DNA of 64,000 bases from Pseudomonadota bacterium (GTDB lineage: Bacteria; Desulfobacterota; Binatia; Binatales; Binataceae). The notes under the pieces were generated by a model. The model searched no databases, was not told the DNA's origin, and was given only the letters and a program-made list of their open reading frames with translations. Position 1 is the stretch's first letter; each line of letters opens with the position of its first letter. The stretch covers positions 124,001 to 188,000 of the forward strand of contig JAJPHI010000011.1 in the NCBI GenBank assembly GCA_021325355.1. Direction: 5' to 3'. The translations under genes were made by a program, and so were the position numbers. This document shows, piece after piece, positions 1-64,000 of this stretch.

Positions 1-477
1 AGCGAGGAGGCCACGGCTGTCGTCCCCTCGCTCATCCGCCGCCATAAGTATGGGCGCGACCAGTCGCTGAGCCATGCGCTCGCCGAGTGCCTGACCGATC
101 CGTTGCCGCTTGCCGAAAACGGCTACGACCTTGTCCTGCCCGTGCCGCTCCATCCGGAGCGGCTGCGCTGGCGCGGTTTCAACCAGGCGGCCCTGCTCGG
201 CATGGAGGTCGCGCGGCGTCTCGGCAGCAGGCTTGCGGTCAACGTGCTGATGCGCACCCGGGCAACTCCGGCGCAGACCGCCCAGGATCGCCGTCAGCGG
301 CAGCGCAACGTGCACGACGCCTTCCGCGTCGCCCGGCCGGCGGCGGTCGCAAGTCGCCGGGTGCTGCTGGTGGACGACGTGATGACCACCGGGGCCACGG
401 TCGATGAGTGTGCGCGGACCCTGCTCGGCAGCGGCGCGCGCCGCGTCGATGTTCTTGCACTGGCGCGCGCGCTATGA
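1..477 (+). CDS. comF: ComF family phosphoribosyltransferase (5' truncated by window edge)
   Basis: Frame is open from base 1; PRTase motif VLLVDDVMTTGATVDECA and LVLPVPLHPERLRWRGFNQA typical of ComF. Confidence 0.9.
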   Translation, partial: SEEATAVVPSLIRRHKYGRDQSLSHALAECLTDPLPLAENGYDLVLPVPLHPERLRWRGFNQAALLGMEVARRLGSRLAVNVLMRTRATPAQTAQDRRQRQRNVHDAFRVARPAAVASRRVLLVDDVMTTGATVDECARTLLGSGARRVDVLALARAL

Positions 478-1046
478 GCCTCGTGCGACGCGCATCGTGG
501 GAGAAACGTCATCGCGACGCGGCTCCCGGCCCACCCGAACCCTGCTTGCTCGAGCTGCTGCCGGTGATCCCGCCCGGTCTCGCGCTCGATATAGCTGCCG
601 GTACCGGACGCAACGCGATCGCTCTCGCCCGCGCCGGCTTTCGCGTCGTCGCGGCCGACTACTCGGTCGCGGCGATGCGCACGGTCGGGCGGCTCGCGGC
701 GCTCGAGCATCTGCCGATCTTCCCGCTCATCACCGACCTCGAAGAGTCCTTCCCGTTTCGCCACGCGGTCTTCGACCTCGTCGTCAACATCTCCTACCTC
801 GACCGCCGGCTCGTGCCGCAGTTGAAACGCGCGCTGCGGATCGGTGGCGTGCTGCTGTTCGATACCTTTACGATAGCTCAGCTTCCGCTCGGCCATCCCC
901 ATGATCCGAAGTTCATGCTGCAGCATGACGAACTGCGCGCGATACTTGCCGACATGGAGATGCTTCACTACCGCGAGGGCCTGACGACCTATGCTTCTGG
1001 GCGGCAGGCGTGGCGCGCGACGGCCCTCGCTCGGCGTATCGCGTAA
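474..1046 (+). CDS. class I SAM-dependent methyltransferase
   Basis: ALDIAAGTGRNAIALARAGFRVVAADYS SAM-binding motif; ATGA overlap with comF stop. Confidence 0.85.
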   Translation: MSLVRRASWEKRHRDAAPGPPEPCLLELLPVIPPGLALDIAAGTGRNAIALARAGFRVVAADYSVAAMRTVGRLAALEHLPIFPLITDLEESFPFRHAVFDLVVNISYLDRRLVPQLKRALRIGGVLLFDTFTIAQLPLGHPHDPKFMLQHDELRAILADMEMLHYREGLTTYASGRQAWRATALARRIA

Positions 1047-1047
1047 A

Positions 1048-2082
1048 ATGGCGCGCTTAACCTACAAGGCCGCGGGCGTCGATATTGAGCGCAAGGAACG
1101 GCTGGTGCCGATCTTTCGCCGGCTCTCGCGCGCGACGCTGTCAAAACAGGTGCTGGGTGCGATCGGCGGCTTCGGTGCGATGATCGATCTGGACGGCGCC
1201 GCCCGTCTCGCACGACCCGTGCTGGTGGCCGGCGCCGACGGCGTCGGCACCAAGCTCAAGATTGCCTTCGCGACCGGCCGCCATGACAGCGTCGGCATCG
1301 ATTGCGTCGCGATGTGCGTCAACGACATCGTCTGCCATGGCGCGCGCCCGCTGTTTTTTCTTGATTACATCGGTTGCGGCCGTCTCGACGAGGCAACCGC
1401 CATCGCCATCGTTCGGGGGCTTGCCCGCGGATGCAAACTGGCGGGCGCGTCGCTGGTCGGCGGCGAAACGGCGCAGATGCCCGGACTGTACCAGCCCGGC
1501 GAGTACGACCTTGCCGGCTTCGCCGTCGGTATCGTTCCGCGCGATCGCATCCCGCAGCCGGCAACGATGCGTGTCGGCGACGTGCTCGTCGGGCTGGCGT
1601 CGAGCGGATTGCACTCGAACGGCTTCTCACTCGCGCGCAAGGTCCTGCTGGAACGCGGCCGATTGCGCCTCGGCGCGCATCTGGCCGAGCTTGGCTGCAC
1701 GCTCGGCGATGAGCTTCTGCGTCCCACCATCATTTATGTAAAACTCGCCCTCGAACTGTTCGAGCGGTTTGCCATCAAGGGGCTCGCTAACATCACCGGC
1801 GGCGGCATCCCGGAGAACCTCCCGCGCGTGCTGCCGAAGGGATTGCGCGCTACCATCGCACGCGGGAGCTGGCCCGTACCGCCGATCTTTGATCTGATTC
1901 AGCGCCGCGGCAAAATCGATCGCGCCGAGATGGACCGCGCCTTCAACAATGGCATCGGGATGGTTGCCGTGGCCGCGCCCGACCAGGCTGACGCGATCGT
2001 CAGCTTTCTCAAGCGTCGCCGGCAGCCGGCATATATCATCGGCTCCCTGGAACGCGGCGCGCGCGGCGTGACCTACCGATGA
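1048..2082 (+). CDS. purM: phosphoribosylformylglycinamidine cyclo-ligase
   Basis: LTYKAAGVDI, GVGTKLKIA, ITGGGIPENLPRVLP; followed by purN with overlapping start/stop. Confidence 0.95.
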   Translation: MARLTYKAAGVDIERKERLVPIFRRLSRATLSKQVLGAIGGFGAMIDLDGAARLARPVLVAGADGVGTKLKIAFATGRHDSVGIDCVAMCVNDIVCHGARPLFFLDYIGCGRLDEATAIAIVRGLARGCKLAGASLVGGETAQMPGLYQPGEYDLAGFAVGIVPRDRIPQPATMRVGDVLVGLASSGLHSNGFSLARKVLLERGRLRLGAHLAELGCTLGDELLRPTIIYVKLALELFERFAIKGLANITGGGIPENLPRVLPKGLRATIARGSWPVPPIFDLIQRRGKIDRAEMDRAFNNGIGMVAVAAPDQADAIVSFLKRRRQPAYIIGSLERGARGVTYR

Positions 2083-2741
2083 GCACCGCGGCGCCGGTCA
2101 AACTCGGTGTGCTGATCTCCGGTGAAGGCACCAATCTCCAGGCCATGATCGACGCCGTCGCCAGAGGCGAGCTCTGCGCCGACCTGCGCGTGGTGATTGC
2201 CAACCGCGCCGAGGCCGGCGGACTGCGCCGCGCCGAACGCGCGCGGATCCCCTGCGAGGTTATCAGTCATCGGGACTTCACCACGCGTGAGGACTTCGAT
2301 CGCGCCCTGGTGCGCGCCCTGCAATCGCACGAGGTCGAGCTGGTCGCCTGCGCCGGCTTCATGCGACTGCTGTCGCCGGTGATGCTGCGGGCGTTTCCCA
2401 ACCGGATCCTCAATATTCACCCGGCGCTCTGCCCGGCGTTTCCCGGCGTCGATGCGGTCCGGCAGGCGCTCGCCTATGGTGCCCGCTTCACAGGATGCAC
2501 GGTCTTCTTCGTGACCGAAGGCGTCGATGATGGCCCGGTCATTATCCAGGCGGTCGTCCCGATTCTCCCCGAAGACGACGAGGCGAGCCTGGCCGCGCGC
2601 ATCCACGCCGAGGAGCATCGCATCTATCCCTACGCGATCCGCCTCTACCAGGAGGGTCGGCTGGAGGTGCGCGGGCGCAAGGTCCTGATTCGCGATTATC
2701 CGCCCGCCGCATCCGTTGCCCTAATCAATCCGCGACCGTGA
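2079..2741 (+). CDS. purN: phosphoribosylglycinamide formyltransferase
   Basis: LGVLISGEGTNLQAMIDA, RILNIHPALCPAFPG, ATGA overlap with purM. Confidence 0.95.
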   Translation: MSTAAPVKLGVLISGEGTNLQAMIDAVARGELCADLRVVIANRAEAGGLRRAERARIPCEVISHRDFTTREDFDRALVRALQSHEVELVACAGFMRLLSPVMLRAFPNRILNIHPALCPAFPGVDAVRQALAYGARFTGCTVFFVTEGVDDGPVIIQAVVPILPEDDEASLAARIHAEEHRIYPYAIRLYQEGRLEVRGRKVLIRDYPPAASVALINPRP

Positions 2742-3421
2742 AACTCGCGATTATCGTGCCGGTGCTCGATGAAGCGCCGGTGATCGCGGCGACCCTGCGC
2801 GCCCTCCGCGCCGCTGACCCCACCGCCACGATCGTCGTGGTCGATGGCGGCAGCCGCGATGGCAGTTGCGCGGTCGCGCGCCCGCTTTGTGATCGCTTGA
2901 TCGAGGCTCCGCGCGGGCGCGCCGTGCAAATGAATGCGGGCGCCGCGACGGCCGCCGGCGCCGACGTTTTCGCCTTCGTCCACGCCGATACCCGCGTGCC
3001 GATCACCTTCGCGCGCGCGATTGAACAGGCTTTAAGCGATCCGCGCGCGGTGGGCGGTCGCTTTGACCTTGACCTCGATGATCCGGCCTGGCGCTACCGG
3101 ATGCTCGCGGCGCTGATCAATCTGCGCTCACGCCTGATGCGCAGCGCAACCGGTGACCAGGCGATATTCGTGCGCCGCGACTCCTTTGTTCGGCTCGGTG
3201 GCTTTCGCGAGATTGACTTGTGCGAGGACGTTGACTTCGTCCGCCGGCTGCGACGCTGCGGCCGTCTCGTGTGCCTGCGGGAGCGAGTGGTCACTTCGGC
3301 GCGGCGATGGCGGCGGGGCGGTTTTCTGCGCACCATCCTGCGCATGTGGATAATCAAGTCCCTGTTTCTTGCCGGCGCGTCGCCCGCCTGGCTGCGGCGC
3401 CATTACGTCGATGCGCGCTAG
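2738..3421 (+). CDS. glycosyltransferase family 2 (TIGR04283-like)
   Basis: LAIIVPVLDEAPVIAATL, VVDGGSRDGS, GRAVQMNAGAATAAGADVFAFVHADTRVP. Confidence 0.85.
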   Translation: MKLAIIVPVLDEAPVIAATLRALRAADPTATIVVVDGGSRDGSCAVARPLCDRLIEAPRGRAVQMNAGAATAAGADVFAFVHADTRVPITFARAIEQALSDPRAVGGRFDLDLDDPAWRYRMLAALINLRSRLMRSATGDQAIFVRRDSFVRLGGFREIDLCEDVDFVRRLRRCGRLVCLRERVVTSARRWRRGGFLRTILRMWIIKSLFLAGASPAWLRRHYVDAR

Positions 3422-6039
3422 CGGACCGATCGCGGCAAAGCCACCCGGCCGTTGCGGTAGCTCGTCACCGTGATCGTCGTCGGACTGGCCTCGACGCTGA
3501 TGGCGCCGTCTTCGTCGGTGCGCAGCACCGTGGCATGCGCCGCGCGATAGCGCGCAATGACTTCCGCGGCCGGGAAGTGAAAGCGATTGTGATAACCCAG
3601 CGAAATGACCGCCAGCGCCGGACTGACCGCCGCCACAAACGCCGCGCTCGACGAGGTATGGCTGCCGTGATGCGGCACCTTGAGCACCGCCGCGCGCAGA
3701 TTCGCTCCGGCGGCGATAAGCTCGCGTTCGCCCTTCGCTTCGAGGTCGCCCGCAAAGAGAATCGACGACGCCCCGTAGTCGAGCCGCACCACCATCGAGG
3801 AGTTGTTTTCCTTGAGCTCGGCCATCGTCGCGAGTGGTCCGAGGCATCGCAGCAGCACGCCACCGATAGCCGTCGGCGGATGCGCCGCATTGCAGGTCGC
3901 GCTTGCCGTCGGCGCGCGCCGCAGCGCGTCGAGCAGAACCCCGTACGTGATATCCGGGCTTTCGACGCCGCTGGTCCAGAAGGCGCCGACTCTGAAATTG
4001 CGCACGATATAGATCAATCCGCCGTAGTGATCGCGATCCGGATGGCTCAGCAGCACGTAATCCACCTGCATGATCTTTTGCGACCACAGATAAGGCGCGA
4101 CGATCCGCTCGCCCGGATCGAACGCGCCGCCGAACGCGCCGCCCCCATCGATCAGCATCACGCGCGATCCCGGGAAGCGCACCACCGCGGCGTCACCTTC
4201 GCCGACCGCGAGAAAGGTGATGCGCAGGTCAGGGCACAGATAGCGCTGCTGCAGCCAGTAGGCGACGTCGATCGCGAGCGCAACGCTCAGCGCGGCGCCA
4301 CACCACCGGCGCAACCCTGCTCTCGATGACGTCGTTGAAGAGCGCTCCAGCCGTCCGACTTGCGCAAGGATGCCTGCCCCCGCTAGCGGCGCGGTCAGCC
4401 AAAGCAGCAGCAAGCCGTAGATGATCACCAGCTCGAGCGGAGTCGGCGTAAAAATCCGATACCATGCCAGCGGCCAGTGCCTGAACCAGACCGCGAGCCG
4501 CGTCCCCAGCCCGGCGAGTCGACCCGCCCCGATCAGAATCGGCGCGGCTATCCGCTCCGAGACCAGGCTTATCGCGCTCGCCAGCAGGCCCAGAACGACC
4601 GACCCGAAGCCCATGATCGGCACCACCACGGCGTTGGCCACGATGCCGACCAGGGAGAACTGATTAAAATGGAACGCGGTCAGCGGCGCAGTTCCCAGCG
4701 CCGCCCAGAACGACACCGCGATATATCCGGCGATCGTCTCCGCCCACAGATTAAGACGCGAACGCGGCAGATCCACGGCGAAGGGATTGGCGTAATGCCA
4801 TCGCCACCAGGCCGCGAACCGACCCATCCCGAGCAGGATGAACAGGACCGAGGCGAACGAAAGCTGAAAGCCGATATCCGCCGTCGATCCGGGCAAGGCA
4901 ATGATCAGCACCAGCGCGGCCAGCGCGAGGCTGGAAACCAGCTCGCGCGAGCGATCCAGCGCGATCGCCAGCGCATAACTGAGCACCATCACGAGAGCGC
5001 GGATGGTCGAGACGCGATGGCCCGCGATGGCGGCATAGGCGCACACCGCGATTACGCTCGCCAGCGCGGCGACCTTGTTGGCGTAGCCCCGAATCATCAG
5101 CGCCGGCGCGCCGAAGCCAATCAGTAGACGCACGCAAAAGAACGCGGTCGCGAAGACCAGGCCCAGATGCAGCCCGGATATGACCAGCAGATGGGCCATG
5201 CCGGTCAGCGCAAAGTCGTCGCGCAGTTGCTCGCCGATCCCACCGCGATCGCCGATAATCAGCGCGCGCATCTCGACGTTCTCCGGATAGGTCAGGTGCG
5301 CGTCGATAAAATGCGCAATATGCTCGCGGACCGCCTCGACCCGCACCGCAATCGGAAACGGCCGCTGCCCGATAAGCTCATAAGGATGCGGCGCCGATCG
5401 CGTGGCGCGCACGAACATCGACGCGTCGATCCCCTGCCGCAAAAGCCATCCGCGATAATCGAACTCGCCCGGATTGCCGTCGTTGCGCGGAAAGCGCAGC
5501 CGCGCGGTTACCCGCAGCTCGTCGCCGATGCGCAAAGGAAAGCTCTCGGCGAGGGAAACGCGAATATGGCCGTCGGTCGGGCTCAAAGCTTCCCCCGCCA
5601 GACCGGCGCGCTCCACTCTGAGGCTCAGGCGAAGGCCCGCGCGCTCCTCTTCGATCCGCTCCGGCGCCTGATCGAGGTACCCCTCAACCGTCACCGTCGA
5701 ACCATCCGCGAAACGCCCGAGACTCCGCGCGCCGCCGGCAGGATTCAGCAGCTCATACACCGGGCTGGTGGCCGCCGCGGCCAGTGCCAGCAAGGCCAGC
5801 AGAACGCCCTCGCGCCGATAGTTCCATAGCATCAGCGCGACGGCCGCGAGCCCCACCGTCGCCGCGCTCCCTGGCGGCGCATGGAAGTGACAGTTGCCCG
5901 CAGCGTCGCCGATAAGCAGCGCCGCCGTGACCGTGTAAAGCGGGGGCGCGTCAGCGACGATCGCGAGCGCCCACGCATATAGCTGGCTCGCCTGGAGAAC
6001 GAGCGGCGCCGCCCGCCAGCCGCTCCTCTCGGCCGGCAC
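3418..6039 (-). CDS. comEC: DNA internalization-related competence protein ComEC/Rec2
   Basis: ComEC membrane domain (LTGMAHLLVISGLHLGLV) plus C-terminal metallo-beta-lactamase domain (LLSHPDRDHYGGL, LKVPHHGSHTSSS). Confidence 0.93.
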   Translation of the reverse strand: MPAERSGWRAAPLVLQASQLYAWALAIVADAPPLYTVTAALLIGDAAGNCHFHAPPGSAATVGLAAVALMLWNYRREGVLLALLALAAAATSPVYELLNPAGGARSLGRFADGSTVTVEGYLDQAPERIEEERAGLRLSLRVERAGLAGEALSPTDGHIRVSLAESFPLRIGDELRVTARLRFPRNDGNPGEFDYRGWLLRQGIDASMFVRATRSAPHPYELIGQRPFPIAVRVEAVREHIAHFIDAHLTYPENVEMRALIIGDRGGIGEQLRDDFALTGMAHLLVISGLHLGLVFATAFFCVRLLIGFGAPALMIRGYANKVAALASVIAVCAYAAIAGHRVSTIRALVMVLSYALAIALDRSRELVSSLALAALVLIIALPGSTADIGFQLSFASVLFILLGMGRFAAWWRWHYANPFAVDLPRSRLNLWAETIAGYIAVSFWAALGTAPLTAFHFNQFSLVGIVANAVVVPIMGFGSVVLGLLASAISLVSERIAAPILIGAGRLAGLGTRLAVWFRHWPLAWYRIFTPTPLELVIIYGLLLLWLTAPLAGAGILAQVGRLERSSTTSSRAGLRRWCGAALSVALAIDVAYWLQQRYLCPDLRITFLAVGEGDAAVVRFPGSRVMLIDGGGAFGGAFDPGERIVAPYLWSQKIMQVDYVLLSHPDRDHYGGLIYIVRNFRVGAFWTSGVESPDITYGVLLDALRRAPTASATCNAAHPPTAIGGVLLRCLGPLATMAELKENNSSMVVRLDYGASSILFAGDLEAKGERELIAAGANLRAAVLKVPHHGSHTSSSAAFVAAVSPALAVISLGYHNRFHFPAAEVIARYRAAHATVLRTDEDGAISVEASPTTITVTSYRNGRVALPRSVR

Positions 6040-6081
6040 CGTCTGCGCTAGCGCATCTGTCTGCAGATCGGACCGGATAGC

Positions 6082-6957
6082 TTATCCGAAGAATCCCGTC
6101 AGATGGGCCACCGTTTCGTCGGGACGCTCCTCCGGGATGAAATGGCCGCAGTCGATAGCGACTCCCTGCACGTCAACCGCCCAGGTCTTCCATACTTCGA
6201 GCATCCCCTGGCCGCGATTCGGGCGGCCGCGCGCGCCCCACAACGCGAGCATCGGCGCTGCAATTCTGGTCCCGGCCTTGCGATCGGCTTCGTCGTACTC
6301 GCAATCGCAACTGATGCCGGCGCGGTAGTCCTCGCACGAGGCATGGATCACCTCCGGGTTGCGAAAAGCCTCGCGATACGCCGCCATCGCTGCGGTGGTA
6401 AAGGCGTCGGCGCTCCCCGCCCATCCCTGCATGCAGTAGTCAAGGAAGTAGTCCGGATCTTTGCCAATCAGGGTTTCCGGAAAGGGTGCTGGCTGCGCGA
6501 GGAAATACCAATGATACGCCGCGCGGGCCGTATGGCGATTCAGACGCTCGAACTGCTCGATGGTCGGGATGATATCCAGCACCGCCAGCCGACGGACGCG
6601 CGCCGGATGGTCGAGCGCGAGCCGATAGCTGACGCGGCCGCCGCGATCATGCCCTGCCAGATCGAAGCGGTCGAAGCCGAGCCGCCCCATCACCTCGACC
6701 ATATCCTGCGCCATTACGCGCTTCGAGTAGGCGAGATGCCGCTCATCGCTGGCCGGCTTGCTGCTCGCGCCGTAACCGCGCAGGTCCGGCAGCACGACCG
6801 TGAACCGCTCCGCGAGTCGCGGCGCGACTTTGTGCCACATCACATGCGTCTGCGGATAGCCATGCAGGAGCAGAAGCGGCGGTCCCTTGCCGGCCACGGC
6901 GACGGCGATTTCGGCGCCCGCCGTGACGATCCTTTTATGATCGAAGCCTTCGAGCAT
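6082..6957 (-). CDS. alpha/beta hydrolase (haloacetate dehalogenase/epoxide hydrolase-like)
   Basis: LLLLHGYPQTHVMWHKVAPRLAE, nucleophile elbow DLAGHDRGGRVSYRLALDHP, catalytic His in AIDCGHFIPEE. Confidence 0.88.
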   Translation of the reverse strand: MLEGFDHKRIVTAGAEIAVAVAGKGPPLLLLHGYPQTHVMWHKVAPRLAERFTVVLPDLRGYGASSKPASDERHLAYSKRVMAQDMVEVMGRLGFDRFDLAGHDRGGRVSYRLALDHPARVRRLAVLDIIPTIEQFERLNRHTARAAYHWYFLAQPAPFPETLIGKDPDYFLDYCMQGWAGSADAFTTAAMAAYREAFRNPEVIHASCEDYRAGISCDCEYDEADRKAGTRIAAPMLALWGARGRPNRGQGMLEVWKTWAVDVQGVAIDCGHFIPEERPDETVAHLTGFFG

Positions 6958-6999
6958 CTGTGCGCGTCCTGAACTCTATCGCTAGCGTTCTGCTAACAG

Positions 7000-8784
7000 C
7001 TAGTCAATTTTTCGCTTCCCGTAATAGGGCAGCATGGTTTCGCCCGACTTGTTCTCCTCGACGGCCGCCTCGCCCGCCTTCGCCGCGGTTTTCGGCGGTC
7101 GCCCGCCGCTGAACGCGCTGTACATCGCGAGCGTGCCGGGCTCGATTACGCCGGGATCGGTCATGATATTCACGCAGGCGGCGCGTCCGCTGTTGAAGGC
7201 CCGCCGCAGCGCCGGCGCGATCTGTTCGGCCTTCTCGACGAATTCGCCATGCGCGCCCAGCCCTTCGGCCGCGCGTTCATAATGGACCACGCCAAGCTCC
7301 GTCGCGATCGCGTTGCCGGGACCCCACGCCAGATCCTGTCCGTGCTTGGACATGCCCCACTGCATGTCGTTGTTGATAATCACCGTCACCGGCAGGTTGT
7401 GGCGCACCGCGGTATCGAATTCCGCGAAATTGAGCCCCACCGAGCCGTCGCCGATCACGCAAACCACCTGGCGCGTCGGATGCGCCGTCTTGGCCGCCAG
7501 CGCGAAGGGGATGCCGATCCCGAGACAGCCGAGGTAACCGTGGCTCAGGAAGCATCCGGGCTGGCGCGCGCGAAAGGCGTTGGCCATCCAGGCGGCGGTC
7601 TCGCCGCCGTCGGCGGCGACGATCGCGTCGGGCGCCAGCGCCTGGACGACTTCACGCGCCATCCGCGCCGGATGGATCGGCCGTTCGGTCTTCATGGCGT
7701 CGTCCCATTTTGATCTTTGGCCGGCGCGCATCGCCGTCAGTTGCTCGATCCACGCCTGATGGTCGTTGAACTTATGCCCGCGCGCGGCCGCAATAGCCTG
7801 GCGCAGAAACTCGCCGCAGTCCGCCACGATCCCCAACTCGATACTGCGTCCGCGTCCGATCTCCTCCGGTTCGATATCGACCTGGATCACCCGCGCGTCT
7901 GACGGAATCAGGCTGTTGCGACCCCCAGTCTGCAGCCCGATTCGGGTACCCAGCAGGATAACCAGATCGGCGCTGCGATTGCCGCGTCGCTGATGGGCCG
8001 CGGGATGGATCGCGCCGAACGCCCCGAAACACAGCGGATGCTCCTCCGAGATTGACCCGCGCGCCTTCGCGTTGGCCATTACCGGCGTATGGGTCAGCTC
8101 CGCAAACTCGGTCAGCGCCTGCGCCGCCTGTGCGAACCAGACGCCGCCACCCGCAAGGATCGCCGGACGCTCGGCCTCGCTCAGCCATTCAAGCGCCTGC
8201 TTCAGCGCCGCCGCACTCGGCCCCGCTGGCGCCTTCGGCCGATAGTTCTGCGGAAACGGCACCTTCTCTTCCTCGGCCCGCGCAAACAGCACATCGATGG
8301 GAATTTCGAGGAAGACCGGTCCGGGACGACCCGAGGTCGCCTGCCGAAACGCCATCGCGACGAATTCGGGGATCCGCTCGACGTGGGTGACCGAATGCGC
8401 CCATTTGGTTATCGGTCGCATCAGCGCGACCTGGTCAATCCCGCCCTGCAAGGGCAGCAGTTCATCGTCGAGCAGCGGACTGCGTCCACCGATAAGAATC
8501 ATCGGAATCGCGTCGAGGTAGGCGTTCGCCACCCCCGTGACGGCGTCGGTGACGCCGGGTCCGGCCGTGACCATCGCCACCCCGGGACGCCCCGTGGCGC
8601 GCGCCCAGCCGTCGGCCATATGGGCCGCCGCCTGTTCATGGCGGGTATCGATGACGCGCAGGCCATGCTCGCGGCAGGCGCCGAAAATCGCGTCGAGATG
8701 GCCGCCATGCAGCGCAAAGACATTGTGCACTTCCTCGCGTTCCAGCGCTCGCACCACCATTTCACCGCCATTGATTCGCGCCAT
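7000..8784 (-). CDS. thiamine pyrophosphate-binding enzyme (acetolactate synthase/2-hydroxyacyl-CoA lyase-like)
   Basis: N-terminal TPP domain [30 protein letters not shown]-terminal [29 protein letters not shown]; start set to internal ATG because upstream extension lacks homologous character. Confidence 0.88.
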
Positions 8785-8918
8785 AACCACCTTCTCCCCG
8801 GTTTTGCGATGAGCTCGCGGCAAACGCCCGTGCGAAGTTTCCGCGCGCCTTTGACGCTTCCTTAGCGCATTGTGTAGGTTCCTCTCAATCGGCCGACAGT
8901 CGGCGCCAAGGAGGAACC

Positions 8919-9680
8919 ATGGCGGGAACGCTCGAGGGCAAGGTCTCATTGATTACTGGTGCCGGATCGGGAATCGGCCGCGCCACGGCGCGCGTCTTTG
9001 CGCGCGAAGGGGCGCGACTCGTGCTGGCTGACGTGGCGGAAGCCGGCGGCCAGGAAACCCTCGCGATGGTCAGGGAAGCGGGCGCCGACGCTATCTTCGT
9101 CCGATGCGACTGTGCCGTCGAGGCCGACGTTAACGCCACCGTCGTCGCCGCCGTCACCAGGTTCGGCCGGCTCGACTGCGCCTTCAACAACGCCGGCATC
9201 GGCGGCGCCGCCAAGCTGACCCATGAGTACAGCCTCGCCGATTGGAACCGCGTGATTGCCGTCAACCTCACCGGCGTATGGCTCTGTATGCGCGCCGAGA
9301 TCGAGCAGATGCTCAAGCAGGGCAGTGGGGTGATCGTCAATACGTCGTCGATCATGGGACTAACCGGCGCGATCCGCGTGCCCGCCTATACCGCCGCCAA
9401 GCACGGCGTTGCAGGATTGACCAAGGCGGCTGCGCTCGAATACGCCCGGCACGGCATCCGGGTTAACGCGGTCTGTCCCGCGCCGATCTACACCCCGCTC
9501 CTGCAGCAAGGCTTCGCCCGCAGACCCGATATCGAAGAGCGCTATATTCGCTCGGAACCCATGAAACGCCTCGGCCAGCCCGAAGAGGTGGCCGAGGCCG
9601 TGGCGTGGCTCTGCTCGGACAAGGCCTCATATGTGACGGGCGTGCCGTTCCCGGTTGACGGCGGTTACATGGCCCAGTAG
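8919..9680 (+). CDS. SDR family NAD(P)-dependent oxidoreductase
   Basis: LITGAGSGIGRATARVFAREGA, NNAGIGG, YTAAKHGVAGLTKAAALEYA. Confidence 0.93.
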   Translation: MAGTLEGKVSLITGAGSGIGRATARVFAREGARLVLADVAEAGGQETLAMVREAGADAIFVRCDCAVEADVNATVVAAVTRFGRLDCAFNNAGIGGAAKLTHEYSLADWNRVIAVNLTGVWLCMRAEIEQMLKQGSGVIVNTSSIMGLTGAIRVPAYTAAKHGVAGLTKAAALEYARHGIRVNAVCPAPIYTPLLQQGFARRPDIEERYIRSEPMKRLGQPEEVAEAVAWLCSDKASYVTGVPFPVDGGYMAQ

Positions 9681-9724
9681 GCCCGTTCGCGGCGCTGTCG
9701 CGCCCCATGAGGCGCAGAACGCGC

Positions 9725-9757
9725 AGGCGCTCCCCGAAGTCCGGAGCGGGAGCGCCT
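9725..9757. terminator. intergenic hairpin between convergent genes (possible bidirectional terminator)
   Basis: 10-bp inverted repeat aggcgctccc...gggagcgcct between SDR stop and gspC stop; no strong U-tract. Confidence 0.4.
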
Positions 9758-9803
9758 TCCGCCACGCCTACACGACAGGCCTCGCGCCCTCCGCGTCGGG
9801 CAA

Positions 9804-10733
9804 TCAGCGGATATTGTAGTACAACTGGATCGGGGCGCCGTTGCGAATCACGTTAAGCGTGATCGCCGGCGAATTCTGCAGCGATTGCAGCAACCCCATG
9901 GCTTTAATCGGATCGCCGACGCTCTGCCCGTTGACGCTCGACAGCAGATCGCCATCCTGCAGCCCGATCTGTTGAAAAACGGAGTTAGGTTGAATCTCCG
10001 TCAGCAGAAACCCGTTCGGCTGTCCGTTGACGACGTTCGGCGTCGCGCGCATCTGGGTGAACAGCGGGGCGGGGTTATTCAATTCGCTGTCCACCATCCG
10101 CCGATCGACCAGAAAGCGATTCTCGCCCAAGGGCCGAATACCCGGACCCTGCATCCCCAGTCGTCCGGGGCCGAACCCGGGACCATCGCGGCCGAAGGCC
10201 GGACGGCGCCGCATAAACCCCGGCATCGGTGGTGGCGGCGGCCCCGGCGCCGGCGTCACCAGGTCCATCTTGATCGCCACGCGATGACCGTTGTGGAGCA
10301 CCACCACCCGATCCGGCTCGACATCCAGGAGCAAACCGGCGTTCGGCACGTTCTCGCCGACCCGATAGAGGGTCTGCACGCCCATCTGATTCTCGAGAAT
10401 AGCGTACGGCTTCCCCGACGAGACGAGCGAGGTTCCCACCAGTCGCCATGGCAGGATCTCATTCTCGACCGGCTGCGACCGCGCCTGCGGCGGCGGCGCC
10501 AGATTGAAGATATCGCGCCGGACGATCGTGTCGTAATACGCCCGCGGCAGCGGCCGCGTCCGCATCGGCGGCATCCGCTGATGAGAAAATTCGGTCGCCC
10601 CCGGCAGGATCGTCGGGGCGTAGTGCAAGCGGATAAGGTCGTTAACGCAGAGGCCGACGAAGGGGATGATCAGAACGCCGAGCAGCACGTTCAGCAGGAA
10701 GGTCTGGCGTTCCGACAAACTGAACCCATTCAT
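9804..10733 (-). CDS. gspC: type II secretion system protein C-like (GspC) with PDZ domain
   Basis: N-terminal TM, YDTIVRRDIFNLAPPP HR-domain signature, C-terminal PDZ (FLLTEIQPNSVFQQIGLQDGDLLSSVNGQSV). Confidence 0.8.
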   Translation of the reverse strand: MNGFSLSERQTFLLNVLLGVLIIPFVGLCVNDLIRLHYAPTILPGATEFSHQRMPPMRTRPLPRAYYDTIVRRDIFNLAPPPQARSQPVENEILPWRLVGTSLVSSGKPYAILENQMGVQTLYRVGENVPNAGLLLDVEPDRVVVLHNGHRVAIKMDLVTPAPGPPPPPMPGFMRRRPAFGRDGPGFGPGRLGMQGPGIRPLGENRFLVDRRMVDSELNNPAPLFTQMRATPNVVNGQPNGFLLTEIQPNSVFQQIGLQDGDLLSSVNGQSVGDPIKAMGLLQSLQNSPAITLNVIRNGAPIQLYYNIR

Positions 10734-10751
10734 GCATCGATCGTCCCCGCC

Positions 10752-12116
10752 CTAAAGATTCTGCTCGGCCTGATACGAACACGCCGCGATCATCCGCTGC
10801 ACGTCGTAATTCCACCGACCCTTCCACTGCTCGATCGTAAGGCGCGCCTGCGTCCAGCCCGATCGTACCTGGTCGAGCATCCGCAACAGATAGATGCTCT
10901 CGTCGTTGCCGCGCGCATCCACCTGATGCTGCCGGACGAGGCCGATAATCGCAATATTGATCAGTTCGAGCGCGAGGTCGCGGAAGCTTATCCGGCCGGC
11001 CCGCGCCTCGAGCCCACGCTTGTGCGCTTCGTCGGTCAACTCGCGGCGCTCGGCGAAGGTCCAGCGTTTAACCAGGTCCCACGCCCCCGTCATGCAGTCG
11101 TCGTCGTAAAGGATCCCCTTGCAGAGCGCCGGCAGCGACAGCATCAACGCCGGCGGCTGACTGTCGGCGGTCCGCACCTCGATATACTTCTTGAGCCGCA
11201 CCTCGGTGAAGATCGTCGTCAGATGGGTCGCCCAGTCCTCGAGCGTCGCGCGCTCGCCGCGATAGCCGCGCTCCATGAACTGACGAAACGTCAGCCCCGG
11301 CGGCGTCGTCAGGTCGATATAGCGATGGTCGCGGTCGAGGAAGTACATCGGCACGTCGAGCGCGTAATCGACATAGTCCTCGAACCCGGCATCATCGCGA
11401 AAAACGAATTCCAGCATTCCGCAACGGTCAGGATCGGTGTCCTGCCAGATGTGCCCGCGATAACTCTGATACCCGTTCAGACTGCCGTCGCAGAGCGGCG
11501 AGTTGGCAAAGATCGCATAGAGCAGCGGCACCAGGCCCATGCTCAGGCGCAACTTGCGCATCGCGTCCGCCTCGTCCCGATAATCAAGATTGGCCTGGAC
11601 GCCCGCGGTCTGCTTCATCATGCGCTGACCCAGCCGGCCCTTGCGCGCCATGTAGGGATACATGATGCGGTAGCGGCCTTTCGGCAGCAGTTCGATCTCG
11701 TCGATACGGCTGATCGGCTGCATCCCCAGGCCGAGGATCGCCGCGCCGATCTCATTGCCAATCTCGATCAATTGCGCCACGTGCTTGGTGAACTCTTCGT
11801 TGGCGCAATGGATCGTCTCGCATTGTTCGCCGGAGAGCTCGATCTGGCCGCCCGGCTCGATCGTTATCGGGGCGCGCCCGCCCTTGAGCGCGATAATCCG
11901 TCCCTGCTCGTCGTCCGGCTCATAGCCGAACCGCTCGATCATCCGGCGCAGAATCTCTTCGACGCCGTGCGGACCCGAAAACGGCAGCGCGCGCCCGCTA
12001 TCCGCGGCGACGGCGATCTTCTCGTATTCGGTGCCGATCCGCCATTGTTCGCGCGGTTTGGCGCCACTGGCGAAATACTTTACGAGGTCTTCCCTGCGTT
12101 CGACCAGTTCGCTCAT
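10752..12116 (-). CDS. gshA: glutamate--cysteine ligase (plant/alphaproteobacterial type)
   Basis: WRIGTEYEKIAV, IDLTTPPGLTFRQFMERGY, EVRTADSQP; internal ATG chosen as start. Confidence 0.88.
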   Translation of the reverse strand: MSELVERREDLVKYFASGAKPREQWRIGTEYEKIAVAADSGRALPFSGPHGVEEILRRMIERFGYEPDDEQGRIIALKGGRAPITIEPGGQIELSGEQCETIHCANEEFTKHVAQLIEIGNEIGAAILGLGMQPISRIDEIELLPKGRYRIMYPYMARKGRLGQRMMKQTAGVQANLDYRDEADAMRKLRLSMGLVPLLYAIFANSPLCDGSLNGYQSYRGHIWQDTDPDRCGMLEFVFRDDAGFEDYVDYALDVPMYFLDRDHRYIDLTTPPGLTFRQFMERGYRGERATLEDWATHLTTIFTEVRLKKYIEVRTADSQPPALMLSLPALCKGILYDDDCMTGAWDLVKRWTFAERRELTDEAHKRGLEARAGRISFRDLALELINIAIIGLVRQHQVDARGNDESIYLLRMLDQVRSGWTQARLTIEQWKGRWNYDVQRMIAACSYQAEQNL

Positions 12117-12333
12117 CGTACCGCCCTCTGTAGGTTCGCGTGACTTCATTGTCAAGCGCGCGGCTATCATGGCTTCAGGTCCAAACGCAGGCAAGCCCGC
12201 TCCCGGCCCTCCGCAATGGCCCCCGCCAAAGCGTCCGCGCCCTGAAACCTCATCTTAGCCGGTCCTAACCGATCGAGCATCGGCTTATGCTTCATGACAA
12301 CCGGGCTAATACCGTCCGGCGGCGGAAAGGCGG

Positions 12334-12426
12334 CGGAGGGGGGAGGGAGTCGAACCCTCCGGCGAGCGCAATGCCCGCCAGGCCGGTTTTGAAGACCGGT
12401 GGGGCCACCGGGCCCCTTCCTCCTCC
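12334..12426 (-). tRNA. selC: tRNA-Sec (anticodon TCA)
   Basis: Minus strand GGAGGAGG-AA-GGGGCC-CGGT-GGCCCC-A-CCGGT-CTTCAAA-ACCGG, 7-bp long variable arm GGCGGGC/GCTCGCC, T arm GAGGG-TTCGACT-CCCTC, 8-bp acceptor 3' strand CCCCCTCC (one A-C mismatch) + G; 6-bp D stem with 4-nt loop is diagnostic of tRNA-Sec. Confidence 0.93.
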
Positions 12427-12624
12427 GATGCGCCGCCATCTTTGACTGTCGCGCGGCTCACGACAAGAGCTCGCGGCATCAATTCCTCCGCGGGGACCCG
12501 CGCGAGGCGTCCCCCCGTCCGCGGATTCGGGGAGGCCGGCCGCGCCGCTTCGAAGCCGCAGTTCGCGCCGTCAAGTTGAGCCACCATGTTGATCGTCCGC
12601 TGACTTCGATTACGCTGATGCGGC

Positions 12625-12942
12625 ATGACCGCTGCCCCGCTGATGAGCGAAATCCTTCCCGACCTTGTCGAGGAGATTGTCTACCTTTTGCAGGGGACCG
12701 GCGCCGAGCCGCTCGAGGCGCAGGTCCGCGCCCTGCGAATCACCTCGATTTGTGATTGCGCCGACGACAACTGCGCCAGCTTCGCCACCGTCGGCGAGGT
12801 CAAGGTTGCCCGCGTTGTCGAGCTGCAGCCGGTCGAAGGCTTCCTCATCCTCGACCTCAACGCCGCCGACGAGATCTGCTTCGTCGAGGTCCTCGGCCGG
12901 CCAGACGTGAAGTACCTGCTCGAAGAATACTACCCTCGATGA
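12625..12942 (+). CDS. conserved-looking small hypothetical protein with CxCx4C motif
   Basis: 105-aa ORF MTAAPLMSEILPDLVEEIVYLLQ...SICDCADDNCASF...; ordered composition unlike the overlapping frames. Confidence 0.6.
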   Translation: MTAAPLMSEILPDLVEEIVYLLQGTGAEPLEAQVRALRITSICDCADDNCASFATVGEVKVARVVELQPVEGFLILDLNAADEICFVEVLGRPDVKYLLEEYYPR

Positions 12943-13149
12943 AACCGGCGCCCTGAGTCTTCGTCATCTGATCCGAGCGGCCGGCGCGACGCGATTGCCT
13001 CGCTGATGTCGCTGTTGTTGAATCGATTAAGCGTCCCGCCGTCGCTCGCCGGCTGAGGACCTCCCGGCACGCTGCGCCCTCGCCGCGCGGCTGACGCGAC
13101 GCTGAAGTCGGTTTGGGCTAGTAAAAACGCCTTCACGAAGTCTCAGTGA

Positions 13150-14433
13150 ATGAGTGTGGCGATGGGAGTTTCCAACCGCAAACAGACCCTCGGCATCCTC
13201 GTCGGCGGCGGACCCGCACCCGGAATCAACGGGGTCATCGCCGCCGCCGCCATCGAGGCGCTCAACAATGGACTCCGCGTCATCGGCCTGCGCGAGGGCT
13301 TTCGCTGGCTGGTCGCGGGCGACACCAGCCACGCGGTCGAGCTGCGCCTCGAGGACGTGAGCCGGATTCATTTCACCGGCGGCTCGGTGCTGCGGACCTC
13401 GCGCACCAATCCGGCGCGCGACGAAGCGAGCCTGCAGCGCGCGCTCTCAAGCCTCCTCGCCCTCGGCATCGATTACCTGGTCTGTATCGGCGGCGATGAC
13501 ACCACCTACGGTGCCTCGCAGATCGCCGCCCGCAGCGACGGGCGCATCGCCGTCGTCACCGTGCCGAAGACCATCGATAACGATCTCCCGCTGCCCGAGA
13601 ATGCGCCGACCTTCGGCTTCGACACGGCGCGCGCCGTCGGCACGGCGATTATCGAAGCCCTGATGGAAGACTCGCGCACCACCGGCCGCTGGTACCTCGC
13701 GGTCACGATGGGCCGCAAGTCGGGCTCGCTGGCGCTCAGTATGTGCAAATCGGCCGGCGCCACCCTGGCGGTTATTCCCGAAGAATTCCAGAGCGAGAAG
13801 ATCGAGCTCAACACGGTCGTCGATACGATTGTCGGCGCGATTATCAAGCGCCGCGCCGCCGGCCGCGACCACGGTGTCGCGGTCATCGCCGAAGGGGTGG
13901 CTGAGCGGATGGATACCGGACAGTTGCTGGCCTCCTCCGGCCCGCAGCGCGATCCCTACGGCCATCTGCATATCGCCGACGTCCCCCTCGGCATCGTACT
14001 GCGCGACCGCGTGCGCGACGCCCTCACCAGGCTCGGCGTCGAAGTGACCGTCGTGGCCAAGGATATCGGCTACGAGCTCCGCTGCGCCAAGCCCTCCGCC
14101 TTCGACGTCGAGTATACGCGCACGCTCGGCTACGGCGCCGTGCATTACCTGCTCGACGGCGGCTCCGGCGCGCTCATCGCGATCGCCGGCGGACGCACCG
14201 TGCCGATCGAATTCAGCCATCTCCTGGACCCTGTCACCGGCCGGGTCCAGGTGCGGATGGTCGACGTGACCACCGAAGCCTATCGCGTGGCCCGCTCCTA
14301 CATGATTCGCCTGGAGCCGTCCGACTTCGCCGAACCCGAGCTCTCGCGTCTCGCCGCCTGCGTCAAGATGACGCCGGAGGCCTTCAAGGAGCGGTTCCTA
14401 GAGTCGACCCTGAACACTTCGCCCGTAGTTTAG
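13150..14433 (+). CDS. 6-phosphofructokinase, PPi-dependent-type signature
   Basis: GILVGGGPAPGINGVIAAA, CIGGDDTTYGA, VPKTIDNDLPL, TMGRKSGSLAL. Confidence 0.92.
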   Translation: MSVAMGVSNRKQTLGILVGGGPAPGINGVIAAAAIEALNNGLRVIGLREGFRWLVAGDTSHAVELRLEDVSRIHFTGGSVLRTSRTNPARDEASLQRALSSLLALGIDYLVCIGGDDTTYGASQIAARSDGRIAVVTVPKTIDNDLPLPENAPTFGFDTARAVGTAIIEALMEDSRTTGRWYLAVTMGRKSGSLALSMCKSAGATLAVIPEEFQSEKIELNTVVDTIVGAIIKRRAAGRDHGVAVIAEGVAERMDTGQLLASSGPQRDPYGHLHIADVPLGIVLRDRVRDALTRLGVEVTVVAKDIGYELRCAKPSAFDVEYTRTLGYGAVHYLLDGGSGALIAIAGGRTVPIEFSHLLDPVTGRVQVRMVDVTTEAYRVARSYMIRLEPSDFAEPELSRLAACVKMTPEAFKERFLESTLNTSPVV

Positions 14434-14504
14434 CCAGCGTCTGGCCAGCGCTGCCGCGGTTCGGCGGCGGGCCGCGCCACTGACCTGCCGTCTGATTATC
14501 GCGG

Positions 14505-15275
14505 TCAGGTCGGAGCAGCGGCAGAATCCTTCTGCCGCCACCAACGCCATTCCGTGACCAGGGTGGTTGAACTGCCGGGAGGCAGGCGCATTCCGCCGAG
14601 ACGCTCGATTCCCAGAAAGCCCGCGATTAGCTGGCCCAGGTTAATCGCCAACAAAACCCAAAAGGCGATCCATGAGACCGCGTGCGCCGTCGGCAATACA
14701 TAAAAGGTCAGATGGCCGGCCAGCGCGGCGCCGATTAGCGATCCGAGCATCCCGCTGAACTGCAAGAGCACGCGCGCTAACGGCGCCATCGCGAGGTAGC
14801 TGCCGTAGTTCATCTTGAAGCGCGGCTCCAGACCGCCGTAGAGATACGCGTAGTCGTAGGTCACGCCGAGCGCCGTGCCGACCGCGACCTTCAACAGCGG
14901 CTCAAAGGTCGAGACCCATAGCAGCATCCCGAGGATCGCCCGCAGGTTGGAGCTATGGGCGATACCGGCGGCGATCAGAAAGCCGCCGAAAATTGCCAGC
15001 CAGGCCTCCATCAAGAGCGCCCCTGGTACGCCCAGCGTCCGTTGGTAGCGACGGGAATGGAGCCGACGACTGACGGCGCTGACATCGGGGGCGAGGGCGA
15101 GTCGGTCGGCCTGGGGCAGACGCCGAATCCGCTCGGTTACGCGCCGCCACGCTCCGGGTTGATAGCTTCCCTGGTCGAGTGCGGCGGCGATCGTCTGGAG
15201 CTCGCTGCGAATCAGCTCCGTCTCGCTGCCGCCCGCAGTGCCCTCGATACTCGAAACCGCGCTCTCCATCTGCAC
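14505..15275 (-). CDS. hypothetical integral membrane protein
   Basis: Soluble N-terminus then about 4-5 hydrophobic segments (AWLAIFGGFLIAAGIA, ILGMLLWVSTFEPLLKVAV, IAFWVLLAINLGQLIAGFLGI). Confidence 0.7.
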   Translation of the reverse strand: MQMESAVSSIEGTAGGSETELIRSELQTIAAALDQGSYQPGAWRRVTERIRRLPQADRLALAPDVSAVSRRLHSRRYQRTLGVPGALLMEAWLAIFGGFLIAAGIAHSSNLRAILGMLLWVSTFEPLLKVAVGTALGVTYDYAYLYGGLEPRFKMNYGSYLAMAPLARVLLQFSGMLGSLIGAALAGHLTFYVLPTAHAVSWIAFWVLLAINLGQLIAGFLGIERLGGMRLPPGSSTTLVTEWRWWRQKDSAAAPT

Positions 15276-15391
15276 CCCACCGCTATGCGCAAGCTCCGCG
15301 ACGCCGTTTCGTCAGATTATCCGGGACGGCGCTACCGGATTCCCGTCAAGAGCCTCCGTGAGCCGACCGCGTCCGGCCTCGCAATTGCCAC

Positions 15392-16720
15392 TTAATAGTA
15401 GTCCACCGGATCGATCTGACGCTTCGCGCCATACCAGAACAGCAGGTTTTCGGTAAGTCCCTGGATAGTGAACTTGCCCGGCGGCATCAGCAGCCGCTTG
15501 AACATCGATTTGAACGAGTAAAACTCCTTGGTGCAGCGCCAGACCCCTTCCTCGACCTGCTGGGGCGAAAGGTTCTTCGGCACGAACATGCAGCGGAAGT
15601 TATTGGTGTACATGTCCGCATCCGGAATGATCACGCGGCCTTCGTTCTCCAGTTGCGTGCGCATCGGCGTGCCGACGCGCGGCGTAACCGTGTTGAAGAA
15701 GGCCTCGGGCGCCTTGACCTCGTGCAGGAAGCGCAGCGTATCCTCGAAGATTCGCGGGTGATCCTCTTCGAGGCCAAAGAGAAAATTGAGCGAGTAATAG
15801 ATCCCGTAATGTTCCAGGCGCTTCAGCAGCTTCTTGTAGTCCTTGGCGTGGTTCTGGATCTTGTTCATCGACAGCAGGCTGTCCTGACTGATCGATTCCA
15901 CGCCGATATTGACATGAAAGATCCCCGCCTTTGCCGCCAGTTCGAGCAGCTCCTCGTCGTGGTTCGAATTGACCGTCCAGAGACAGGAGAACTTGATATT
16001 GAGCGGTTCCAGAGCGCGGAATAACTCCTTGGCAAACTTGTGCTTGCCAGTGATCTGATCATCGATGAACTGGAAGCGCCGGAAGCCCGTCGCCGCCATC
16101 ACCTGCTTGATCTCTTCGACAATATCGCCGACCGGCCGCGTGCGATAACTCCCGCTGTAGAACACCGGAATCTCGCAGAACGAGCAGCGATACGGACAGC
16201 CGCGACTCGCCTGCACCGGCACTGCCTTGAACAGATAGCGATTCAGCTTCAGGAGCTCGTGGCGCGGTCGCGGCAGGTTCTTGAGGTCATGAAGCTTGTC
16301 CGACTTGTAGATTTGCTTGAGCTTGCCGTCGCGCCAGTCCTGCAAGAGACCCGCCCACACCAGGTCGGCTTCGCCCTGGACCACCGCGTCGGCGTGCTTG
16401 AGCGCCTCGGCGGTCTGCAGCGTGGCATGAAACCCGCCCATCACCACGGGGATACCGCGCTTGCGGAACTCGTCGCCAAGCTGATAGGCGCGCAGCGACG
16501 CCCCGATCGTCGTCGTCATCCCCACCAGATCCCAGCCGCCGTCGAAGTTGACGTCCTCGAGCCGTTCGTCGCACAGCGTGACGTCGTACTCGTCCGGCGT
16601 GAGCCCCGCCATCAACGGGATCATCAGCCCCATGATCAGCCGCCAGCGCGTCTTGTGCGGAGTACCGTCGAGATGCACCGTGGTCGGCTGAACCAGCAGG
16701 ATTCTAGGCTTTTTCCCCAT
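15392..16720 (-). CDS. B12-binding domain radical SAM protein
   Basis: Cobalamin-binding-like N-term (ILLVQP...GMTTTIGASLRAYQLGDEFRKRGIPVVMGGFHAT), CPYRCSFC radical SAM motif. Confidence 0.92.
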   Translation of the reverse strand: MGKKPRILLVQPTTVHLDGTPHKTRWRLIMGLMIPLMAGLTPDEYDVTLCDERLEDVNFDGGWDLVGMTTTIGASLRAYQLGDEFRKRGIPVVMGGFHATLQTAEALKHADAVVQGEADLVWAGLLQDWRDGKLKQIYKSDKLHDLKNLPRPRHELLKLNRYLFKAVPVQASRGCPYRCSFCEIPVFYSGSYRTRPVGDIVEEIKQVMAATGFRRFQFIDDQITGKHKFAKELFRALEPLNIKFSCLWTVNSNHDEELLELAAKAGIFHVNIGVESISQDSLLSMNKIQNHAKDYKKLLKRLEHYGIYYSLNFLFGLEEDHPRIFEDTLRFLHEVKAPEAFFNTVTPRVGTPMRTQLENEGRVIIPDADMYTNNFRCMFVPKNLSPQQVEEGVWRCTKEFYSFKSMFKRLLMPPGKFTIQGLTENLLFWYGAKRQIDPVDYY

Positions 16721-17996
16721 CCCCCAAGATACCTTCCTTGGAACTGACCGCTAGGTTAGCAAAACCGTCGTCGGACTTCACCATCGCGCGCGGCCGATGC
16801 CGTCGGGTCAGCAGCCACAGCACCAGGGCGAAAACATAAGTGCCTGCCGCAGTCCCCCACGCGAACCACCGGAGCCGATCGATCAGCGCCAGCACGACGA
16901 TCACATAAGCGAAGTCGCGGCCGGTCGCCCGTTCCACGCGACCGACCCACTCCGTTCCCAACTCGCTGCCCGCGCGCAGCGCATACTCCACTGCCACTGC
17001 GCAGCAGGCGAAACCAACCAGCAGAGCAATACATAGATAAACATAGGTATTGTCATGACTGGTTCGATAGCATCCGACCATCAACCCGACGAAGACCGCG
17101 ATATGCACCAGATTGTCTGTCAGGACATCCAGTTTGCCGCCGAAGTCCGACTCGACCATCCGCAGGCGGGCGAGCTCGCCGTCAACCCCGTCAATCGTGA
17201 TGCAGACCAGAAACAGCAGCGCCGCCACGAGCCGCACCCAGTAACTCGTTCCGGCCATCAGGAAGGCGCTGAAGAGACCCAAAGCCGTATTTGCCAGGGT
17301 CACCGCATTGGGCGCCACCCCGAAGCGCGCCAGCCAGAGGCTTAGACGCCACGAAAGCTTACGGTCGAAGATGCGCGCCATGAGAGCATCGGTCTCGCGA
17401 CTCTCATCGCGGACGGCGTGCGCGAGGCGGACTTCGGCTTCGCTGCGATCCTCGGGACGGCCATTCAGCGCGAACGGCAAATCGCCCCGGGCGACGAGCG
17501 TTTGTATATCCTTATGAGGACCGCCGCCGAGCGCGCTGAGCAGTTGCCTCGGCCGCCCGATCTTAAGCGATCCGCCGTGTTCCGTATCCGCGGTGATAAT
17601 CTGCAGGCCGTGCGCGCCATTGTCGGCATATTGCGTCAGCGCTCGCTGCAATTGCGCTTTCGCGATCACCAAGTTGCCGCTGACCAGCAGGCACGGAACC
17701 TCGGGATCGAGACCGCCGAGGACGCCCGCCAGCGAATCCACCACCTCGACCCGTTCGCCGCCGCCAAAGGCTTGCAGAGCCGTCCCGACGCTTTCACGCG
17801 CGGCTTGCGGCACCTCCACGATAAAACGCTGGATCCCGACCCGGCGACACACTATCAGCAGGCGTTCCAACAATGGCCGGCCGAAAATCAGGTCCTCGGC
17901 GCGGGAGGGCAGGCGGATTAGTGCAGTATCGATCACGCTGGCTTCGCCATAACTTTCCGAATCTGACCGATGAGTCAATGTAAACCGAGCAGTCAA
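16704..17996 (-). CDS. CDP-alcohol phosphatidyltransferase family protein with N-terminal nucleotidyltransferase-like domain
   Basis: DGVDGELARLRMVESDFGGKLDVLTD matches DxxDGxxAR(x)8G(x)3D(x)3D; about 200-aa N-terminal region resembling a degenerate NTP-transferase; multiple TM. Confidence 0.85.
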   Translation of the reverse strand: MTARFTLTHRSDSESYGEASVIDTALIRLPSRAEDLIFGRPLLERLLIVCRRVGIQRFIVEVPQAARESVGTALQAFGGGERVEVVDSLAGVLGGLDPEVPCLLVSGNLVIAKAQLQRALTQYADNGAHGLQIITADTEHGGSLKIGRPRQLLSALGGGPHKDIQTLVARGDLPFALNGRPEDRSEAEVRLAHAVRDESRETDALMARIFDRKLSWRLSLWLARFGVAPNAVTLANTALGLFSAFLMAGTSYWVRLVAALLFLVCITIDGVDGELARLRMVESDFGGKLDVLTDNLVHIAVFVGLMVGCYRTSHDNTYVYLCIALLVGFACCAVAVEYALRAGSELGTEWVGRVERATGRDFAYVIVVLALIDRLRWFAWGTAAGTYVFALVLWLLTRRHRPRAMVKSDDGFANLAVSSKEGILGDGEKA

Positions 17997-18166
17997 TGTA
18001 ACACGATGCTAACCCTGGGTTAATCGATACCGCCGCTCCCCCTCAATCGCCTCCGCCGGCCCCTCGCCGCGCTTTTGCGCTCTCAACCCGGGACCCGCGA
18101 CCGACCGCGCCGTATGCTGACTTGATGTTCCCCATTGTGCAATCATTCGCCCAGGGATAAAGCCTG

Positions 18167-19360
18167 ATGGAACTCGTCGATCTATCGAGCAGTCGTTCAT
18201 TTGCCGCCGGTTTCCCCCATGACTTCTTTACCTGGCTCCGCCAGGAGCATCCGGTATGGTGGCACGCGCCGACCGCGGAAACTCCCAACGGCGTCGGCTT
18301 CTGGGTCGTCAGCCGCTATGCGGACGTCGTCGGCGTCTTCAAGGATGCCGAGACCTATTCCTCCGAGCTGGGCGGCACGCAGATTTTCGACGGCAAGGGG
18401 ATGGGCTACCAACTGCACCAGACCGACGACCCCAAGCATCGGCGCCTGCGCAGCCTGGTCAACAAGGGCTTTACGCCGCGCATGATCGGTCGCCTCGAGG
18501 CGGACATCCGCACCCTTTCGCGCGAAATCCTCGACCGCATACCGCCGGGGCAGGGTTTCAACTTCGTGACGCTCGTCGCGCGCGAACTGCCAGCGCAGGT
18601 CATCTGCAATATCCTCGGCGTGCCCCCGGACGACCGCGCCGAACTAATCGAGATTGTCGATCTTGCGGTCGGCGCCGGCGAGGGCATGGTGATGTCGCCG
18701 CCGTATCTTAAGCGCCTCAGCGCTTATGCCGACCAACTGATCGAACGGAAACGGCGCGCTCCCGCCGACGATATCCTGTCGCTTATCGTTCATGCCGAAT
18801 CCGACGATGGTTCCCCGCGACTCAACAATCAGGAGCTCCGCGCCTTCTTCAACCTGTTGTTTCCCGCCGGCGCCGAGACCACCCGCAGCGCCATCGCCGG
18901 CGGCTTGCTCGCGATGATCCAGAATCCTGATCAATGGCAGCGCCTCCGACACGATCGCACGCTCATCAAGACGGCGGTTGAAGAGATCGTGCGCTGGACC
19001 TCGCCCTCGGTCTACAAGCGGCGAACCGCCAGCCGCGACACCGAACTGCGCGGCCAGCTCATCCGCAGCGGGCAGAAGGTCACCATCTGGGAGATGTCGG
19101 CGAATCGCGACGCCGAGGTCTTCGCCGACCCCTTTCGCTTCGATATCGGTCGCGAGCCCAACGACCACGTCGGCTTCGGTCTCGGCACCCACTTCTGCCT
19201 CGGCGCCAGTCTCGCGCGGATCGAGATCAGGATCATTTTCGAGGAGATGGTCGAACGCTTCGATCACTTCGAACTTGTCGGTGACCTCGCCTGGACCAAT
19301 AACAACCGCCTCGTCGGACTCACCCAACTGCCGGTCAAGGCCGTCGCCCGAGGTGGTTGA
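18167..19360 (+). CDS. cytochrome P450
   Basis: GAETTRSAIAGG I-helix, ExxR-like EEIVRWTSPSVYKRRTA, heme-binding HVGFGLGTHFCLGASLARIEIRI. Confidence 0.95.
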   Translation: MELVDLSSSRSFAAGFPHDFFTWLRQEHPVWWHAPTAETPNGVGFWVVSRYADVVGVFKDAETYSSELGGTQIFDGKGMGYQLHQTDDPKHRRLRSLVNKGFTPRMIGRLEADIRTLSREILDRIPPGQGFNFVTLVARELPAQVICNILGVPPDDRAELIEIVDLAVGAGEGMVMSPPYLKRLSAYADQLIERKRRAPADDILSLIVHAESDDGSPRLNNQELRAFFNLLFPAGAETTRSAIAGGLLAMIQNPDQWQRLRHDRTLIKTAVEEIVRWTSPSVYKRRTASRDTELRGQLIRSGQKVTIWEMSANRDAEVFADPFRFDIGREPNDHVGFGLGTHFCLGASLARIEIRIIFEEMVERFDHFELVGDLAWTNNNRLVGLTQLPVKAVARGG

Positions 19361-20129
19361 GCCGCGACGGTTTGAGGCCCTGGTTCAGTTGCCAGTCACC
19401 GCCGATTATCCGCGCAGCCTCGGCCGTGTAGCGGCGCGGCTTCTCCCAGACGACCAGCGGCGGTTCGATTAGCGCCGCGGCGCGGCCCTGCTTGCGCGCC
19501 TCGATCAGGATCGCCGTCGCCGCCGCCTCGGCATACGGATGCACCAAACGGAGCCGCTTGGGCTCGAGCGCACGCCGTCGCAGACCGTCAATCAACTCCA
19601 CCGCGCGCGTCGCACTGAAGATGAACGCCACCCGGCCATGATCCGTGACATAACGCGCCGCCGCTTCGATGAAGTCCTCAAGCCCCGCGTCGATTTCGGC
19701 GCGCGCCCGATATCGTCCGACGTGCGGACTTGGGCGTCCGTGACCCAGGGCGCGATAGGGCGGATTGGCCACCACGTAATCAAACGAGGCGCGCGCCAGT
19801 CCGGCGCTTGGCGGCGAGCGCAAATCGGCGCCGACCGCGATGAGGCTCGGCAGTTGATTCAGCTCGGCGTTGCGCCGAATCAGCTCGACCATCTCTTCCT
19901 GCAGCTCGAGCGCGGTCACCGCGCGCGGCCGATGGAGGCGCGCCACCGCGGCCGCCACCACGCCGCATCCCGCGCCCAACTCGAGCACGCGATCGCCCCG
20001 GCGCGGGCGCGCAAAGTAGGCGAGCAGCAGCGCGTCCAGATTAAATCGATAGCCGCGCGCCGGCTGGATGATCGTCAGCCGACCCCCTAGGATTGAATCG
20101 CGGGTCGCGGATGGCTCGCAGAGACTCAT
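19335..20129 (-). CDS. tRNA1(Val) (adenine-N6)-methyltransferase-like SAM methyltransferase
   Basis: ARGYRFNLDALLLAYFARPRRGDRVLELGAGCGVVA, VVANPPYR (NPPY) as in TrmN6 family. Confidence 0.85.
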   Translation of the reverse strand: MSLCEPSATRDSILGGRLTIIQPARGYRFNLDALLLAYFARPRRGDRVLELGAGCGVVAAAVARLHRPRAVTALELQEEMVELIRRNAELNQLPSLIAVGADLRSPPSAGLARASFDYVVANPPYRALGHGRPSPHVGRYRARAEIDAGLEDFIEAAARYVTDHGRVAFIFSATRAVELIDGLRRRALEPKRLRLVHPYAEAAATAILIEARKQGRAAALIEPPLVVWEKPRRYTAEAARIIGGDWQLNQGLKPSRLNHLGRRP

Positions 20130-20349
20130 GGATGCAGCCGAAAAGGGCGCGCGTTACGCCAAGGTCTTTCGTAAAGCCGGAGCCCTGCTTGCTCGCGGCC
20201 GTCACGCCCTGGCCGTGACCACCCTCGAAGAAGGTCGCAAGCTCGCCGAGGCCAATGGCGACCGCGCGATGGCGCGCCGCTTCGCCCGCGAAATCGCACG
20301 CGCGCAACACCCCGACACTCCCCCGGTCTCATCCGAGGACGCCGAGTGA
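20128..20349 (+). CDS. small hypothetical protein
   Basis: 73-aa ORF MDAAEKGARYAKVFRKAGALLARGRHALAVTTLEEGRKLAE..., TPR-like helical; start shares CATG with divergent methyltransferase. Confidence 0.5.
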   Translation: MDAAEKGARYAKVFRKAGALLARGRHALAVTTLEEGRKLAEANGDRAMARRFAREIARAQHPDTPPVSSEDAE

Positions 20350-20505
20350 GCGCCGCAGCATTTCGAACCCGCGACCAGCCATCTTGAACCTGTGACCGGC
20401 CATCGTCCAATCCGCGACTTGACATCGCTCCGATCGTACTTAGCTTCCCATTATCAACAGGCTTCGTACCAAAGATAGTCTGATGAGCGATGGAGGGAAC
20501 AACTC

Positions 20506-20919
20506 GTGGAATTGAGATATGAGAACGCCTGGAACGGTAACGGATGGCTGTACGGTCGCGTCAATCGCCTGCTTGCCGAAATGAATCAGCCGCAGGTGCG
20601 GCGGCCGCCCGCCGAGGTGATCGAAGACAAGGATCAGTACCGGTTCTTCTTCGAGATGCCCGGGCTCAGGAGCGAGTCGATCGACGTTCGCGTGGAAGGC
20701 GATACGCTGCTCGTTGCCGCCGAACGCAAACGCCCCGAATGGGCGCAGGACGCTGAGGTTCACGTCGCGGAGCTCGCCTACGGCCAGTTCAAGCGCGCCT
20801 TTTCCTTGCCCGAGGACGCGGCCACCGATGCGATCCGTGCAAGCTATAAGGACGGCATTCTTGAGGTCAGCGTGAGCAAGCGTCCGGAAGCCAAGCCGGT
20901 CAAGGTTCAGGTGAACTGA
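20506..20919 (+). CDS. Hsp20/alpha-crystallin family small heat-shock protein
   Basis: PPAEVIEDKDQYRFFFEMPGLRSESIDVRVEGDTLLVAAERK, RAFSLPEDAATDAIRASYKDGILEVSVSK. Confidence 0.95.
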   Translation: MELRYENAWNGNGWLYGRVNRLLAEMNQPQVRRPPAEVIEDKDQYRFFFEMPGLRSESIDVRVEGDTLLVAAERKRPEWAQDAEVHVAELAYGQFKRAFSLPEDAATDAIRASYKDGILEVSVSKRPEAKPVKVQVN

Positions 20920-20952
20920 CTAATCCGCTAATCCCCGAGATTCGATTCATTC

Positions 20953-20994
20953 AACGGGCAGGCTCATCGATTGAGCCTGCCCGTTTGGTTTTTT
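20953..20994 (+). terminator. Rho-independent terminator downstream of hsp20
   Basis: aacgggcaggctca-tcgat-tgagcctgcccgtt perfect 14-bp stem followed by tggtttttt. Confidence 0.9.
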
Positions 20995-21194
20995 CGCCTG
21001 CGCAGCTCAGCCATTCCCGCGCAAACCTCGCCGCCATCGCGAGCACTGAAACATCCGCTCGCGCTTCCGGTCACTTTTTCACGCCGTGCGACGAAAGACC
21101 GCGCAAGGCAACCACCAAACCATATAAGCGCAGCGTCATTCGCGGCACATGCCTTGCGCCTTATTCCCTCTGACTGCAACGGAGGTGAAGGAAA

Positions 21195-21485
21195 ATGGCA
21201 GACCATAACCGCGAGAGCGATAAGGACCGGATGGCGGCTGACGAGGCCGGGCGCATGGGCGGTGACAAGCGCCGCGACGAGCACGGCCATCAGAATCCGC
21301 AGGATCGCGGTCCGAAGGATCGCGAACGCTTCGACGAGCATAAAAAGCACGACGACGGCATGGCGCGCAGCCCGCAGGGCGGTCATGCCGGTCAGGCGGG
21401 GCAGGGCGGACCGGCGGACCATGCGCGCGGCGGATCATCCGAGCAGCATGGCCAGGCGGGCCGCCCGAGCCACAAAAACGGCTGA
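21195..21485 (+). CDS. small highly hydrophilic, Gly/His/Asp/Arg-rich protein (stress/disorder-like)
   Basis: RBS-like ggaggtgaagg upstream of ATG; 96 aa, no hydrophobic core, low complexity. Confidence 0.6.
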   Translation: MADHNRESDKDRMAADEAGRMGGDKRRDEHGHQNPQDRGPKDRERFDEHKKHDDGMARSPQGGHAGQAGQGGPADHARGGSSEQHGQAGRPSHKNG

Positions 21486-21505
21486 TCCGGCGGCTTAGCG
21501 CGAGC

Positions 21506-21541
21506 GCGCCGCGCGCGCCGCTTCGGCGGCGCGCGCGGCGC
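21506..21541. terminator. very stable cUUCGg-capped hairpin between convergent genes
   Basis: gcgccgcgcgcgccgc-ttcg-gcggcgcgcgcggcgc, 16 bp stem with UUCG tetraloop. Confidence 0.6.
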
Positions 21542-21564
21542 CTCTTCCTACAACTCGGAGCAAT

Positions 21565-22053
21565 TTAATACTTTTTGTGTTTAAGCGCCCGCTCGAGCTC
21601 GCGCCGCGTGGTCTTGCGCGCGATCGCCTCGCGCTTGTCGTAGAGTTTCTTGCCCTTCGCCAGCGCGATTTCCGCCTTGGCGCGGCCGTCCTTGAAATAG
21701 ATCCGCAGCGGCACCAGCGAGTAGCCGCGCTCGCGCACCCGCCCCCACAGCCGATCGATCTCCCGCCGATGCATCAGGAGCTTGCGCGGTCGGGTCTCCG
21801 CATGACTGAACTGGCCCGCCGGGGCATAGGCGCCGATATGCACGCCGTATAAAAAGATTTCGCCGTTTTTGACCCGGGCGTAGCTGTCGCGCAGGTTAAG
21901 CCGATGCTCGCGCAGCGCCTTGACCTCGGTGCCGACCAACGCCAGGCCGGCCTCGATCACCTCCTCGACAAAAAAGTCGTGGCGCGCCTTGCGATTATCG
22001 GCGACCAGATGAATCCCGTTTCTGGCGTCGGTTCCCGATGAATTCCTGGCCAT
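21565..22053 (-). CDS. smpB: SsrA-binding protein SmpB
   Basis: LVADNRKARHDFFVEEVIEAGLALVGTEVKALREHRLNLRDSYARV; IDRLWGRVRERGYSLVPLRIYFKDGRAKAEIALAKGKKLYDKRE. Confidence 0.97.
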   Translation of the reverse strand: MARNSSGTDARNGIHLVADNRKARHDFFVEEVIEAGLALVGTEVKALREHRLNLRDSYARVKNGEIFLYGVHIGAYAPAGQFSHAETRPRKLLMHRREIDRLWGRVRERGYSLVPLRIYFKDGRAKAEIALAKGKKLYDKREAIARKTTRRELERALKHKKY

Positions 22054-22149
22054 GGCTGAAGGGCCTGCTCAGCTTTGCGACGGTGGCGGCGGGCGATGCG
22101 GCGAGATGCTCGCCGTCCGCGCCTGAGCCATAAGCTCTAGCAAATGCGA

Positions 22150-22177
22150 CGGCCCGCGAGAACGCGCTCGCGGGCCG
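22150..22177 (-). terminator. hairpin downstream of 2-oxoacid oxidoreductase operon
   Basis: cggcccgcgag-aacgcg-ctcgcgggccg perfect 11-bp stem; poor U-tract. Confidence 0.45.
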
Positions 22178-22210
22178 CCGTTCGTCCTCGAGGCCTGCTG
22201 GTCCGCAGGC

Positions 22211-23209
22211 TTATTTCACGGTCCAGACGTCGCCGCGCTTCAGCAGCGCGTCGAGGTCGCCCGGCCCCTGCTTGGCCTTGGCGTCGGCGAGCTGCTGATT
22301 CATCGCCGCGTCGAAGGTCGGACGCGAGGTGGCATAGAACACGCCGATCGGGGTCGGCAGCGGCGGTTCAAAATTGCCCAGCATGAACGCCAGCGCAAGG
22401 TTGGTTTCATCATGAACGACCAGATCGCTCTCACTGACGCCGTTGCCCAACTGCACCACTTCCGGCCGCATCCCGTTCATGCGGATGCCCTTGTCGCGAT
22501 TCTTGCCGAAGATGAGCGGCTTGCCGTGCTCGAGCACGAGCTGATGCTCGGCCTTGATCGGCTTGTCGGTCAGCTCGTTGAATGCGCCGTCGTTGAAGAT
22601 GTTGCAGTTCTGCAGGATCTCGATAAACGAGGCCCCGCGATGGGCATGGGCGCGCTTCAGCATCTCCGCCAGATGCTTCTGTTCGACGTCGAGCGTGCGG
22701 CAGACGAAGGAGGCGTGACTGCCGAGCGCCACGGTGATCGGATTGAACGGAAAATCGACCGAGCCGGCGGGGGTCGACTTGGTGACCTTGCCAACTTCCG
22801 AGGTCGGCGAATACTGGCCCTTGGTCAGGCCGTAGATCTTGTTGTTGAACAGCAGGATCTTCAGATCGACGTTGCGCCGCAGGCAATGAATCAGATGGTT
22901 GCCGCCGATCGAAAGCCCGTCGCCGTCCCCCGTCACCACCCAGACATCCAGGTCGGGCCGCGTTACCTTGAGCCCGGTGGCGAAGGCCGGCGCCCGCCCG
23001 TGAATGGTATGGAAACCGTAGGTGTTCATGTAGTAGGGGAAGCGGCTCGAGCAGCCGATTCCCGAAATGAACACGGTCTTTTCGCGCGGCACCCCGAACT
23101 CCGGCATCTGCTTCTGGACCTGCGCCAGAATCGCGTAGTCACCGCATCCGGGACACCACCGTACTTCCTGATCCGAAACGAAATCCTTGCGGGAAAGTGC
23201 ACTAGCCAT
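22211..23209 (-). CDS. korB: 2-oxoacid:ferredoxin oxidoreductase, beta subunit
   Basis: VRWCPGCGDYAILAQVQK, GIGCSSRFPYYMNTYGFHTIHGRAPAFATGLK, VVTGDGDGLSIGGNHLIH. Confidence 0.93.
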   Translation of the reverse strand: MASALSRKDFVSDQEVRWCPGCGDYAILAQVQKQMPEFGVPREKTVFISGIGCSSRFPYYMNTYGFHTIHGRAPAFATGLKVTRPDLDVWVVTGDGDGLSIGGNHLIHCLRRNVDLKILLFNNKIYGLTKGQYSPTSEVGKVTKSTPAGSVDFPFNPITVALGSHASFVCRTLDVEQKHLAEMLKRAHAHRGASFIEILQNCNIFNDGAFNELTDKPIKAEHQLVLEHGKPLIFGKNRDKGIRMNGMRPEVVQLGNGVSESDLVVHDETNLALAFMLGNFEPPLPTPIGVFYATSRPTFDAAMNQQLADAKAKQGPGDLDALLKRGDVWTVK

Positions 23210-23217
23210 GGGTTTCC

Positions 23218-25125
23218 TCAGTCCTCCAGCGCGCGGGTAATGCGGTTCGTCAGCTCGCTCACTTTGAACGGCCGGCCCTGGATCTTGTTGCAGCCAATCG
23301 CGTCAATCAGATAATCGGCGCGCACCACCTTGATGAGCTGGCCCATGTTCATTTCGGCCACCATGACCTTCCTGAACTTGCGCAACTGATCACCGAGATC
23401 CTGCGGCAGCGGATTCAGATACCGCAGATGGATATGCGATACGCTCTTGCCCTTGCCGCGCAGTTGCTTGACCGCTTCGCGAATCGAGCCGTAGGTCGAA
23501 CCCCAGCCGAGCACCACCAGCTCGCCGCCGTTGGTGTCGCCGAAGATTTCGGTCGGCGGAATTTCACGGACGATTCCGGCAATCTTGCGGGCCCGCGTCC
23601 GCACCATCAGCTCGTTGTTGGCCGGCGAGTAGCTCACGTTACCCGTGCGATCCTCGCCCGAGAGACCGCCGATCCGATGCTCGAGGCCGGGGGTGCCCGG
23701 AATCGCCCACGGCCGCGACAGCGTTTCTTCATCGCGGATATACGGCAGGAAACCCTCCGGATCGGTGCGGAAATCAACCTTGATTTCCGGCAGCCGGCTC
23801 GTCTCCGGCAAGAGCCACGGCTCGGCGCCGTTGGCGAGCTGACCGTCGGTCATCAGGATTACCGGGGTCATGTACTTCACCGCGATCCGCACCGCTTCGT
23901 ACGCGCATTCGAAACAGTCCGCCGGCGTCGCCGCCGCAATCACCGGCAGCGGTGATTCGCCGTGGCGCCCGTAGAGGGCCATCAGCAGATCGGCCTGCTC
24001 CGGCTTGGTCGGCATCCCGGTCGACGGACCCGCGCGCTGGATATCGGTGATAACGATCGGCAGTTCGGTTTTGACCGCGAGCCCAATTGCCTCCGCCTTG
24101 AGGTTCATCCCCGGCCCGGAGGTCGTGGTGATCGCGATCGCCCCGCCGAAGGCCGCGCCGATCGCCGAGCTGACGCCGGCGATCTCGTCTTCCGCCTGGA
24201 AGGTATAGACCGGGAAATTCTTCAGCGCCGCGAGATCATGCAGGACATCGCTCGCCGGCGTAATCGGATACGAGCCGAGAAAGAGCGGCCGCCCCGCCTT
24301 GACCGCCGCGGCGACAAAACCGAGCGCGGTCGCCGTGTTCCCCGTGATATTGCGATATGTCCCCGGCACGATTCGCGCCGGCGGAACCTCGTAGGAACTC
24401 GCGAACATCTCAGTGGTCTCGCCGTAGGCATAGCCGGCGCGCAGCGCCTTGAGGTTCGCGTTGAGCACCTCGGGGGTCTTCTTGAAGCGTCCTTCGAGCC
24501 AGTTGACCGTGCTTTCGATCGGCCGCTGATAGAGCCACGACAGCATCCCGAGGACGAACAGGTTCCGGCAGCGAAAGACCGCGCGGTTGTTGAGCCCGGT
24601 ATCGTGCAGAGCCGTCGTCGTCAGCTTCGTGATATCAACCGTGAAGACCTGGTACTTGTCGAGCGAATGATCGGTCAGCGGATTCGAGGTATAGCCGGCG
24701 CGTTTCAGATTGGCGTCGCTGAAGGCCTCCTTGTCCACGATGATCACGCCGTTGGGCGGCACGTCATCGAGATTGGCCTTGAGCGCCGCCGGATTCATCG
24801 CCACCAGCACCGTTGGCTCGTCGCCGGCGGTAAAAACCTCGCCGCTCGAGAAGTTCACCTGGAAGCCGCTTACGCCGGCGATCGTGCCCGCGGGCGCGCG
24901 AATTTCTGCGGGAAAGTCCGGCAGCGTGGCGATATCGTTGCCGGCCAGCGCCGACTCCGCCGTAAACTGCATCCCCGCCAACTGCATCCCGTCACCCGAG
25001 TCACCCGCAAAGCGGATGACCACGCTGTCCCGGCGTTCGCGCTTATGCGCTGCGCTGCCCCCGATACTCGACGACTGGGCGGCACCGCCCGCCGCTTCAG
25101 GTGGTAAAGCCATCGCGATCCACAC
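23218..25125 (-). CDS. korA: 2-oxoacid:ferredoxin oxidoreductase, fused gamma-alpha subunit
   Basis: VIRFAGDSGDGMQLAG (gamma domain), GSYPITPASDVLHDLAALKNF, TTTSGPGMNLKAEAIGLAV (alpha domain). Confidence 0.93.
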   Translation of the reverse strand: MWIAMALPPEAAGGAAQSSSIGGSAAHKRERRDSVVIRFAGDSGDGMQLAGMQFTAESALAGNDIATLPDFPAEIRAPAGTIAGVSGFQVNFSSGEVFTAGDEPTVLVAMNPAALKANLDDVPPNGVIIVDKEAFSDANLKRAGYTSNPLTDHSLDKYQVFTVDITKLTTTALHDTGLNNRAVFRCRNLFVLGMLSWLYQRPIESTVNWLEGRFKKTPEVLNANLKALRAGYAYGETTEMFASSYEVPPARIVPGTYRNITGNTATALGFVAAAVKAGRPLFLGSYPITPASDVLHDLAALKNFPVYTFQAEDEIAGVSSAIGAAFGGAIAITTTSGPGMNLKAEAIGLAVKTELPIVITDIQRAGPSTGMPTKPEQADLLMALYGRHGESPLPVIAAATPADCFECAYEAVRIAVKYMTPVILMTDGQLANGAEPWLLPETSRLPEIKVDFRTDPEGFLPYIRDEETLSRPWAIPGTPGLEHRIGGLSGEDRTGNVSYSPANNELMVRTRARKIAGIVREIPPTEIFGDTNGGELVVLGWGSTYGSIREAVKQLRGKGKSVSHIHLRYLNPLPQDLGDQLRKFRKVMVAEMNMGQLIKVVRADYLIDAIGCNKIQGRPFKVSELTNRITRALED

Positions 25126-25417
25126 TCCTTACGCCGCTACTCCGCTGGCGTTGGTTTCCTTTGGGGCCGGCCGACCCAAGCTTTGACCGACGCAACGCGC
25201 AATCAGCCTGCCCAAGACAAATCGATACCTGCACCTAACCGTCAGAAGTATAGCTAATAGCATTTTTATGGGGAAGTTCCAGCGAGCCCGACGCCTCGCG
25301 GATTCCGCCGCGCGCCGCTCGCGTCGGCCAATTGCCCCCACCGCCCGCGCGCCGTCTCCGAGCCGCAGAACCCGCGCCAGATAGCGCCTCCCGCGCCGAC
25401 GCAGTAAACTTGCCGCG

Positions 25418-25819
25418 ATGCAGTTCACGGTCACTACGCCGCAGCGCCTCGCCCTGGTCGATATCACCGATCAGGTCAATGCGGCGCTCGCGCGCAGCGC
25501 CGTTAAGGATGGGCTCTGCAACCTGTTTACCACCCATACCACCGCCGCCCTCGTGATCGTCGAGAACTGGGACCCTGACGTCGCCGCCGACCTCCTCCAC
25601 CATCTCGAAAAACTCGTGCCGCGCGACGGCGACTTTCGCCATGCCGAGGGCAACGCGCAGGCCCATATCCTGTCGGCGCTTTACGGCGTGTCGCTGACCG
25701 TGCCCATCCGCGACGGCCAACTGGCCCTCGGCCGCTGGCAGGGCGTGATGCTCGCCGAGTTCGACGGCCCACGCGAGCGCCACGTGCTGGTCACCACTCT
25801 CGGCGCGCTCCCCTCTTAG
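25418..25819 (+). CDS. secondary thiamine-phosphate synthase family protein (YjbQ, TIGR00149-like)
   Basis: LFTTHTTAALVIVENWDPDVAADLL, HAEGNAQAHILSALYG, GRWQGVMLAEFDGPRERHVLV. Confidence 0.92.
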   Translation: MQFTVTTPQRLALVDITDQVNAALARSAVKDGLCNLFTTHTTAALVIVENWDPDVAADLLHHLEKLVPRDGDFRHAEGNAQAHILSALYGVSLTVPIRDGQLALGRWQGVMLAEFDGPRERHVLVTTLGALPS

Positions 25820-25823
25820 CCCG

Positions 25824-26672
25824 ATGGTTCCGGCGGAACTTGACGCTCTGCTCGCGTTTGTGCTCGGCGCGTGTTGCGGCAGTTTCGTCGGCCTGATTGC
25901 TTACCGCCTGCCGCGCGGAATCTCGATCGTCACGCCGCGCTCGTTTTGCGCCGCCTGCCACCGGCCGCTCCCCGGATGGGCCAACGTGCCCCTCGTCTCT
26001 TATCTCCTTTTGCGCGGCCGCTGCGGCGCCTGCCGCGCGCCCATCGGCTTTCGCGCCTTTCTCATCGAACTGACGCTGGCGACCATCGCGCTCTATCTGT
26101 ACCTGCACTTTCCGCTGCCCGACGCCATCGCCCGCCTGGTCTTCTGCGCGCTCCTGCTCGTCGTCGGCCTCATCGATTTCGACTGGCGCGTGATGCCCGA
26201 CGTATGGCCGCTGATTCCCCTCGCCATGCTCGCCGCCTGGTGGATCCTGCCCGAGGTCGGCTGGCGCGATTCCGCGCTCGGACTAGTCGTCGGCGGCGGC
26301 CTGCCGATCGCCGTGGCCGCGGCCTATAAACTGCTCCGTCGCGAGACCGGACTGGCCGCCGCGGATATTTCGCTGGCCGCGCTGAGCGGCGCTTTCCTCG
26401 GATGGTTCGGCGCCCTTTTTACCATCTGCGGCGGCGCGCTGATCGGTGTGATCGGCGGCCTCGCCCTGGCCCTCGACGGCTGGCGCCCGGCCGAGCAGCA
26501 TCTGCCGCAGCCGGTCGCCGAGGCCTATGCGCCCGAGGGTCTCGACCTCGCCCGGGAAAGCCGCCGACCGCTGATGCGCACCGCGGTGCCCTTCGCTCCC
26601 TTCCTCGCCCTCGCCGCGGGCGTCTATGCGCTTTTTCAGCCGCAGCTCGTTCAATGGTATTTTGGTGGATAA
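25824..26672 (+). CDS. prepilin peptidase (A24 family)
   Basis: GSFVGLIAYRLPRGISIV, two CxxC zinc motifs (CAAC, CGAC), GLIDFDWRVMPD aspartate motif. Confidence 0.9.
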   Translation: MVPAELDALLAFVLGACCGSFVGLIAYRLPRGISIVTPRSFCAACHRPLPGWANVPLVSYLLLRGRCGACRAPIGFRAFLIELTLATIALYLYLHFPLPDAIARLVFCALLLVVGLIDFDWRVMPDVWPLIPLAMLAAWWILPEVGWRDSALGLVVGGGLPIAVAAAYKLLRRETGLAAADISLAALSGAFLGWFGALFTICGGALIGVIGGLALALDGWRPAEQHLPQPVAEAYAPEGLDLARESRRPLMRTAVPFAPFLALAAGVYALFQPQLVQWYFGG

Positions 26673-27310
26673 TGCGCGGCTTCTTTGTCACCATCGAGGG
26701 CATCGAAGGATCGGGTAAGACCACGCAGACGCGTCTCCTCGCCGAAGCCCTGCGCCGCCACGGACGCGCCGTGATGCTCACGCATGAACCGGGCGCGACC
26801 CCCGCCGGCGCGGCAATTCGCAGGATCTTTCTTGACGCCTCGATACCGCTGGATCGCACCGCGGAACTGCTCCTGGTCCTCGCCGATCGCGCCCAGCACG
26901 TGCGCGAACAGCTCGCCGAGGAATTGCAGCGCGGCACTATCGTTATCTCCGACCGCTACTGCGATTCGACCATCGCCTACCAGGGCTACGGCCGTCGCTT
27001 CGATCTCAAACTGCTCGACGATCTCAATCGCTTCGCCGGCAACGGCCTCGTCCCGGACCTCACGCTGATTCTCGATTGTCCGGTCGAGGTCGGACTCCGC
27101 CGTGTGCAGGAGCGGCGTTCCAGCGCCGCCCCGATCAATGACCGTTTCGAGGGCGAAAACGCCGAATTCCATCAGCGCGTCCGCGACGGCTTTCTCGCGA
27201 TCGCGCGCCGTGAGCCCGCTCGCACCCGCGTCATCGACGCCACACCCGCGCGCGAGCTGGTCGCGGCGACAATTCAGGCGGTCGTCACCACCGCGCTCGA
27301 GGGCCGATGA
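26672..27310 (+). CDS. tmk: dTMP kinase
   Basis: FFVTIEGIEGSGKTTQTRLLAEAL, THEPGATPAG, ISDRYCDSTIAYQGYGR; TAATG overlap with upstream gene. Confidence 0.96.
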   Translation: MRGFFVTIEGIEGSGKTTQTRLLAEALRRHGRAVMLTHEPGATPAGAAIRRIFLDASIPLDRTAELLLVLADRAQHVREQLAEELQRGTIVISDRYCDSTIAYQGYGRRFDLKLLDDLNRFAGNGLVPDLTLILDCPVEVGLRRVQERRSSAAPINDRFEGENAEFHQRVRDGFLAIARREPARTRVIDATPARELVAATIQAVVTTALEGR

Positions 27311-28368
27311 GTCTCGCCGGCGTGCGCGGCCATCGCGCGGTCATCGACCAGCTATGGCGTGAGCTCGCGCGCCGGCCCGCCCAGGCCTACCTGTTCGTCG
27401 GCCGCTCGGGCATCGGCAAGGCGCTGGTCGCCGCCGGTGTCGCGCACAGCATCCTGTGCGATCGCGCGCCCGGACCGGAGTTCTGCTGCACGCCGGCGAA
27501 CTGCCCCGTAAGGACGCCGCCGCCAAGTCGATCGCGCGCCGGCGCGCCAGCCCCGCGATGCGCCTGTTGCGACGCCTGCGTCCAGGTTGCCGCCGGCCTC
27601 CATCCGGATTTCAGCCACGTCGCGCGCGCCGAGAATCGCACCGACGTGCTCATCGAGCAGGTGCGCGACCTCATCAACAGCCTCGGCGTGCGACCCGCGC
27701 GCGGCCCGCGCCGCATCGCGCTTATCGACGACGCCGAGACCCTCAACCTGCCGGCGCAGAACGCCCTGCTGAAGACCCTCGAAGAGCCCCCCGGCCATAC
27801 TCTGCTCATCCTCGTCTGCGCCAACGAACGCGCGCTGCTCGATACCGTGCGCTCGCGCCTGCGGCCGGTGCGCTTTGCCGCCTTACCGATCGACGCGATC
27901 GCCGATCTGCTGATCAGTCGCGGGATGGCGCCCGCCGCCGCCCGCGCCACCGCGCGGCTCGCTCGCGGCAGCGTCGGCCGCGCCCTGGCGCTGCTCGACG
28001 ATGAATCACAGGCCCCGCCCGAAGCTCAGTTGATTCAGACCCTGGACGAGGTCGCGACGATGGATTTCGGTCGCATTCAGGCCTTCGCCCAGGAGTTCTT
28101 CGGCGCGCGCGAACGCGCGGCCGGAAATTTCGAATTGATCGCCTGCCTGCTGCAAGAGATGGTATTCTCGAAACTGACCGACGATGGAACCAGCCGCGAA
28201 CCGCCAGCCGCCACCCCCGCCGTCGCGCGTCTCGAGCCCGCCATCCTCGCCAAGCTCGCGTACGATGCGGTGGTGGCGCATGCTGCGATCGATTCGATGG
28301 CGACGGCGCGCGTCCAGGCCGAGAACTGGTGGCTTCAAGCCCGTGAGGCCATGCGAGGAAACCGTTGA
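27307..28368 (+). CDS. holB: DNA polymerase III subunit delta'
   Basis: GRSGIGKALVAAGVAHSILC, IDDAETLNLPAQNALLKTLEEPPGHTLLILV. Confidence 0.93.
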   Translation: MSLAGVRGHRAVIDQLWRELARRPAQAYLFVGRSGIGKALVAAGVAHSILCDRAPGPEFCCTPANCPVRTPPPSRSRAGAPAPRCACCDACVQVAAGLHPDFSHVARAENRTDVLIEQVRDLINSLGVRPARGPRRIALIDDAETLNLPAQNALLKTLEEPPGHTLLILVCANERALLDTVRSRLRPVRFAALPIDAIADLLISRGMAPAAARATARLARGSVGRALALLDDESQAPPEAQLIQTLDEVATMDFGRIQAFAQEFFGARERAAGNFELIACLLQEMVFSKLTDDGTSREPPAATPAVARLEPAILAKLAYDAVVAHAAIDSMATARVQAENWWLQAREAMRGNR

Positions 28369-29234
28369 GCAACGAGCCTGATAATTTCGCGCCCGCCGAC
28401 CCCTCCCCGGCCATCGCCGCCGTCAGCCTCGAACGCGCGGGCCATCTCTTCAACTGTATCGCGCGCGGCCTCGACCTCCATCGCGGCGATCGCGTGCTCG
28501 TCGAACTCGAGTCGGGTACCCGGATGGGCACCGTCGAGGTGCCGCCCCATGAACCCGCCGCGACCCTCGATCTGAGCGAATTGCCAACCATCCTGCGTCT
28601 CGCCACCGAACGCGATTTCGACGCCGAGGACGAGAGCCTCGCGCGCCAGCAGCAGGCCGAGCGTCTGTGCGTCGCCCGCATCAATGAGCGCGGCCTGCCG
28701 ATGAAGCTCGTCACCGTCAACTACACGCTCGACGGACGCAAGGCGACCTTTTACTTCATCGCCGAAAATCGCGTCGATTTTCGCGACCTCGTGCGTGACC
28801 TCGCCGGTACCCTGCGCGTTCGCGTCGAGATGAAACAGATCGGCGCCCGCGACGAAGCCAAGGCCGTCGGCGGCCTCGGTCCCTGCGGACGCGAGTTGTG
28901 CTGCTCCTCCTTCCTGCGCGACTTCGATGCGGTTACGGTGCGGATGGCACGCGACCAGGGCCTCGCCCTCAATCCCTCGCGGCTCGCCGGGATGTGCGGG
29001 CGGCTCAAGTGCTGCCTCAAATACGAATACGCGACCTACGCCGAATTGAAGCGCGCCCTGCCAAATCCCGGCAAACGCGTCGAATCGGTCAAAGGCAACG
29101 GCAAGGTGATGCGCCAGAATATCCTCAAGCAGACCATTGACTTGCAGCTCGATGAGGGCGGGATCGTCGAAGTTTCCCTGAGCGATCTGGTGCTCGCCCG
29201 CGACCGCGTCGACGACCCGGCTGACCCTGCATGA
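28365..29234 (+). CDS. ricT: PSP1-domain iron-sulfur protein RicT/YaaT-like (TTG start)
   Basis: VNYTLDGRKATFYFIAENRVDFRDLVRDLAGTLRVRVEMKQIGARDEAKAVGGLGPCGRELCCSSFL...GMCGRLKCCLKYE. Confidence 0.9.
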   Translation: MSNEPDNFAPADPSPAIAAVSLERAGHLFNCIARGLDLHRGDRVLVELESGTRMGTVEVPPHEPAATLDLSELPTILRLATERDFDAEDESLARQQQAERLCVARINERGLPMKLVTVNYTLDGRKATFYFIAENRVDFRDLVRDLAGTLRVRVEMKQIGARDEAKAVGGLGPCGRELCCSSFLRDFDAVTVRMARDQGLALNPSRLAGMCGRLKCCLKYEYATYAELKRALPNPGKRVESVKGNGKVMRQNILKQTIDLQLDEGGIVEVSLSDLVLARDRVDDPADPA

Positions 29235-30787
29235 ACCACCCCATCCACATCACTACCGCGATTTTCTACTGCAACGCCGCGCCCCACGTCGGCAGCGCCT
29301 ACGAAGCCCTGATGGCCGATTGCTTCGCGCGTCATCAGCGCCGCCGGCGCGGCCGCGATCGCGTCAGCTTTCTCAGCGGCACCGACGAGCATGGCGACAA
29401 GATTCGCCGCGCCGCGCTCAACCAGGGTCGCGACCCCAAGGCCTTTACCGACGAACTGAGCGAAGTCTTTCACCAGGCCTTCGTCGGCCTCAACATCGAC
29501 TTTGATTACTGGGTGCGCACCACCGATCCGCTGCACGAGCAGTTTGTCCAGCGGATGCTCGAGCGCACCTACCAGCGCGGCGATATCTATTTTCGCGACT
29601 ACGAGGGACTCTACTGCGTCGATTGCGAGCGTTTTTACACCGAAAAGGAGCTGCTGCCGGACAATCTGTGTCCCACCCACAACCGTCCGGTCGAACTCAT
29701 CAGCGAGGGCAACTACTTTCTCAGGATCGACAAGTATCGTGAACGGCTGCTCGACCACATCAGGGCGCATCCCGATTTCATCCGCCCCGAGCGCTATCGC
29801 AACGAGGCGCTGAACATGCTCGCCGAGCCACTGGCGGACCTGTGTATCTCGCGGCCGAAAGCGCGGATGGACTGGGGGATCGAAGTCCCCTTCGATCACC
29901 GCTACGTCACCTATGTCTGGTACGACGCGTTCTGGACCTACGTCAGTCGGCCGGCGACCGCCTCGGGCGATATCGACCGCTACATGCGCGAGGTCTTTCC
30001 ACATACCGAACACTTTATCGGCAAGGATATTCTTAAAACCCACGCCGTCTATTGGCCGCCGATGATCTTCGCCGCCGGCTTCGACCAGCTCTTCAGCCAT
30101 CTCAACGTCCACGGATGGCTCAATTTCGGCGGCGCGCGGATGTCCAAGAGCTCGGGCAACGTGCGCGATCCGGTGTCCTATGAAAAGGCCTACGGTCCCG
30201 ATGTCCTGCGCTACTTTCTGGCGCGCGAGGTGGTCTACGGACTCGACGGCGACTTCTCCGACGAGCGCATCATCGAGCGCTACAACGCCGACCTTGCCAA
30301 CGACCTCGGCAACTTCACCAGCCGCGTCCTGACGATGGCCCAGCGCTACCTCGGCGGTGAGCTCACCCGCGCGCCGGACATCGCCGATCCCGATACCGAC
30401 GGCCGCCTCGCGGCGAGCTGCGCCGACCTGAACGACCGCGTCGGCGCGTTGGTCGACGGCCTCGCGATGAATCGCGCGCTCGAAGCCATCTGGCAGGCGC
30501 TCGACGCCGCCAACAAGTATATCGCCGCGACCGCGCCCTTCAGCCTTGCTCGCGACCCCGCCCAACTGCCGCGCGTGGCGCAGATTCTCAGTAATGCGCT
30601 CGAGGCCCTGCGCGTGATCGCCGACTCCCTTGAGCCCTTCATGCCGGTGACGGCCGGGCGAATTTTCGATCTCCTCGAGGTGCCGGCCGCGATGGCGCCG
30701 CAACCCTATGGCCATGGACTCCGCGCCGGTCATCGGGTTAAGCCCCCGGTCTCACTCTTCCCGCGCATCGAGAAACCCCGGGTTTGA
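29231..30787 (+). CDS. metG: methionine--tRNA ligase
   Basis: ITTAIFYCNAAPHVGSAYEALMADCFARH, SGTDEHGDKI, NFGGARMSKSSGNVRDP. Confidence 0.96.
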   Translation: MNHPIHITTAIFYCNAAPHVGSAYEALMADCFARHQRRRRGRDRVSFLSGTDEHGDKIRRAALNQGRDPKAFTDELSEVFHQAFVGLNIDFDYWVRTTDPLHEQFVQRMLERTYQRGDIYFRDYEGLYCVDCERFYTEKELLPDNLCPTHNRPVELISEGNYFLRIDKYRERLLDHIRAHPDFIRPERYRNEALNMLAEPLADLCISRPKARMDWGIEVPFDHRYVTYVWYDAFWTYVSRPATASGDIDRYMREVFPHTEHFIGKDILKTHAVYWPPMIFAAGFDQLFSHLNVHGWLNFGGARMSKSSGNVRDPVSYEKAYGPDVLRYFLAREVVYGLDGDFSDERIIERYNADLANDLGNFTSRVLTMAQRYLGGELTRAPDIADPDTDGRLAASCADLNDRVGALVDGLAMNRALEAIWQALDAANKYIAATAPFSLARDPAQLPRVAQILSNALEALRVIADSLEPFMPVTAGRIFDLLEVPAAMAPQPYGHGLRAGHRVKPPVSLFPRIEKPRV

Positions 30788-31590
30788 GCGCCAACTTCTC
30801 CGACAGCCACTGCCATCTCGCCGACCCGCGTCTCGCTCCGGACGTCGAGGCGGTGGTCGATCGCGCGCATGCGGCCGGCGTCGCGCGGATCATTTCGGTC
30901 GGCGCCGTGGCCACCATCGAGACTGACCGGCGCGCCGTCGCCATCGCCGAGCGCTGGTCCGGCATCTACGCGGCCGTCGGCATCCATCCGCACGACGCCA
31001 AGGATTGCACCGCCGACCGTCTGCGCGAATTGCGTGAACTCGCGCAATCGCGAAAGGTCGTCGCGATCGGCGAGACCGGCCTCGATTTTCACTATATGCA
31101 TTCGCCGGTCGAGGCTCAGGAAAATGCCTTGCGGCGGCAACTCGAACTGGCGCATGAACTCGGCAAACCCATCGTGATTCATTGCCGCAACGCCGAGTTG
31201 CGCGTGCAGCAGATCGTGCTCGAGGTCGGCTTCCCGCCCCAGGGCGGCGTGATCCATTGCTTCACCGGTGATCGCGCCGCCGCCGCGGCCTTTCTCGCGA
31301 TGAATTTCTTCATCTCCTTTTCCGGCATCCTCACCTTTCGCAACGCCGAGCCCTTGCGCGCCATTGCCGCGCAGGTGCCCGAAGAACGCCTGCTGGTGGA
31401 AACCGACGCCCCTTATCTCGCGCCCGAGCCCTATCGCGGCCGGATGAACGAGCCGGCGATGGTCGTCGCGACGCTCGGCCAGCTCGCGCGCATCCGTCAA
31501 GTCGCGCCGGCGCCGCTCGCCGACCGGATCGCCGAAAACCTCGAGCGGCTTTTCGCCCTCGACGCCGCCGCATCGCCGTCGCCCGCTTAA
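30784..31590 (+). CDS. TatD family metal-dependent hydrolase
   Basis: FSDSHCHLADPRL, IGETGLDFHYMHSP, VIHCRNAE, ETDAPYLAPEPYRGRMNEPA. Confidence 0.95.
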   Translation: MSANFSDSHCHLADPRLAPDVEAVVDRAHAAGVARIISVGAVATIETDRRAVAIAERWSGIYAAVGIHPHDAKDCTADRLRELRELAQSRKVVAIGETGLDFHYMHSPVEAQENALRRQLELAHELGKPIVIHCRNAELRVQQIVLEVGFPPQGGVIHCFTGDRAAAAAFLAMNFFISFSGILTFRNAEPLRAIAAQVPEERLLVETDAPYLAPEPYRGRMNEPAMVVATLGQLARIRQVAPAPLADRIAENLERLFALDAAASPSPA

Positions 31591-31665
31591 TCGCGCGCTA
31601 ACTTATTCGCAATTATTCGCCAATGGGTTCGCTTGACTGCCCTATACGCGGGCGGCTAGCTCTAT

Positions 31666-32307
31666 ATGGAAATGGCTGCCGCAGTCCCGATCACTGCCGG
31701 AGCCTCGGCGCTTAACGGCAAAGTTCTGGTCCTGAACCGGTCCTATCTGCCGGTCCATGTGACCTCGGTGAAGCGCGGCTTTGCGCTGCTCTATCAGGGC
31801 GTCGCGCGCGCTGTCGATGAGCAGTATCGGACGTTCGATTTTGCGAGCTGGCGCGACCTCGCGGTCGAAGTCCATCATGAGCGCATCGGGATTATCGGCG
31901 GTTTCATGCGCGTCCCGCGCGTCCTTCTTTTGGTGGCCTACGAGCGGGTGCCGAAGCGCCATGTGCGTTTCTCGCGCTTCAATATCTACGCGCGCGACAA
32001 CAATACCTGTCAGTATTGCGCCCGGCGTCTGCCCCGCACCGAGCTGAACCTCGACCACGTGATTCCGCGCTCCCGCGGCGGTCAGTCGACCTGGGAGAAC
32101 GTCGTCTGCTCCTGCCATAGCTGCAATCGACGCAAGGGCGGACGCACTCCCGAAGAGGCGCGGATGCTGCTCATTCGCAAACCCGAGCGTCCGCACTGGA
32201 CGCCCTTCAGCAGCGAAATGTTCAGCCTCAAGCGCTACCGCGAGTGGATGCCGTTCCTGACCACCGTCGACGCCGCCTACTGGAATACCGAACTCCTCCA
32301 GGATTAG
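31666..32307 (+). CDS. HNH endonuclease
   Basis: VLVLNRSYLPVHVTSVKRGFALLYQGVARAVD, CQYCARRLPRTELNLDHVIPRSRGGQSTWENVVCSCHSCNRRKGGRTPEEA. Confidence 0.95.
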   Translation: MEMAAAVPITAGASALNGKVLVLNRSYLPVHVTSVKRGFALLYQGVARAVDEQYRTFDFASWRDLAVEVHHERIGIIGGFMRVPRVLLLVAYERVPKRHVRFSRFNIYARDNNTCQYCARRLPRTELNLDHVIPRSRGGQSTWENVVCSCHSCNRRKGGRTPEEARMLLIRKPERPHWTPFSSEMFSLKRYREWMPFLTTVDAAYWNTELLQD

Positions 32308-32500
32308 TCGCGCCGCGCGGCGCCGTTACCGCCTCATCCACGGCCTGTCCCGCCGAACCGCTCTCCAGCCCGACGCGCGGCGGCGCGCGAATCGCTACCT
32401 TCACGCTTCACCGCGCCTCCACCGGCCGCCTTCGCTGACGAGCGATCGGGCTCCGCCGCCGCCGACACCACGTCGAGTGCCGGCGACGGCGGAGTCAAAG

Positions 32501-32525
32501 TCGGGCGGATCGATCATCCGCCCGA
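32501..32525 (-). terminator. hairpin downstream of sedolisin gene
   Basis: tcgggcggat-cgatc-atccgcccga perfect 10-bp stem in convergent intergenic region. Confidence 0.45.
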
Positions 32526-32538
32526 TCGCGCGGCGCCG

Positions 32539-35500
32539 CTATTTCGGCGTCTTCGGCGTTTTGCCGGTACCGCTTAAGGTCACGGTCTGCATCAGGTCGG
32601 GTTCGAGATTATCGGTAATCGTCAGCGTGCCGGTGTACTTCTCGGCGACGGTCGGCGTGAAGGTCACCTCGACGTCGCAGACATTGGCCTTCACGCCCTT
32701 CATCTTGGGCTCGAGCTCGTCATCCGTACAGCTCTGGGTGACGACGAAAGCGGAATTGTCGCTCGTTTCCATCTCGATCAGAATCGGCGACACGGTCTTC
32801 TTCTTCGTGTCCTTGCCCTTGTTCTTCACCTTGACGGTCTTGGTCTTGCTCGTCCCGAGATCGACGCTGCCGAACTTGAGCTTCTTCGGCTTGACCGAGA
32901 GCTTGCCGGTAACCGGCGCCGCGACCACGTTGACGCTGCTCGAAACACTGGCCGGATTGAGCCCGAAGCTGCCCGCGAAGTCAGCAGTCAACGTTACGCC
33001 GACCGTGCTGTTCGGCGTGTACGAGCAGCTCGCGTTGCCGTTGATATCGGTGGTGCCGCTGCACACCTGGCTGCCGTCGACGAGGAAATTGATCGTCTCG
33101 CCGGCCAGCGGCACCGTCGGACTTGCTGAGGCGTCGGTCAGATTGGCGCTGAGCGTATTGGCCACCGCGTAACTCAGGCTGGTCGGACTCGCATTGAGCG
33201 TCAGGAAGGTCACATGGCTGCCGGCGTTCCAGTTCACCACCGCCGGATTCGAGCTCAGCGCCTGCGTCCCGGCATGACCCGTCGCCACGATCGTATCGGT
33301 GCCGATTTTCGCCCCGATATAGGTGAACGAGGCGCTGCCGGTCGCATCGGTCAGCACCTGCTGCGATTGCGGATTCGCGCCGCTCACGGTGAAGACCACC
33401 GGCGTACCGGCGGCCACCGTCGTATCGTGGAATGAGGCCGTCACGCTGATCGGACTACCCTGGGTCGGATTGTTGCTGAAGCTCGTCGGGTTCAGCGCGA
33501 GCGACGGACTGAGCGTGCCGCCGGTATAGGTGCAGCCGCCGTTGCTGTCGGTGATCCGCCAGATGGTCCCGCCCTGCGCCGCGTAGACGCAGTTGTCGGG
33601 ACCCACGATCAGGTTGTTCGCGCCGCCATTGCTGATAATCGGAAAATTGACCGAAGGCGGCGACGCCGTCAGGTCGAAGTTCGCGACCGTCGGCGGGACG
33701 TTCGGCGTGACCGTGGTGTTGCCGGCGATATTGGCAATCAGATAGGTCGCATCGCCATTCCCCTGATTACCGAAGGCGAGCATCCCCAGATAGCTCTGCG
33801 CCAGACCCTGGATCGTCGTCACGACCGGCGGGTTGGGACCGTTCGTGCCGGTCACTTCGGCGCCCTGCAGCGTATCCCAGATATACATGTTGCCGCCCGG
33901 CGCGAACGCGATATTCGCGTTGGGCGTCATCGGCAGATTCGCATAGACGCTGACCGTCGGCGACGACGGCGCGCCCGAGATTCGCCAGAGCGCGCTGTTA
34001 TCCGATCCCGCGCCGCTGCAGCTATCGTCGGTAAAGAGGTCGCCGCTCAGCGGGTCCACGGAGAGCGCCGTGGGGCAGGTGAGGTTGGCGGCAACCGTCT
34101 GGATCACCGCGCCGGTCGCCGGATCGATCTGCATCACCGCGCCGGTAAAGAAGTTGCCGGTGGTGGCGTCGCGGCTGACGTACAGATTCCCCGCATGGTC
34201 GAAAACCAGGCCGGTCGCCGTTTGCCCGAGGTTGGTCAGCAGCGTGCTGCTGTCGGCCGCGCCGCCGCCCGGAGGTATTTTGTAGAGATTACCGTTGTAC
34301 CCGTCGGTCGCGTAGAGATCCCCGGCCGTATCGAAGGCCATCCCGTAAACCCCGGGGCAGCCCGCGAAATTGATATCGCCGTAAAAGTAGTTCTGCGCCT
34401 GGAAGCCGGTGACATACGGCGTCGCGATATAGCCCGGCGCCGCGGTCACCGTATTCGAGCATCCCGCGAGCGGCGCGTTGGCAAACTGGATCTGGCCGGT
34501 CTGCGGAAAGGGCAGGTTGCCGTCGGTTACATCGACCGCCGAGTACGTGATCGTCTCGTCGTTCGAATCGACCGCGGTGAACTGAATCTCGCCATTCGCA
34601 TCGGTCACCGCCGGCACCGGCCCGGTGATAACCGAGTTACCCCCGGTCTGACTGAGCTGCACCGTTTTGCCCGGCGTCGGCCGCCCCAGCGAATCCTGCA
34701 GGGTCACCACGATTACGCCCTGCGTGACGCCGTCGGCGTTGACCTCGGACGGGAACACGTCGAGACCCGCCGCGACCGCCGGCGGCGTGGCGAAGTTGAC
34801 CTGCGGCTGCTGCGAGAAACTGAAGCCGTCGGTGGTATCGGTTGCAGTCACCGTCACCGCTTCGGCGTTCAGATCGGTCAGCGTGAAGACCGCGTTGCCG
34901 TCGCTGTCGGTCTGCGCGGTCTTGGTGTTGGCGACGGCGCTGCCGGTGGTGGTGATTTGGATCGTCCTGCCGGCCAGGGGCAGCCCGTTGGCATCCTGCA
35001 GGATCGTCTGCACGATCGCGTTGGTCTTGCCGTCCGCCGGCGCCGAACCGTCGGCATTCACCCCCGAACCGACCGCGAAGGAGTTACCCGCGCTCGGCGC
35101 CCCCGGGCTGACCGCCGCCAGCGCCGCGCGCAGTTGCAGAAAATCGGGCGATCCCAGGCCGACGTGCGCGAAGTCCGAATTGAGCGCCGCCGCATCGTGA
35201 AACGCCGAGGTGTTCGCCAGCGGATAGAGCTTGGCATTGAGGTTCCCCAGGTTGGTGCCGAGCATCGCATTGAGATCCGCGACGTAGGCCGCCCATTCCG
35301 GCGCCGCCAGACTGGTGCCGCCATAGATCTTGCCGTTGGGACAGCCGCCGGCGTCCGCCTCGCAGATCTCGACACCGTCGCTCGGGTCCGCCGCCGTCAC
35401 CACGTCCGGCACCGACCGCTGGCCCGAAGGACTGAGGCCGCTCTGATACGACGGCGCGCTGAAGTACGCGCTGACCCCGAAACCGCCCTGGCCCGTCGGC

Positions 35501-37056
35501 GGCGTTTCGTTCGTGCCGTTCCACCAGCTCTCGCCCGGATAGATGAGCCCGGTGCTGACGTTCGGCGTGGTGCCGCCCACCGCGGTGCCGTTGGGCGAAT
35601 CCGCCGGCACGCTTATCGTATTCGGCGTGCCATCGAGGCAGGTGCTGCCGGAATCGCCCGCGCCGTTCAGCACGCTTATCCCGGCGCCCGCCGCCTGCTG
35701 CAGCACCGAGTCGATCGCCTGCGCCTCGGATTCGGTCACCTGATCCTCGCACTCCGCCCACGAATTGCTGATAACCGTGTCGCCGTCGGCGATCATCGCA
35801 TTCAGGATGGTCTCGAAGGGCGTCGAGAGCGGCGCCTCGTAAACCACGTAACTGGTCGACGGCATCGGCGCCAGCGCCATTACCGTATCGACATCGAGCA
35901 GCACCTCGGGCTCGCCCGCCCCCGGCGTCGCCACGCCGCCGTTGACCGCAACTTCGCTGAGCTGCGCGAACGTCGCGCTGCCGCCCAACAGATTAAGCCA
36001 GTTCTGCACGTCACTCGGATTGAAGCTGTCGAACTCCAGAAGCCCGATCTTCTGCGGATTGGCTTGCGGTGACTGGGGGGCGGCTTGCGGCGTCAATTCA
36101 AGCTGAGTCGGCTGCTCACGCATCGCCGACCCCGACAATGACCCGCACTTCCCCCCGGTGATCCCGGTGTAATACTCGTTGCAGGGCGATCCGGCGACAC
36201 ACCAGATCGACGGATTCGAGAGGGCCATCGCGTCGCAGGTCGCGATCGACGCGCCCAAAGCGAAACCCAGCGCCCCGCAGGCGACCTTGCCGAACGGATT
36301 GTTCTGACCCTGGGTCAGCACGCCGAAAATGTTCAGGTACACCCGCACAATCGCGCTGTAGAGGTCGTTGCCGGGCACGTTGATATAGCTGAAACCCGGC
36401 AGGCACACGGCCTGCGTCAACTGAAAGTCGGGCGCCGCCTTGGGTCCGGCGGCCGCGAGCTTTTCCGGCGTCGGCCCGCGCGCCGGGCTCGCCAGATCGC
36501 TCAGTCCGGCGACCGATTGGACGTGAGCCGCGAGCGCCGCCGGCAGTGCCGGATTCCGATCATTGGCGAAAAACCGCCGCTGCCCCAGTCGATAATCGCG
36601 CAGTCTCAGGTGGAAGGCCCGCTCGACCGCGTCGCGCCGCCCCTCGACCGTCAGCACCAGCCGGCTCGGCGATCCCGCAACGAGCCGCATCCCCTGCGCC
36701 TCGAGATACCCCCGCAGCTCGTCGTAGTCGGCGCGCGACGGGCCGAAACGCTCCGCCAACTGCGCCTGGGTCAGAAAATGATGGAACTGCGGGGAGTCGG
36801 GGTCGTAGACCGCGCGCAGATAGCGTTCGAATTCCGCCTGATGGTCGCGTTTCAGCACCACAGCTATCGTCAGCAACTCGGACGCGCTCGCGAGGGATGG
36901 CGCGGCGGGAAGCGCGGCGGCCGGCACGACGGGAAGATCGCCGCCGATCCTGACCTCAGGCGCCGCGGCCGCTGCCGCAGATACGAACGCAACCGATATT
37001 AGCGCAATAATAGCAAAACTCTTCAGGCCAAGACTGAACTTAGTCTGCTGATGCAC
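32539..37056 (-). CDS. secreted S53 (sedolisin/kumamolisin-like) protease with C-terminal Ig-like, propeller-like and ASH/SPD-2-Hydin-like domains
   Basis: Signal peptide; Pro-kumamolisin activation region (HHFLTQAQLAERFGPSRADYDELRGYLEAQGM); EPEVLLDVD, NSWAECED, YGGTSLAAPEWAAYVADLN catalytic motifs; tandem VNADG... Ig-like repeats; C-terminal LKFGSVDLGTSKTKTVKVKNKGK...YTGTLTITDN. Confidence 0.9.
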   Translation of the reverse strand: MHQQTKFSLGLKSFAIIALISVAFVSAAAAAAPEVRIGGDLPVVPAAALPAAPSLASASELLTIAVVLKRDHQAEFERYLRAVYDPDSPQFHHFLTQAQLAERFGPSRADYDELRGYLEAQGMRLVAGSPSRLVLTVEGRRDAVERAFHLRLRDYRLGQRRFFANDRNPALPAALAAHVQSVAGLSDLASPARGPTPEKLAAAGPKAAPDFQLTQAVCLPGFSYINVPGNDLYSAIVRVYLNIFGVLTQGQNNPFGKVACGALGFALGASIATCDAMALSNPSIWCVAGSPCNEYYTGITGGKCGSLSGSAMREQPTQLELTPQAAPQSPQANPQKIGLLEFDSFNPSDVQNWLNLLGGSATFAQLSEVAVNGGVATPGAGEPEVLLDVDTVMALAPMPSTSYVVYEAPLSTPFETILNAMIADGDTVISNSWAECEDQVTESEAQAIDSVLQQAAGAGISVLNGAGDSGSTCLDGTPNTISVPADSPNGTAVGGTTPNVSTGLIYPGESWWNGTNETPPTGQGGFGVSAYFSAPSYQSGLSPSGQRSVPDVVTAADPSDGVEICEADAGGCPNGKIYGGTSLAAPEWAAYVADLNAMLGTNLGNLNAKLYPLANTSAFHDAAALNSDFAHVGLGSPDFLQLRAALAAVSPGAPSAGNSFAVGSGVNADGSAPADGKTNAIVQTILQDANGLPLAGRTIQITTTGSAVANTKTAQTDSDGNAVFTLTDLNAEAVTVTATDTTDGFSFSQQPQVNFATPPAVAAGLDVFPSEVNADGVTQGVIVVTLQDSLGRPTPGKTVQLSQTGGNSVITGPVPAVTDANGEIQFTAVDSNDETITYSAVDVTDGNLPFPQTGQIQFANAPLAGCSNTVTAAPGYIATPYVTGFQAQNYFYGDINFAGCPGVYGMAFDTAGDLYATDGYNGNLYKIPPGGGAADSSTLLTNLGQTATGLVFDHAGNLYVSRDATTGNFFTGAVMQIDPATGAVIQTVAANLTCPTALSVDPLSGDLFTDDSCSGAGSDNSALWRISGAPSSPTVSVYANLPMTPNANIAFAPGGNMYIWDTLQGAEVTGTNGPNPPVVTTIQGLAQSYLGMLAFGNQGNGDATYLIANIAGNTTVTPNVPPTVANFDLTASPPSVNFPIISNGGANNLIVGPDNCVYAAQGGTIWRITDSNGGCTYTGGTLSPSLALNPTSFSNNPTQGSPISVTASFHDTTVAAGTPVVFTVSGANPQSQQVLTDATGSASFTYIGAKIGTDTIVATGHAGTQALSSNPAVVNWNAGSHVTFLTLNASPTSLSYAVANTLSANLTDASASPTVPLAGETINFLVDGSQVCSGTTDINGNASCSYTPNSTVGVTLTADFAGSFGLNPASVSSSVNVVAAPVTGKLSVKPKKLKFGSVDLGTSKTKTVKVKNKGKDTKKKTVSPILIEMETSDNSAFVVTQSCTDDELEPKMKGVKANVCDVEVTFTPTVAEKYTGTLTITDNLEPDLMQTVTLSGTGKTPKTPK

Positions 37057-37088
37057 TAAAGCGCGCTCCTCTCGCTAATTGTGGCGAG

Positions 37089-37117
37089 ACTATAGTGAAT
37101 CAGCGCGCGATTGACCA
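37089..37117 (-). promoter_or_regulatory. putative sigma70-type promoter for sedolisin gene
   Basis: Minus strand TGGTCA - 17 bp - TATAGT, about 33 bp upstream of start codon. Confidence 0.5.
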
Positions 37118-37190
37118 GAATTTGCGAAGATTTGAACCTTGAATGACTAAAAAAAACCGCTATGCAGCCAGGACTGCATCCGCTCGCGGG

Positions 37191-38807
37191 CTACATGCGG
37201 AAGACGCCAAACCCCGGCGCCTCCGGGATACCCGCGTGGAGCGAGGCCGCCAGGGCGAGCGCCAGCGTCGCGCGCGTCTCGAGCGGATCGATTACGCCGT
37301 CGTCCCACAGCCGGGCGCTGGCGTAATAGCAACTGGATTCGTGTTCGTACTTCTCGAGCGTCGGCCGCACGAATTCGGCCTGCTCCGCCGCCGACATCGC
37401 GCCGCCCTCGCGCGCCAGTTGATCCAGCTTGACCGTCAGCAGCGTATTAGCGGCCTGCTCGCCGCCCATCACCGAAATCTTCGCGTTAGGCCACATGAAG
37501 AGGAAGCGCGGCGAATAGGCCCGCCCGCACATCCCGTAATTGCCGGCGCCGTTCGACGCCCCGATTATCACCGTGAATTTCGGCACCTGCGCGTTCGCCA
37601 CCGCATTGACCATCTTGGCGCCGTCCTTGGCGATCCCGCCCTGCTCGTAGCGCTTACCGACGATAAACCCCGTGATATTCTGCAGGAACAACAGCGGCAC
37701 GCGCCGCACGCAGCACATCTGGATAAAGTGCGTCGCCTTCAGCGCCGACTCGCTGAACAGCACGCCGTTATTCGCGATAATCCCCACCGGGTAGCCGTAG
37801 ATCCGCGCAAAGCCGGTCACCAGCGTCGTGCCGTAGCGCGGCTTGAATTCGTGGAACCGGCTGCCATCGACGATCCGCGCGATCACCTCGCGCACTTCAT
37901 AGGGCTTGCGCGGGTCCGCCGAGATGATCCCGTAGAGCTCCGCCGGGTCATAGTAGGGGTCTTCCGGCTCCTCCTGCGCGAGCGCCGCCGGCGGCGAACT
38001 GCCGCCGCCAAGATTTTCGAAAATCGATCGCGCGATTTCGAGGGCGTGCTCGTCATTGTCGGCGAGATGGTCGCTCACCCCCGAGAGCCGCGTATGGACG
38101 TCACCGCCGCCGAGCTCCTCGGCGGTCACCACCTCTCCGGTCGCCGCGCGCACCAGCGGCGGACCGCCAAGGAAGATCGTGCCCTGCTCGCGCACGATCA
38201 CGTTCTCGTCGCACATCGCCGGCACATAGGCGCCGCCGGCCGTGCACGAACCCATCACCACCGCGACCTGCGCGATACCCGCCGCCGACATCCGCGCCAT
38301 GTTGTAGAAAATCCGGCCGAAGTGCTCGCGATCGGGAAAAACCTCAGCCTGCAGCGGCAGGAACGCGCCACCCGAATCGACCAGGTAGATGCACGGCAGG
38401 CGGTTTTCGATCGCAATCTCCTGCGCCCGCAGATGCTTTTTCACCGTTATCGGATAGTAGGTCCCGCCCTTGACCGTCGCGTCGTTGGCGACGATTACCG
38501 TCTCCCGTCCGGCGATTCGCCCGATTCCCGTGATGATGCTCGCGCAGGGGGCCTCGCCGTCGTACATCCCATAGGCGGCGAGCGTCGAGAGCTCGAGGAA
38601 TGGGGTGTCGGGATCGAGCAGGCGCCGCACGCGCTCGCGCGGCAGCAGTTTGCCCCGCTCGACGTGACGCCGACGGGCATTTTCGGGGCCGCCGAGCCGA
38701 ATCCGCTCGATCTCCGCGCGCAGCCGTTCGCAACGCTCGACCATCGCCGCGCGGTTGGCCTTGAAATCCTCATGGTTGGGGTTGATCCGCGACTCGATCC
38801 GTTCCAT
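37191..38807 (-). CDS. acyl-CoA carboxylase carboxyltransferase (beta) subunit, methylcrotonyl-CoA carboxylase-like
   Basis: [108 protein letters not shown]. Confidence 0.93.
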
Positions 38808-38887
38808 GGCGCGTGAGTATGACAAACTGGCGGGCGCTTGAGTATTTCACCCTCGAGCGCGAGCGCCGCGCGGCCTTGCCTGACCCT

Positions 38888-39364
38888 TCAGTGAATCACC
38901 TGATCATCCTTGTAGACCTGCCGCCCGCGCTCGAGCCCGCTCGGATCCCAGCGCGTCCACACGCCCTCGCGTTTGCCGTTACGGTAATCCCCCTCGATCG
39001 CCTTCTGGCCGTTGGCGTACCAACTGATATGGCGACCGTCCTGCTGTCCGTCACGATAATGATCGAGCGCCGAACGCTGGCCGTTCGCGTACCACATCGT
39101 CCACTCGCCCTCCTGCACGCCGTCGCGATAGGTCCCCGCGATCATCCTGCCGCCGCTATCGTTGAAGACGATAAAGGGGCCGTCCTTGACCGCTTTGCCG
39201 TCAACCGTCTTCTCGCACCAGAACTCTTCGCCCTGAGGCGGCACCGCCCCGCGGGCGCGGTCGCCGGCAGGACAGGTCGGCGGCGTGACGCGCTCGCGAC
39301 CCCCGCACCCCCCGAGCCCGAGCAGGATCCAGCACGACACGCTAATCAGCCACCAGCCCTTCAC
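38888..39364 (-). CDS. lipoprotein with MORN-type repeats (GTG start proposed; longest ORF to 39457)
   Basis: Signal/lipobox WWLISVSCWILLGLGGC; repeats GTYRDGVQEGEWTMWYANGQ, HYRDGQQDGRHISWYANGQ, DYRNGKREGVWTRWD. Confidence 0.8.
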   Translation of the reverse strand: MKGWWLISVSCWILLGLGGCGGRERVTPPTCPAGDRARGAVPPQGEEFWCEKTVDGKAVKDGPFIVFNDSGGRMIAGTYRDGVQEGEWTMWYANGQRSALDHYRDGQQDGRHISWYANGQKAIEGDYRNGKREGVWTRWDPSGLERGRQVYKDDQVIH

Positions 39365-39455
39365 GCGATCGTGCTTACAACAGACAGGGCGGTCAGGCGA
39401 GCACTCCGCCGCCGAGATTCGAGCAGCACGATAAATTCGTCTACAGTACCTCGCC

Positions 39456-40931
39456 ATGGCATCCGCGGCGGCCCCGGCCGATCAGCTTGAACCTTCGGCC
39501 GACTTTCCGGATAACCGACCCCTGGCCTGGTCGCTCCTGCTGGCAGCCCTCGTCATCGGGGCGGCGCTCCGCTTCTATCGCCTCGGCCGCGACGAGCTGA
39601 GTCGCGGTGAAGCGGCGGCCTGGACCGCCGCCTCCGCTCCCGACCTGCGCAGCGTCTATCTCGCGGCGAAGCATCTCGATCCCGGCAAGGCCGGCATCTA
39701 TGACCTGATGCTCCACGGATGGATTCGGCTCTTCGGCGACCAGGTCGGGGCGATGCGCTCGCTGTCGGCGCTGCTCGGCGTCGCCAGCATCGGGCTCATC
39801 TTCCTGGCCGTCCGCGAACTGCTCCTGACCTTCGACGGCGACCCCTGGGGACGCGCTTCCGCGTCGCTCGCCGGCGCTCTCAGCGCGCTCCTCTATGCCG
39901 TCAACTGGCAGATGATCGCCACCGACCGCACCGCGCGGATGTACAGCCTGATGATCGCGGCCGCGCTCGCTCAGGTCCTCTGCTTTGCCCGAGTCCATCG
40001 ACGGCGCAGTATCGCGACGCTCATCGGCGGCGCGCTGCTCACCGACCTCGCCGTGGCCGCCAACTTCACCGCCGTGTTCTTCTTCGCCGCCGAAGCCGTG
40101 TGGCTCGCCTGGCTCTGGCTCCGCCGCCCCGCGCTCCGCACCGCCGACGCTGCACCGCTCTGGCCCGCCCTGATGCTCGCGATGGCCGGCGTGGTGTTCC
40201 TCGCCCTCAGCGCCTCGGACGTCCACGCGGCGCTGACTCGCCTCCACGCCGGGGTCCTCGCGACCATCGAACCGCAACCGCCGTGGTGGCCGCTCCATGC
40301 AATCCGCGTGATGACCGGCAATGCCGCCTTCTGGCCGCTCCTTGCCGCCCTCGCCGTCGCCCTATGGTCCGCTTCGTCGATCCTGAGCGTGCGCTTCGTG
40401 CTCCTCTGGACCCTCGTCCCCTTCGCGCTCGTCGAACTGATCTCCTACCTGATTACCCCCCTGATGCTCGAACGATACGTGCTCCTGAGCCTCCTCGGAT
40501 GCCTGCTGCTCGCCGGGATCGGACTCGCCGTTCTGCCCGACGCGCGCCTCCGCTACCTGATCCTCGGACTGATCGTCGTTTTCTCCCTGAGCCACGCGCA
40601 TCATCACTGGCGCGCCCGTGACGACGTCCAGTGGCGCGAGGCGGCCAATTTCGCCCTGAGCGCCGCGCCGCCATCGCAGCCGATCGCCGTGCTGCCGCCC
40701 TTCGAGCCGATCCTCGCGATGCGCTATTACGTCGCCCCCGAGGCTCGCGACCGCCTGATGAGCGCCCCCGCGACGCTCGATAAAAACCGTGTCTGGCAGC
40801 TCACCTGCACCCATCAGGCGCCCCTGCTGATCGCTCAGACTGAGCTCCCGCGGGCTACGCTGGCAGAGGCCGCCGCCTGTTATCCGCGCCTGCTCGCCAC
40901 CTTCCGTCTGGTCGAAGTGCGCGCGCAGTGA
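39456..40931 (+). CDS. GT39/ArnT-like polytopic membrane glycosyltransferase
   Basis: YRLGRDELSRGEAAAWTA (GT-C DE/E-type first loop), many TM segments. Confidence 0.75.
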   Translation: MASAAAPADQLEPSADFPDNRPLAWSLLLAALVIGAALRFYRLGRDELSRGEAAAWTAASAPDLRSVYLAAKHLDPGKAGIYDLMLHGWIRLFGDQVGAMRSLSALLGVASIGLIFLAVRELLLTFDGDPWGRASASLAGALSALLYAVNWQMIATDRTARMYSLMIAAALAQVLCFARVHRRRSIATLIGGALLTDLAVAANFTAVFFFAAEAVWLAWLWLRRPALRTADAAPLWPALMLAMAGVVFLALSASDVHAALTRLHAGVLATIEPQPPWWPLHAIRVMTGNAAFWPLLAALAVALWSASSILSVRFVLLWTLVPFALVELISYLITPLMLERYVLLSLLGCLLLAGIGLAVLPDARLRYLILGLIVVFSLSHAHHHWRARDDVQWREAANFALSAAPPSQPIAVLPPFEPILAMRYYVAPEARDRLMSAPATLDKNRVWQLTCTHQAPLLIAQTELPRATLAEAAACYPRLLATFRLVEVRAQ

Positions 40932-40940
40932 GCCGTCGCC

Positions 40941-41561
40941 TCACCGCGAGGATGGCAGCTCCGGCGCCGGCCCCGGCACTTCCTCCATCCGCGCCGTGGT
41001 GTCGGCGTCGTACTCCAGATGGAGCGCGCGAACCAGCATCCCGTGCATCCGATACGTGCTGATGACGTAGAAAATCTCGACGATCTGTTCGTCGGTGAAG
41101 GCCTTCTTCAGCGCCGCGAAGGTTGCGTCCTCGACCAGGTTGCGCCCGACCAGTTCATCCGCCGCCGCCATCACCGCCCGTTCCGCCGGATCGAACAGGT
41201 CCGACGTCGTCCAGCCCTTGATCGCCTCTAGCTTCGCCGGCGCGATTCCCACCGCGCGCGCCACTTTCATATGCTGCGAGAGCTCGAAACGGCAATCGCC
41301 GACAATCGCCGTCCGCAGAATCGCGAGCTCGCGAAAACGCGGCTCGAGCTTGCGCCCCGGCTTGAGCAGCGCAAACAGCATGTCCGCCCCCAGTTTCAGC
41401 AGATCCGGCGCGAGCGCGAGCGACGTCCAGTAATCTCCCGGCGTGCCGGTCGCGGTCCCCGGATGCGCCACCGGATCGCGATCGCCGAAAATCTGCTTGT
41501 ACAGCGCACGCACCTCCGGCGGCGCTTCCCCCAGACTCACCTGTCGCACACGATTACCCAT
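40941..41561 (-). CDS. carboxymuconolactone decarboxylase family (AhpD-like) protein
   Basis: KLEPRFRELAILRTAIVGDCRFELSQHMKVARAVGI, FTDEQIVEIFYVISTYRM. Confidence 0.88.
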   Translation of the reverse strand: MGNRVRQVSLGEAPPEVRALYKQIFGDRDPVAHPGTATGTPGDYWTSLALAPDLLKLGADMLFALLKPGRKLEPRFRELAILRTAIVGDCRFELSQHMKVARAVGIAPAKLEAIKGWTTSDLFDPAERAVMAAADELVGRNLVEDATFAALKKAFTDEQIVEIFYVISTYRMHGMLVRALHLEYDADTTARMEEVPGPAPELPSSR

Positions 41562-41728
41562 CGGCTCGATTCCTTTCCTCCGATGCGGATGATCACCCGC
41601 GGAAGCCTTTTGCCTAGCGCGTTACGCGGCGCCGGACAAACGCCTTCCCTGATGGCGTCGCGCGCCGGTTGTGCTACGTTCAGCTCGGATCGCACGTAAG
41701 TTCTGCCGGCACAGTCAGAGGTAGAGCC

Positions 41729-42520
41729 ATGGCGGTAACCGAGGCCACTGATCACCTGATTCAGCAGGCGGCGCGCGCGCTGCTTGATGCCCGCTACCCG
41801 ATCGCTTTGACCGGCGCCGGGATGTCGGTCGAAAGCGGCATCCCGCCGTTTCGCGGGCCCGGCGGCCTCTGGACTAAATATGGCGAGCCGCCGATGAACG
41901 GCTACCAGATCTTCCTGCAGGATCCGAAAAAAGGCTGGGAGGATCGCCTGCGCCGTCAGGACGACGAGCTCTGGCGCCCGCTCAAGGTCGCCAAACCCAA
42001 TCCCGGCCATCTCGCCCTGGTCGAGCTCGAGCGCCTCGAAGTCCTGCGCTTTCTCATCACCCAGAACGTCGACGACCTGCATCGCCAGGCCGGCCAGCGC
42101 CACCTCGCCGAGATCCACGGCAACTGGAAACTCATCCGCTGCATCGATTGCAACGGCCGCTTTCGCGCCGAACAGATTAGCCTCGAAACCCTGCCCCCCG
42201 CCTGTCCCGAGTGCAACGGCCTGCTCAAGGGCGATACCGTGGCCTTCGGCGAACCGATCCCCCGCGATGTCCTCGCCAGTTGCATGGAACACGCGGCGCG
42301 CGCCGATCTCGTGCTGTGCGCCGGCACTTCCGCGACGGTCTATCCCGCCGCCGGCTTTGCCCTCGAGGTCAAGCAGCGCGGCGGCGTCCTCATCGAAGCC
42401 AACCTCTACGATTCCGAAATCACCGCCATCTGCGATCTAAGCTTGCGCGGCCCCACCGGCGAGGTCCTCCCGCGCCTGGCCGCCGCGGTCGCCGAAATCC
42501 GCAAAGCCCGGCTTTCCTGA
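41729..42520 (+). CDS. Sir2 family NAD-dependent protein deacylase
   Basis: ALTGAGMSVESGIPPFRGPGGLW, TQNVDDLHRQAG, IHGNW, CxxC...CPEC zinc motif. Confidence 0.95.
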   Translation: MAVTEATDHLIQQAARALLDARYPIALTGAGMSVESGIPPFRGPGGLWTKYGEPPMNGYQIFLQDPKKGWEDRLRRQDDELWRPLKVAKPNPGHLALVELERLEVLRFLITQNVDDLHRQAGQRHLAEIHGNWKLIRCIDCNGRFRAEQISLETLPPACPECNGLLKGDTVAFGEPIPRDVLASCMEHAARADLVLCAGTSATVYPAAGFALEVKQRGGVLIEANLYDSEITAICDLSLRGPTGEVLPRLAAAVAEIRKARLS

Positions 42521-42526
42521 TCCCAC

Positions 42527-44308
42527 CTAGATGCTCAGGCCGTAGAATCCGGGCAGCTTGAGCGCCGGCGACTTGCGCCGCAAAAGCAGCATTCGCCCCG
42601 TTCCGTCGAGCGCCGTCGGATTGCTCAAAATCAACACCGTGTATTGCGCCGTGACGGTCAGCGGCTGCCGATTCCAGTCCGCTTCCGGACTGACGATAAA
42701 CTCGCAGCCCGCGCGCGGGCTCACCCGGATAAGGTCGCGGCCGCTGTAGTAAGCGAAATCGTAGTCCAGGCTGCCGAAATAACCGATCGACGCGCCGTGC
42801 GCGAGCCCGCGTGCCGCCCGCGCGAAACCATCCAGCGCGAGCGTCCGCGCGATCGCCGGTTCGACCACCAGATGGACGGCGAGCCCGCCGCACGCGATCC
42901 CGACGACCAGACCGCACCAGAGCCGCGCGATCGACGCCCGCCGCCACCAGAGCCACGCGCCGCTGACTATCACGATCGTCGGCAGGAGCAGCGCCGTGGC
43001 TCGCCAGCGATCGGCTTCCCGCACCAGCGCTGGCGCGAGATCGACGGCGTCGATTCCGCAACGCGCGAACCACACGTGAGCCCGTTCGGGCATCTCCCGC
43101 AGCACATACAAGGCCCCAAGCGCCGCCGCGCCGCTCAGCAAAAGCACCGCGCCAAGCCCGCGGCTCGCGATCGCCGTAAGCCGCGATGCCGCCTTCCGCT
43201 GCGCCATCACGGCGCACAGCCCGAGGGCGAAGAGCCCACTCAGCGCCGGATAGAGCGCCAGCAGATACACCCCGCGCTTGCTCTGCGGCAGATTGTAGAA
43301 GACCAGCACCGTCACCACCCAGACGAGGAGGTAGCCCGCCCGCGCGTCGGGCCGCCAGCGCCGAAGTAGGGCTGCCGCCGCGAGCGGCAGCGCCAAAAGC
43401 GTCCACGGCATGAAACCCGCCAGCAGCGCCAAATCTTCATAGTAAAACGGATGGGCATGGCCGACGTTCACTCCCGCATGGCCAATCAGCCGATAGACAT
43501 TCTCGTCGAGAATCTGCTTGCGCACGAAGCTCATCCCACCCACCGCGATCGCCGCCGCATACCAGCCGCCGCCGATCCCGCCGACCACGATCGCGCCCCA
43601 CCACGGCTTGAGCCGCCCAATCAGCTCCCAGCGACGATAGACCGCGGTCCACGTCCCCGCGACCAGCAGCGGCAGCGCGACGCCGATCGGACCCTTGGTC
43701 AGCACCGCCAGCGCCATCGCGAGGTACAGCAGAAGCAAACGACGGCTGAGGCCCTCGGCGATCATGATGATCTCGAAGAAGGCGACCTCCATGAAAAACA
43801 TCAGCGTCATATCGACCCGCGCGCCGGTGCCCGCCTGCAGATACTGCAGCGAGGTGCCGAGCGCGACCGCCGCCACCAGACCCACGGCGTCATCGAAGAG
43901 CCGCCGCAGATAGACATACGCAACCACCATCCCGCCCACCGCGCACAGTGCCGACGGCAGCCGCACGCTGAGCTCGCTCACGCCCCCCAGCCCCCACGAC
44001 ACCAGCGCCGCCAGCCAATGCATCAGCAGCGGCTTCGACGGAATCTCGACGCCGGCGCGCAGCGGCAGAATCACGCCGCCGCCATGACAAATATCGAAGA
44101 TCGTCACCGCCTCGCGCGCTTCGCCCTTGGTGTAGATCGGGTAACCGCCGAGATTCAGCAGGTACAAAAGACCGCCGATCGCGCACAGCAGCGGCAACGC
44201 GTACCCGGGATCGGCCACCGCCTTAATCCCCCGCCACGACACCCACGCCGTGTCCTCAGGCTCGATAATGATTTCCGCCGTCTGCTCGTTATCTGCTCGC
44301 GCCGCCAT
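42527..44308 (-). CDS. ArnT-like glycosyltransferase family 39 membrane protein
   Basis: LGGYPIYTKGEAREAVTI, SKPLLMHWLAAL, multiple TM; typical GT39 layout. Confidence 0.85.
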   Translation of the reverse strand: MAARADNEQTAEIIIEPEDTAWVSWRGIKAVADPGYALPLLCAIGGLLYLLNLGGYPIYTKGEAREAVTIFDICHGGGVILPLRAGVEIPSKPLLMHWLAALVSWGLGGVSELSVRLPSALCAVGGMVVAYVYLRRLFDDAVGLVAAVALGTSLQYLQAGTGARVDMTLMFFMEVAFFEIIMIAEGLSRRLLLLYLAMALAVLTKGPIGVALPLLVAGTWTAVYRRWELIGRLKPWWGAIVVGGIGGGWYAAAIAVGGMSFVRKQILDENVYRLIGHAGVNVGHAHPFYYEDLALLAGFMPWTLLALPLAAAALLRRWRPDARAGYLLVWVVTVLVFYNLPQSKRGVYLLALYPALSGLFALGLCAVMAQRKAASRLTAIASRGLGAVLLLSGAAALGALYVLREMPERAHVWFARCGIDAVDLAPALVREADRWRATALLLPTIVIVSGAWLWWRRASIARLWCGLVVGIACGGLAVHLVVEPAIARTLALDGFARAARGLAHGASIGYFGSLDYDFAYYSGRDLIRVSPRAGCEFIVSPEADWNRQPLTVTAQYTVLILSNPTALDGTGRMLLLRRKSPALKLPGFYGLSI

Positions 44309-44470
44309 GGTTCCGCTTGTGCCAGCGTTACGATACCGGCGCCGCCTCCGCTATGCAGCATCACGCCCGCGCCACCGCGCGCCGTTGACTCTGCGTCCCC
44401 GCTGATCTTTGATGGCGCGAAGCCGCTTACGCGCGACAGCGATCGCGCGGCCGGCAGGAGGACGCTACCT

Positions 44471-44665
44471 ATGGCGCGTTTAGTGCGACACAACGAGACC
44501 GGACCGTATGAAATTCCCGAAGGCACCGAGCTGCCGGCCTGGATCTGCGGATGCGGACTGTCGAAGAACAAACCCTTCTGTGACGGTTCCCACAAGAAGA
44601 CGCGCGACGAGGGCGACGGTCTCTTCACCTATGACGGCGATAAGCGCACCCCGGTGACCAAGTAG
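44471..44665 (+). CDS. CDGSH iron-sulfur domain protein
   Basis: ICGCGLSKNKPFCDGSHKKTRDE (CxC...CDGSH). Confidence 0.95.
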   Translation: MARLVRHNETGPYEIPEGTELPAWICGCGLSKNKPFCDGSHKKTRDEGDGLFTYDGDKRTPVTK

Positions 44666-44842
44666 AGTGCGTTCCGCGCCGCGGCGTGCCGGCGCCGCCA
44701 TTTTGCCCGATGGCGCGCCGCCCGCAGTCGCGGCGCCTCGGCGCCAGGCCGACGCGCCGCCCGCGCTCCGATCGCGTTGCCGCCAGCATGGATCAAACCC
44801 AACCGCATGAGTCGCTGACAAAGCGGCCAAGGAGTCTCTGAC

Positions 44843-46045
44843 ATGGCCAGCCCTGCGCCTTTGACCGGCGTCAAGGTCCTCGACCTCACCAAGCTCGCCC
44901 CCGGACCGCACTGCACGATGATCCTCGGCGACCTCGGCGCCGACATCATCCGCATCGACGAACCCGGGCCGCCCACCGGTCGGCGCGCCGAGCAGGCGGG
45001 TGGCGGCAACGTCCAGGCCCCGCGGCAAAGCGCGGCGCCGACCAATGCGCTCGCCCGCAACAAACGTTCGATCGCCTTGAACCTCAAGAGCGGACCCGGC
45101 AAGGAGATCTATCTGCGCCTCGCGCAGCGCGCCGACGTCGTGGTCGAGGAATTCCGCCCCGGCGTCGCCAAACGCCTCGGTATCGATTACGACATCCTCG
45201 GCGTGCGCAATCCCCGGCTCATCTACTGCGCGATTACCGGCTTCGGCCAGACCGGTCCCTTCAAAAACTACGTCGGTCACGATCTCAATTACATCGCCAC
45301 CGCCGGCGCGCTCTCCCTGATGGGCCCGGCCGACGGGCTCCCCGCCATCCCCTGGAACTGGCTCGCCGACTACGCTGGCGGCGGGATGCACGCCGCCATC
45401 GGCATCCTCGCCGCGCTGGTCTCGCGCAGTCAGACCGGCCGCGGCCAATATGTCGATATCGCGATGCTCGACGGCGTGATGCTCTTGCTGGCCCAGGCGC
45501 TTTCGGCCCACTTCACCAGCGGCCGCGTGCCAACCCGCGGCACCACCCCGATGGACGGTGCCGCCCCGCATTACAATCGCTATTTCACCAAAGACGGCAA
45601 GATCATCACCATCGCTTCGATGGAGCCGTGGTTTTACGCCAATCTGTGCCGTGCGATGGGTTGTGAGGAATACCTCGCCGATCAGAACAACAAGGCCAAA
45701 TGGCCCGAAATTCATGCGCGCTTTACCGAACTCTTCAAAACCCGCACTCGCGATGAATGGTTCGACCATCTGAGCAAGTCCGATATCTGCGTGGGCAAGA
45801 TGCTCACCCTCGATGAACTCGAGCACGATCCCCAAATCAAGGCGCGCAACATGATCGTCGAGGTCGAGGCGCCCTCCGGCGAGAAGGTCAAGCAGCTCGG
45901 CATCGCCATGAAATTCTCCGAAACGCCGGGCTCGATCCGCTCCGTCGCCCCGCAGATGGGCCAGCATACCGACGCCATCCTGGCCGACCTCGGCTATACC
46001 CCCGAACAAATCGAGCGCTGGCGCGCCGACGGCGCAATTCGCTAG
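44843..46045 (+). CDS. CaiB/BaiF family CoA transferase
   Basis: GVKVLDLTKLAPGPHCTMILGDLGADIIRIDEP, NKRSIALNLKSGPGKEI, GFGQTGPFKN. Confidence 0.95.
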   Translation: MASPAPLTGVKVLDLTKLAPGPHCTMILGDLGADIIRIDEPGPPTGRRAEQAGGGNVQAPRQSAAPTNALARNKRSIALNLKSGPGKEIYLRLAQRADVVVEEFRPGVAKRLGIDYDILGVRNPRLIYCAITGFGQTGPFKNYVGHDLNYIATAGALSLMGPADGLPAIPWNWLADYAGGGMHAAIGILAALVSRSQTGRGQYVDIAMLDGVMLLLAQALSAHFTSGRVPTRGTTPMDGAAPHYNRYFTKDGKIITIASMEPWFYANLCRAMGCEEYLADQNNKAKWPEIHARFTELFKTRTRDEWFDHLSKSDICVGKMLTLDELEHDPQIKARNMIVEVEAPSGEKVKQLGIAMKFSETPGSIRSVAPQMGQHTDAILADLGYTPEQIERWRADGAIR

Positions 46046-46071
46046 CCCGCGACCGCGCGCTTCAGGCAGTC

Positions 46072-46101
46072 CGGAGCGCATTCCCCACGGAATGCGCTCC
46101 G
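46072..46101. repeat. perfect 13-bp inverted repeat between two co-directional genes
   Basis: cggagcgcattcc-ccac-ggaatgcgctccg, 19 bp upstream of the next ATG. Confidence 0.85.
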
Positions 46102-46119
46102 CCGATCGGAGAAAAGTAC

Positions 46120-47163
46120 ATGGTTCAGTTTGGCTACATGCCCGATACCCATGGCGGTCCCTATAACCAGCCCGAGCCGACGCCGCAGATGAGCGCCGAC
46201 TTCGCCGCCCAACTGCTCGACGAAGCCGCGGCCGCCGAAAAATACGGCTTCGACGCGGTCTTCGTCCCCGAACGCCACGCCCGCACCGAATGCATGTTCC
46301 CCAGTCCGCTGCCCCTGATGGCCGCCATTGCCGCCCGCACCCACCGCGTCAAAATCGGCACGGACATCATGATGCCGCCGCTCTACAACCCCGTCCATCT
46401 CGCCCAAACCACCGCGCTTATCGACGTCCTCTCGCGCGGCAGGCTCATCCTTGGCGTCGGCGTCGGCTACCATCCGGATTACTTCAAACACCTCGGCATC
46501 CCCTTCAAGCAGCGCGAAGGGCGCTTCGAGGAAACCCTTGAAATCCTGCTCAAGGCCTGGACCACCGCCGGCCCCTTCGCCCATCACGGCAAGTACTTCA
46601 ACTTCGACGCGATCCACGTCACGCCCAAACCCTTCCAACGGCCACGTCCGCCGATTTGGATCGGTGCCTTCGCACCCAAATCCATCGCCCGCGCCGGACG
46701 CCTCGCCGACGGTTGGTCGATGGCGCCCTTCCTCGACCCCATCGAGAACATCAAGACGCAAGTCTCGATCTACCGCGAGGCGGCGGCGAAGGCCGGCAAG
46801 AAACCCTACATCTCGCTCTTCCGCGACGGCTGGCTGGCGTCCTCGAAAGAGGAGGCCGAGCGGATCTTCGGCCGCCTCTGGATCGAGGAATGGAAGTTCT
46901 ACACCAAATGGGGGATGCTCGACGCGGCCGACGCCGCGCAGGGCGACGCCTATTATTCCTTCGACAAGCTGCGCCGCTACGGCTACCCCATCATGGGCAA
47001 CGCCGCCGACTGGCTCGAAGCGCTCGATCGCTGGGACCGCGTCGTCGGCGGTGTCGATTCCTTCGTCCTGCGCGTGCGGCTCCCCCTCGGACCATCGAAG
47101 GAGCAGGTGATGGAATGTATCCAGCGCCTCGGCGAAGAAGTGCTGCCGAAATTTCGCCGCTAG
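46120..47163 (+). CDS. LLM class flavin-dependent oxidoreductase
   Basis: LLDEAAAAEKYGFDAVFVPERH, RGRLILGVGVGYHPDYFKHLGIPFKQREGRFEETLEIL. Confidence 0.93.
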   Translation: MVQFGYMPDTHGGPYNQPEPTPQMSADFAAQLLDEAAAAEKYGFDAVFVPERHARTECMFPSPLPLMAAIAARTHRVKIGTDIMMPPLYNPVHLAQTTALIDVLSRGRLILGVGVGYHPDYFKHLGIPFKQREGRFEETLEILLKAWTTAGPFAHHGKYFNFDAIHVTPKPFQRPRPPIWIGAFAPKSIARAGRLADGWSMAPFLDPIENIKTQVSIYREAAAKAGKKPYISLFRDGWLASSKEEAERIFGRLWIEEWKFYTKWGMLDAADAAQGDAYYSFDKLRRYGYPIMGNAADWLEALDRWDRVVGGVDSFVLRVRLPLGPSKEQVMECIQRLGEEVLPKFRR

Positions 47164-47306
47164 CCGTCCGCCGCCCGCGCCATCCCAACCCGGATTGGCG
47201 CGCCGGCGACGCTTAAGCGGCCGCGCACCCCGCGCTCGATCACCCCGCAGCGATCCCAACGCCGGCTTTTGCTAAGTTCTCGCCCATCACCAGGAGGAAA
47301 TCAGTC

Positions 47307-48125
47307 ATGAGCAGCTACGAAACCATGATCTACGAGAAGGTCGAGGATCACATCTTTCGCCTGACGCTCAACCGGCCCGAGAAGCTCAACGCGATGTCGC
47401 AGAAGCTGCTCGGCGAGCTCGACCAGGTGATGAGCGAGTATGAAAGCGACGACAGCGCGAGCGTCCTGATTATTCGCGGCGCCGGCCGCGCCTTCTGCGC
47501 CGGTTACGACCTCCAGCCGACCCAACGGCAGGGCTCCGGCTTTACCGTCCACAGCGATCGCCTCGGCCTGCAGAAGATGGTCGATCGCTGGCAGCGCCTC
47601 TGGGCCTTGCCGAAACCCGTGATCGCCCAGGTCCACGGCTACTGTCTCGCCGGCGCCACCGAGTTCGTCGGTCACTGCGATATCGTCTTCGCCAGCGACG
47701 ACGCCCAATTCGGCCATCCCGCCGGCCGTTCACTCGGCATCCTGCCCACGCTCTCGATGTGGCCCATCCTGATGGGTCCGCGCAAAGCCAAAGAGTATTT
47801 CTTCACCGGCGACCTGATGAGCGCGCAGGAAGCTCTCGACTGGCACCTCGTCAACCGCGTCTTTCCCAAGGATCGCCTCGAAGCCGAAACCCTCGACTAC
47901 GCCCGCCGCGTCGCGACCGTCCCGCTCGAACTCCTGACGCTGCACAAAGCGGCCGTCAATCGCTACCTCGATGTCCTCGGCTTCCGCGCCCTCGAGCAGT
48001 CCGCCGCCGATCTCGACTGCATCGCCCATCAGACCGAAGCCGCCAAAGGCTTCATGAAGGCGAGCCGCGAGCGCGGTCTGAAGGCTGCCCTGTCCGAACG
48101 CGACCGCCCCTTCGCGAAACGCTAG
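47307..48125 (+). CDS. enoyl-CoA hydratase/isomerase family protein
   Basis: LTLNRPEKLNAMS, VLIIRGAGRAFCAGYDL, FGHPAGRSLGILP. Confidence 0.93.
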   Translation: MSSYETMIYEKVEDHIFRLTLNRPEKLNAMSQKLLGELDQVMSEYESDDSASVLIIRGAGRAFCAGYDLQPTQRQGSGFTVHSDRLGLQKMVDRWQRLWALPKPVIAQVHGYCLAGATEFVGHCDIVFASDDAQFGHPAGRSLGILPTLSMWPILMGPRKAKEYFFTGDLMSAQEALDWHLVNRVFPKDRLEAETLDYARRVATVPLELLTLHKAAVNRYLDVLGFRALEQSAADLDCIAHQTEAAKGFMKASRERGLKAALSERDRPFAKR

Positions 48126-48135
48126 CGCGCGCTCA

Positions 48136-48173
48136 CGCGGGGAGATCAGCGCCGCGCCGCTGCTCTCCCCGCG
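48136..48173. terminator. hairpin between convergent genes (putative bidirectional terminator)
   Basis: cgcggggaga...tctccccgcg with inner cagcg/cgctg helix. Confidence 0.5.
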
Positions 48174-48189
48174 CTCTTCGCCAATCCGC

Positions 48190-48789
48190 TTATTGCGCGC
48201 CGCCGTTGCCGTTGGCGCCGCCCGCCGCCGGTGCGCCTGCCGCGGCACCTGCCGCCGGCGCGCCTGCCGCGGCGCTGCCGGCCGGTGCGTTCGGCGCGCC
48301 AGCGCTGTCCGCCGCAGCACCGCTGTCCGCCGCCGCAACGCTCGTCGATCCCTTCGCCGTCCCTTCAGCGCTGTTCGCCGCCGCGCCGCTGGCCCCGCGA
48401 TGGCCCGCGCGTCCGCGATGCCACGACGGATGCTTCCACCGACCCTCGCCGGACGCCGTCAGCGGCAGAAAGTTCCCCGGATCCTCCGCGATCGCGGTGC
48501 GCAGGTCGCCGTGCGCATCGAGAAAGTCCCGCCACTCCGGATGGCGCGACGCGAAGCCGGCGCTGCTCACCAGACGTGGATTGCGCGCCAGCTCCTGGAT
48601 TATCGCCGGATGCTCCTGGCTGAACTGATCGAACGCCTGGTAGTCGTCCATCGCCAAATCGCTCGCAGGTGCCCCGCCCGAAGTGATAAAAACCTGCGGC
48701 TGCTGTGACGATTGCGCCATCGCCGTCAACGGCCACACGAGCGCCGCTCCCGCAACGATCGTCAGCCCAACGGTCGCTAACTTTTTCAT
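48190..48789 (-). CDS. secreted protein with Ala/Gly-rich low-complexity C-terminus
   Basis: Signal peptide MKKLATVGLTIVAGAALVWPLTAMAQ; helical HPAIIQELARNPRLVSSAGFASRHPEWRDFLDAHGDLRTAIAEDPGNF; AGAPAAGAAAGAPAAGG tail. Confidence 0.75.
   Translation of the reverse strand: MKKLATVGLTIVAGAALVWPLTAMAQSSQQPQVFITSGGAPASDLAMDDYQAFDQFSQEHPAIIQELARNPRLVSSAGFASRHPEWRDFLDAHGDLRTAIAEDPGNFLPLTASGEGRWKHPSWHRGRAGHRGASGAAANSAEGTAKGSTSVAAADSGAAADSAGAPNAPAGSAAAGAPAAGAAAGAPAAGGANGNGGAQ
48224..48277. repeat. tandem 27-bp repeat (two copies) encoding the Ala/Gly/Pro tail
   Basis: gccgccggtgcgcctgccgcggcacct / gccgccggcgcgcctgccgcggcgctg. Confidence 0.8.
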
Positions 48790-49224
48790 CTGTCAGTACC
48801 TCCTCCTTGCGTCTCTGCGCACTCAGCTCCGCTCCTGCTCCCGACCAGGGTCGGTCCTGCCGTCCCTCTCTCGTTCGAGGCGTTGCCAGGCGACCGATCC
48901 TTCATCAGTGGAAAAAAAGGGAAGCCGGCGAAGTTCACGACTCTTTCGCGACAGCGGCCCGGGGGAGGAGGTCCTGTCACAAAGTCCGGAGCCGGAAACT
49001 GTCGCCGGCAGGGTTGGGAACTTGTTTCGTCAATTACTTAACTAAGCAAGGCGCGGGCCTTACGACCGCCTGCATTTAACTCGCGCAGCTCTGCACTAAA
49101 ATGGGCTGAATGGCCCGCCCGCGCCGGCCGCACTCCGAAAAAACTTCTTCAGATTGCCAATCCGCGAAGGCCCTCTGGAAACCCTCGCCAACTTCCAGCC
49201 CGCTGCCCGCGCCGCCGCCGTCGC

Positions 49225-50088
49225 TCACGGCCCGGCCAGCACCAGGATCGCCGATTGCCGCAGCGCCGGATCGAAGCGCACCAGATAAGCCGGCAGGTCG
49301 TTGCGCTCGAATGCCACATTGGTCTCACCAGGACACGCACAGCGCGCCACCAGACCATCGTTGACCACGGCAAAACGATCAAGATTCAAGGCCGCGACGC
49401 CGGCCTTGTCCGGCCGCAGCTCGAGCGTCAGGCGGCGCCGATCGAAACTCACGCGGCTGACCAGCGGCGCGCCGTCGATCGTCAGGCGATGCTCCACCCA
49501 GGCGGCAAAAGCCGCCTCACTCATGCGATGGACTTCCGGATAGCGGCGAGCAACCTGCAGGATAGCGGGACGGAGGAGCCCTCGCTCCGCTTTGGCGTCC
49601 GCTTCATCCTGGCGCTTTATCGCCGCCCAAAGCTGCTGCGACCACTGGCGAATCGCGCCCTGATCGGCGCCCGGCAGCGCCGCATACTCGCCGATCTCGC
49701 GCTCGGCTTCCGCGAGGTCGCTGCCGGCCAGCGCCTGCGGGATTGCGCGCGCGAGCTCGTCGCGCCGCTCCGTCTCGACTTCCGCGGCGATCACGGCGCT
49801 TGCGCCGGCGCCTTCTCTGGCCGCCCGCAGGCAGACCTGGTCCTGTTCGTTCAGCGGATAGCTCGGCGCGCCAATCTGATGCTCGACGCGGCAGAGATCA
49901 TTGTCGATTTCCCGCCGCTGCCATTCAGGCAGATTCGCCGCCGCGCGCGCTTCAAGTAGTTCCCGATGGGCCGCCGGATAGTTGCCCGCGCTCAGGTCCG
50001 TCCGCGCCTGCCGCAGCGCCGGCCCGGCGCATCCGGCGAGCACCAACAGCACCCCGGCGCGACCCAGTCGCCCAAGCGCTCGCTTCAT
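49225..50088 (-). CDS. hypothetical lipoprotein
   Basis: MKRALGRLGRAGVLLVLAGCAG lipobox; internal ATG chosen. Confidence 0.7.
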   Translation of the reverse strand: MKRALGRLGRAGVLLVLAGCAGPALRQARTDLSAGNYPAAHRELLEARAAANLPEWQRREIDNDLCRVEHQIGAPSYPLNEQDQVCLRAAREGAGASAVIAAEVETERRDELARAIPQALAGSDLAEAEREIGEYAALPGADQGAIRQWSQQLWAAIKRQDEADAKAERGLLRPAILQVARRYPEVHRMSEAAFAAWVEHRLTIDGAPLVSRVSFDRRRLTLELRPDKAGVAALNLDRFAVVNDGLVARCACPGETNVAFERNDLPAYLVRFDPALRQSAILVLAGP

Positions 50089-50184
50089 GCCTCCACCCCC
50101 TTGTTTCGCCACGCGGCGCCCTCTGCTTACCGCCGCTCAGCCGCCCGATCCCGACACGCCCGATGCGTCAGCGCGGCGAGTTGC

Positions 50185-50190
50185 TATAAT
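50185..50190 (+). promoter_or_regulatory. -10 box (TATAAT) upstream of tRNA-Leu
   Basis: Exact TATAAT 30 bp before tRNA 5' end; no strong -35 seen. Confidence 0.45.
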
Positions 50191-50219
50191 CACGCCCCGT
50201 CGGTCGCCTTGTGCCTCAC

Positions 50220-50300
50220 GCGAGAGTGGCGGAACGGCAGACGCGCCGGACTTAGGATCCGGTGCCGCAAGGCGTGGGGGTTCAAGTCCCCCCTCTCGCA
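50220..50300 (+). tRNA. tRNA-Leu (anticodon TAG)
   Basis: GCGAGAG...CTCTCGC acceptor, CCGGA-CTTAGGA-TCCGG anticodon arm, class II variable arm, GGGGG-TTCAAGT-CCCCC T arm; CCA not encoded. Confidence 0.95.
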
Positions 50301-50350
50301 GTACCGCACGGCCGACCGTCCCGCCACCCGATCGTTCCGCCAGCCCGGGT

Positions 50351-50746
50351 TTAGCTCAGATACTGCTCATCGGTCACTTTTTCCATCCACTCGATCCCTT
50401 TGCCGTCGAGCTTCTCGACGATCGCAATATGCGACATCGCGGTCGTCGCCGTCGCCCCGTGCCAATGCTTCTTGCCCGGCGGGCACCAGACGACGTCGCC
50501 CGGCCGAATCTCCTGCTTCGGTTCGCCCCAGCACTGCGTCCACCCACAGCCGGCGGTGACGATAAGGGTCTGGCCGAGAGGATGGGTATGCCAGGCGCTG
50601 CGCGCGCCGGGCTCGAAGGTCACCAGCGCGCCCGTCGATCGCGCCGGTGCCGGAGGCTCGAACAAAGGGTCGATTCGTACCGCTCCGGTAAAGTACTCCG
50701 CCGGTCCTTTGCGGGAAGGGATTGAGCCGCTGCGCTTCAGTTCCAT
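50351..50746 (-). CDS. cupin domain protein
   Basis: [54 protein letters not shown]. Confidence 0.93.
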
Positions 50747-50969
50747 GGTCGCTCCTTGCTATGGCCGACTTTCCACGCTGCCCGTCGGCCTTAAGCAGAA
50801 GCGCATTATATCCCGCGCTCGATTCCGGCTCGCAACGCGCGACCGGGCCGCGCCCGCAAAAACCGCGACACCACGATCCCGATTATTCCTGCGCGCTTAT
50901 TCCTGACTCGGGCGGATTTCCCGAGCCTGCTCCGCGCCGTTGTCGAGCGGACGAAGCGATACCGCTTTC

Positions 50970-51581
50970 CTAGCGATAATGCCGCATCAGGCCAACCACC
51001 ACGCCCCGGATTCGCATCGCCTCGGCTCTCACGAATATCGGTTGCATGCTCGGATTTGCCGGCTGCAGCCGCACCATGCCGTCGTCGCTCGGGTAGTATT
51101 TCTTGACCGTCGCCTCGTCGCCGATAAGCGCTACCACCGTCTCTCCGGGATTCGCCGTTTCGCAGCCTTCGACGATGATATAGTCGCCGTCCCGGATCCC
51201 CTCATCGACCATCGATTCGCCCTTGACGCGCAGACAATAGGTGTTGTCGCGCCGCACCAGCTCCTCGGGCACCGCGATTGTATCGCGGCCCTCGACCGCC
51301 TCGATCGGCGTGCCCGCCGCCACTTCGCCGACCAGCGCCAGCCGCCGAATTCCCCCCTGTTTGCCCTCAGGCACCTCCACCTCGAGCGCGCGGCTGTGAT
51401 TATGCAAACGCCGAATCAGACCCTTGGCTTCGAGATTATGCAGATGCTTATGAACGGTTGCCAAGGATGACAGCCCGAAGTACTGGCCGATTTCCGCTAG
51501 CGTCGGCGCATAGCCATTCTGATCGATATACTCCTGCAGATAATCGACCATCTGCTTCTGCCGCTTGGTCAGCGTCGTCAT
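50970..51581 (-). CDS. lexA: LexA repressor
   Basis: LTKRQKQMVDYLQEYIDQNGYAPTLAEIGQYFGL; VGEVAAGTPIEAVE cleavage site; GESMVDEGIRDGDYIIV catalytic Ser. Confidence 0.96.
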   Translation of the reverse strand: MTTLTKRQKQMVDYLQEYIDQNGYAPTLAEIGQYFGLSSLATVHKHLHNLEAKGLIRRLHNHSRALEVEVPEGKQGGIRRLALVGEVAAGTPIEAVEGRDTIAVPEELVRRDNTYCLRVKGESMVDEGIRDGDYIIVEGCETANPGETVVALIGDEATVKKYYPSDDGMVRLQPANPSMQPIFVRAEAMRIRGVVVGLMRHYR

Positions 51582-51624
51582 TTTCCCCCATCCGCCGCGA
51601 ACGAAGAAGATACCGGATTATGGC

Positions 51625-51639
51625 GAATGGCAGGCGAAC
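51625..51639. promoter_or_regulatory. candidate LexA operator (GAAT-N7-GAAC)
   Basis: GAATggcaggcGAAC 44 bp upstream of lexA start; resembles alphaproteobacterial GAACN7GAAC direct repeat. Confidence 0.35.
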
Positions 51640-51770
51640 ATGCAACAATTTATTTAGGCTCTCTGCAGCAACGACTTAATTGCTGAGGATAACTTAAGCG
51701 CGGTCTTCCCTGCTCAAAGCGACCGGGTTTCCTTCCGCGCCGACGACGCATAACCTGAGATCGACCAGCC

Positions 51771-52142
51771 ATGGCCACTCTGCGTATCCTGTTCGAAAAC
51801 GGCGAACCCGAACGGATCATCGAGTTCGACCCGCGCAAGGCCCCGTTCCACCACGACGGCCGCCCCGGCTCGATCCTCGACGTGATGCTCGGTCATGGCG
51901 TCCATCTCGAACACGCCTGCGGCGGCAACTGCGCCTGCACCACCTGCCACGTGATCGTCAGACAGGGCTTCAATCAGCTCGGCGAAGCCTCCGAGCAGGA
52001 AGAAGATCTGCTCGACCGCGCTCCCGGCCTGACCCCGACTTCGCGTCTCGGCTGTCAGACCGTCATCGACGACCCCAACGCCGAGATCGTCATCGTGGTG
52101 CCGCGCTTCACCATCAACCAGGTCAGCGAAACGCGCGAGTAG
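51771..52142 (+). CDS. 2Fe-2S ferredoxin (ISC/adrenodoxin type)
   Basis: MLGHGVHLEHACGGNCACTTCHVIVRQGF (C-x5-C-x2-C), LGCQTVIDD. Confidence 0.93.
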   Translation: MATLRILFENGEPERIIEFDPRKAPFHHDGRPGSILDVMLGHGVHLEHACGGNCACTTCHVIVRQGFNQLGEASEQEEDLLDRAPGLTPTSRLGCQTVIDDPNAEIVIVVPRFTINQVSETRE

Positions 52143-52167
52143 CGTCGTTTCAGGGGCTGACGAAGCG

Positions 52168-52920
52168 ATGGCTGACGAAGCGAAGGCCGCCGACTCGACC
52201 GCTGCCGTTCCCGCCACCCCCAGGCGCCCGGTCTGGCGCGCGCTGGTCGAGCGGATCACCGATCACGCGCCCGACGTACGCTCACTCTTCCTCCGCCTCG
52301 ACGAGGCGCAGCTGCCGCCCGTCCTGCCCGGGATGTTCGTCTCGATCGCGATGGCGCTCGGCGACGAGCAGCGCGTCCGGCCCTACACCATCACCGCCAT
52401 CGACGCGACCCGCCGCTCATTCGAAATCGTCTTCAATCGCGTGGTCAACGGGCGCGGCAGCGCCTGGCTGTTTACGCGCCGCCTCGGCGATCAAATCGAA
52501 TTCACCGGGCCCTTCGGTACCTTCACGCTCGACCGTCCACCCGCCGCCGAGATCGTCTTCGTCGCCGACGGCGTCGCGATCGCGCCCGTTCGCCCGATGG
52601 TCCGCCGGGCGCTCGCCGTCACTCCCGCTCCGCGCGTGACGCTGCTCTATGGCGCCGAACGCCACGACCATCTGCTCTTCCTCGACGAGCTCGCCGCGCT
52701 CGCTCGCGTCCATCCCTCCTTCGACTTCGTCACGCTACCGCCCGCGAGCGACATCTATCCGCTACTGCAGGACGAAATTCGCCGCCGCTGGATCGAAGGC
52801 GACGGCAACCGCTCGCGCCATTTCTATATCTGCGGCGTCGGTCAGCCGGTCATCGCGCTCCGCGACCTTTTGCGCGGCGCCGGCTACGAACGGCGCGCCG
52901 TCCACTACGAAAAGTGGTAG
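52168..52920 (+). CDS. FAD/NAD(P)-binding oxidoreductase (ferredoxin-NADP reductase-like)
   Basis: RVRPYTITAID FAD motif, GRGSAWLFTRRLGDQIEFTGPFGTF, IVFVADGVAIAPVRPMVRRAL. Confidence 0.9.
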   Translation: MADEAKAADSTAAVPATPRRPVWRALVERITDHAPDVRSLFLRLDEAQLPPVLPGMFVSIAMALGDEQRVRPYTITAIDATRRSFEIVFNRVVNGRGSAWLFTRRLGDQIEFTGPFGTFTLDRPPAAEIVFVADGVAIAPVRPMVRRALAVTPAPRVTLLYGAERHDHLLFLDELAALARVHPSFDFVTLPPASDIYPLLQDEIRRRWIEGDGNRSRHFYICGVGQPVIALRDLLRGAGYERRAVHYEKW

Positions 52921-53024
52921 CGCCGCCGGTTGCGCCGCCGCCGCGTTCGATCTAAAGCGTCCTCCTGAGGGGCGCGCATCCTTTTCCCCGCAGTCCCCAT
53001 CGCCGCCCGCTCGAGGAGCTTCCG

Positions 53025-54818
53025 ATGATCGTTCCCGCCCGCAAAACCTATCGCGTCGTCACCGAAAAAAATGTCCCGATGAAAACCCGCGACGGCGTCA
53101 CCCTCTATGCCGACGTCATCCATCCCGACGCCCCGGGGCGCTTCCCCGTCCTGCTCAGCCGCACGCCCTACAACAAGAAAGGCTCCGACGATCCCAACGG
53201 CGCGAGCTACCTCTACGCCCGCTACGGCTACGTCACCGTCATGCAGGATTGCCGCGGCCGCTTTGCCTCCGAAGGCGAGTACGACACTATCTTCCAGGAG
53301 GCCGCCGACGGCTACGACGCCGTCGAATGGGCGGCGCGCCTGCCCTGGTCCAATGGGCGCGTCGGCACCACCGGCCAATCCTATCTCGGCCTCACCCAGT
53401 ACCTTATCGCCTGCAACGATCCGATGCCGCCGTCGCTCCAGGTGATGGCGCCCGTCTCAGCCTCCTCCGATTACCACGCCAGTTGGATTTACCATACCGG
53501 CGGCGCCTCGATGTGGGGCTGGATCGTGCCCTACGCGATGTTCAAAGGACTCGCCACCCTGAAGCGCGCCGGCCGCGCCGACCTGATGGAAAAGATGAAG
53601 GAATACGTCGAAGGCGGCGAGTTTCCGATCATGCGCCAGACCCGCTGGGGCCTCAACGCCTTCACCCCGCTGACCGACGCCTGGTACCGTCATCTGCCGA
53701 TCAAGGACTGGGGCGCCATTCTCAAGGAGGCCGCGCCATATTTCGCTGATCACGTTGAGCACGCCGACGACGGCGAATACTGGTACCGCGCCAACGTTAA
53801 TCGTCACGCCGAGAGCGTCACCGTGCCGATGCTCCACGTGTCGTCCTGGTACGACATCTTCGGCGAAGGCGCGCCCACCGCCTACCAGAGCATCAAGCAC
53901 AACAGCCGCTTCGCCAAAGCGCGCGACGGCCAGCGCCTGATTATCGGCCCCTGGGGCCACCTCCTGCCCTACAACGTGCCGAGCTCGCGCGGCACCGGCG
54001 ATATCGACTTCGGGCCCGCCGCCCTCATCGATCTCAATGAAACGCTCCTCCGATGGTTCGACTACTGGCTGAAGGATGTCGACAACGGCATCATCGAGGA
54101 ACCGCCGGTGACGGTCTTCACCCTCGGCGCCAATCGCTGGCAAAAGCTTGCCGACTGGCCGCCGCCCCGGATGCGCCAGGTGCCGTTCTTCCTCCATAGC
54201 GAGCACGGCGCCAACAGTCTCGACGGCGACGGTACGCTGTCCACCGTGCCGCCCTCAGCCGAAGCAGTCGATCAGTTTGTTTACGATCCCGACGATCCGG
54301 TGCCGTCCCTGGGCGGCGCCAACCTCGCTATCGACATGGGCGTCCAGGATCAGCGTCCGGTCGAAAAGCGCCGCGACGTCCTCGTCTACACCTCCGAGCC
54401 GCTCACCGAGCCGCTCGAGATTACCGGCCCCGTAACTGCGGTGCTGTGGGCCTCGTCGTCGGCCGTCGATACCGATTTCACCGCGAAGCTCGTCGATGTC
54501 CGTCCCGACGGCTACGCCCAGAACCTCTGCGACGGCATGATCCGCGCCCGCTACCGCGAGTCTGCCAGCGCGCCGCGGCTCCTCGAACCCGGCAAGCCGT
54601 ACCGCTTCACCATTGACCTGTGGGCCATCAGCAACGTCTTCCTGCCCGGTCATCGGATCCGACTCGAAATCAGCTCGAGCAATTTCCCCCATTTCGATCG
54701 CAACCTGAATACCGGCGAACCCTTCGGCGAAGGCACCCGCGGCGTGCCAGCCCACCAGACCGTCTTTCATCAGCAGGAGATGCCGTCCCATATCCTGCTG
54801 CCGGTAATCCCCCGCTGA
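53025..54818 (+). CDS. CocE/NonD family hydrolase
   Basis: VPMKTRDGVTLYADVIHPDAPGRFPVLLSRTPYNKKG, DCRGRFASEGEYD, GTTGQSYLGLTQY, C-terminal jelly-roll SSNFPHFDRNLNTG. Confidence 0.93.
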   Translation: MIVPARKTYRVVTEKNVPMKTRDGVTLYADVIHPDAPGRFPVLLSRTPYNKKGSDDPNGASYLYARYGYVTVMQDCRGRFASEGEYDTIFQEAADGYDAVEWAARLPWSNGRVGTTGQSYLGLTQYLIACNDPMPPSLQVMAPVSASSDYHASWIYHTGGASMWGWIVPYAMFKGLATLKRAGRADLMEKMKEYVEGGEFPIMRQTRWGLNAFTPLTDAWYRHLPIKDWGAILKEAAPYFADHVEHADDGEYWYRANVNRHAESVTVPMLHVSSWYDIFGEGAPTAYQSIKHNSRFAKARDGQRLIIGPWGHLLPYNVPSSRGTGDIDFGPAALIDLNETLLRWFDYWLKDVDNGIIEEPPVTVFTLGANRWQKLADWPPPRMRQVPFFLHSEHGANSLDGDGTLSTVPPSAEAVDQFVYDPDDPVPSLGGANLAIDMGVQDQRPVEKRRDVLVYTSEPLTEPLEITGPVTAVLWASSSAVDTDFTAKLVDVRPDGYAQNLCDGMIRARYRESASAPRLLEPGKPYRFTIDLWAISNVFLPGHRIRLEISSSNFPHFDRNLNTGEPFGEGTRGVPAHQTVFHQQEMPSHILLPVIPR

Positions 54819-54829
54819 GCGCGACCCCG

Positions 54830-55564
54830 ATGACCGCGCCGCGCCACCTCCGCGGAGTCGCCCTCAACTATGCCGACGGCGCTGCGCCCCACGCCGTCAC
54901 CATCCGCGACGCGCGCCCGCTGACGGCGCGCCTGTCGCTCGACAGGCAGGGCTTTGAGCTCCGGCCGCATGCCACCCACGTGACCCACTTCGACGATCCC
55001 GCCGAAGTCCGCGCCGTCTACTATCCCGAGGTGGAAGACCTGCTGCGGGCCGTGACCGGCGCGCGCCGCGCCGTCGCCTTCGAGCACGACGTCCGCCTGA
55101 GCCGCGGCGCGCGCGCTGCCACCGTGCGCCGCCCGGTGCCGGTCGTCCACGACGATTACACGCGGGTCTCGGCGCCCGGCCGCGTCCGGCTCTACCTCGC
55201 CGACGAGGCCGCGACCCTCCTCGCGCGCCGTTACGCCGTGATCAACGTCTGGCGCTCGATCGCCGGCGTCGTCCGGGAAAGCCCCCTCGCCGTATGCGAC
55301 GCCGAGACCCTCGCGCCCGCCGACCTGCGCCCGACCAGCGAGGGCGTCAAGCACGAAGTTTATCTGTTCAGATTTCGCTCCCGCCACCGATGGTACTACT
55401 TCCCCGCGATGGACCCCGGCGAGGCGCTCCTGCTCAAATGCTTCGACGCGGCCCCGGAGGGCGCTGCCCGCTTCACCGCGCATACCGCCTTCGACGATCC
55501 TTTGACCCCGCCCGATGCGCCGCCCCGCGCAAGCATCGAGGTGCGCGCCCTGGTCTTCTTCTGA
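54830..55564 (+). CDS. CmcJ/NvfI-like family oxidoreductase/hydroxylase
   Basis: HDDYTRVSAPGRVRLYL, RYAVINVWRSIAGVVRESPLAVCDAETL, HRWYYFPAMDPGEALLLKCFD. Confidence 0.8.
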   Translation: MTAPRHLRGVALNYADGAAPHAVTIRDARPLTARLSLDRQGFELRPHATHVTHFDDPAEVRAVYYPEVEDLLRAVTGARRAVAFEHDVRLSRGARAATVRRPVPVVHDDYTRVSAPGRVRLYLADEAATLLARRYAVINVWRSIAGVVRESPLAVCDAETLAPADLRPTSEGVKHEVYLFRFRSRHRWYYFPAMDPGEALLLKCFDAAPEGAARFTAHTAFDDPLTPPDAPPRASIEVRALVFF

Positions 55565-55649
55565 AGCGCCAGCGCCTGCTGAAGCTGCATCGCCCGGCCG
55601 ATCGCATTAGGATTGAAACGAGCCCGCGCGCTTCCTTCGCGGCCCCAAG

Positions 55650-56483
55650 GTGACGACCATGGAAACCAAAGAGCTCGGCAGAACCGGCACGATGGTGCCC
55701 GAAATCGGCCTCGGCGTCTGGCGCTACCGCGGCGGCGTCGAACCCCTCCGCCACGGGATCGAGCTCGGCGCCTGCCTCATCGATACCGCCGAAGTCTACG
55801 GCACCGAAGATGTCGTCGGCGAGGCCGTCCGTGGCCTGCGCGACCGCGTCTTCATCGCCACCAAGGTCTCCGGTCAGCATCTGCGCCACGACGACGTCCT
55901 GCGCGCCGCGGAAGCGAGCCTCAAACGCCTCCGCATCGACCGCATCGACCTCTACCAGATCCACTGGCCCAATTCCGCGGTGCCGATCAAGGAGACCATG
56001 CGCGCGATGGAAACCCTGGTCGATCGCGCCCTCGTCCGCTTTATCGGCGTCAGCAATTTCTCGCTCGACGAGCTCCGCGCCGCCGAGGCCGCGATGCGCC
56101 ATTATCCGATTGTCGCCAACCAGGTCCTCTATAACCTCCATCGCCGCGCGATCGAACGCGATCTGCTCCCCTACTGCGCCGCCAACGGCATCACCATCAT
56201 CGCCTACACCCCGCTCGACAGCGGCCGGCTCGCCCGCCGCACCCAATATCCGTCCAACCCCGCCGGGATGAAGGCGCTGCAGCAAATCGCCGACGAAACC
56301 GGCAAAACCCTCGGCCAGGTCGCCCTCAACTGGTGCACCGCCCATTCCAATGTCATCGCCATCCCCAAATCCGACAAGGTTGAACGGACGCTCGAAAACT
56401 GCGGCGCCTCCGGATGGCGTCTGACGCCCGCTCAACGCGACCTCCTTGACCGCGCCTTCACCCGCAACGACTCCGATGATTGA
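55650..56483 (+). CDS. aldo/keto reductase
   Basis: GLGVWRYRGGVEPLRHGIELGACLIDTAEVYG, DLYQIHWPN, AIPKSDKVERTLENCGASGWRLT. Confidence 0.95.
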   Translation: MTTMETKELGRTGTMVPEIGLGVWRYRGGVEPLRHGIELGACLIDTAEVYGTEDVVGEAVRGLRDRVFIATKVSGQHLRHDDVLRAAEASLKRLRIDRIDLYQIHWPNSAVPIKETMRAMETLVDRALVRFIGVSNFSLDELRAAEAAMRHYPIVANQVLYNLHRRAIERDLLPYCAANGITIIAYTPLDSGRLARRTQYPSNPAGMKALQQIADETGKTLGQVALNWCTAHSNVIAIPKSDKVERTLENCGASGWRLTPAQRDLLDRAFTRNDSDD

Positions 56484-56545
56484 CCGTCCACCGCGTTAGC
56501 GCCAGATCTCTCAGCCATTCAGCCCCTTCAGGAAGGAATCCACGG

Positions 56546-57871
56546 ATGCAAATCGGCTATTTCACCGAACGGCCCTATCGATGGTTGCCGGAAGAGCTGA
56601 TCCTCAAGAATCAGGCCTTCTTCGCCCTCCCCAACAGCTACTACGACCGCGAAAAGGCCGCCGACGATTATCATTACTATCTCGACGAATACTGCTACGC
56701 CGAAGACCTCGGCTTCGACGCCCTCTGCCTCAATGAACACCACGGCAACCCCATCTGCATGGGCTCCGTGATGAATGTCGAGGCCGCCATCCTCGCCTGG
56801 CGCACCCGCCGCGCCCGCATCGTCCTCATCGGCAACCCCCTGCCCGTCATCAAGCATCCCCTACGCATGGCCGAGGAACTCGCCGAGATCGATCTCATCT
56901 CGCGCGGCCGCCTGGTCACCGGATGGGTCCGCGGCGCCGGCTCCGAACAGTTCTTCAATAACGCCAATCCCGCCTACAACCGCGAGATGTTCAACGAGGC
57001 CCACGACTTCATCGTCCAGGCCTGGACCCGCCCCGGTCCCTGGCGCTACGAGGGCAAACATTTCCACTATCGCCACGTCAATCCCTGGGCGCTCCCCTAT
57101 CAGAAGCCTCATCCGCCGATGTGGATTCCCGGCACCCTCAGCCCCGAAACCGTCCTCTGGTGCGCCGAACATGCCTACCCCTACATCGGTCTCGGCACCC
57201 CGCTGAAACCCACCTGCGACCTCTGGGACCTCTATGCCGACGAAGCCGCCCGCCGCGGCTATCAGGCCGGCCCCGAGAACTTCGGCTACATGGTCGCCAC
57301 CGCCGTCGGCGAAACCGAAGAAAAAGCCCAGGCCGCCGCCGCCGGCTTCGTCTATGGCGGCGGTCAGAACGCCTTCTCCGCGCCGGAGTTCACGATGCCG
57401 CCCGGCTACAACTCCAAGGCCGCCATCCGCATCATGGCCCAGACTCAGACCAGCGCCTGGCTCGGCATCAGCGGCGAAAAGGTGCGGCGCCAGATGCTCG
57501 GTGATTACGCCGAAACCGACCTCGCCGAGGTCCGCCGCAAACTGCAGGCCGCCCTCCGCCGCGCCCAGCAGAATCTCCAGGTGATCGTCGGTACCCCCGA
57601 AAAAGTCCGCGACCAGGTCAAAACCATCATGAGCGTCCTGCGCGTCGGCATCTTCATCATCCTGAGCCTCCAGGGCCCCCACGGCGACGACGAACGCCGC
57701 ACCAGTATGCGCCTGTTTGCCAACGAGGTGATGCCCGCGCTGAAGGAGCATGCCCGTACCTTGGGCCTCGCCGATCCCTTCGAGCGCGCCCCCGGCTCGG
57801 TCCGCCTCGCCGCCGGCGCCCGCCGCGCCCCGGTGGTCGATCGCGCGCCGCTCGCCGCCCTCGGCTTTTAA
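56546..57871 (+). CDS. LLM class flavin-dependent oxidoreductase
   Basis: MQIGYFTERPYRW, AEDLGFDALCLNEHHGNP, LISRGRLVTGWVRGAGSEQFFNNANP. Confidence 0.93.
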   Translation: MQIGYFTERPYRWLPEELILKNQAFFALPNSYYDREKAADDYHYYLDEYCYAEDLGFDALCLNEHHGNPICMGSVMNVEAAILAWRTRRARIVLIGNPLPVIKHPLRMAEELAEIDLISRGRLVTGWVRGAGSEQFFNNANPAYNREMFNEAHDFIVQAWTRPGPWRYEGKHFHYRHVNPWALPYQKPHPPMWIPGTLSPETVLWCAEHAYPYIGLGTPLKPTCDLWDLYADEAARRGYQAGPENFGYMVATAVGETEEKAQAAAAGFVYGGGQNAFSAPEFTMPPGYNSKAAIRIMAQTQTSAWLGISGEKVRRQMLGDYAETDLAEVRRKLQAALRRAQQNLQVIVGTPEKVRDQVKTIMSVLRVGIFIILSLQGPHGDDERRTSMRLFANEVMPALKEHARTLGLADPFERAPGSVRLAAGARRAPVVDRAPLAALGF

Positions 57872-57912
57872 GCGGCGCGCGCCGCTCCGCCCCGGGAACT
57901 CCTCGCGGCGCC

Positions 57913-57949
57913 AAAAAAAACGCCGGCGGGATCCGCGGATCCCGCCGGC
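57913..57949 (-). terminator. Rho-independent terminator of icd
   Basis: gccggcgggatcc-gc-ggatcccgccggc perfect palindromic stem followed (minus strand) by T8. Confidence 0.92.
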
Positions 57950-57974
57950 CCTTTGATCGATTTGGCGCAAATAC

Positions 57975-59219
57975 CTACATATTGTCGACAATCGCCTTGC
58001 CGAATTCCGAGCACTTGAGCAGCTTCGCCCCGCTCATCAGCCGCTCGAAGTCGTAGGTCACTTCCTTCTTCGCGATCGTCTTGGTCATGCCGCGGATAAT
58101 CCCGTCCGCCACCTCCTGCCAGCCCAGATGCTCGAACATCAGCACGCCCGACAGGATCACCGACCCCGGATTGACCTTGTCCTGGTTCGCGTACTTCGGC
58201 GCCGTGCCGTGCGTCGCCTCGAAGATCGCATGTCCCGTCACGTAGTTGATATTCGCCCCCGGCGCGATTCCGATCCCGCCGACCTGCGCCGCCAGCGCGT
58301 CGGACAGGTAATCCCCGTTCAGGTTGGTGGTCGCGATCACGTCGAACTCGTCGGGCCGCGTCAGCGCCTGCTGGAAGGTGATATCCGCGATATTGTCCTT
58401 GACCAGCACCTGTCCCGCCGGCGGTTTGCCGTCGCAGTCGTCCCAGCCGATCGCCTTGCCCTTGAATTCCCGCCGCGTCAGCTCGTAGCCCCAGTCGCGG
58501 AACGCCCCCTCGGTGAATTTCTGGATATTCCCCTTATGCACCAGCGTCACGCTCTTGCGCTTGTGCCGAATCGCATACTCGAGCGCCGCCCGGATAAGCC
58601 GCTCCGAACCCTCCCGCGACACCGGCTTGATCCCGATTCCCGAGGTCTGCGGGAAACGAATCTTCGTCACCCCCATCTCGCGCGTGAGAAAATCGATCAC
58701 CTTGCGCGCCTCGGGCGTCTCCGCCTGCCATTCGATACCCGCGTAGATATCCTCGGCGTTCTCGCGGAAAATAACCATGTCCACCTTCTCGGGCGTCTTC
58801 ACCGGACTCGGCACCCCGGGAAAGTAGCGAATCGGCCGCAGGCAGACGTAGAGGTCGAGCAGTTGGCGCAACGCCACGTTGAGCGAGCGGATGCCGCCGC
58901 CCACCGGCGTCGTCAGCGGGCCCTTGATCCCCACCAGGTATTCCTGGAACGCGTCGACGGTCTCTGGCAGCAGCCAGTCGTTAAACTGATTGTAGGATTT
59001 TTCGCCCGCGTATACTTCCATCCAGGCGATCCGCCGCTTGCCCCCGTAGATCTTCTCGACCGCCTTGTCGAAGACGTACTGCGACGCCCGCCAGATATCC
59101 GGACCCGTGCCGTCGCCCTCGATAAACGGGATGATCGGATTGTCGGGCACGATCAGCTTGCCCTCGCCCATGCGGATTTTTTCGCCGTTGCTCGGAACCT
59201 TGATATGTTTGAATGCCAT
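57975..59219 (-). CDS. icd: NADP-dependent isocitrate dehydrogenase
   Basis: [83 protein letters not shown]; internal [13 protein letters not shown] chosen. Confidence 0.95.
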
Positions 59220-59356
59220 TTTTTCCCTACCGCGCTCAGCAAGCTCTGCCAAACCAGCCGCGTCTCGCCAACCGAGCCGCCTCTTGCCCGATAAATTATG
59301 CGAGCCGCCGGTATCATATATCAAACGCGCCGCGATGCCAGTAACGGCGCCGCCCC

Positions 59357-60271
59357 TTACCCCTCCGCGCCTCCGCCCACCGCCGCCGCCACCTCTGCCG
59401 GCGTGAGCGCCGCGAGCGGCTCCCGCCGCATTACCCGCACCGCGCCGCGCGGCCGCCATCTTGCCGGATCGGTCGGCCCGAACAGCACCACCCCGCGCGC
59501 TCCCGCCGCCGCCGCCAGATGCGACACCCCCGAGTCATTGCCGACAAACACGCCGACCCGCGCCGCCAGTGCCGCGACCGTGCCGAGCTCGAGACCCCTC
59601 ACCACGGCCACCCGCGACTCCCGCAGGCGCGGCCCGAGATCCTCCTCCGCCGGACCCAGCACCGCCAGCGGATCGCGCGCCGCGAACATCTCCGCCAGCG
59701 CGATAAAGTTCTCGACCGGCCAGTTCTTGGCGCGACTGCCGCTTCCCGGCAACAGCAAAAGCCCCGGCTCTCGGCCCCCCATCCGCGTCACCACCGCGGA
59801 TGCCGCCGCCCGATCCTCCGCCAACAGCACGACCCCCGGCTCCGCGTCCATTCCCCCGCCAACCAGACCGAGATACGCCTCCGCCATATGACCCTCGCCG
59901 GGCGGACGAAATGGATAGAAATGGGCCTCCCGCGCCACCGCGCTGAGCGCCGCGCGGAACCCCGGATCGCCGGCGGCGAAGAACGAATGGACCGCCGCGA
60001 AAGCGCCGAAGAATTGCCGCGTCGCCGGCGGCACCGCCCCGACGAACAGGCCGCCGACCTCGGCCCGATCGAGCGAGTGCGCCGCCGCCACCCCGAGCCG
60101 GCCCACCGCGAAGCGCGCGAGCTCGCTCCGCGCCATCAGTTCCACCCGATAATCCCCATAGCGCCGCACCAGCTCGCGCAGCGCCGGCGCAAAGCAGATC
60201 AAATCCCCCAGCGCCCCGGGAAAGATCACCAACACGCGCCGCCCCGTGTCACCCGCGCCCAACGCCCTCAA
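59357..60271 (-). CDS. glycosyltransferase family 9 (heptosyltransferase-like)
   Basis: [68 protein letters not shown]. Confidence 0.9.
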
Positions 60272-60434
60272 CCCGCCAACTTATGAATAACAGTTATGCG
60301 CCCCAGTCACTCGTCACAGTCACACGCCATCGCAGCACCGTCGGCCCGCGCGCCCGCCGATTCGCCTCCCCACCGGCCGCCACCCGCCGCTCAACCGATA
60401 GTGCAACCGGCCCGTTTCCGGCTACAATCAGCGG

Positions 60435-61370
60435 ATGCCGATTAGTGTTGCCCGTTCGCCGCTCGATCTCGTGGGCCACACCCCCGTGCTGCGCCTCAAT
60501 CGCATCCCGGGACCCGACGACGCCGAGATCTGGGCCAAGCTCGAAAACTACAATCCCGGCGGCAGCGTCAAGGATCGCATCTGCCTCGCGATGATCGCCC
60601 AGGCCGAACGCGACGGCCGCATCAAACCCGGCGACACCATCGTCGAGCCGACTTCCGGCAACACCGGCATCGGGCTCGCCCTGGTCTGCGCGGTCAAGGG
60701 TTATAATCTTATCCTGACCATGCCCGACACGATGAGCGAGGAGCGCCGCTCGCTGCTCGCCGCCTATGGCGCCAAGCTCGTGCTCACGCCCGATACGCGC
60801 GGGATGCATGGGGCCATCGCCAAGGCCGAAGAGCTCGTGCGCAACAACCCCGGCTACTTCATGCCGCAGCAGTTCAGCAACCCGGCCAATCCCGCCGTCC
60901 ACTACGAAAGCACCGGTCCCGAACTGCTCGAACAGCTCAGCCAGATCGATGCCTTCGTCGCCGGCGTTGGCACCGGCGGCACCGTCAGCGGCGTCGGCCG
61001 TTATCTCCGCGAACATCTTAAGCAGCCGCCCCTCATCGTCGCCGTCGAACCCAAAAGCTCGCCCGTGCTCTCGGGCGGCGAACCGGGCTTCCACAAAATC
61101 CAGGGCATCGGCGCCGGCTTCGTGCCGCAGAACCTCGACACGACCATCTATGATGAAGTTATCGCGGTGAGCGATCAGGATGCGGCGCGCTTCACCCGCC
61201 GGCTTGCCCGCGAGGAAGGCATCCTCGTCGGCATCTCCTCCGGCGCCAACGGCTTCGCCGCCCAGCAGATCGCCCAACGCCTCGGTCCGGGCAAAGTCGT
61301 CGTCGTGGTCTTCTGCGATACGGGCGAGCGCTACCTGACCACCGACCTCTTCCAGGCCGAAGGCATCTGA
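60435..61370 (+). CDS. cysK: cysteine synthase A
   Basis: [55 protein letters not shown]. Confidence 0.95.
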
Positions 61371-61407
61371 TCACCGCGCCGCCCGTGACCCGATTCACCC
61401 GCCGCCG

Positions 61408-62283
61408 ATGACCACCGCCAAGCTCGAACGCCTTGCAGCCGTCTTTGCCCCGATGGGTCGAATCATCGTCGCCTTTTCCGGTGGCGTCGATTCAACTCTC
61501 GTCCTGAAAGTCGCGCACGACACGCTCGGCGAGCGCGTGCTGGCGCTGACCACCACCTCGCCGACCATGCCCGAATGGGACCGCGCGAACGCCCTCACGA
61601 TGGCTCAACAGATCGGCGTCCGCCACCTGCTCATCGACTCCAACGAACTCGACATCCCGGGCTACGCCCGCAATCCGCTCAATCGATGCTACCTCTGCAA
61701 GCACAACCTGTTCGCCGTCTGTGAGGCCAAAGCCCGCGAACTAGGCATCGACACCATCGTCGACGGCTTGAATCTCGACGACCTCCGCGACTACCGGCCG
61801 GGTATCCAGGCGGCGGCTGAAAAACGCGTGCGCCATCCGCTGGTCGAGGCCGCATTGACCAAGGCCGACGTCCGCGCGCTCTCGCAGACGCTCGGCCTGC
61901 CGACATGGGACCGCCCGGCGTCGCCCTGCCTCTCCTCGCGCTTCCCCTACGGTACTACCATCACGCCCGCGAGCCTGCGCCAGGTCGAAGCCGCCGAGCA
62001 GGTGCTGCACGCCCTCGGCTTCGCCGTCGCGCGCGTGCGCTATCACGGCGAGGTCGCGCGGCTCGAAGTCGAAGCCGACCAGCTCGCCCGTCTGCTCGAA
62101 CCCGCCGTGCGCGCCCACGTCGATAGCGAGCTCAAGCGCATCGGCTTTCGCTTCGTCACCGTCGACCTCAAGGGCTTTCGCTCGGGCTCCCTCAACGAAG
62201 GTCTGACGGTCCCCGCGCCGCCTAGTTCAGCCGCGCAAACGCCCGATGGATCCGGCGCACCGCGCTCGCATAATCCTCGTTGA
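61408..62283 (+). CDS. larE: ATP-dependent sacrificial sulfur transferase LarE
   Basis: IIVAFSGGVDSTLVLKVA PP-loop, NRCYLCKHNLF, DGLNLDDLRDYRPGIQAAAEKRVRHPL, PASPCLSSRFPYG. Confidence 0.93.
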   Translation: MTTAKLERLAAVFAPMGRIIVAFSGGVDSTLVLKVAHDTLGERVLALTTTSPTMPEWDRANALTMAQQIGVRHLLIDSNELDIPGYARNPLNRCYLCKHNLFAVCEAKARELGIDTIVDGLNLDDLRDYRPGIQAAAEKRVRHPLVEAALTKADVRALSQTLGLPTWDRPASPCLSSRFPYGTTITPASLRQVEAAEQVLHALGFAVARVRYHGEVARLEVEADQLARLLEPAVRAHVDSELKRIGFRFVTVDLKGFRSGSLNEGLTVPAPPSSAAQTPDGSGAPRSHNPR

Positions 62284-63184
62284 TCGCGTTCGGCGCGAAA
62301 ATCAGAATATCGGGATTCTGAAGCCGATACTGTTCGAGCCGCTCGAGACAGCGTGAGGCCGGACCGACCAGCGCCACCGCGTCCGCCAGATCATTGGTGA
62401 TCGCCGCCGCCATCGCCTTCGGATCGCGCCGCGCTGCCGCCTGAGCGATCTGCGCCGCCGGTTCCGCGAACCCGCTCTTCGCCAGGATCCGATTGTAAAA
62501 CGGCAGCGCCCCGTAAAACGCGAGCCCGCGCCGCGCCGCCTCATAGGCCGTCGCCAGATCATCGTGCAGGAACACCGGGATACCGCAGGTCATCGTCAGA
62601 CTCCCCGGCGGACGTTGCCGCTCGCGCGCCACGGCCTCCGCCGCGTCCATCGATTTCCGCATCCGCTCCGGCGAGCACATGTACAGCATCAGACCGTCGG
62701 CCAGCTCGCCGCCGAGCCGCGCCGTCTCGAGCGCGAGCGCCGCATAGTAAATCGGCACCGGATGGCGCGGTGAAGGGAATTTCATGCCGAACATGTCGAG
62801 CTCGCCGCGCAACGCCTTGCGGATGATCTCGGTGTCGCGCCGCAGCCGCTCGCGCGCATTACCCATCGCGATACCCCGCGCTTCGAGCGCCGGCCGATGG
62901 CTTACGCCGAGGCCCAGGACGAACCGGCCCTCCGCCGCATCCTGCACCGTCGCCGTGGCGACCGCGCAGAGCCCCGGCTCGCGCAGATAGATATTCACGA
63001 TCCAGGTGGCGATAGTGATGCGCCGGGTGGCCTGAGCCACCAGCAGCGAACCCATCAGGGCGTCATTGACCGCCTCGGGAATATAAACGCCGCTGAAGCC
63101 CGCATCCTCGGTCTCACGCGCGAGCTGCACGAAGTCGGCAACCCGCACCGACATCGGGGCGACCGTCACGCCATAGCCTTTCAT
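62222..63184 (-). CDS. LLM class flavin-dependent oxidoreductase
   Basis: VRVADFVQLARETEDAGFSGVYIPEAVND, RFVLGLGVSHRPALEARGIAMGNARERLRRDTEIIRKAL. Confidence 0.92.
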   Translation of the reverse strand: MKGYGVTVAPMSVRVADFVQLARETEDAGFSGVYIPEAVNDALMGSLLVAQATRRITIATWIVNIYLREPGLCAVATATVQDAAEGRFVLGLGVSHRPALEARGIAMGNARERLRRDTEIIRKALRGELDMFGMKFPSPRHPVPIYYAALALETARLGGELADGLMLYMCSPERMRKSMDAAEAVARERQRPPGSLTMTCGIPVFLHDDLATAYEAARRGLAFYGALPFYNRILAKSGFAEPAAQIAQAAARRDPKAMAAAITNDLADAVALVGPASRCLERLEQYRLQNPDILIFAPNAINEDYASAVRRIHRAFARLN

Positions 63185-63205
63185 GCACTCCTCCTTTTAT
63201 CCCGA

Positions 63206-63235
63206 TGATCATCCGAATGATCATCCGGATGATCA
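63206..63235. repeat. three TGATCA palindromes at exact 12-bp spacing
   Basis: gatgatcatccg-aatgatcatccg-gatgatcatg, starting 22 bp upstream of the minus-strand LLM start codon. Confidence 0.85.
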
Positions 63236-63419
63236 TGTCCGCTGAATCACGCGCTGAATCATGTGTGATGAATCATGCCGATGACGAGGGCGATGCTAGC
63301 GCAAGCCCGCCGTGCGGCGTTAGCGGCGCCGCTAACCGCCCCTCCCGCGACGCCCTATTATGCGGATGCGGCGAGCCGACCTGCGCCATCAGCCGCTCGA
63401 CGGTGCGCGCCGCCGGCGA

Positions 63420-63435
63420 TGTTTCACGTGAAACG
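63420..63435. promoter_or_regulatory. parS: parS-like ParB-binding site
   Basis: TGTTTCACGTGAAACG: 15/16 match to the consensus TGTTTCACGTGAAACA. Confidence 0.85.
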
Positions 63436-63491
63436 TCGGCAGCGGCGGCTCATACGCGGCAATTTAAGCCATACAATGTTTTTGAAAATTG

Positions 63492-63505
63492 TATAATCTT
63501 ATAAT
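63492..63505 (+). promoter_or_regulatory. AT-rich candidate promoter for smc (two overlapping TATAAT -10 boxes)
   Basis: ttgaaaattgTATAATctTATAATt in an otherwise GC-rich background; no well-spaced -35. Confidence 0.35.
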
Positions 63506-63685
63506 TACCGTTGAGCTGCGTAATTCCTTCCGCGAACCACTGGACTCGCTTGTCTGCTCCCATCCACAACCCCCAGCCCCCCTGTTAATGGCTGCAACGA
63601 ACTCGCCGCTCCCTCGGTTGACCGCATTTGGCTTTACCTTATGCTGGATCCGCAGCGGAAAGAGGTTGATTGGGATGGTGGGGGC

Positions 63686-64000
63686 ATGCGTCTTAAAAGT
63701 CTCGACGTCGTAGGCTTCAAGTCTTTCCTCAAGCCAACGGTTATCACTTTCAGCCCCGGACTGACCGCCGTGGTCGGTCCCAATGGCTGTGGCAAGTCCA
63801 ACGTCGTGGACGCCATCCGCTGGGTGCTCGGCGAGCAGGCTCCGACGCGCCTGCGCGGCAAATCGATTGAAGACCTGATCTTTGCCGGCAATGACTCGAA
63901 TCCGGCGGCCGGCATGGCGGAAGTCACCCTGACGCTCGAAGCCGAGGACCAGAAGCCGCTGCCCGAACCCTATGCGGAACTGAGCGAGGTCGCGGTCGCC
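63686..64000 (+). CDS. smc: chromosome segregation protein SMC (3' truncated by window edge)
   Basis: MRLKSLDVVGFKSFLKPTVITFSPGLTAVVGPNGCGKSNVVDAIRWVLGEQAPTRLRG Walker A and SMC N-terminus. Confidence 0.95.
   Translation, partial: MRLKSLDVVGFKSFLKPTVITFSPGLTAVVGPNGCGKSNVVDAIRWVLGEQAPTRLRGKSIEDLIFAGNDSNPAAGMAEVTLTLEAEDQKPLPEPYAELSEVAVA

Follow-up and report, generated by a model that had tools for sequence, protein, structure and literature searches.

A conserved CDP-alcohol phosphotransferase/radical SAM gene pair in Binataceae and a possible part of the transferase in an inositol-type head-group pathway

Genes and predicted proteins at the locus

The window (the whole stretch of 64,000 nt that was analyzed) originates from a 3.36-Mb assembly of Candidatus Binataceae (Binatota). 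As shown in Table 1, it contains the three ORFs, all on the minus strand, that had been reported in a first-pass annotation of this DNA. The flanking plus-strand genes encode a pyrophosphate-dependent phosphofructokinase scoring above the curated cut-off (positions 13150–14433) and a cytochrome P450 (18167–19360), whose nearest model, CYP119, was matched below the cut-off.

Table 1. Features of the locus (positions within the window).
Feature	Position	Strand	Remarks
CDP-alcohol phosphotransferase (CDP-AP) with N-terminal pseudo-nucleotidyltransferase domain	listed ORF 16704–17996; probable gene 16704–17936	−	start GTG, codon 21
N-terminal nucleotidyltransferase-fold domain of CDP-AP (approx. 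residues 21–200)	17397–17936	−	G-rich loop and acidic metal site both missing
B12-type radical SAM protein	15392–16720	−	CxxxCxxC (RGCPYRCSFCE), no DxHxxG; PF04055, E 1e-18
Membrane protein, judged to lie outside the conserved unit	14505–15275	−	neighbor in the window; no Pfam or NCBIfam family matched

CDP-AP belongs to the class I CDP-alcohol phosphotransferases: it matches PF01066 (E 1.7e-14; 54.9 bits against a cut-off of 22), carries the signature DxxDGxxAR(x8)GxxxDxxxD and has a long-helix domain in its AlphaFold2 model (pLDDT 83.9). The signature residues (D269, G270, D272, G273, A276, R277, G286, D290 and D294) were invariant in the 24 sequences compared, which confirmed the intact catalytic motif described in the annotation. 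Residues 1–18 of the listed ORF were modeled with a pLDDT below 50, and the related proteins begin at the GTG forming codon 21. Residues 1–20 are probably untranslated, so the shorter gene given in Table 1 is the probable one. The 17-nt overlap with the radical SAM gene, earlier taken as a sign of tight coupling, does exist, but it is due to a C-terminal tail that is absent from the relatives, where the two genes are spaced by −4 to +51 nt.

The best fold matches of the model were Archaeoglobus fulgidus IPCT-DIPPS (4mnd) and AF2299 (4o6m), which resemble CDP-AP in two-domain architecture, fold and CDP-AP signature; AF2299 likewise bears an N-terminal cytidylyltransferase-like domain (PMC4634129). 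The structural check that had been proposed for the N-terminal part revealed a nucleotidyltransferase fold closest to 4mnd, from which both the G-rich loop and the acidic DxDxxxDL are missing, in agreement with the earlier description of a degenerate domain. The acidic motif is replaced by LNGRPED (aligned by eye), and the relatives possess a separate nucleotidyltransferase with both motifs. Unlike IPCT-DIPPS, CDP-AP thus has no nucleotidyltransferase site of its own, the intact one being encoded by a separate gene, and its identity as an active bifunctional enzyme of this type (NF041135) was rejected, also on its score (70 bits against a cut-off of 580).

Phosphatidyl- and archaetidyl-inositol phosphate synthases (PIP synthases; NF045883 and NF040950) were rejected as well (50–54 bits against 170–180). 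The RxRAE motif is unconserved in CDP-AP, and a GRD arginine is placed close to the RPER position. The missing RxRAE fits a donor other than CDP-diacylglycerol, although it does not prove one. A second full-length CDP-AP paralog of the same domain layout (approx. 42% identity) was found in genome G000 (contig C20, L114:9830–11218), amid unrelated housekeeping genes.

The assignment of the second ORF to the radical SAM proteins was upheld by its PF04055 match and cysteine motif. Every one of the 35 family genomes carries the gene (82–94% identity); CxxxCxxC was found in 31/31 sequences and DxHxxG was absent. The B12-binding domain PF02310 was matched with 31.3 bits, just under the cut-off of 32.1, and with 39.6 bits, above it, in a class-level homolog. 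HpnJ, HpnR and BchE share with this protein a radical SAM core, partial similarity and probably an N-terminal B12-like domain. However, with 80, 50 and 101 bits, respectively, it lies far under the cut-offs of these NCBIfam equivalogs (577.6, 650 and 481), and all three identities were rejected.

Conservation of the gene pair and of the surrounding module

Comparison of gene coordinates revealed that CDP-AP directly precedes the radical SAM gene in 31/35 family genomes, belonging to 14 genera, with a spacing of −14 to +51 nt at the 23 loci measured. The exceptions are G003 (CDP-AP on another contig), G016 (a broken fragment) and G008 and G027 (CDP-AP gone). The gene order is therefore conserved well beyond the strain, as the annotation had required, and the arrangement is more than chance. 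The third gene does not share this conservation: the membrane protein was detected in just 12/35 family genomes and, outside the source genome, never on the contig carrying the pair. The three-gene locus of the annotation is thus unsupported.

At approx. 22 of 33 loci, a five-gene operon runs divergently from the pair and encodes a HAD protein, a nucleotidyltransferase (NTase), an ATP-grasp protein, a class III aminotransferase and another HAD protein. In eight genomes a single contig shows this module followed by a luciferase-like oxidoreductase (in most), a Gfo/Idh dehydrogenase and then TetR, HpnH, IspA, ADH, SHC and DXR; HpnC/D and HpnE are also present where the stretch extends far enough. 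In the source genome this block is split four ways: the pair (window), HAD-NTase-ATP-grasp (contig C32), aminotransferase-HAD (C35) and Gfo/Idh with the hopanoid operon (C17). The sister families f3 and f7 carry a single operon, HAD-NTase-ATP-grasp-aminotransferase-Gfo/Idh-CDP-AP, with CDP-AP last (in G040 the set spans two contigs), and no close radical SAM relative was found adjoining it there.

The active-site motifs of the module NTase are intact. Its profile matched A. fulgidus inositol-1-phosphate cytidylyltransferase (2xme) over the full length (E 3.7e-11) and aligned with the IPCT domain of 4mnd; MurU scored slightly above 2xme, several sugar nucleotidyltransferases were close, and the similarity extends to sugar-1-phosphate and phosphocholine nucleotidyltransferases. 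The ATP-grasp protein matched the D-Ala-D-Ala ligase, LysX and ITPK folds about equally, so that kinase and ligase are not separable, and its ITPK profile matches were not significant. Both module HADs lack the second Asp of DxD (DFGGT and DL[AG]GT; L138:8224–8955 and L156:9623–10096), which is unusual for phosphatases and makes a simple phosphatase role uncertain. A phosphonolipid route was also considered. The PEP-mutase superfamily is a general one; three matches to it were found in the source genome and none in the cluster.

Co-loss of CDP-AP with inositol-1-phosphate synthase

The three genomes in which CDP-AP is missing or broken (G008, G016 and G027) are also those that lack the aminotransferase among the seven genomes tested for it. 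The ATP-grasp gene is missing from G008 and G027, and G016 retains a copy next to a HAD fragment. Inositol-1-phosphate synthase was missing from the same three genomes and otherwise only from G006, which is 53% complete, and from G020 and G033, whose congeners possess it. Leaving out G006 and treating genomes as independent, its absence was counted in 3/3 module-loss genomes and 2/31 others (Fisher p 0.0017), a value that overstates the case because the genomes are not independent. In the radical SAM tree, the intact G014 is the strongly supported sister of G016 and G027, and G008 branches separately; therefore, at least two losses of the module are likely.

With two single-genome exceptions, inositol-1-phosphate synthase accompanies the genomes carrying the module, as expected of a CDP-inositol-type pathway. 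Its gene lies outside the operon, and class-level relatives that lack the module operon have it too. The other inositol-type CDP-AP of the source genome is present in only 5/15 family genomes tested and is absent from most relatives that keep the synthase; for this reason it cannot account for the co-loss pattern. Elsewhere, inositol-1-phosphate synthase adjoins an ATP-grasp protein matching the inositol 1,3,4-trisphosphate 5/6-kinase domain (L154; G054, contig C113:25000–43000). In family f7 (G052, L158:6774–8660), the gene that comes after it encodes a CDP-AP similar to archaetidylinositol-phosphate synthase; this constitutes a second route to inositol lipids there.

The radical SAM gene does not follow this pattern: it is kept in G008, G016 and G027, which have no working module, beside one HAD gene and the hopanoid operon. 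Mean pairwise identity over eight loci was 89% for the radical SAM protein and 53% for CDP-AP (PanB, 73%; PanC, 68%; CoaX, 83%). A contig scan for close relatives of the radical SAM protein found them only in Binataceae-like assemblies and in two labeled Acidobacteria (84% identity in L107; 76%, partial, in L113), the latter reflecting gene transfer or misbinning. A search of these two genomes for a CDP-AP ortholog gave one weak generic match and no ortholog.

Of the earlier proposal, the conserved gene order stands; the single pathway for both proteins is not supported, because the radical SAM gene, universal in the family and better conserved, persists where CDP-AP, the aminotransferase and inositol-phosphate synthase have been lost, and occurs without a CDP-AP ortholog. 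It is probably co-transcribed with CDP-AP yet functionally separable.

Proposed pathway, alternative readings and known systems

Since two lineages have jointly lost CDP-AP, the aminotransferase and inositol-1-phosphate synthase, CDP-AP most likely performs the final step of a pathway of the CDP-inositol type. On balance, we consider it probable, if by no means secure, that this protein is the membrane transferase of such a head-group pathway and that the head group is modified; with regard to the polar lipid or compatible solute suggested in the annotation, CDP-AP is best read as serving a polar head group of the inositol type.

In such a pathway, inositol phosphate would be supplied by inositol-1-phosphate synthase. 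The Gfo/Idh dehydrogenase and class III aminotransferase would then oxidize and aminate a polyol or cyclitol intermediate, which the ATP-grasp enzyme may phosphorylate or ligate to an amino acid, and the separate intact NTase would form the CDP-alcohol. CDP-AP would pass the phospho-alcohol on to an acceptor, either a lipid or a polyol, and release CMP, with its N-terminal domain as a putative catalytically dead remnant retained for structure or docking, and a HAD enzyme might act on an intermediate or on the product. Given the aminotransferase, Gfo/Idh and ATP-grasp proteins, the head group is predicted to be modified and perhaps to carry an amino group. Class III aminotransferases usually use terminal aldehydes and not ring ketones, which counts against this pathway. 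The substrates, the order of the steps and the lipid nature of the product are predictions for module members that are uncharacterized, and sequence alone does not reveal the head group.

The most likely role predicted for the radical SAM protein is modification of a membrane lipid at an unactivated carbon; as a best guess, hopanoids are the first candidate because the hopanoid operon adjoins. Homologs with 35–39% identity occur in other families. A lipid-A-type acyltransferase adjoins the class-level homolog in L145, and an acyltransferase homolog is similarly placed in L146 and L147. In genomes with these more distant radical SAM homologs, no SHC was found in G040, weak partial SHC-domain matches were found in G037 and G053, and HpnH above the cut-off was absent from all three; therefore, hopanoids are not the sole possible substrate of the wider radical SAM group.

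It is quite possible, at somewhat less than even chances, that CDP-AP and the radical SAM protein have a promoter in common and no pathway, their adjacency following from genome order alone. The unequal conservation of the two proteins (89% against 53% mean pairwise identity), their separate loss and the occurrence of the radical SAM gene without CDP-AP in the Acidobacteria-labeled assemblies all agree with this. The retention of adjacency at coupling distances in 31/35 genomes of 14 genera argues otherwise, and the acyltransferase neighbors of the class-level homologs maintain a lipid theme. This reading is compatible with the CDP-inositol-type role of CDP-AP, and the likelihoods given here for the alternatives are not exclusive.

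The position of the module next to the hopanoid operon leaves room for its building a hopanoid head group, with an HpnO-like aminotransferase forming aminobacteriohopanetriol, CDP-AP adding a phospho-alcohol to the side chain and the radical SAM enzyme modifying the product. The module is contiguous with TetR-HpnH-IspA-ADH-SHC-DXR on one contig in eight genomes and partly in two more, squalene-hopene cyclase is present in 35/35 family genomes, and the radical SAM gene and one HAD gene stay by the hopanoid operon in the three genomes where the module was deleted or decayed. CDP-AP homologs in families f5, f6 and f7 adjoin HpnJ, with HpnI and HpnK near. To our knowledge, CDP-AP is not a described hopanoid gene.

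We nevertheless regard this reading as unlikely: loss of CDP-AP and the aminotransferase coincides with loss of inositol-phosphate synthase and not of hopanoid genes, and G040 (99% complete) has the HAD, NTase, ATP-grasp, aminotransferase, Gfo/Idh and CDP-AP genes on two contigs with no SHC match and no HpnH above the cut-off. The argument from hopanoid-free genomes draws on this one genome; G036, without SHC, was not counted because it has HpnH and is 74% complete. Judged by genome co-occurrence, the presence of the module aminotransferase in G040 also counts, as one genome, against its being HpnO, although enzymes other than HpnO may perform this step (PMC12583986). The homologs beside HpnJ (L115 in f7, L122 in f5 and L125 in f6) share the two-domain layout of CDP-AP, and their loci also encode HpnI and HpnK; in L115 an HpnL-like protein, below the cut-off, is a further neighbor.

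Di-inositol phosphate is a solute of hyperthermophiles, and in this soil lineage a soluble di-inositol-phosphate-type phosphodiester is a still more doubtful product of CDP-AP than a hopanoid derivative; the unconserved RxRAE, part of the inositol-phosphate acceptor site in PIP synthases, also argues weakly against an inositol-phosphate acceptor, while in favor of such a solute neither of the nearest solved relatives, AF2299 and A. fulgidus DIPP synthase, acts on lipids and the CDP-AP model is without the extra C-terminal helices typical of lipid-acceptor enzymes (PMC4634129).

The CDP-inositol-type reading has a precedent in the alternative inositol-lipid cluster proposed for Bacteroidetes, in which an NTase, a CDP-AP and a HAD protein are encoded near inositol-phosphate synthase, with functions unconfirmed there (PMC9246714). 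The Binataceae set resembles both this cluster and, as far as it is cited there, the CDP-inositol donor pathway of Jorge et al. 2015 in its enzyme classes and in the co-occurrence of inositol-phosphate synthase, and its NTase profile matches IPCT over the full length, with sugar nucleotidyltransferases scoring similarly. Beyond the Bacteroidetes cluster it has the ATP-grasp protein, the class III aminotransferase and Gfo/Idh; it also differs in that its CDP-AP has a dead nucleotidyltransferase domain, inositol-phosphate synthase lies outside the cluster and hopanoid genes adjoin. The gene set resembles a known type of inositol-lipid pathway in enlarged form.

A literature search on the radical SAM/CDP-AP combination and on Binatota lipid biosynthesis found no reports. 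We offer as a speculation, rather improbable in its complete form, that an amino- or aminoacyl-inositol phospholipid not yet described (or a phospho-linked hopanoid) is produced in Binataceae along a CDP-alcohol route by means of the dead-domain CDP-AP, and that this lipid or a hopanoid is alkylated or rearranged by the family-specific, highly conserved B12 radical SAM enzyme.

Among bacteria, inositol lipids are comparatively uncommon (PMC9246714). If the CDP-inositol-type reading is true, an uncultured soil phylum would join the few lineages known to have the CDP-inositol donor route, here in an expanded form, and the module would constitute a defined gene set open to testing. The radical SAM protein is an orphan enzyme conserved above PanB, PanC and CoaX of the same loci. 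Since hopanoids serve as geological biomarkers, a hopanoid-modifying enzyme would matter beyond microbiology.
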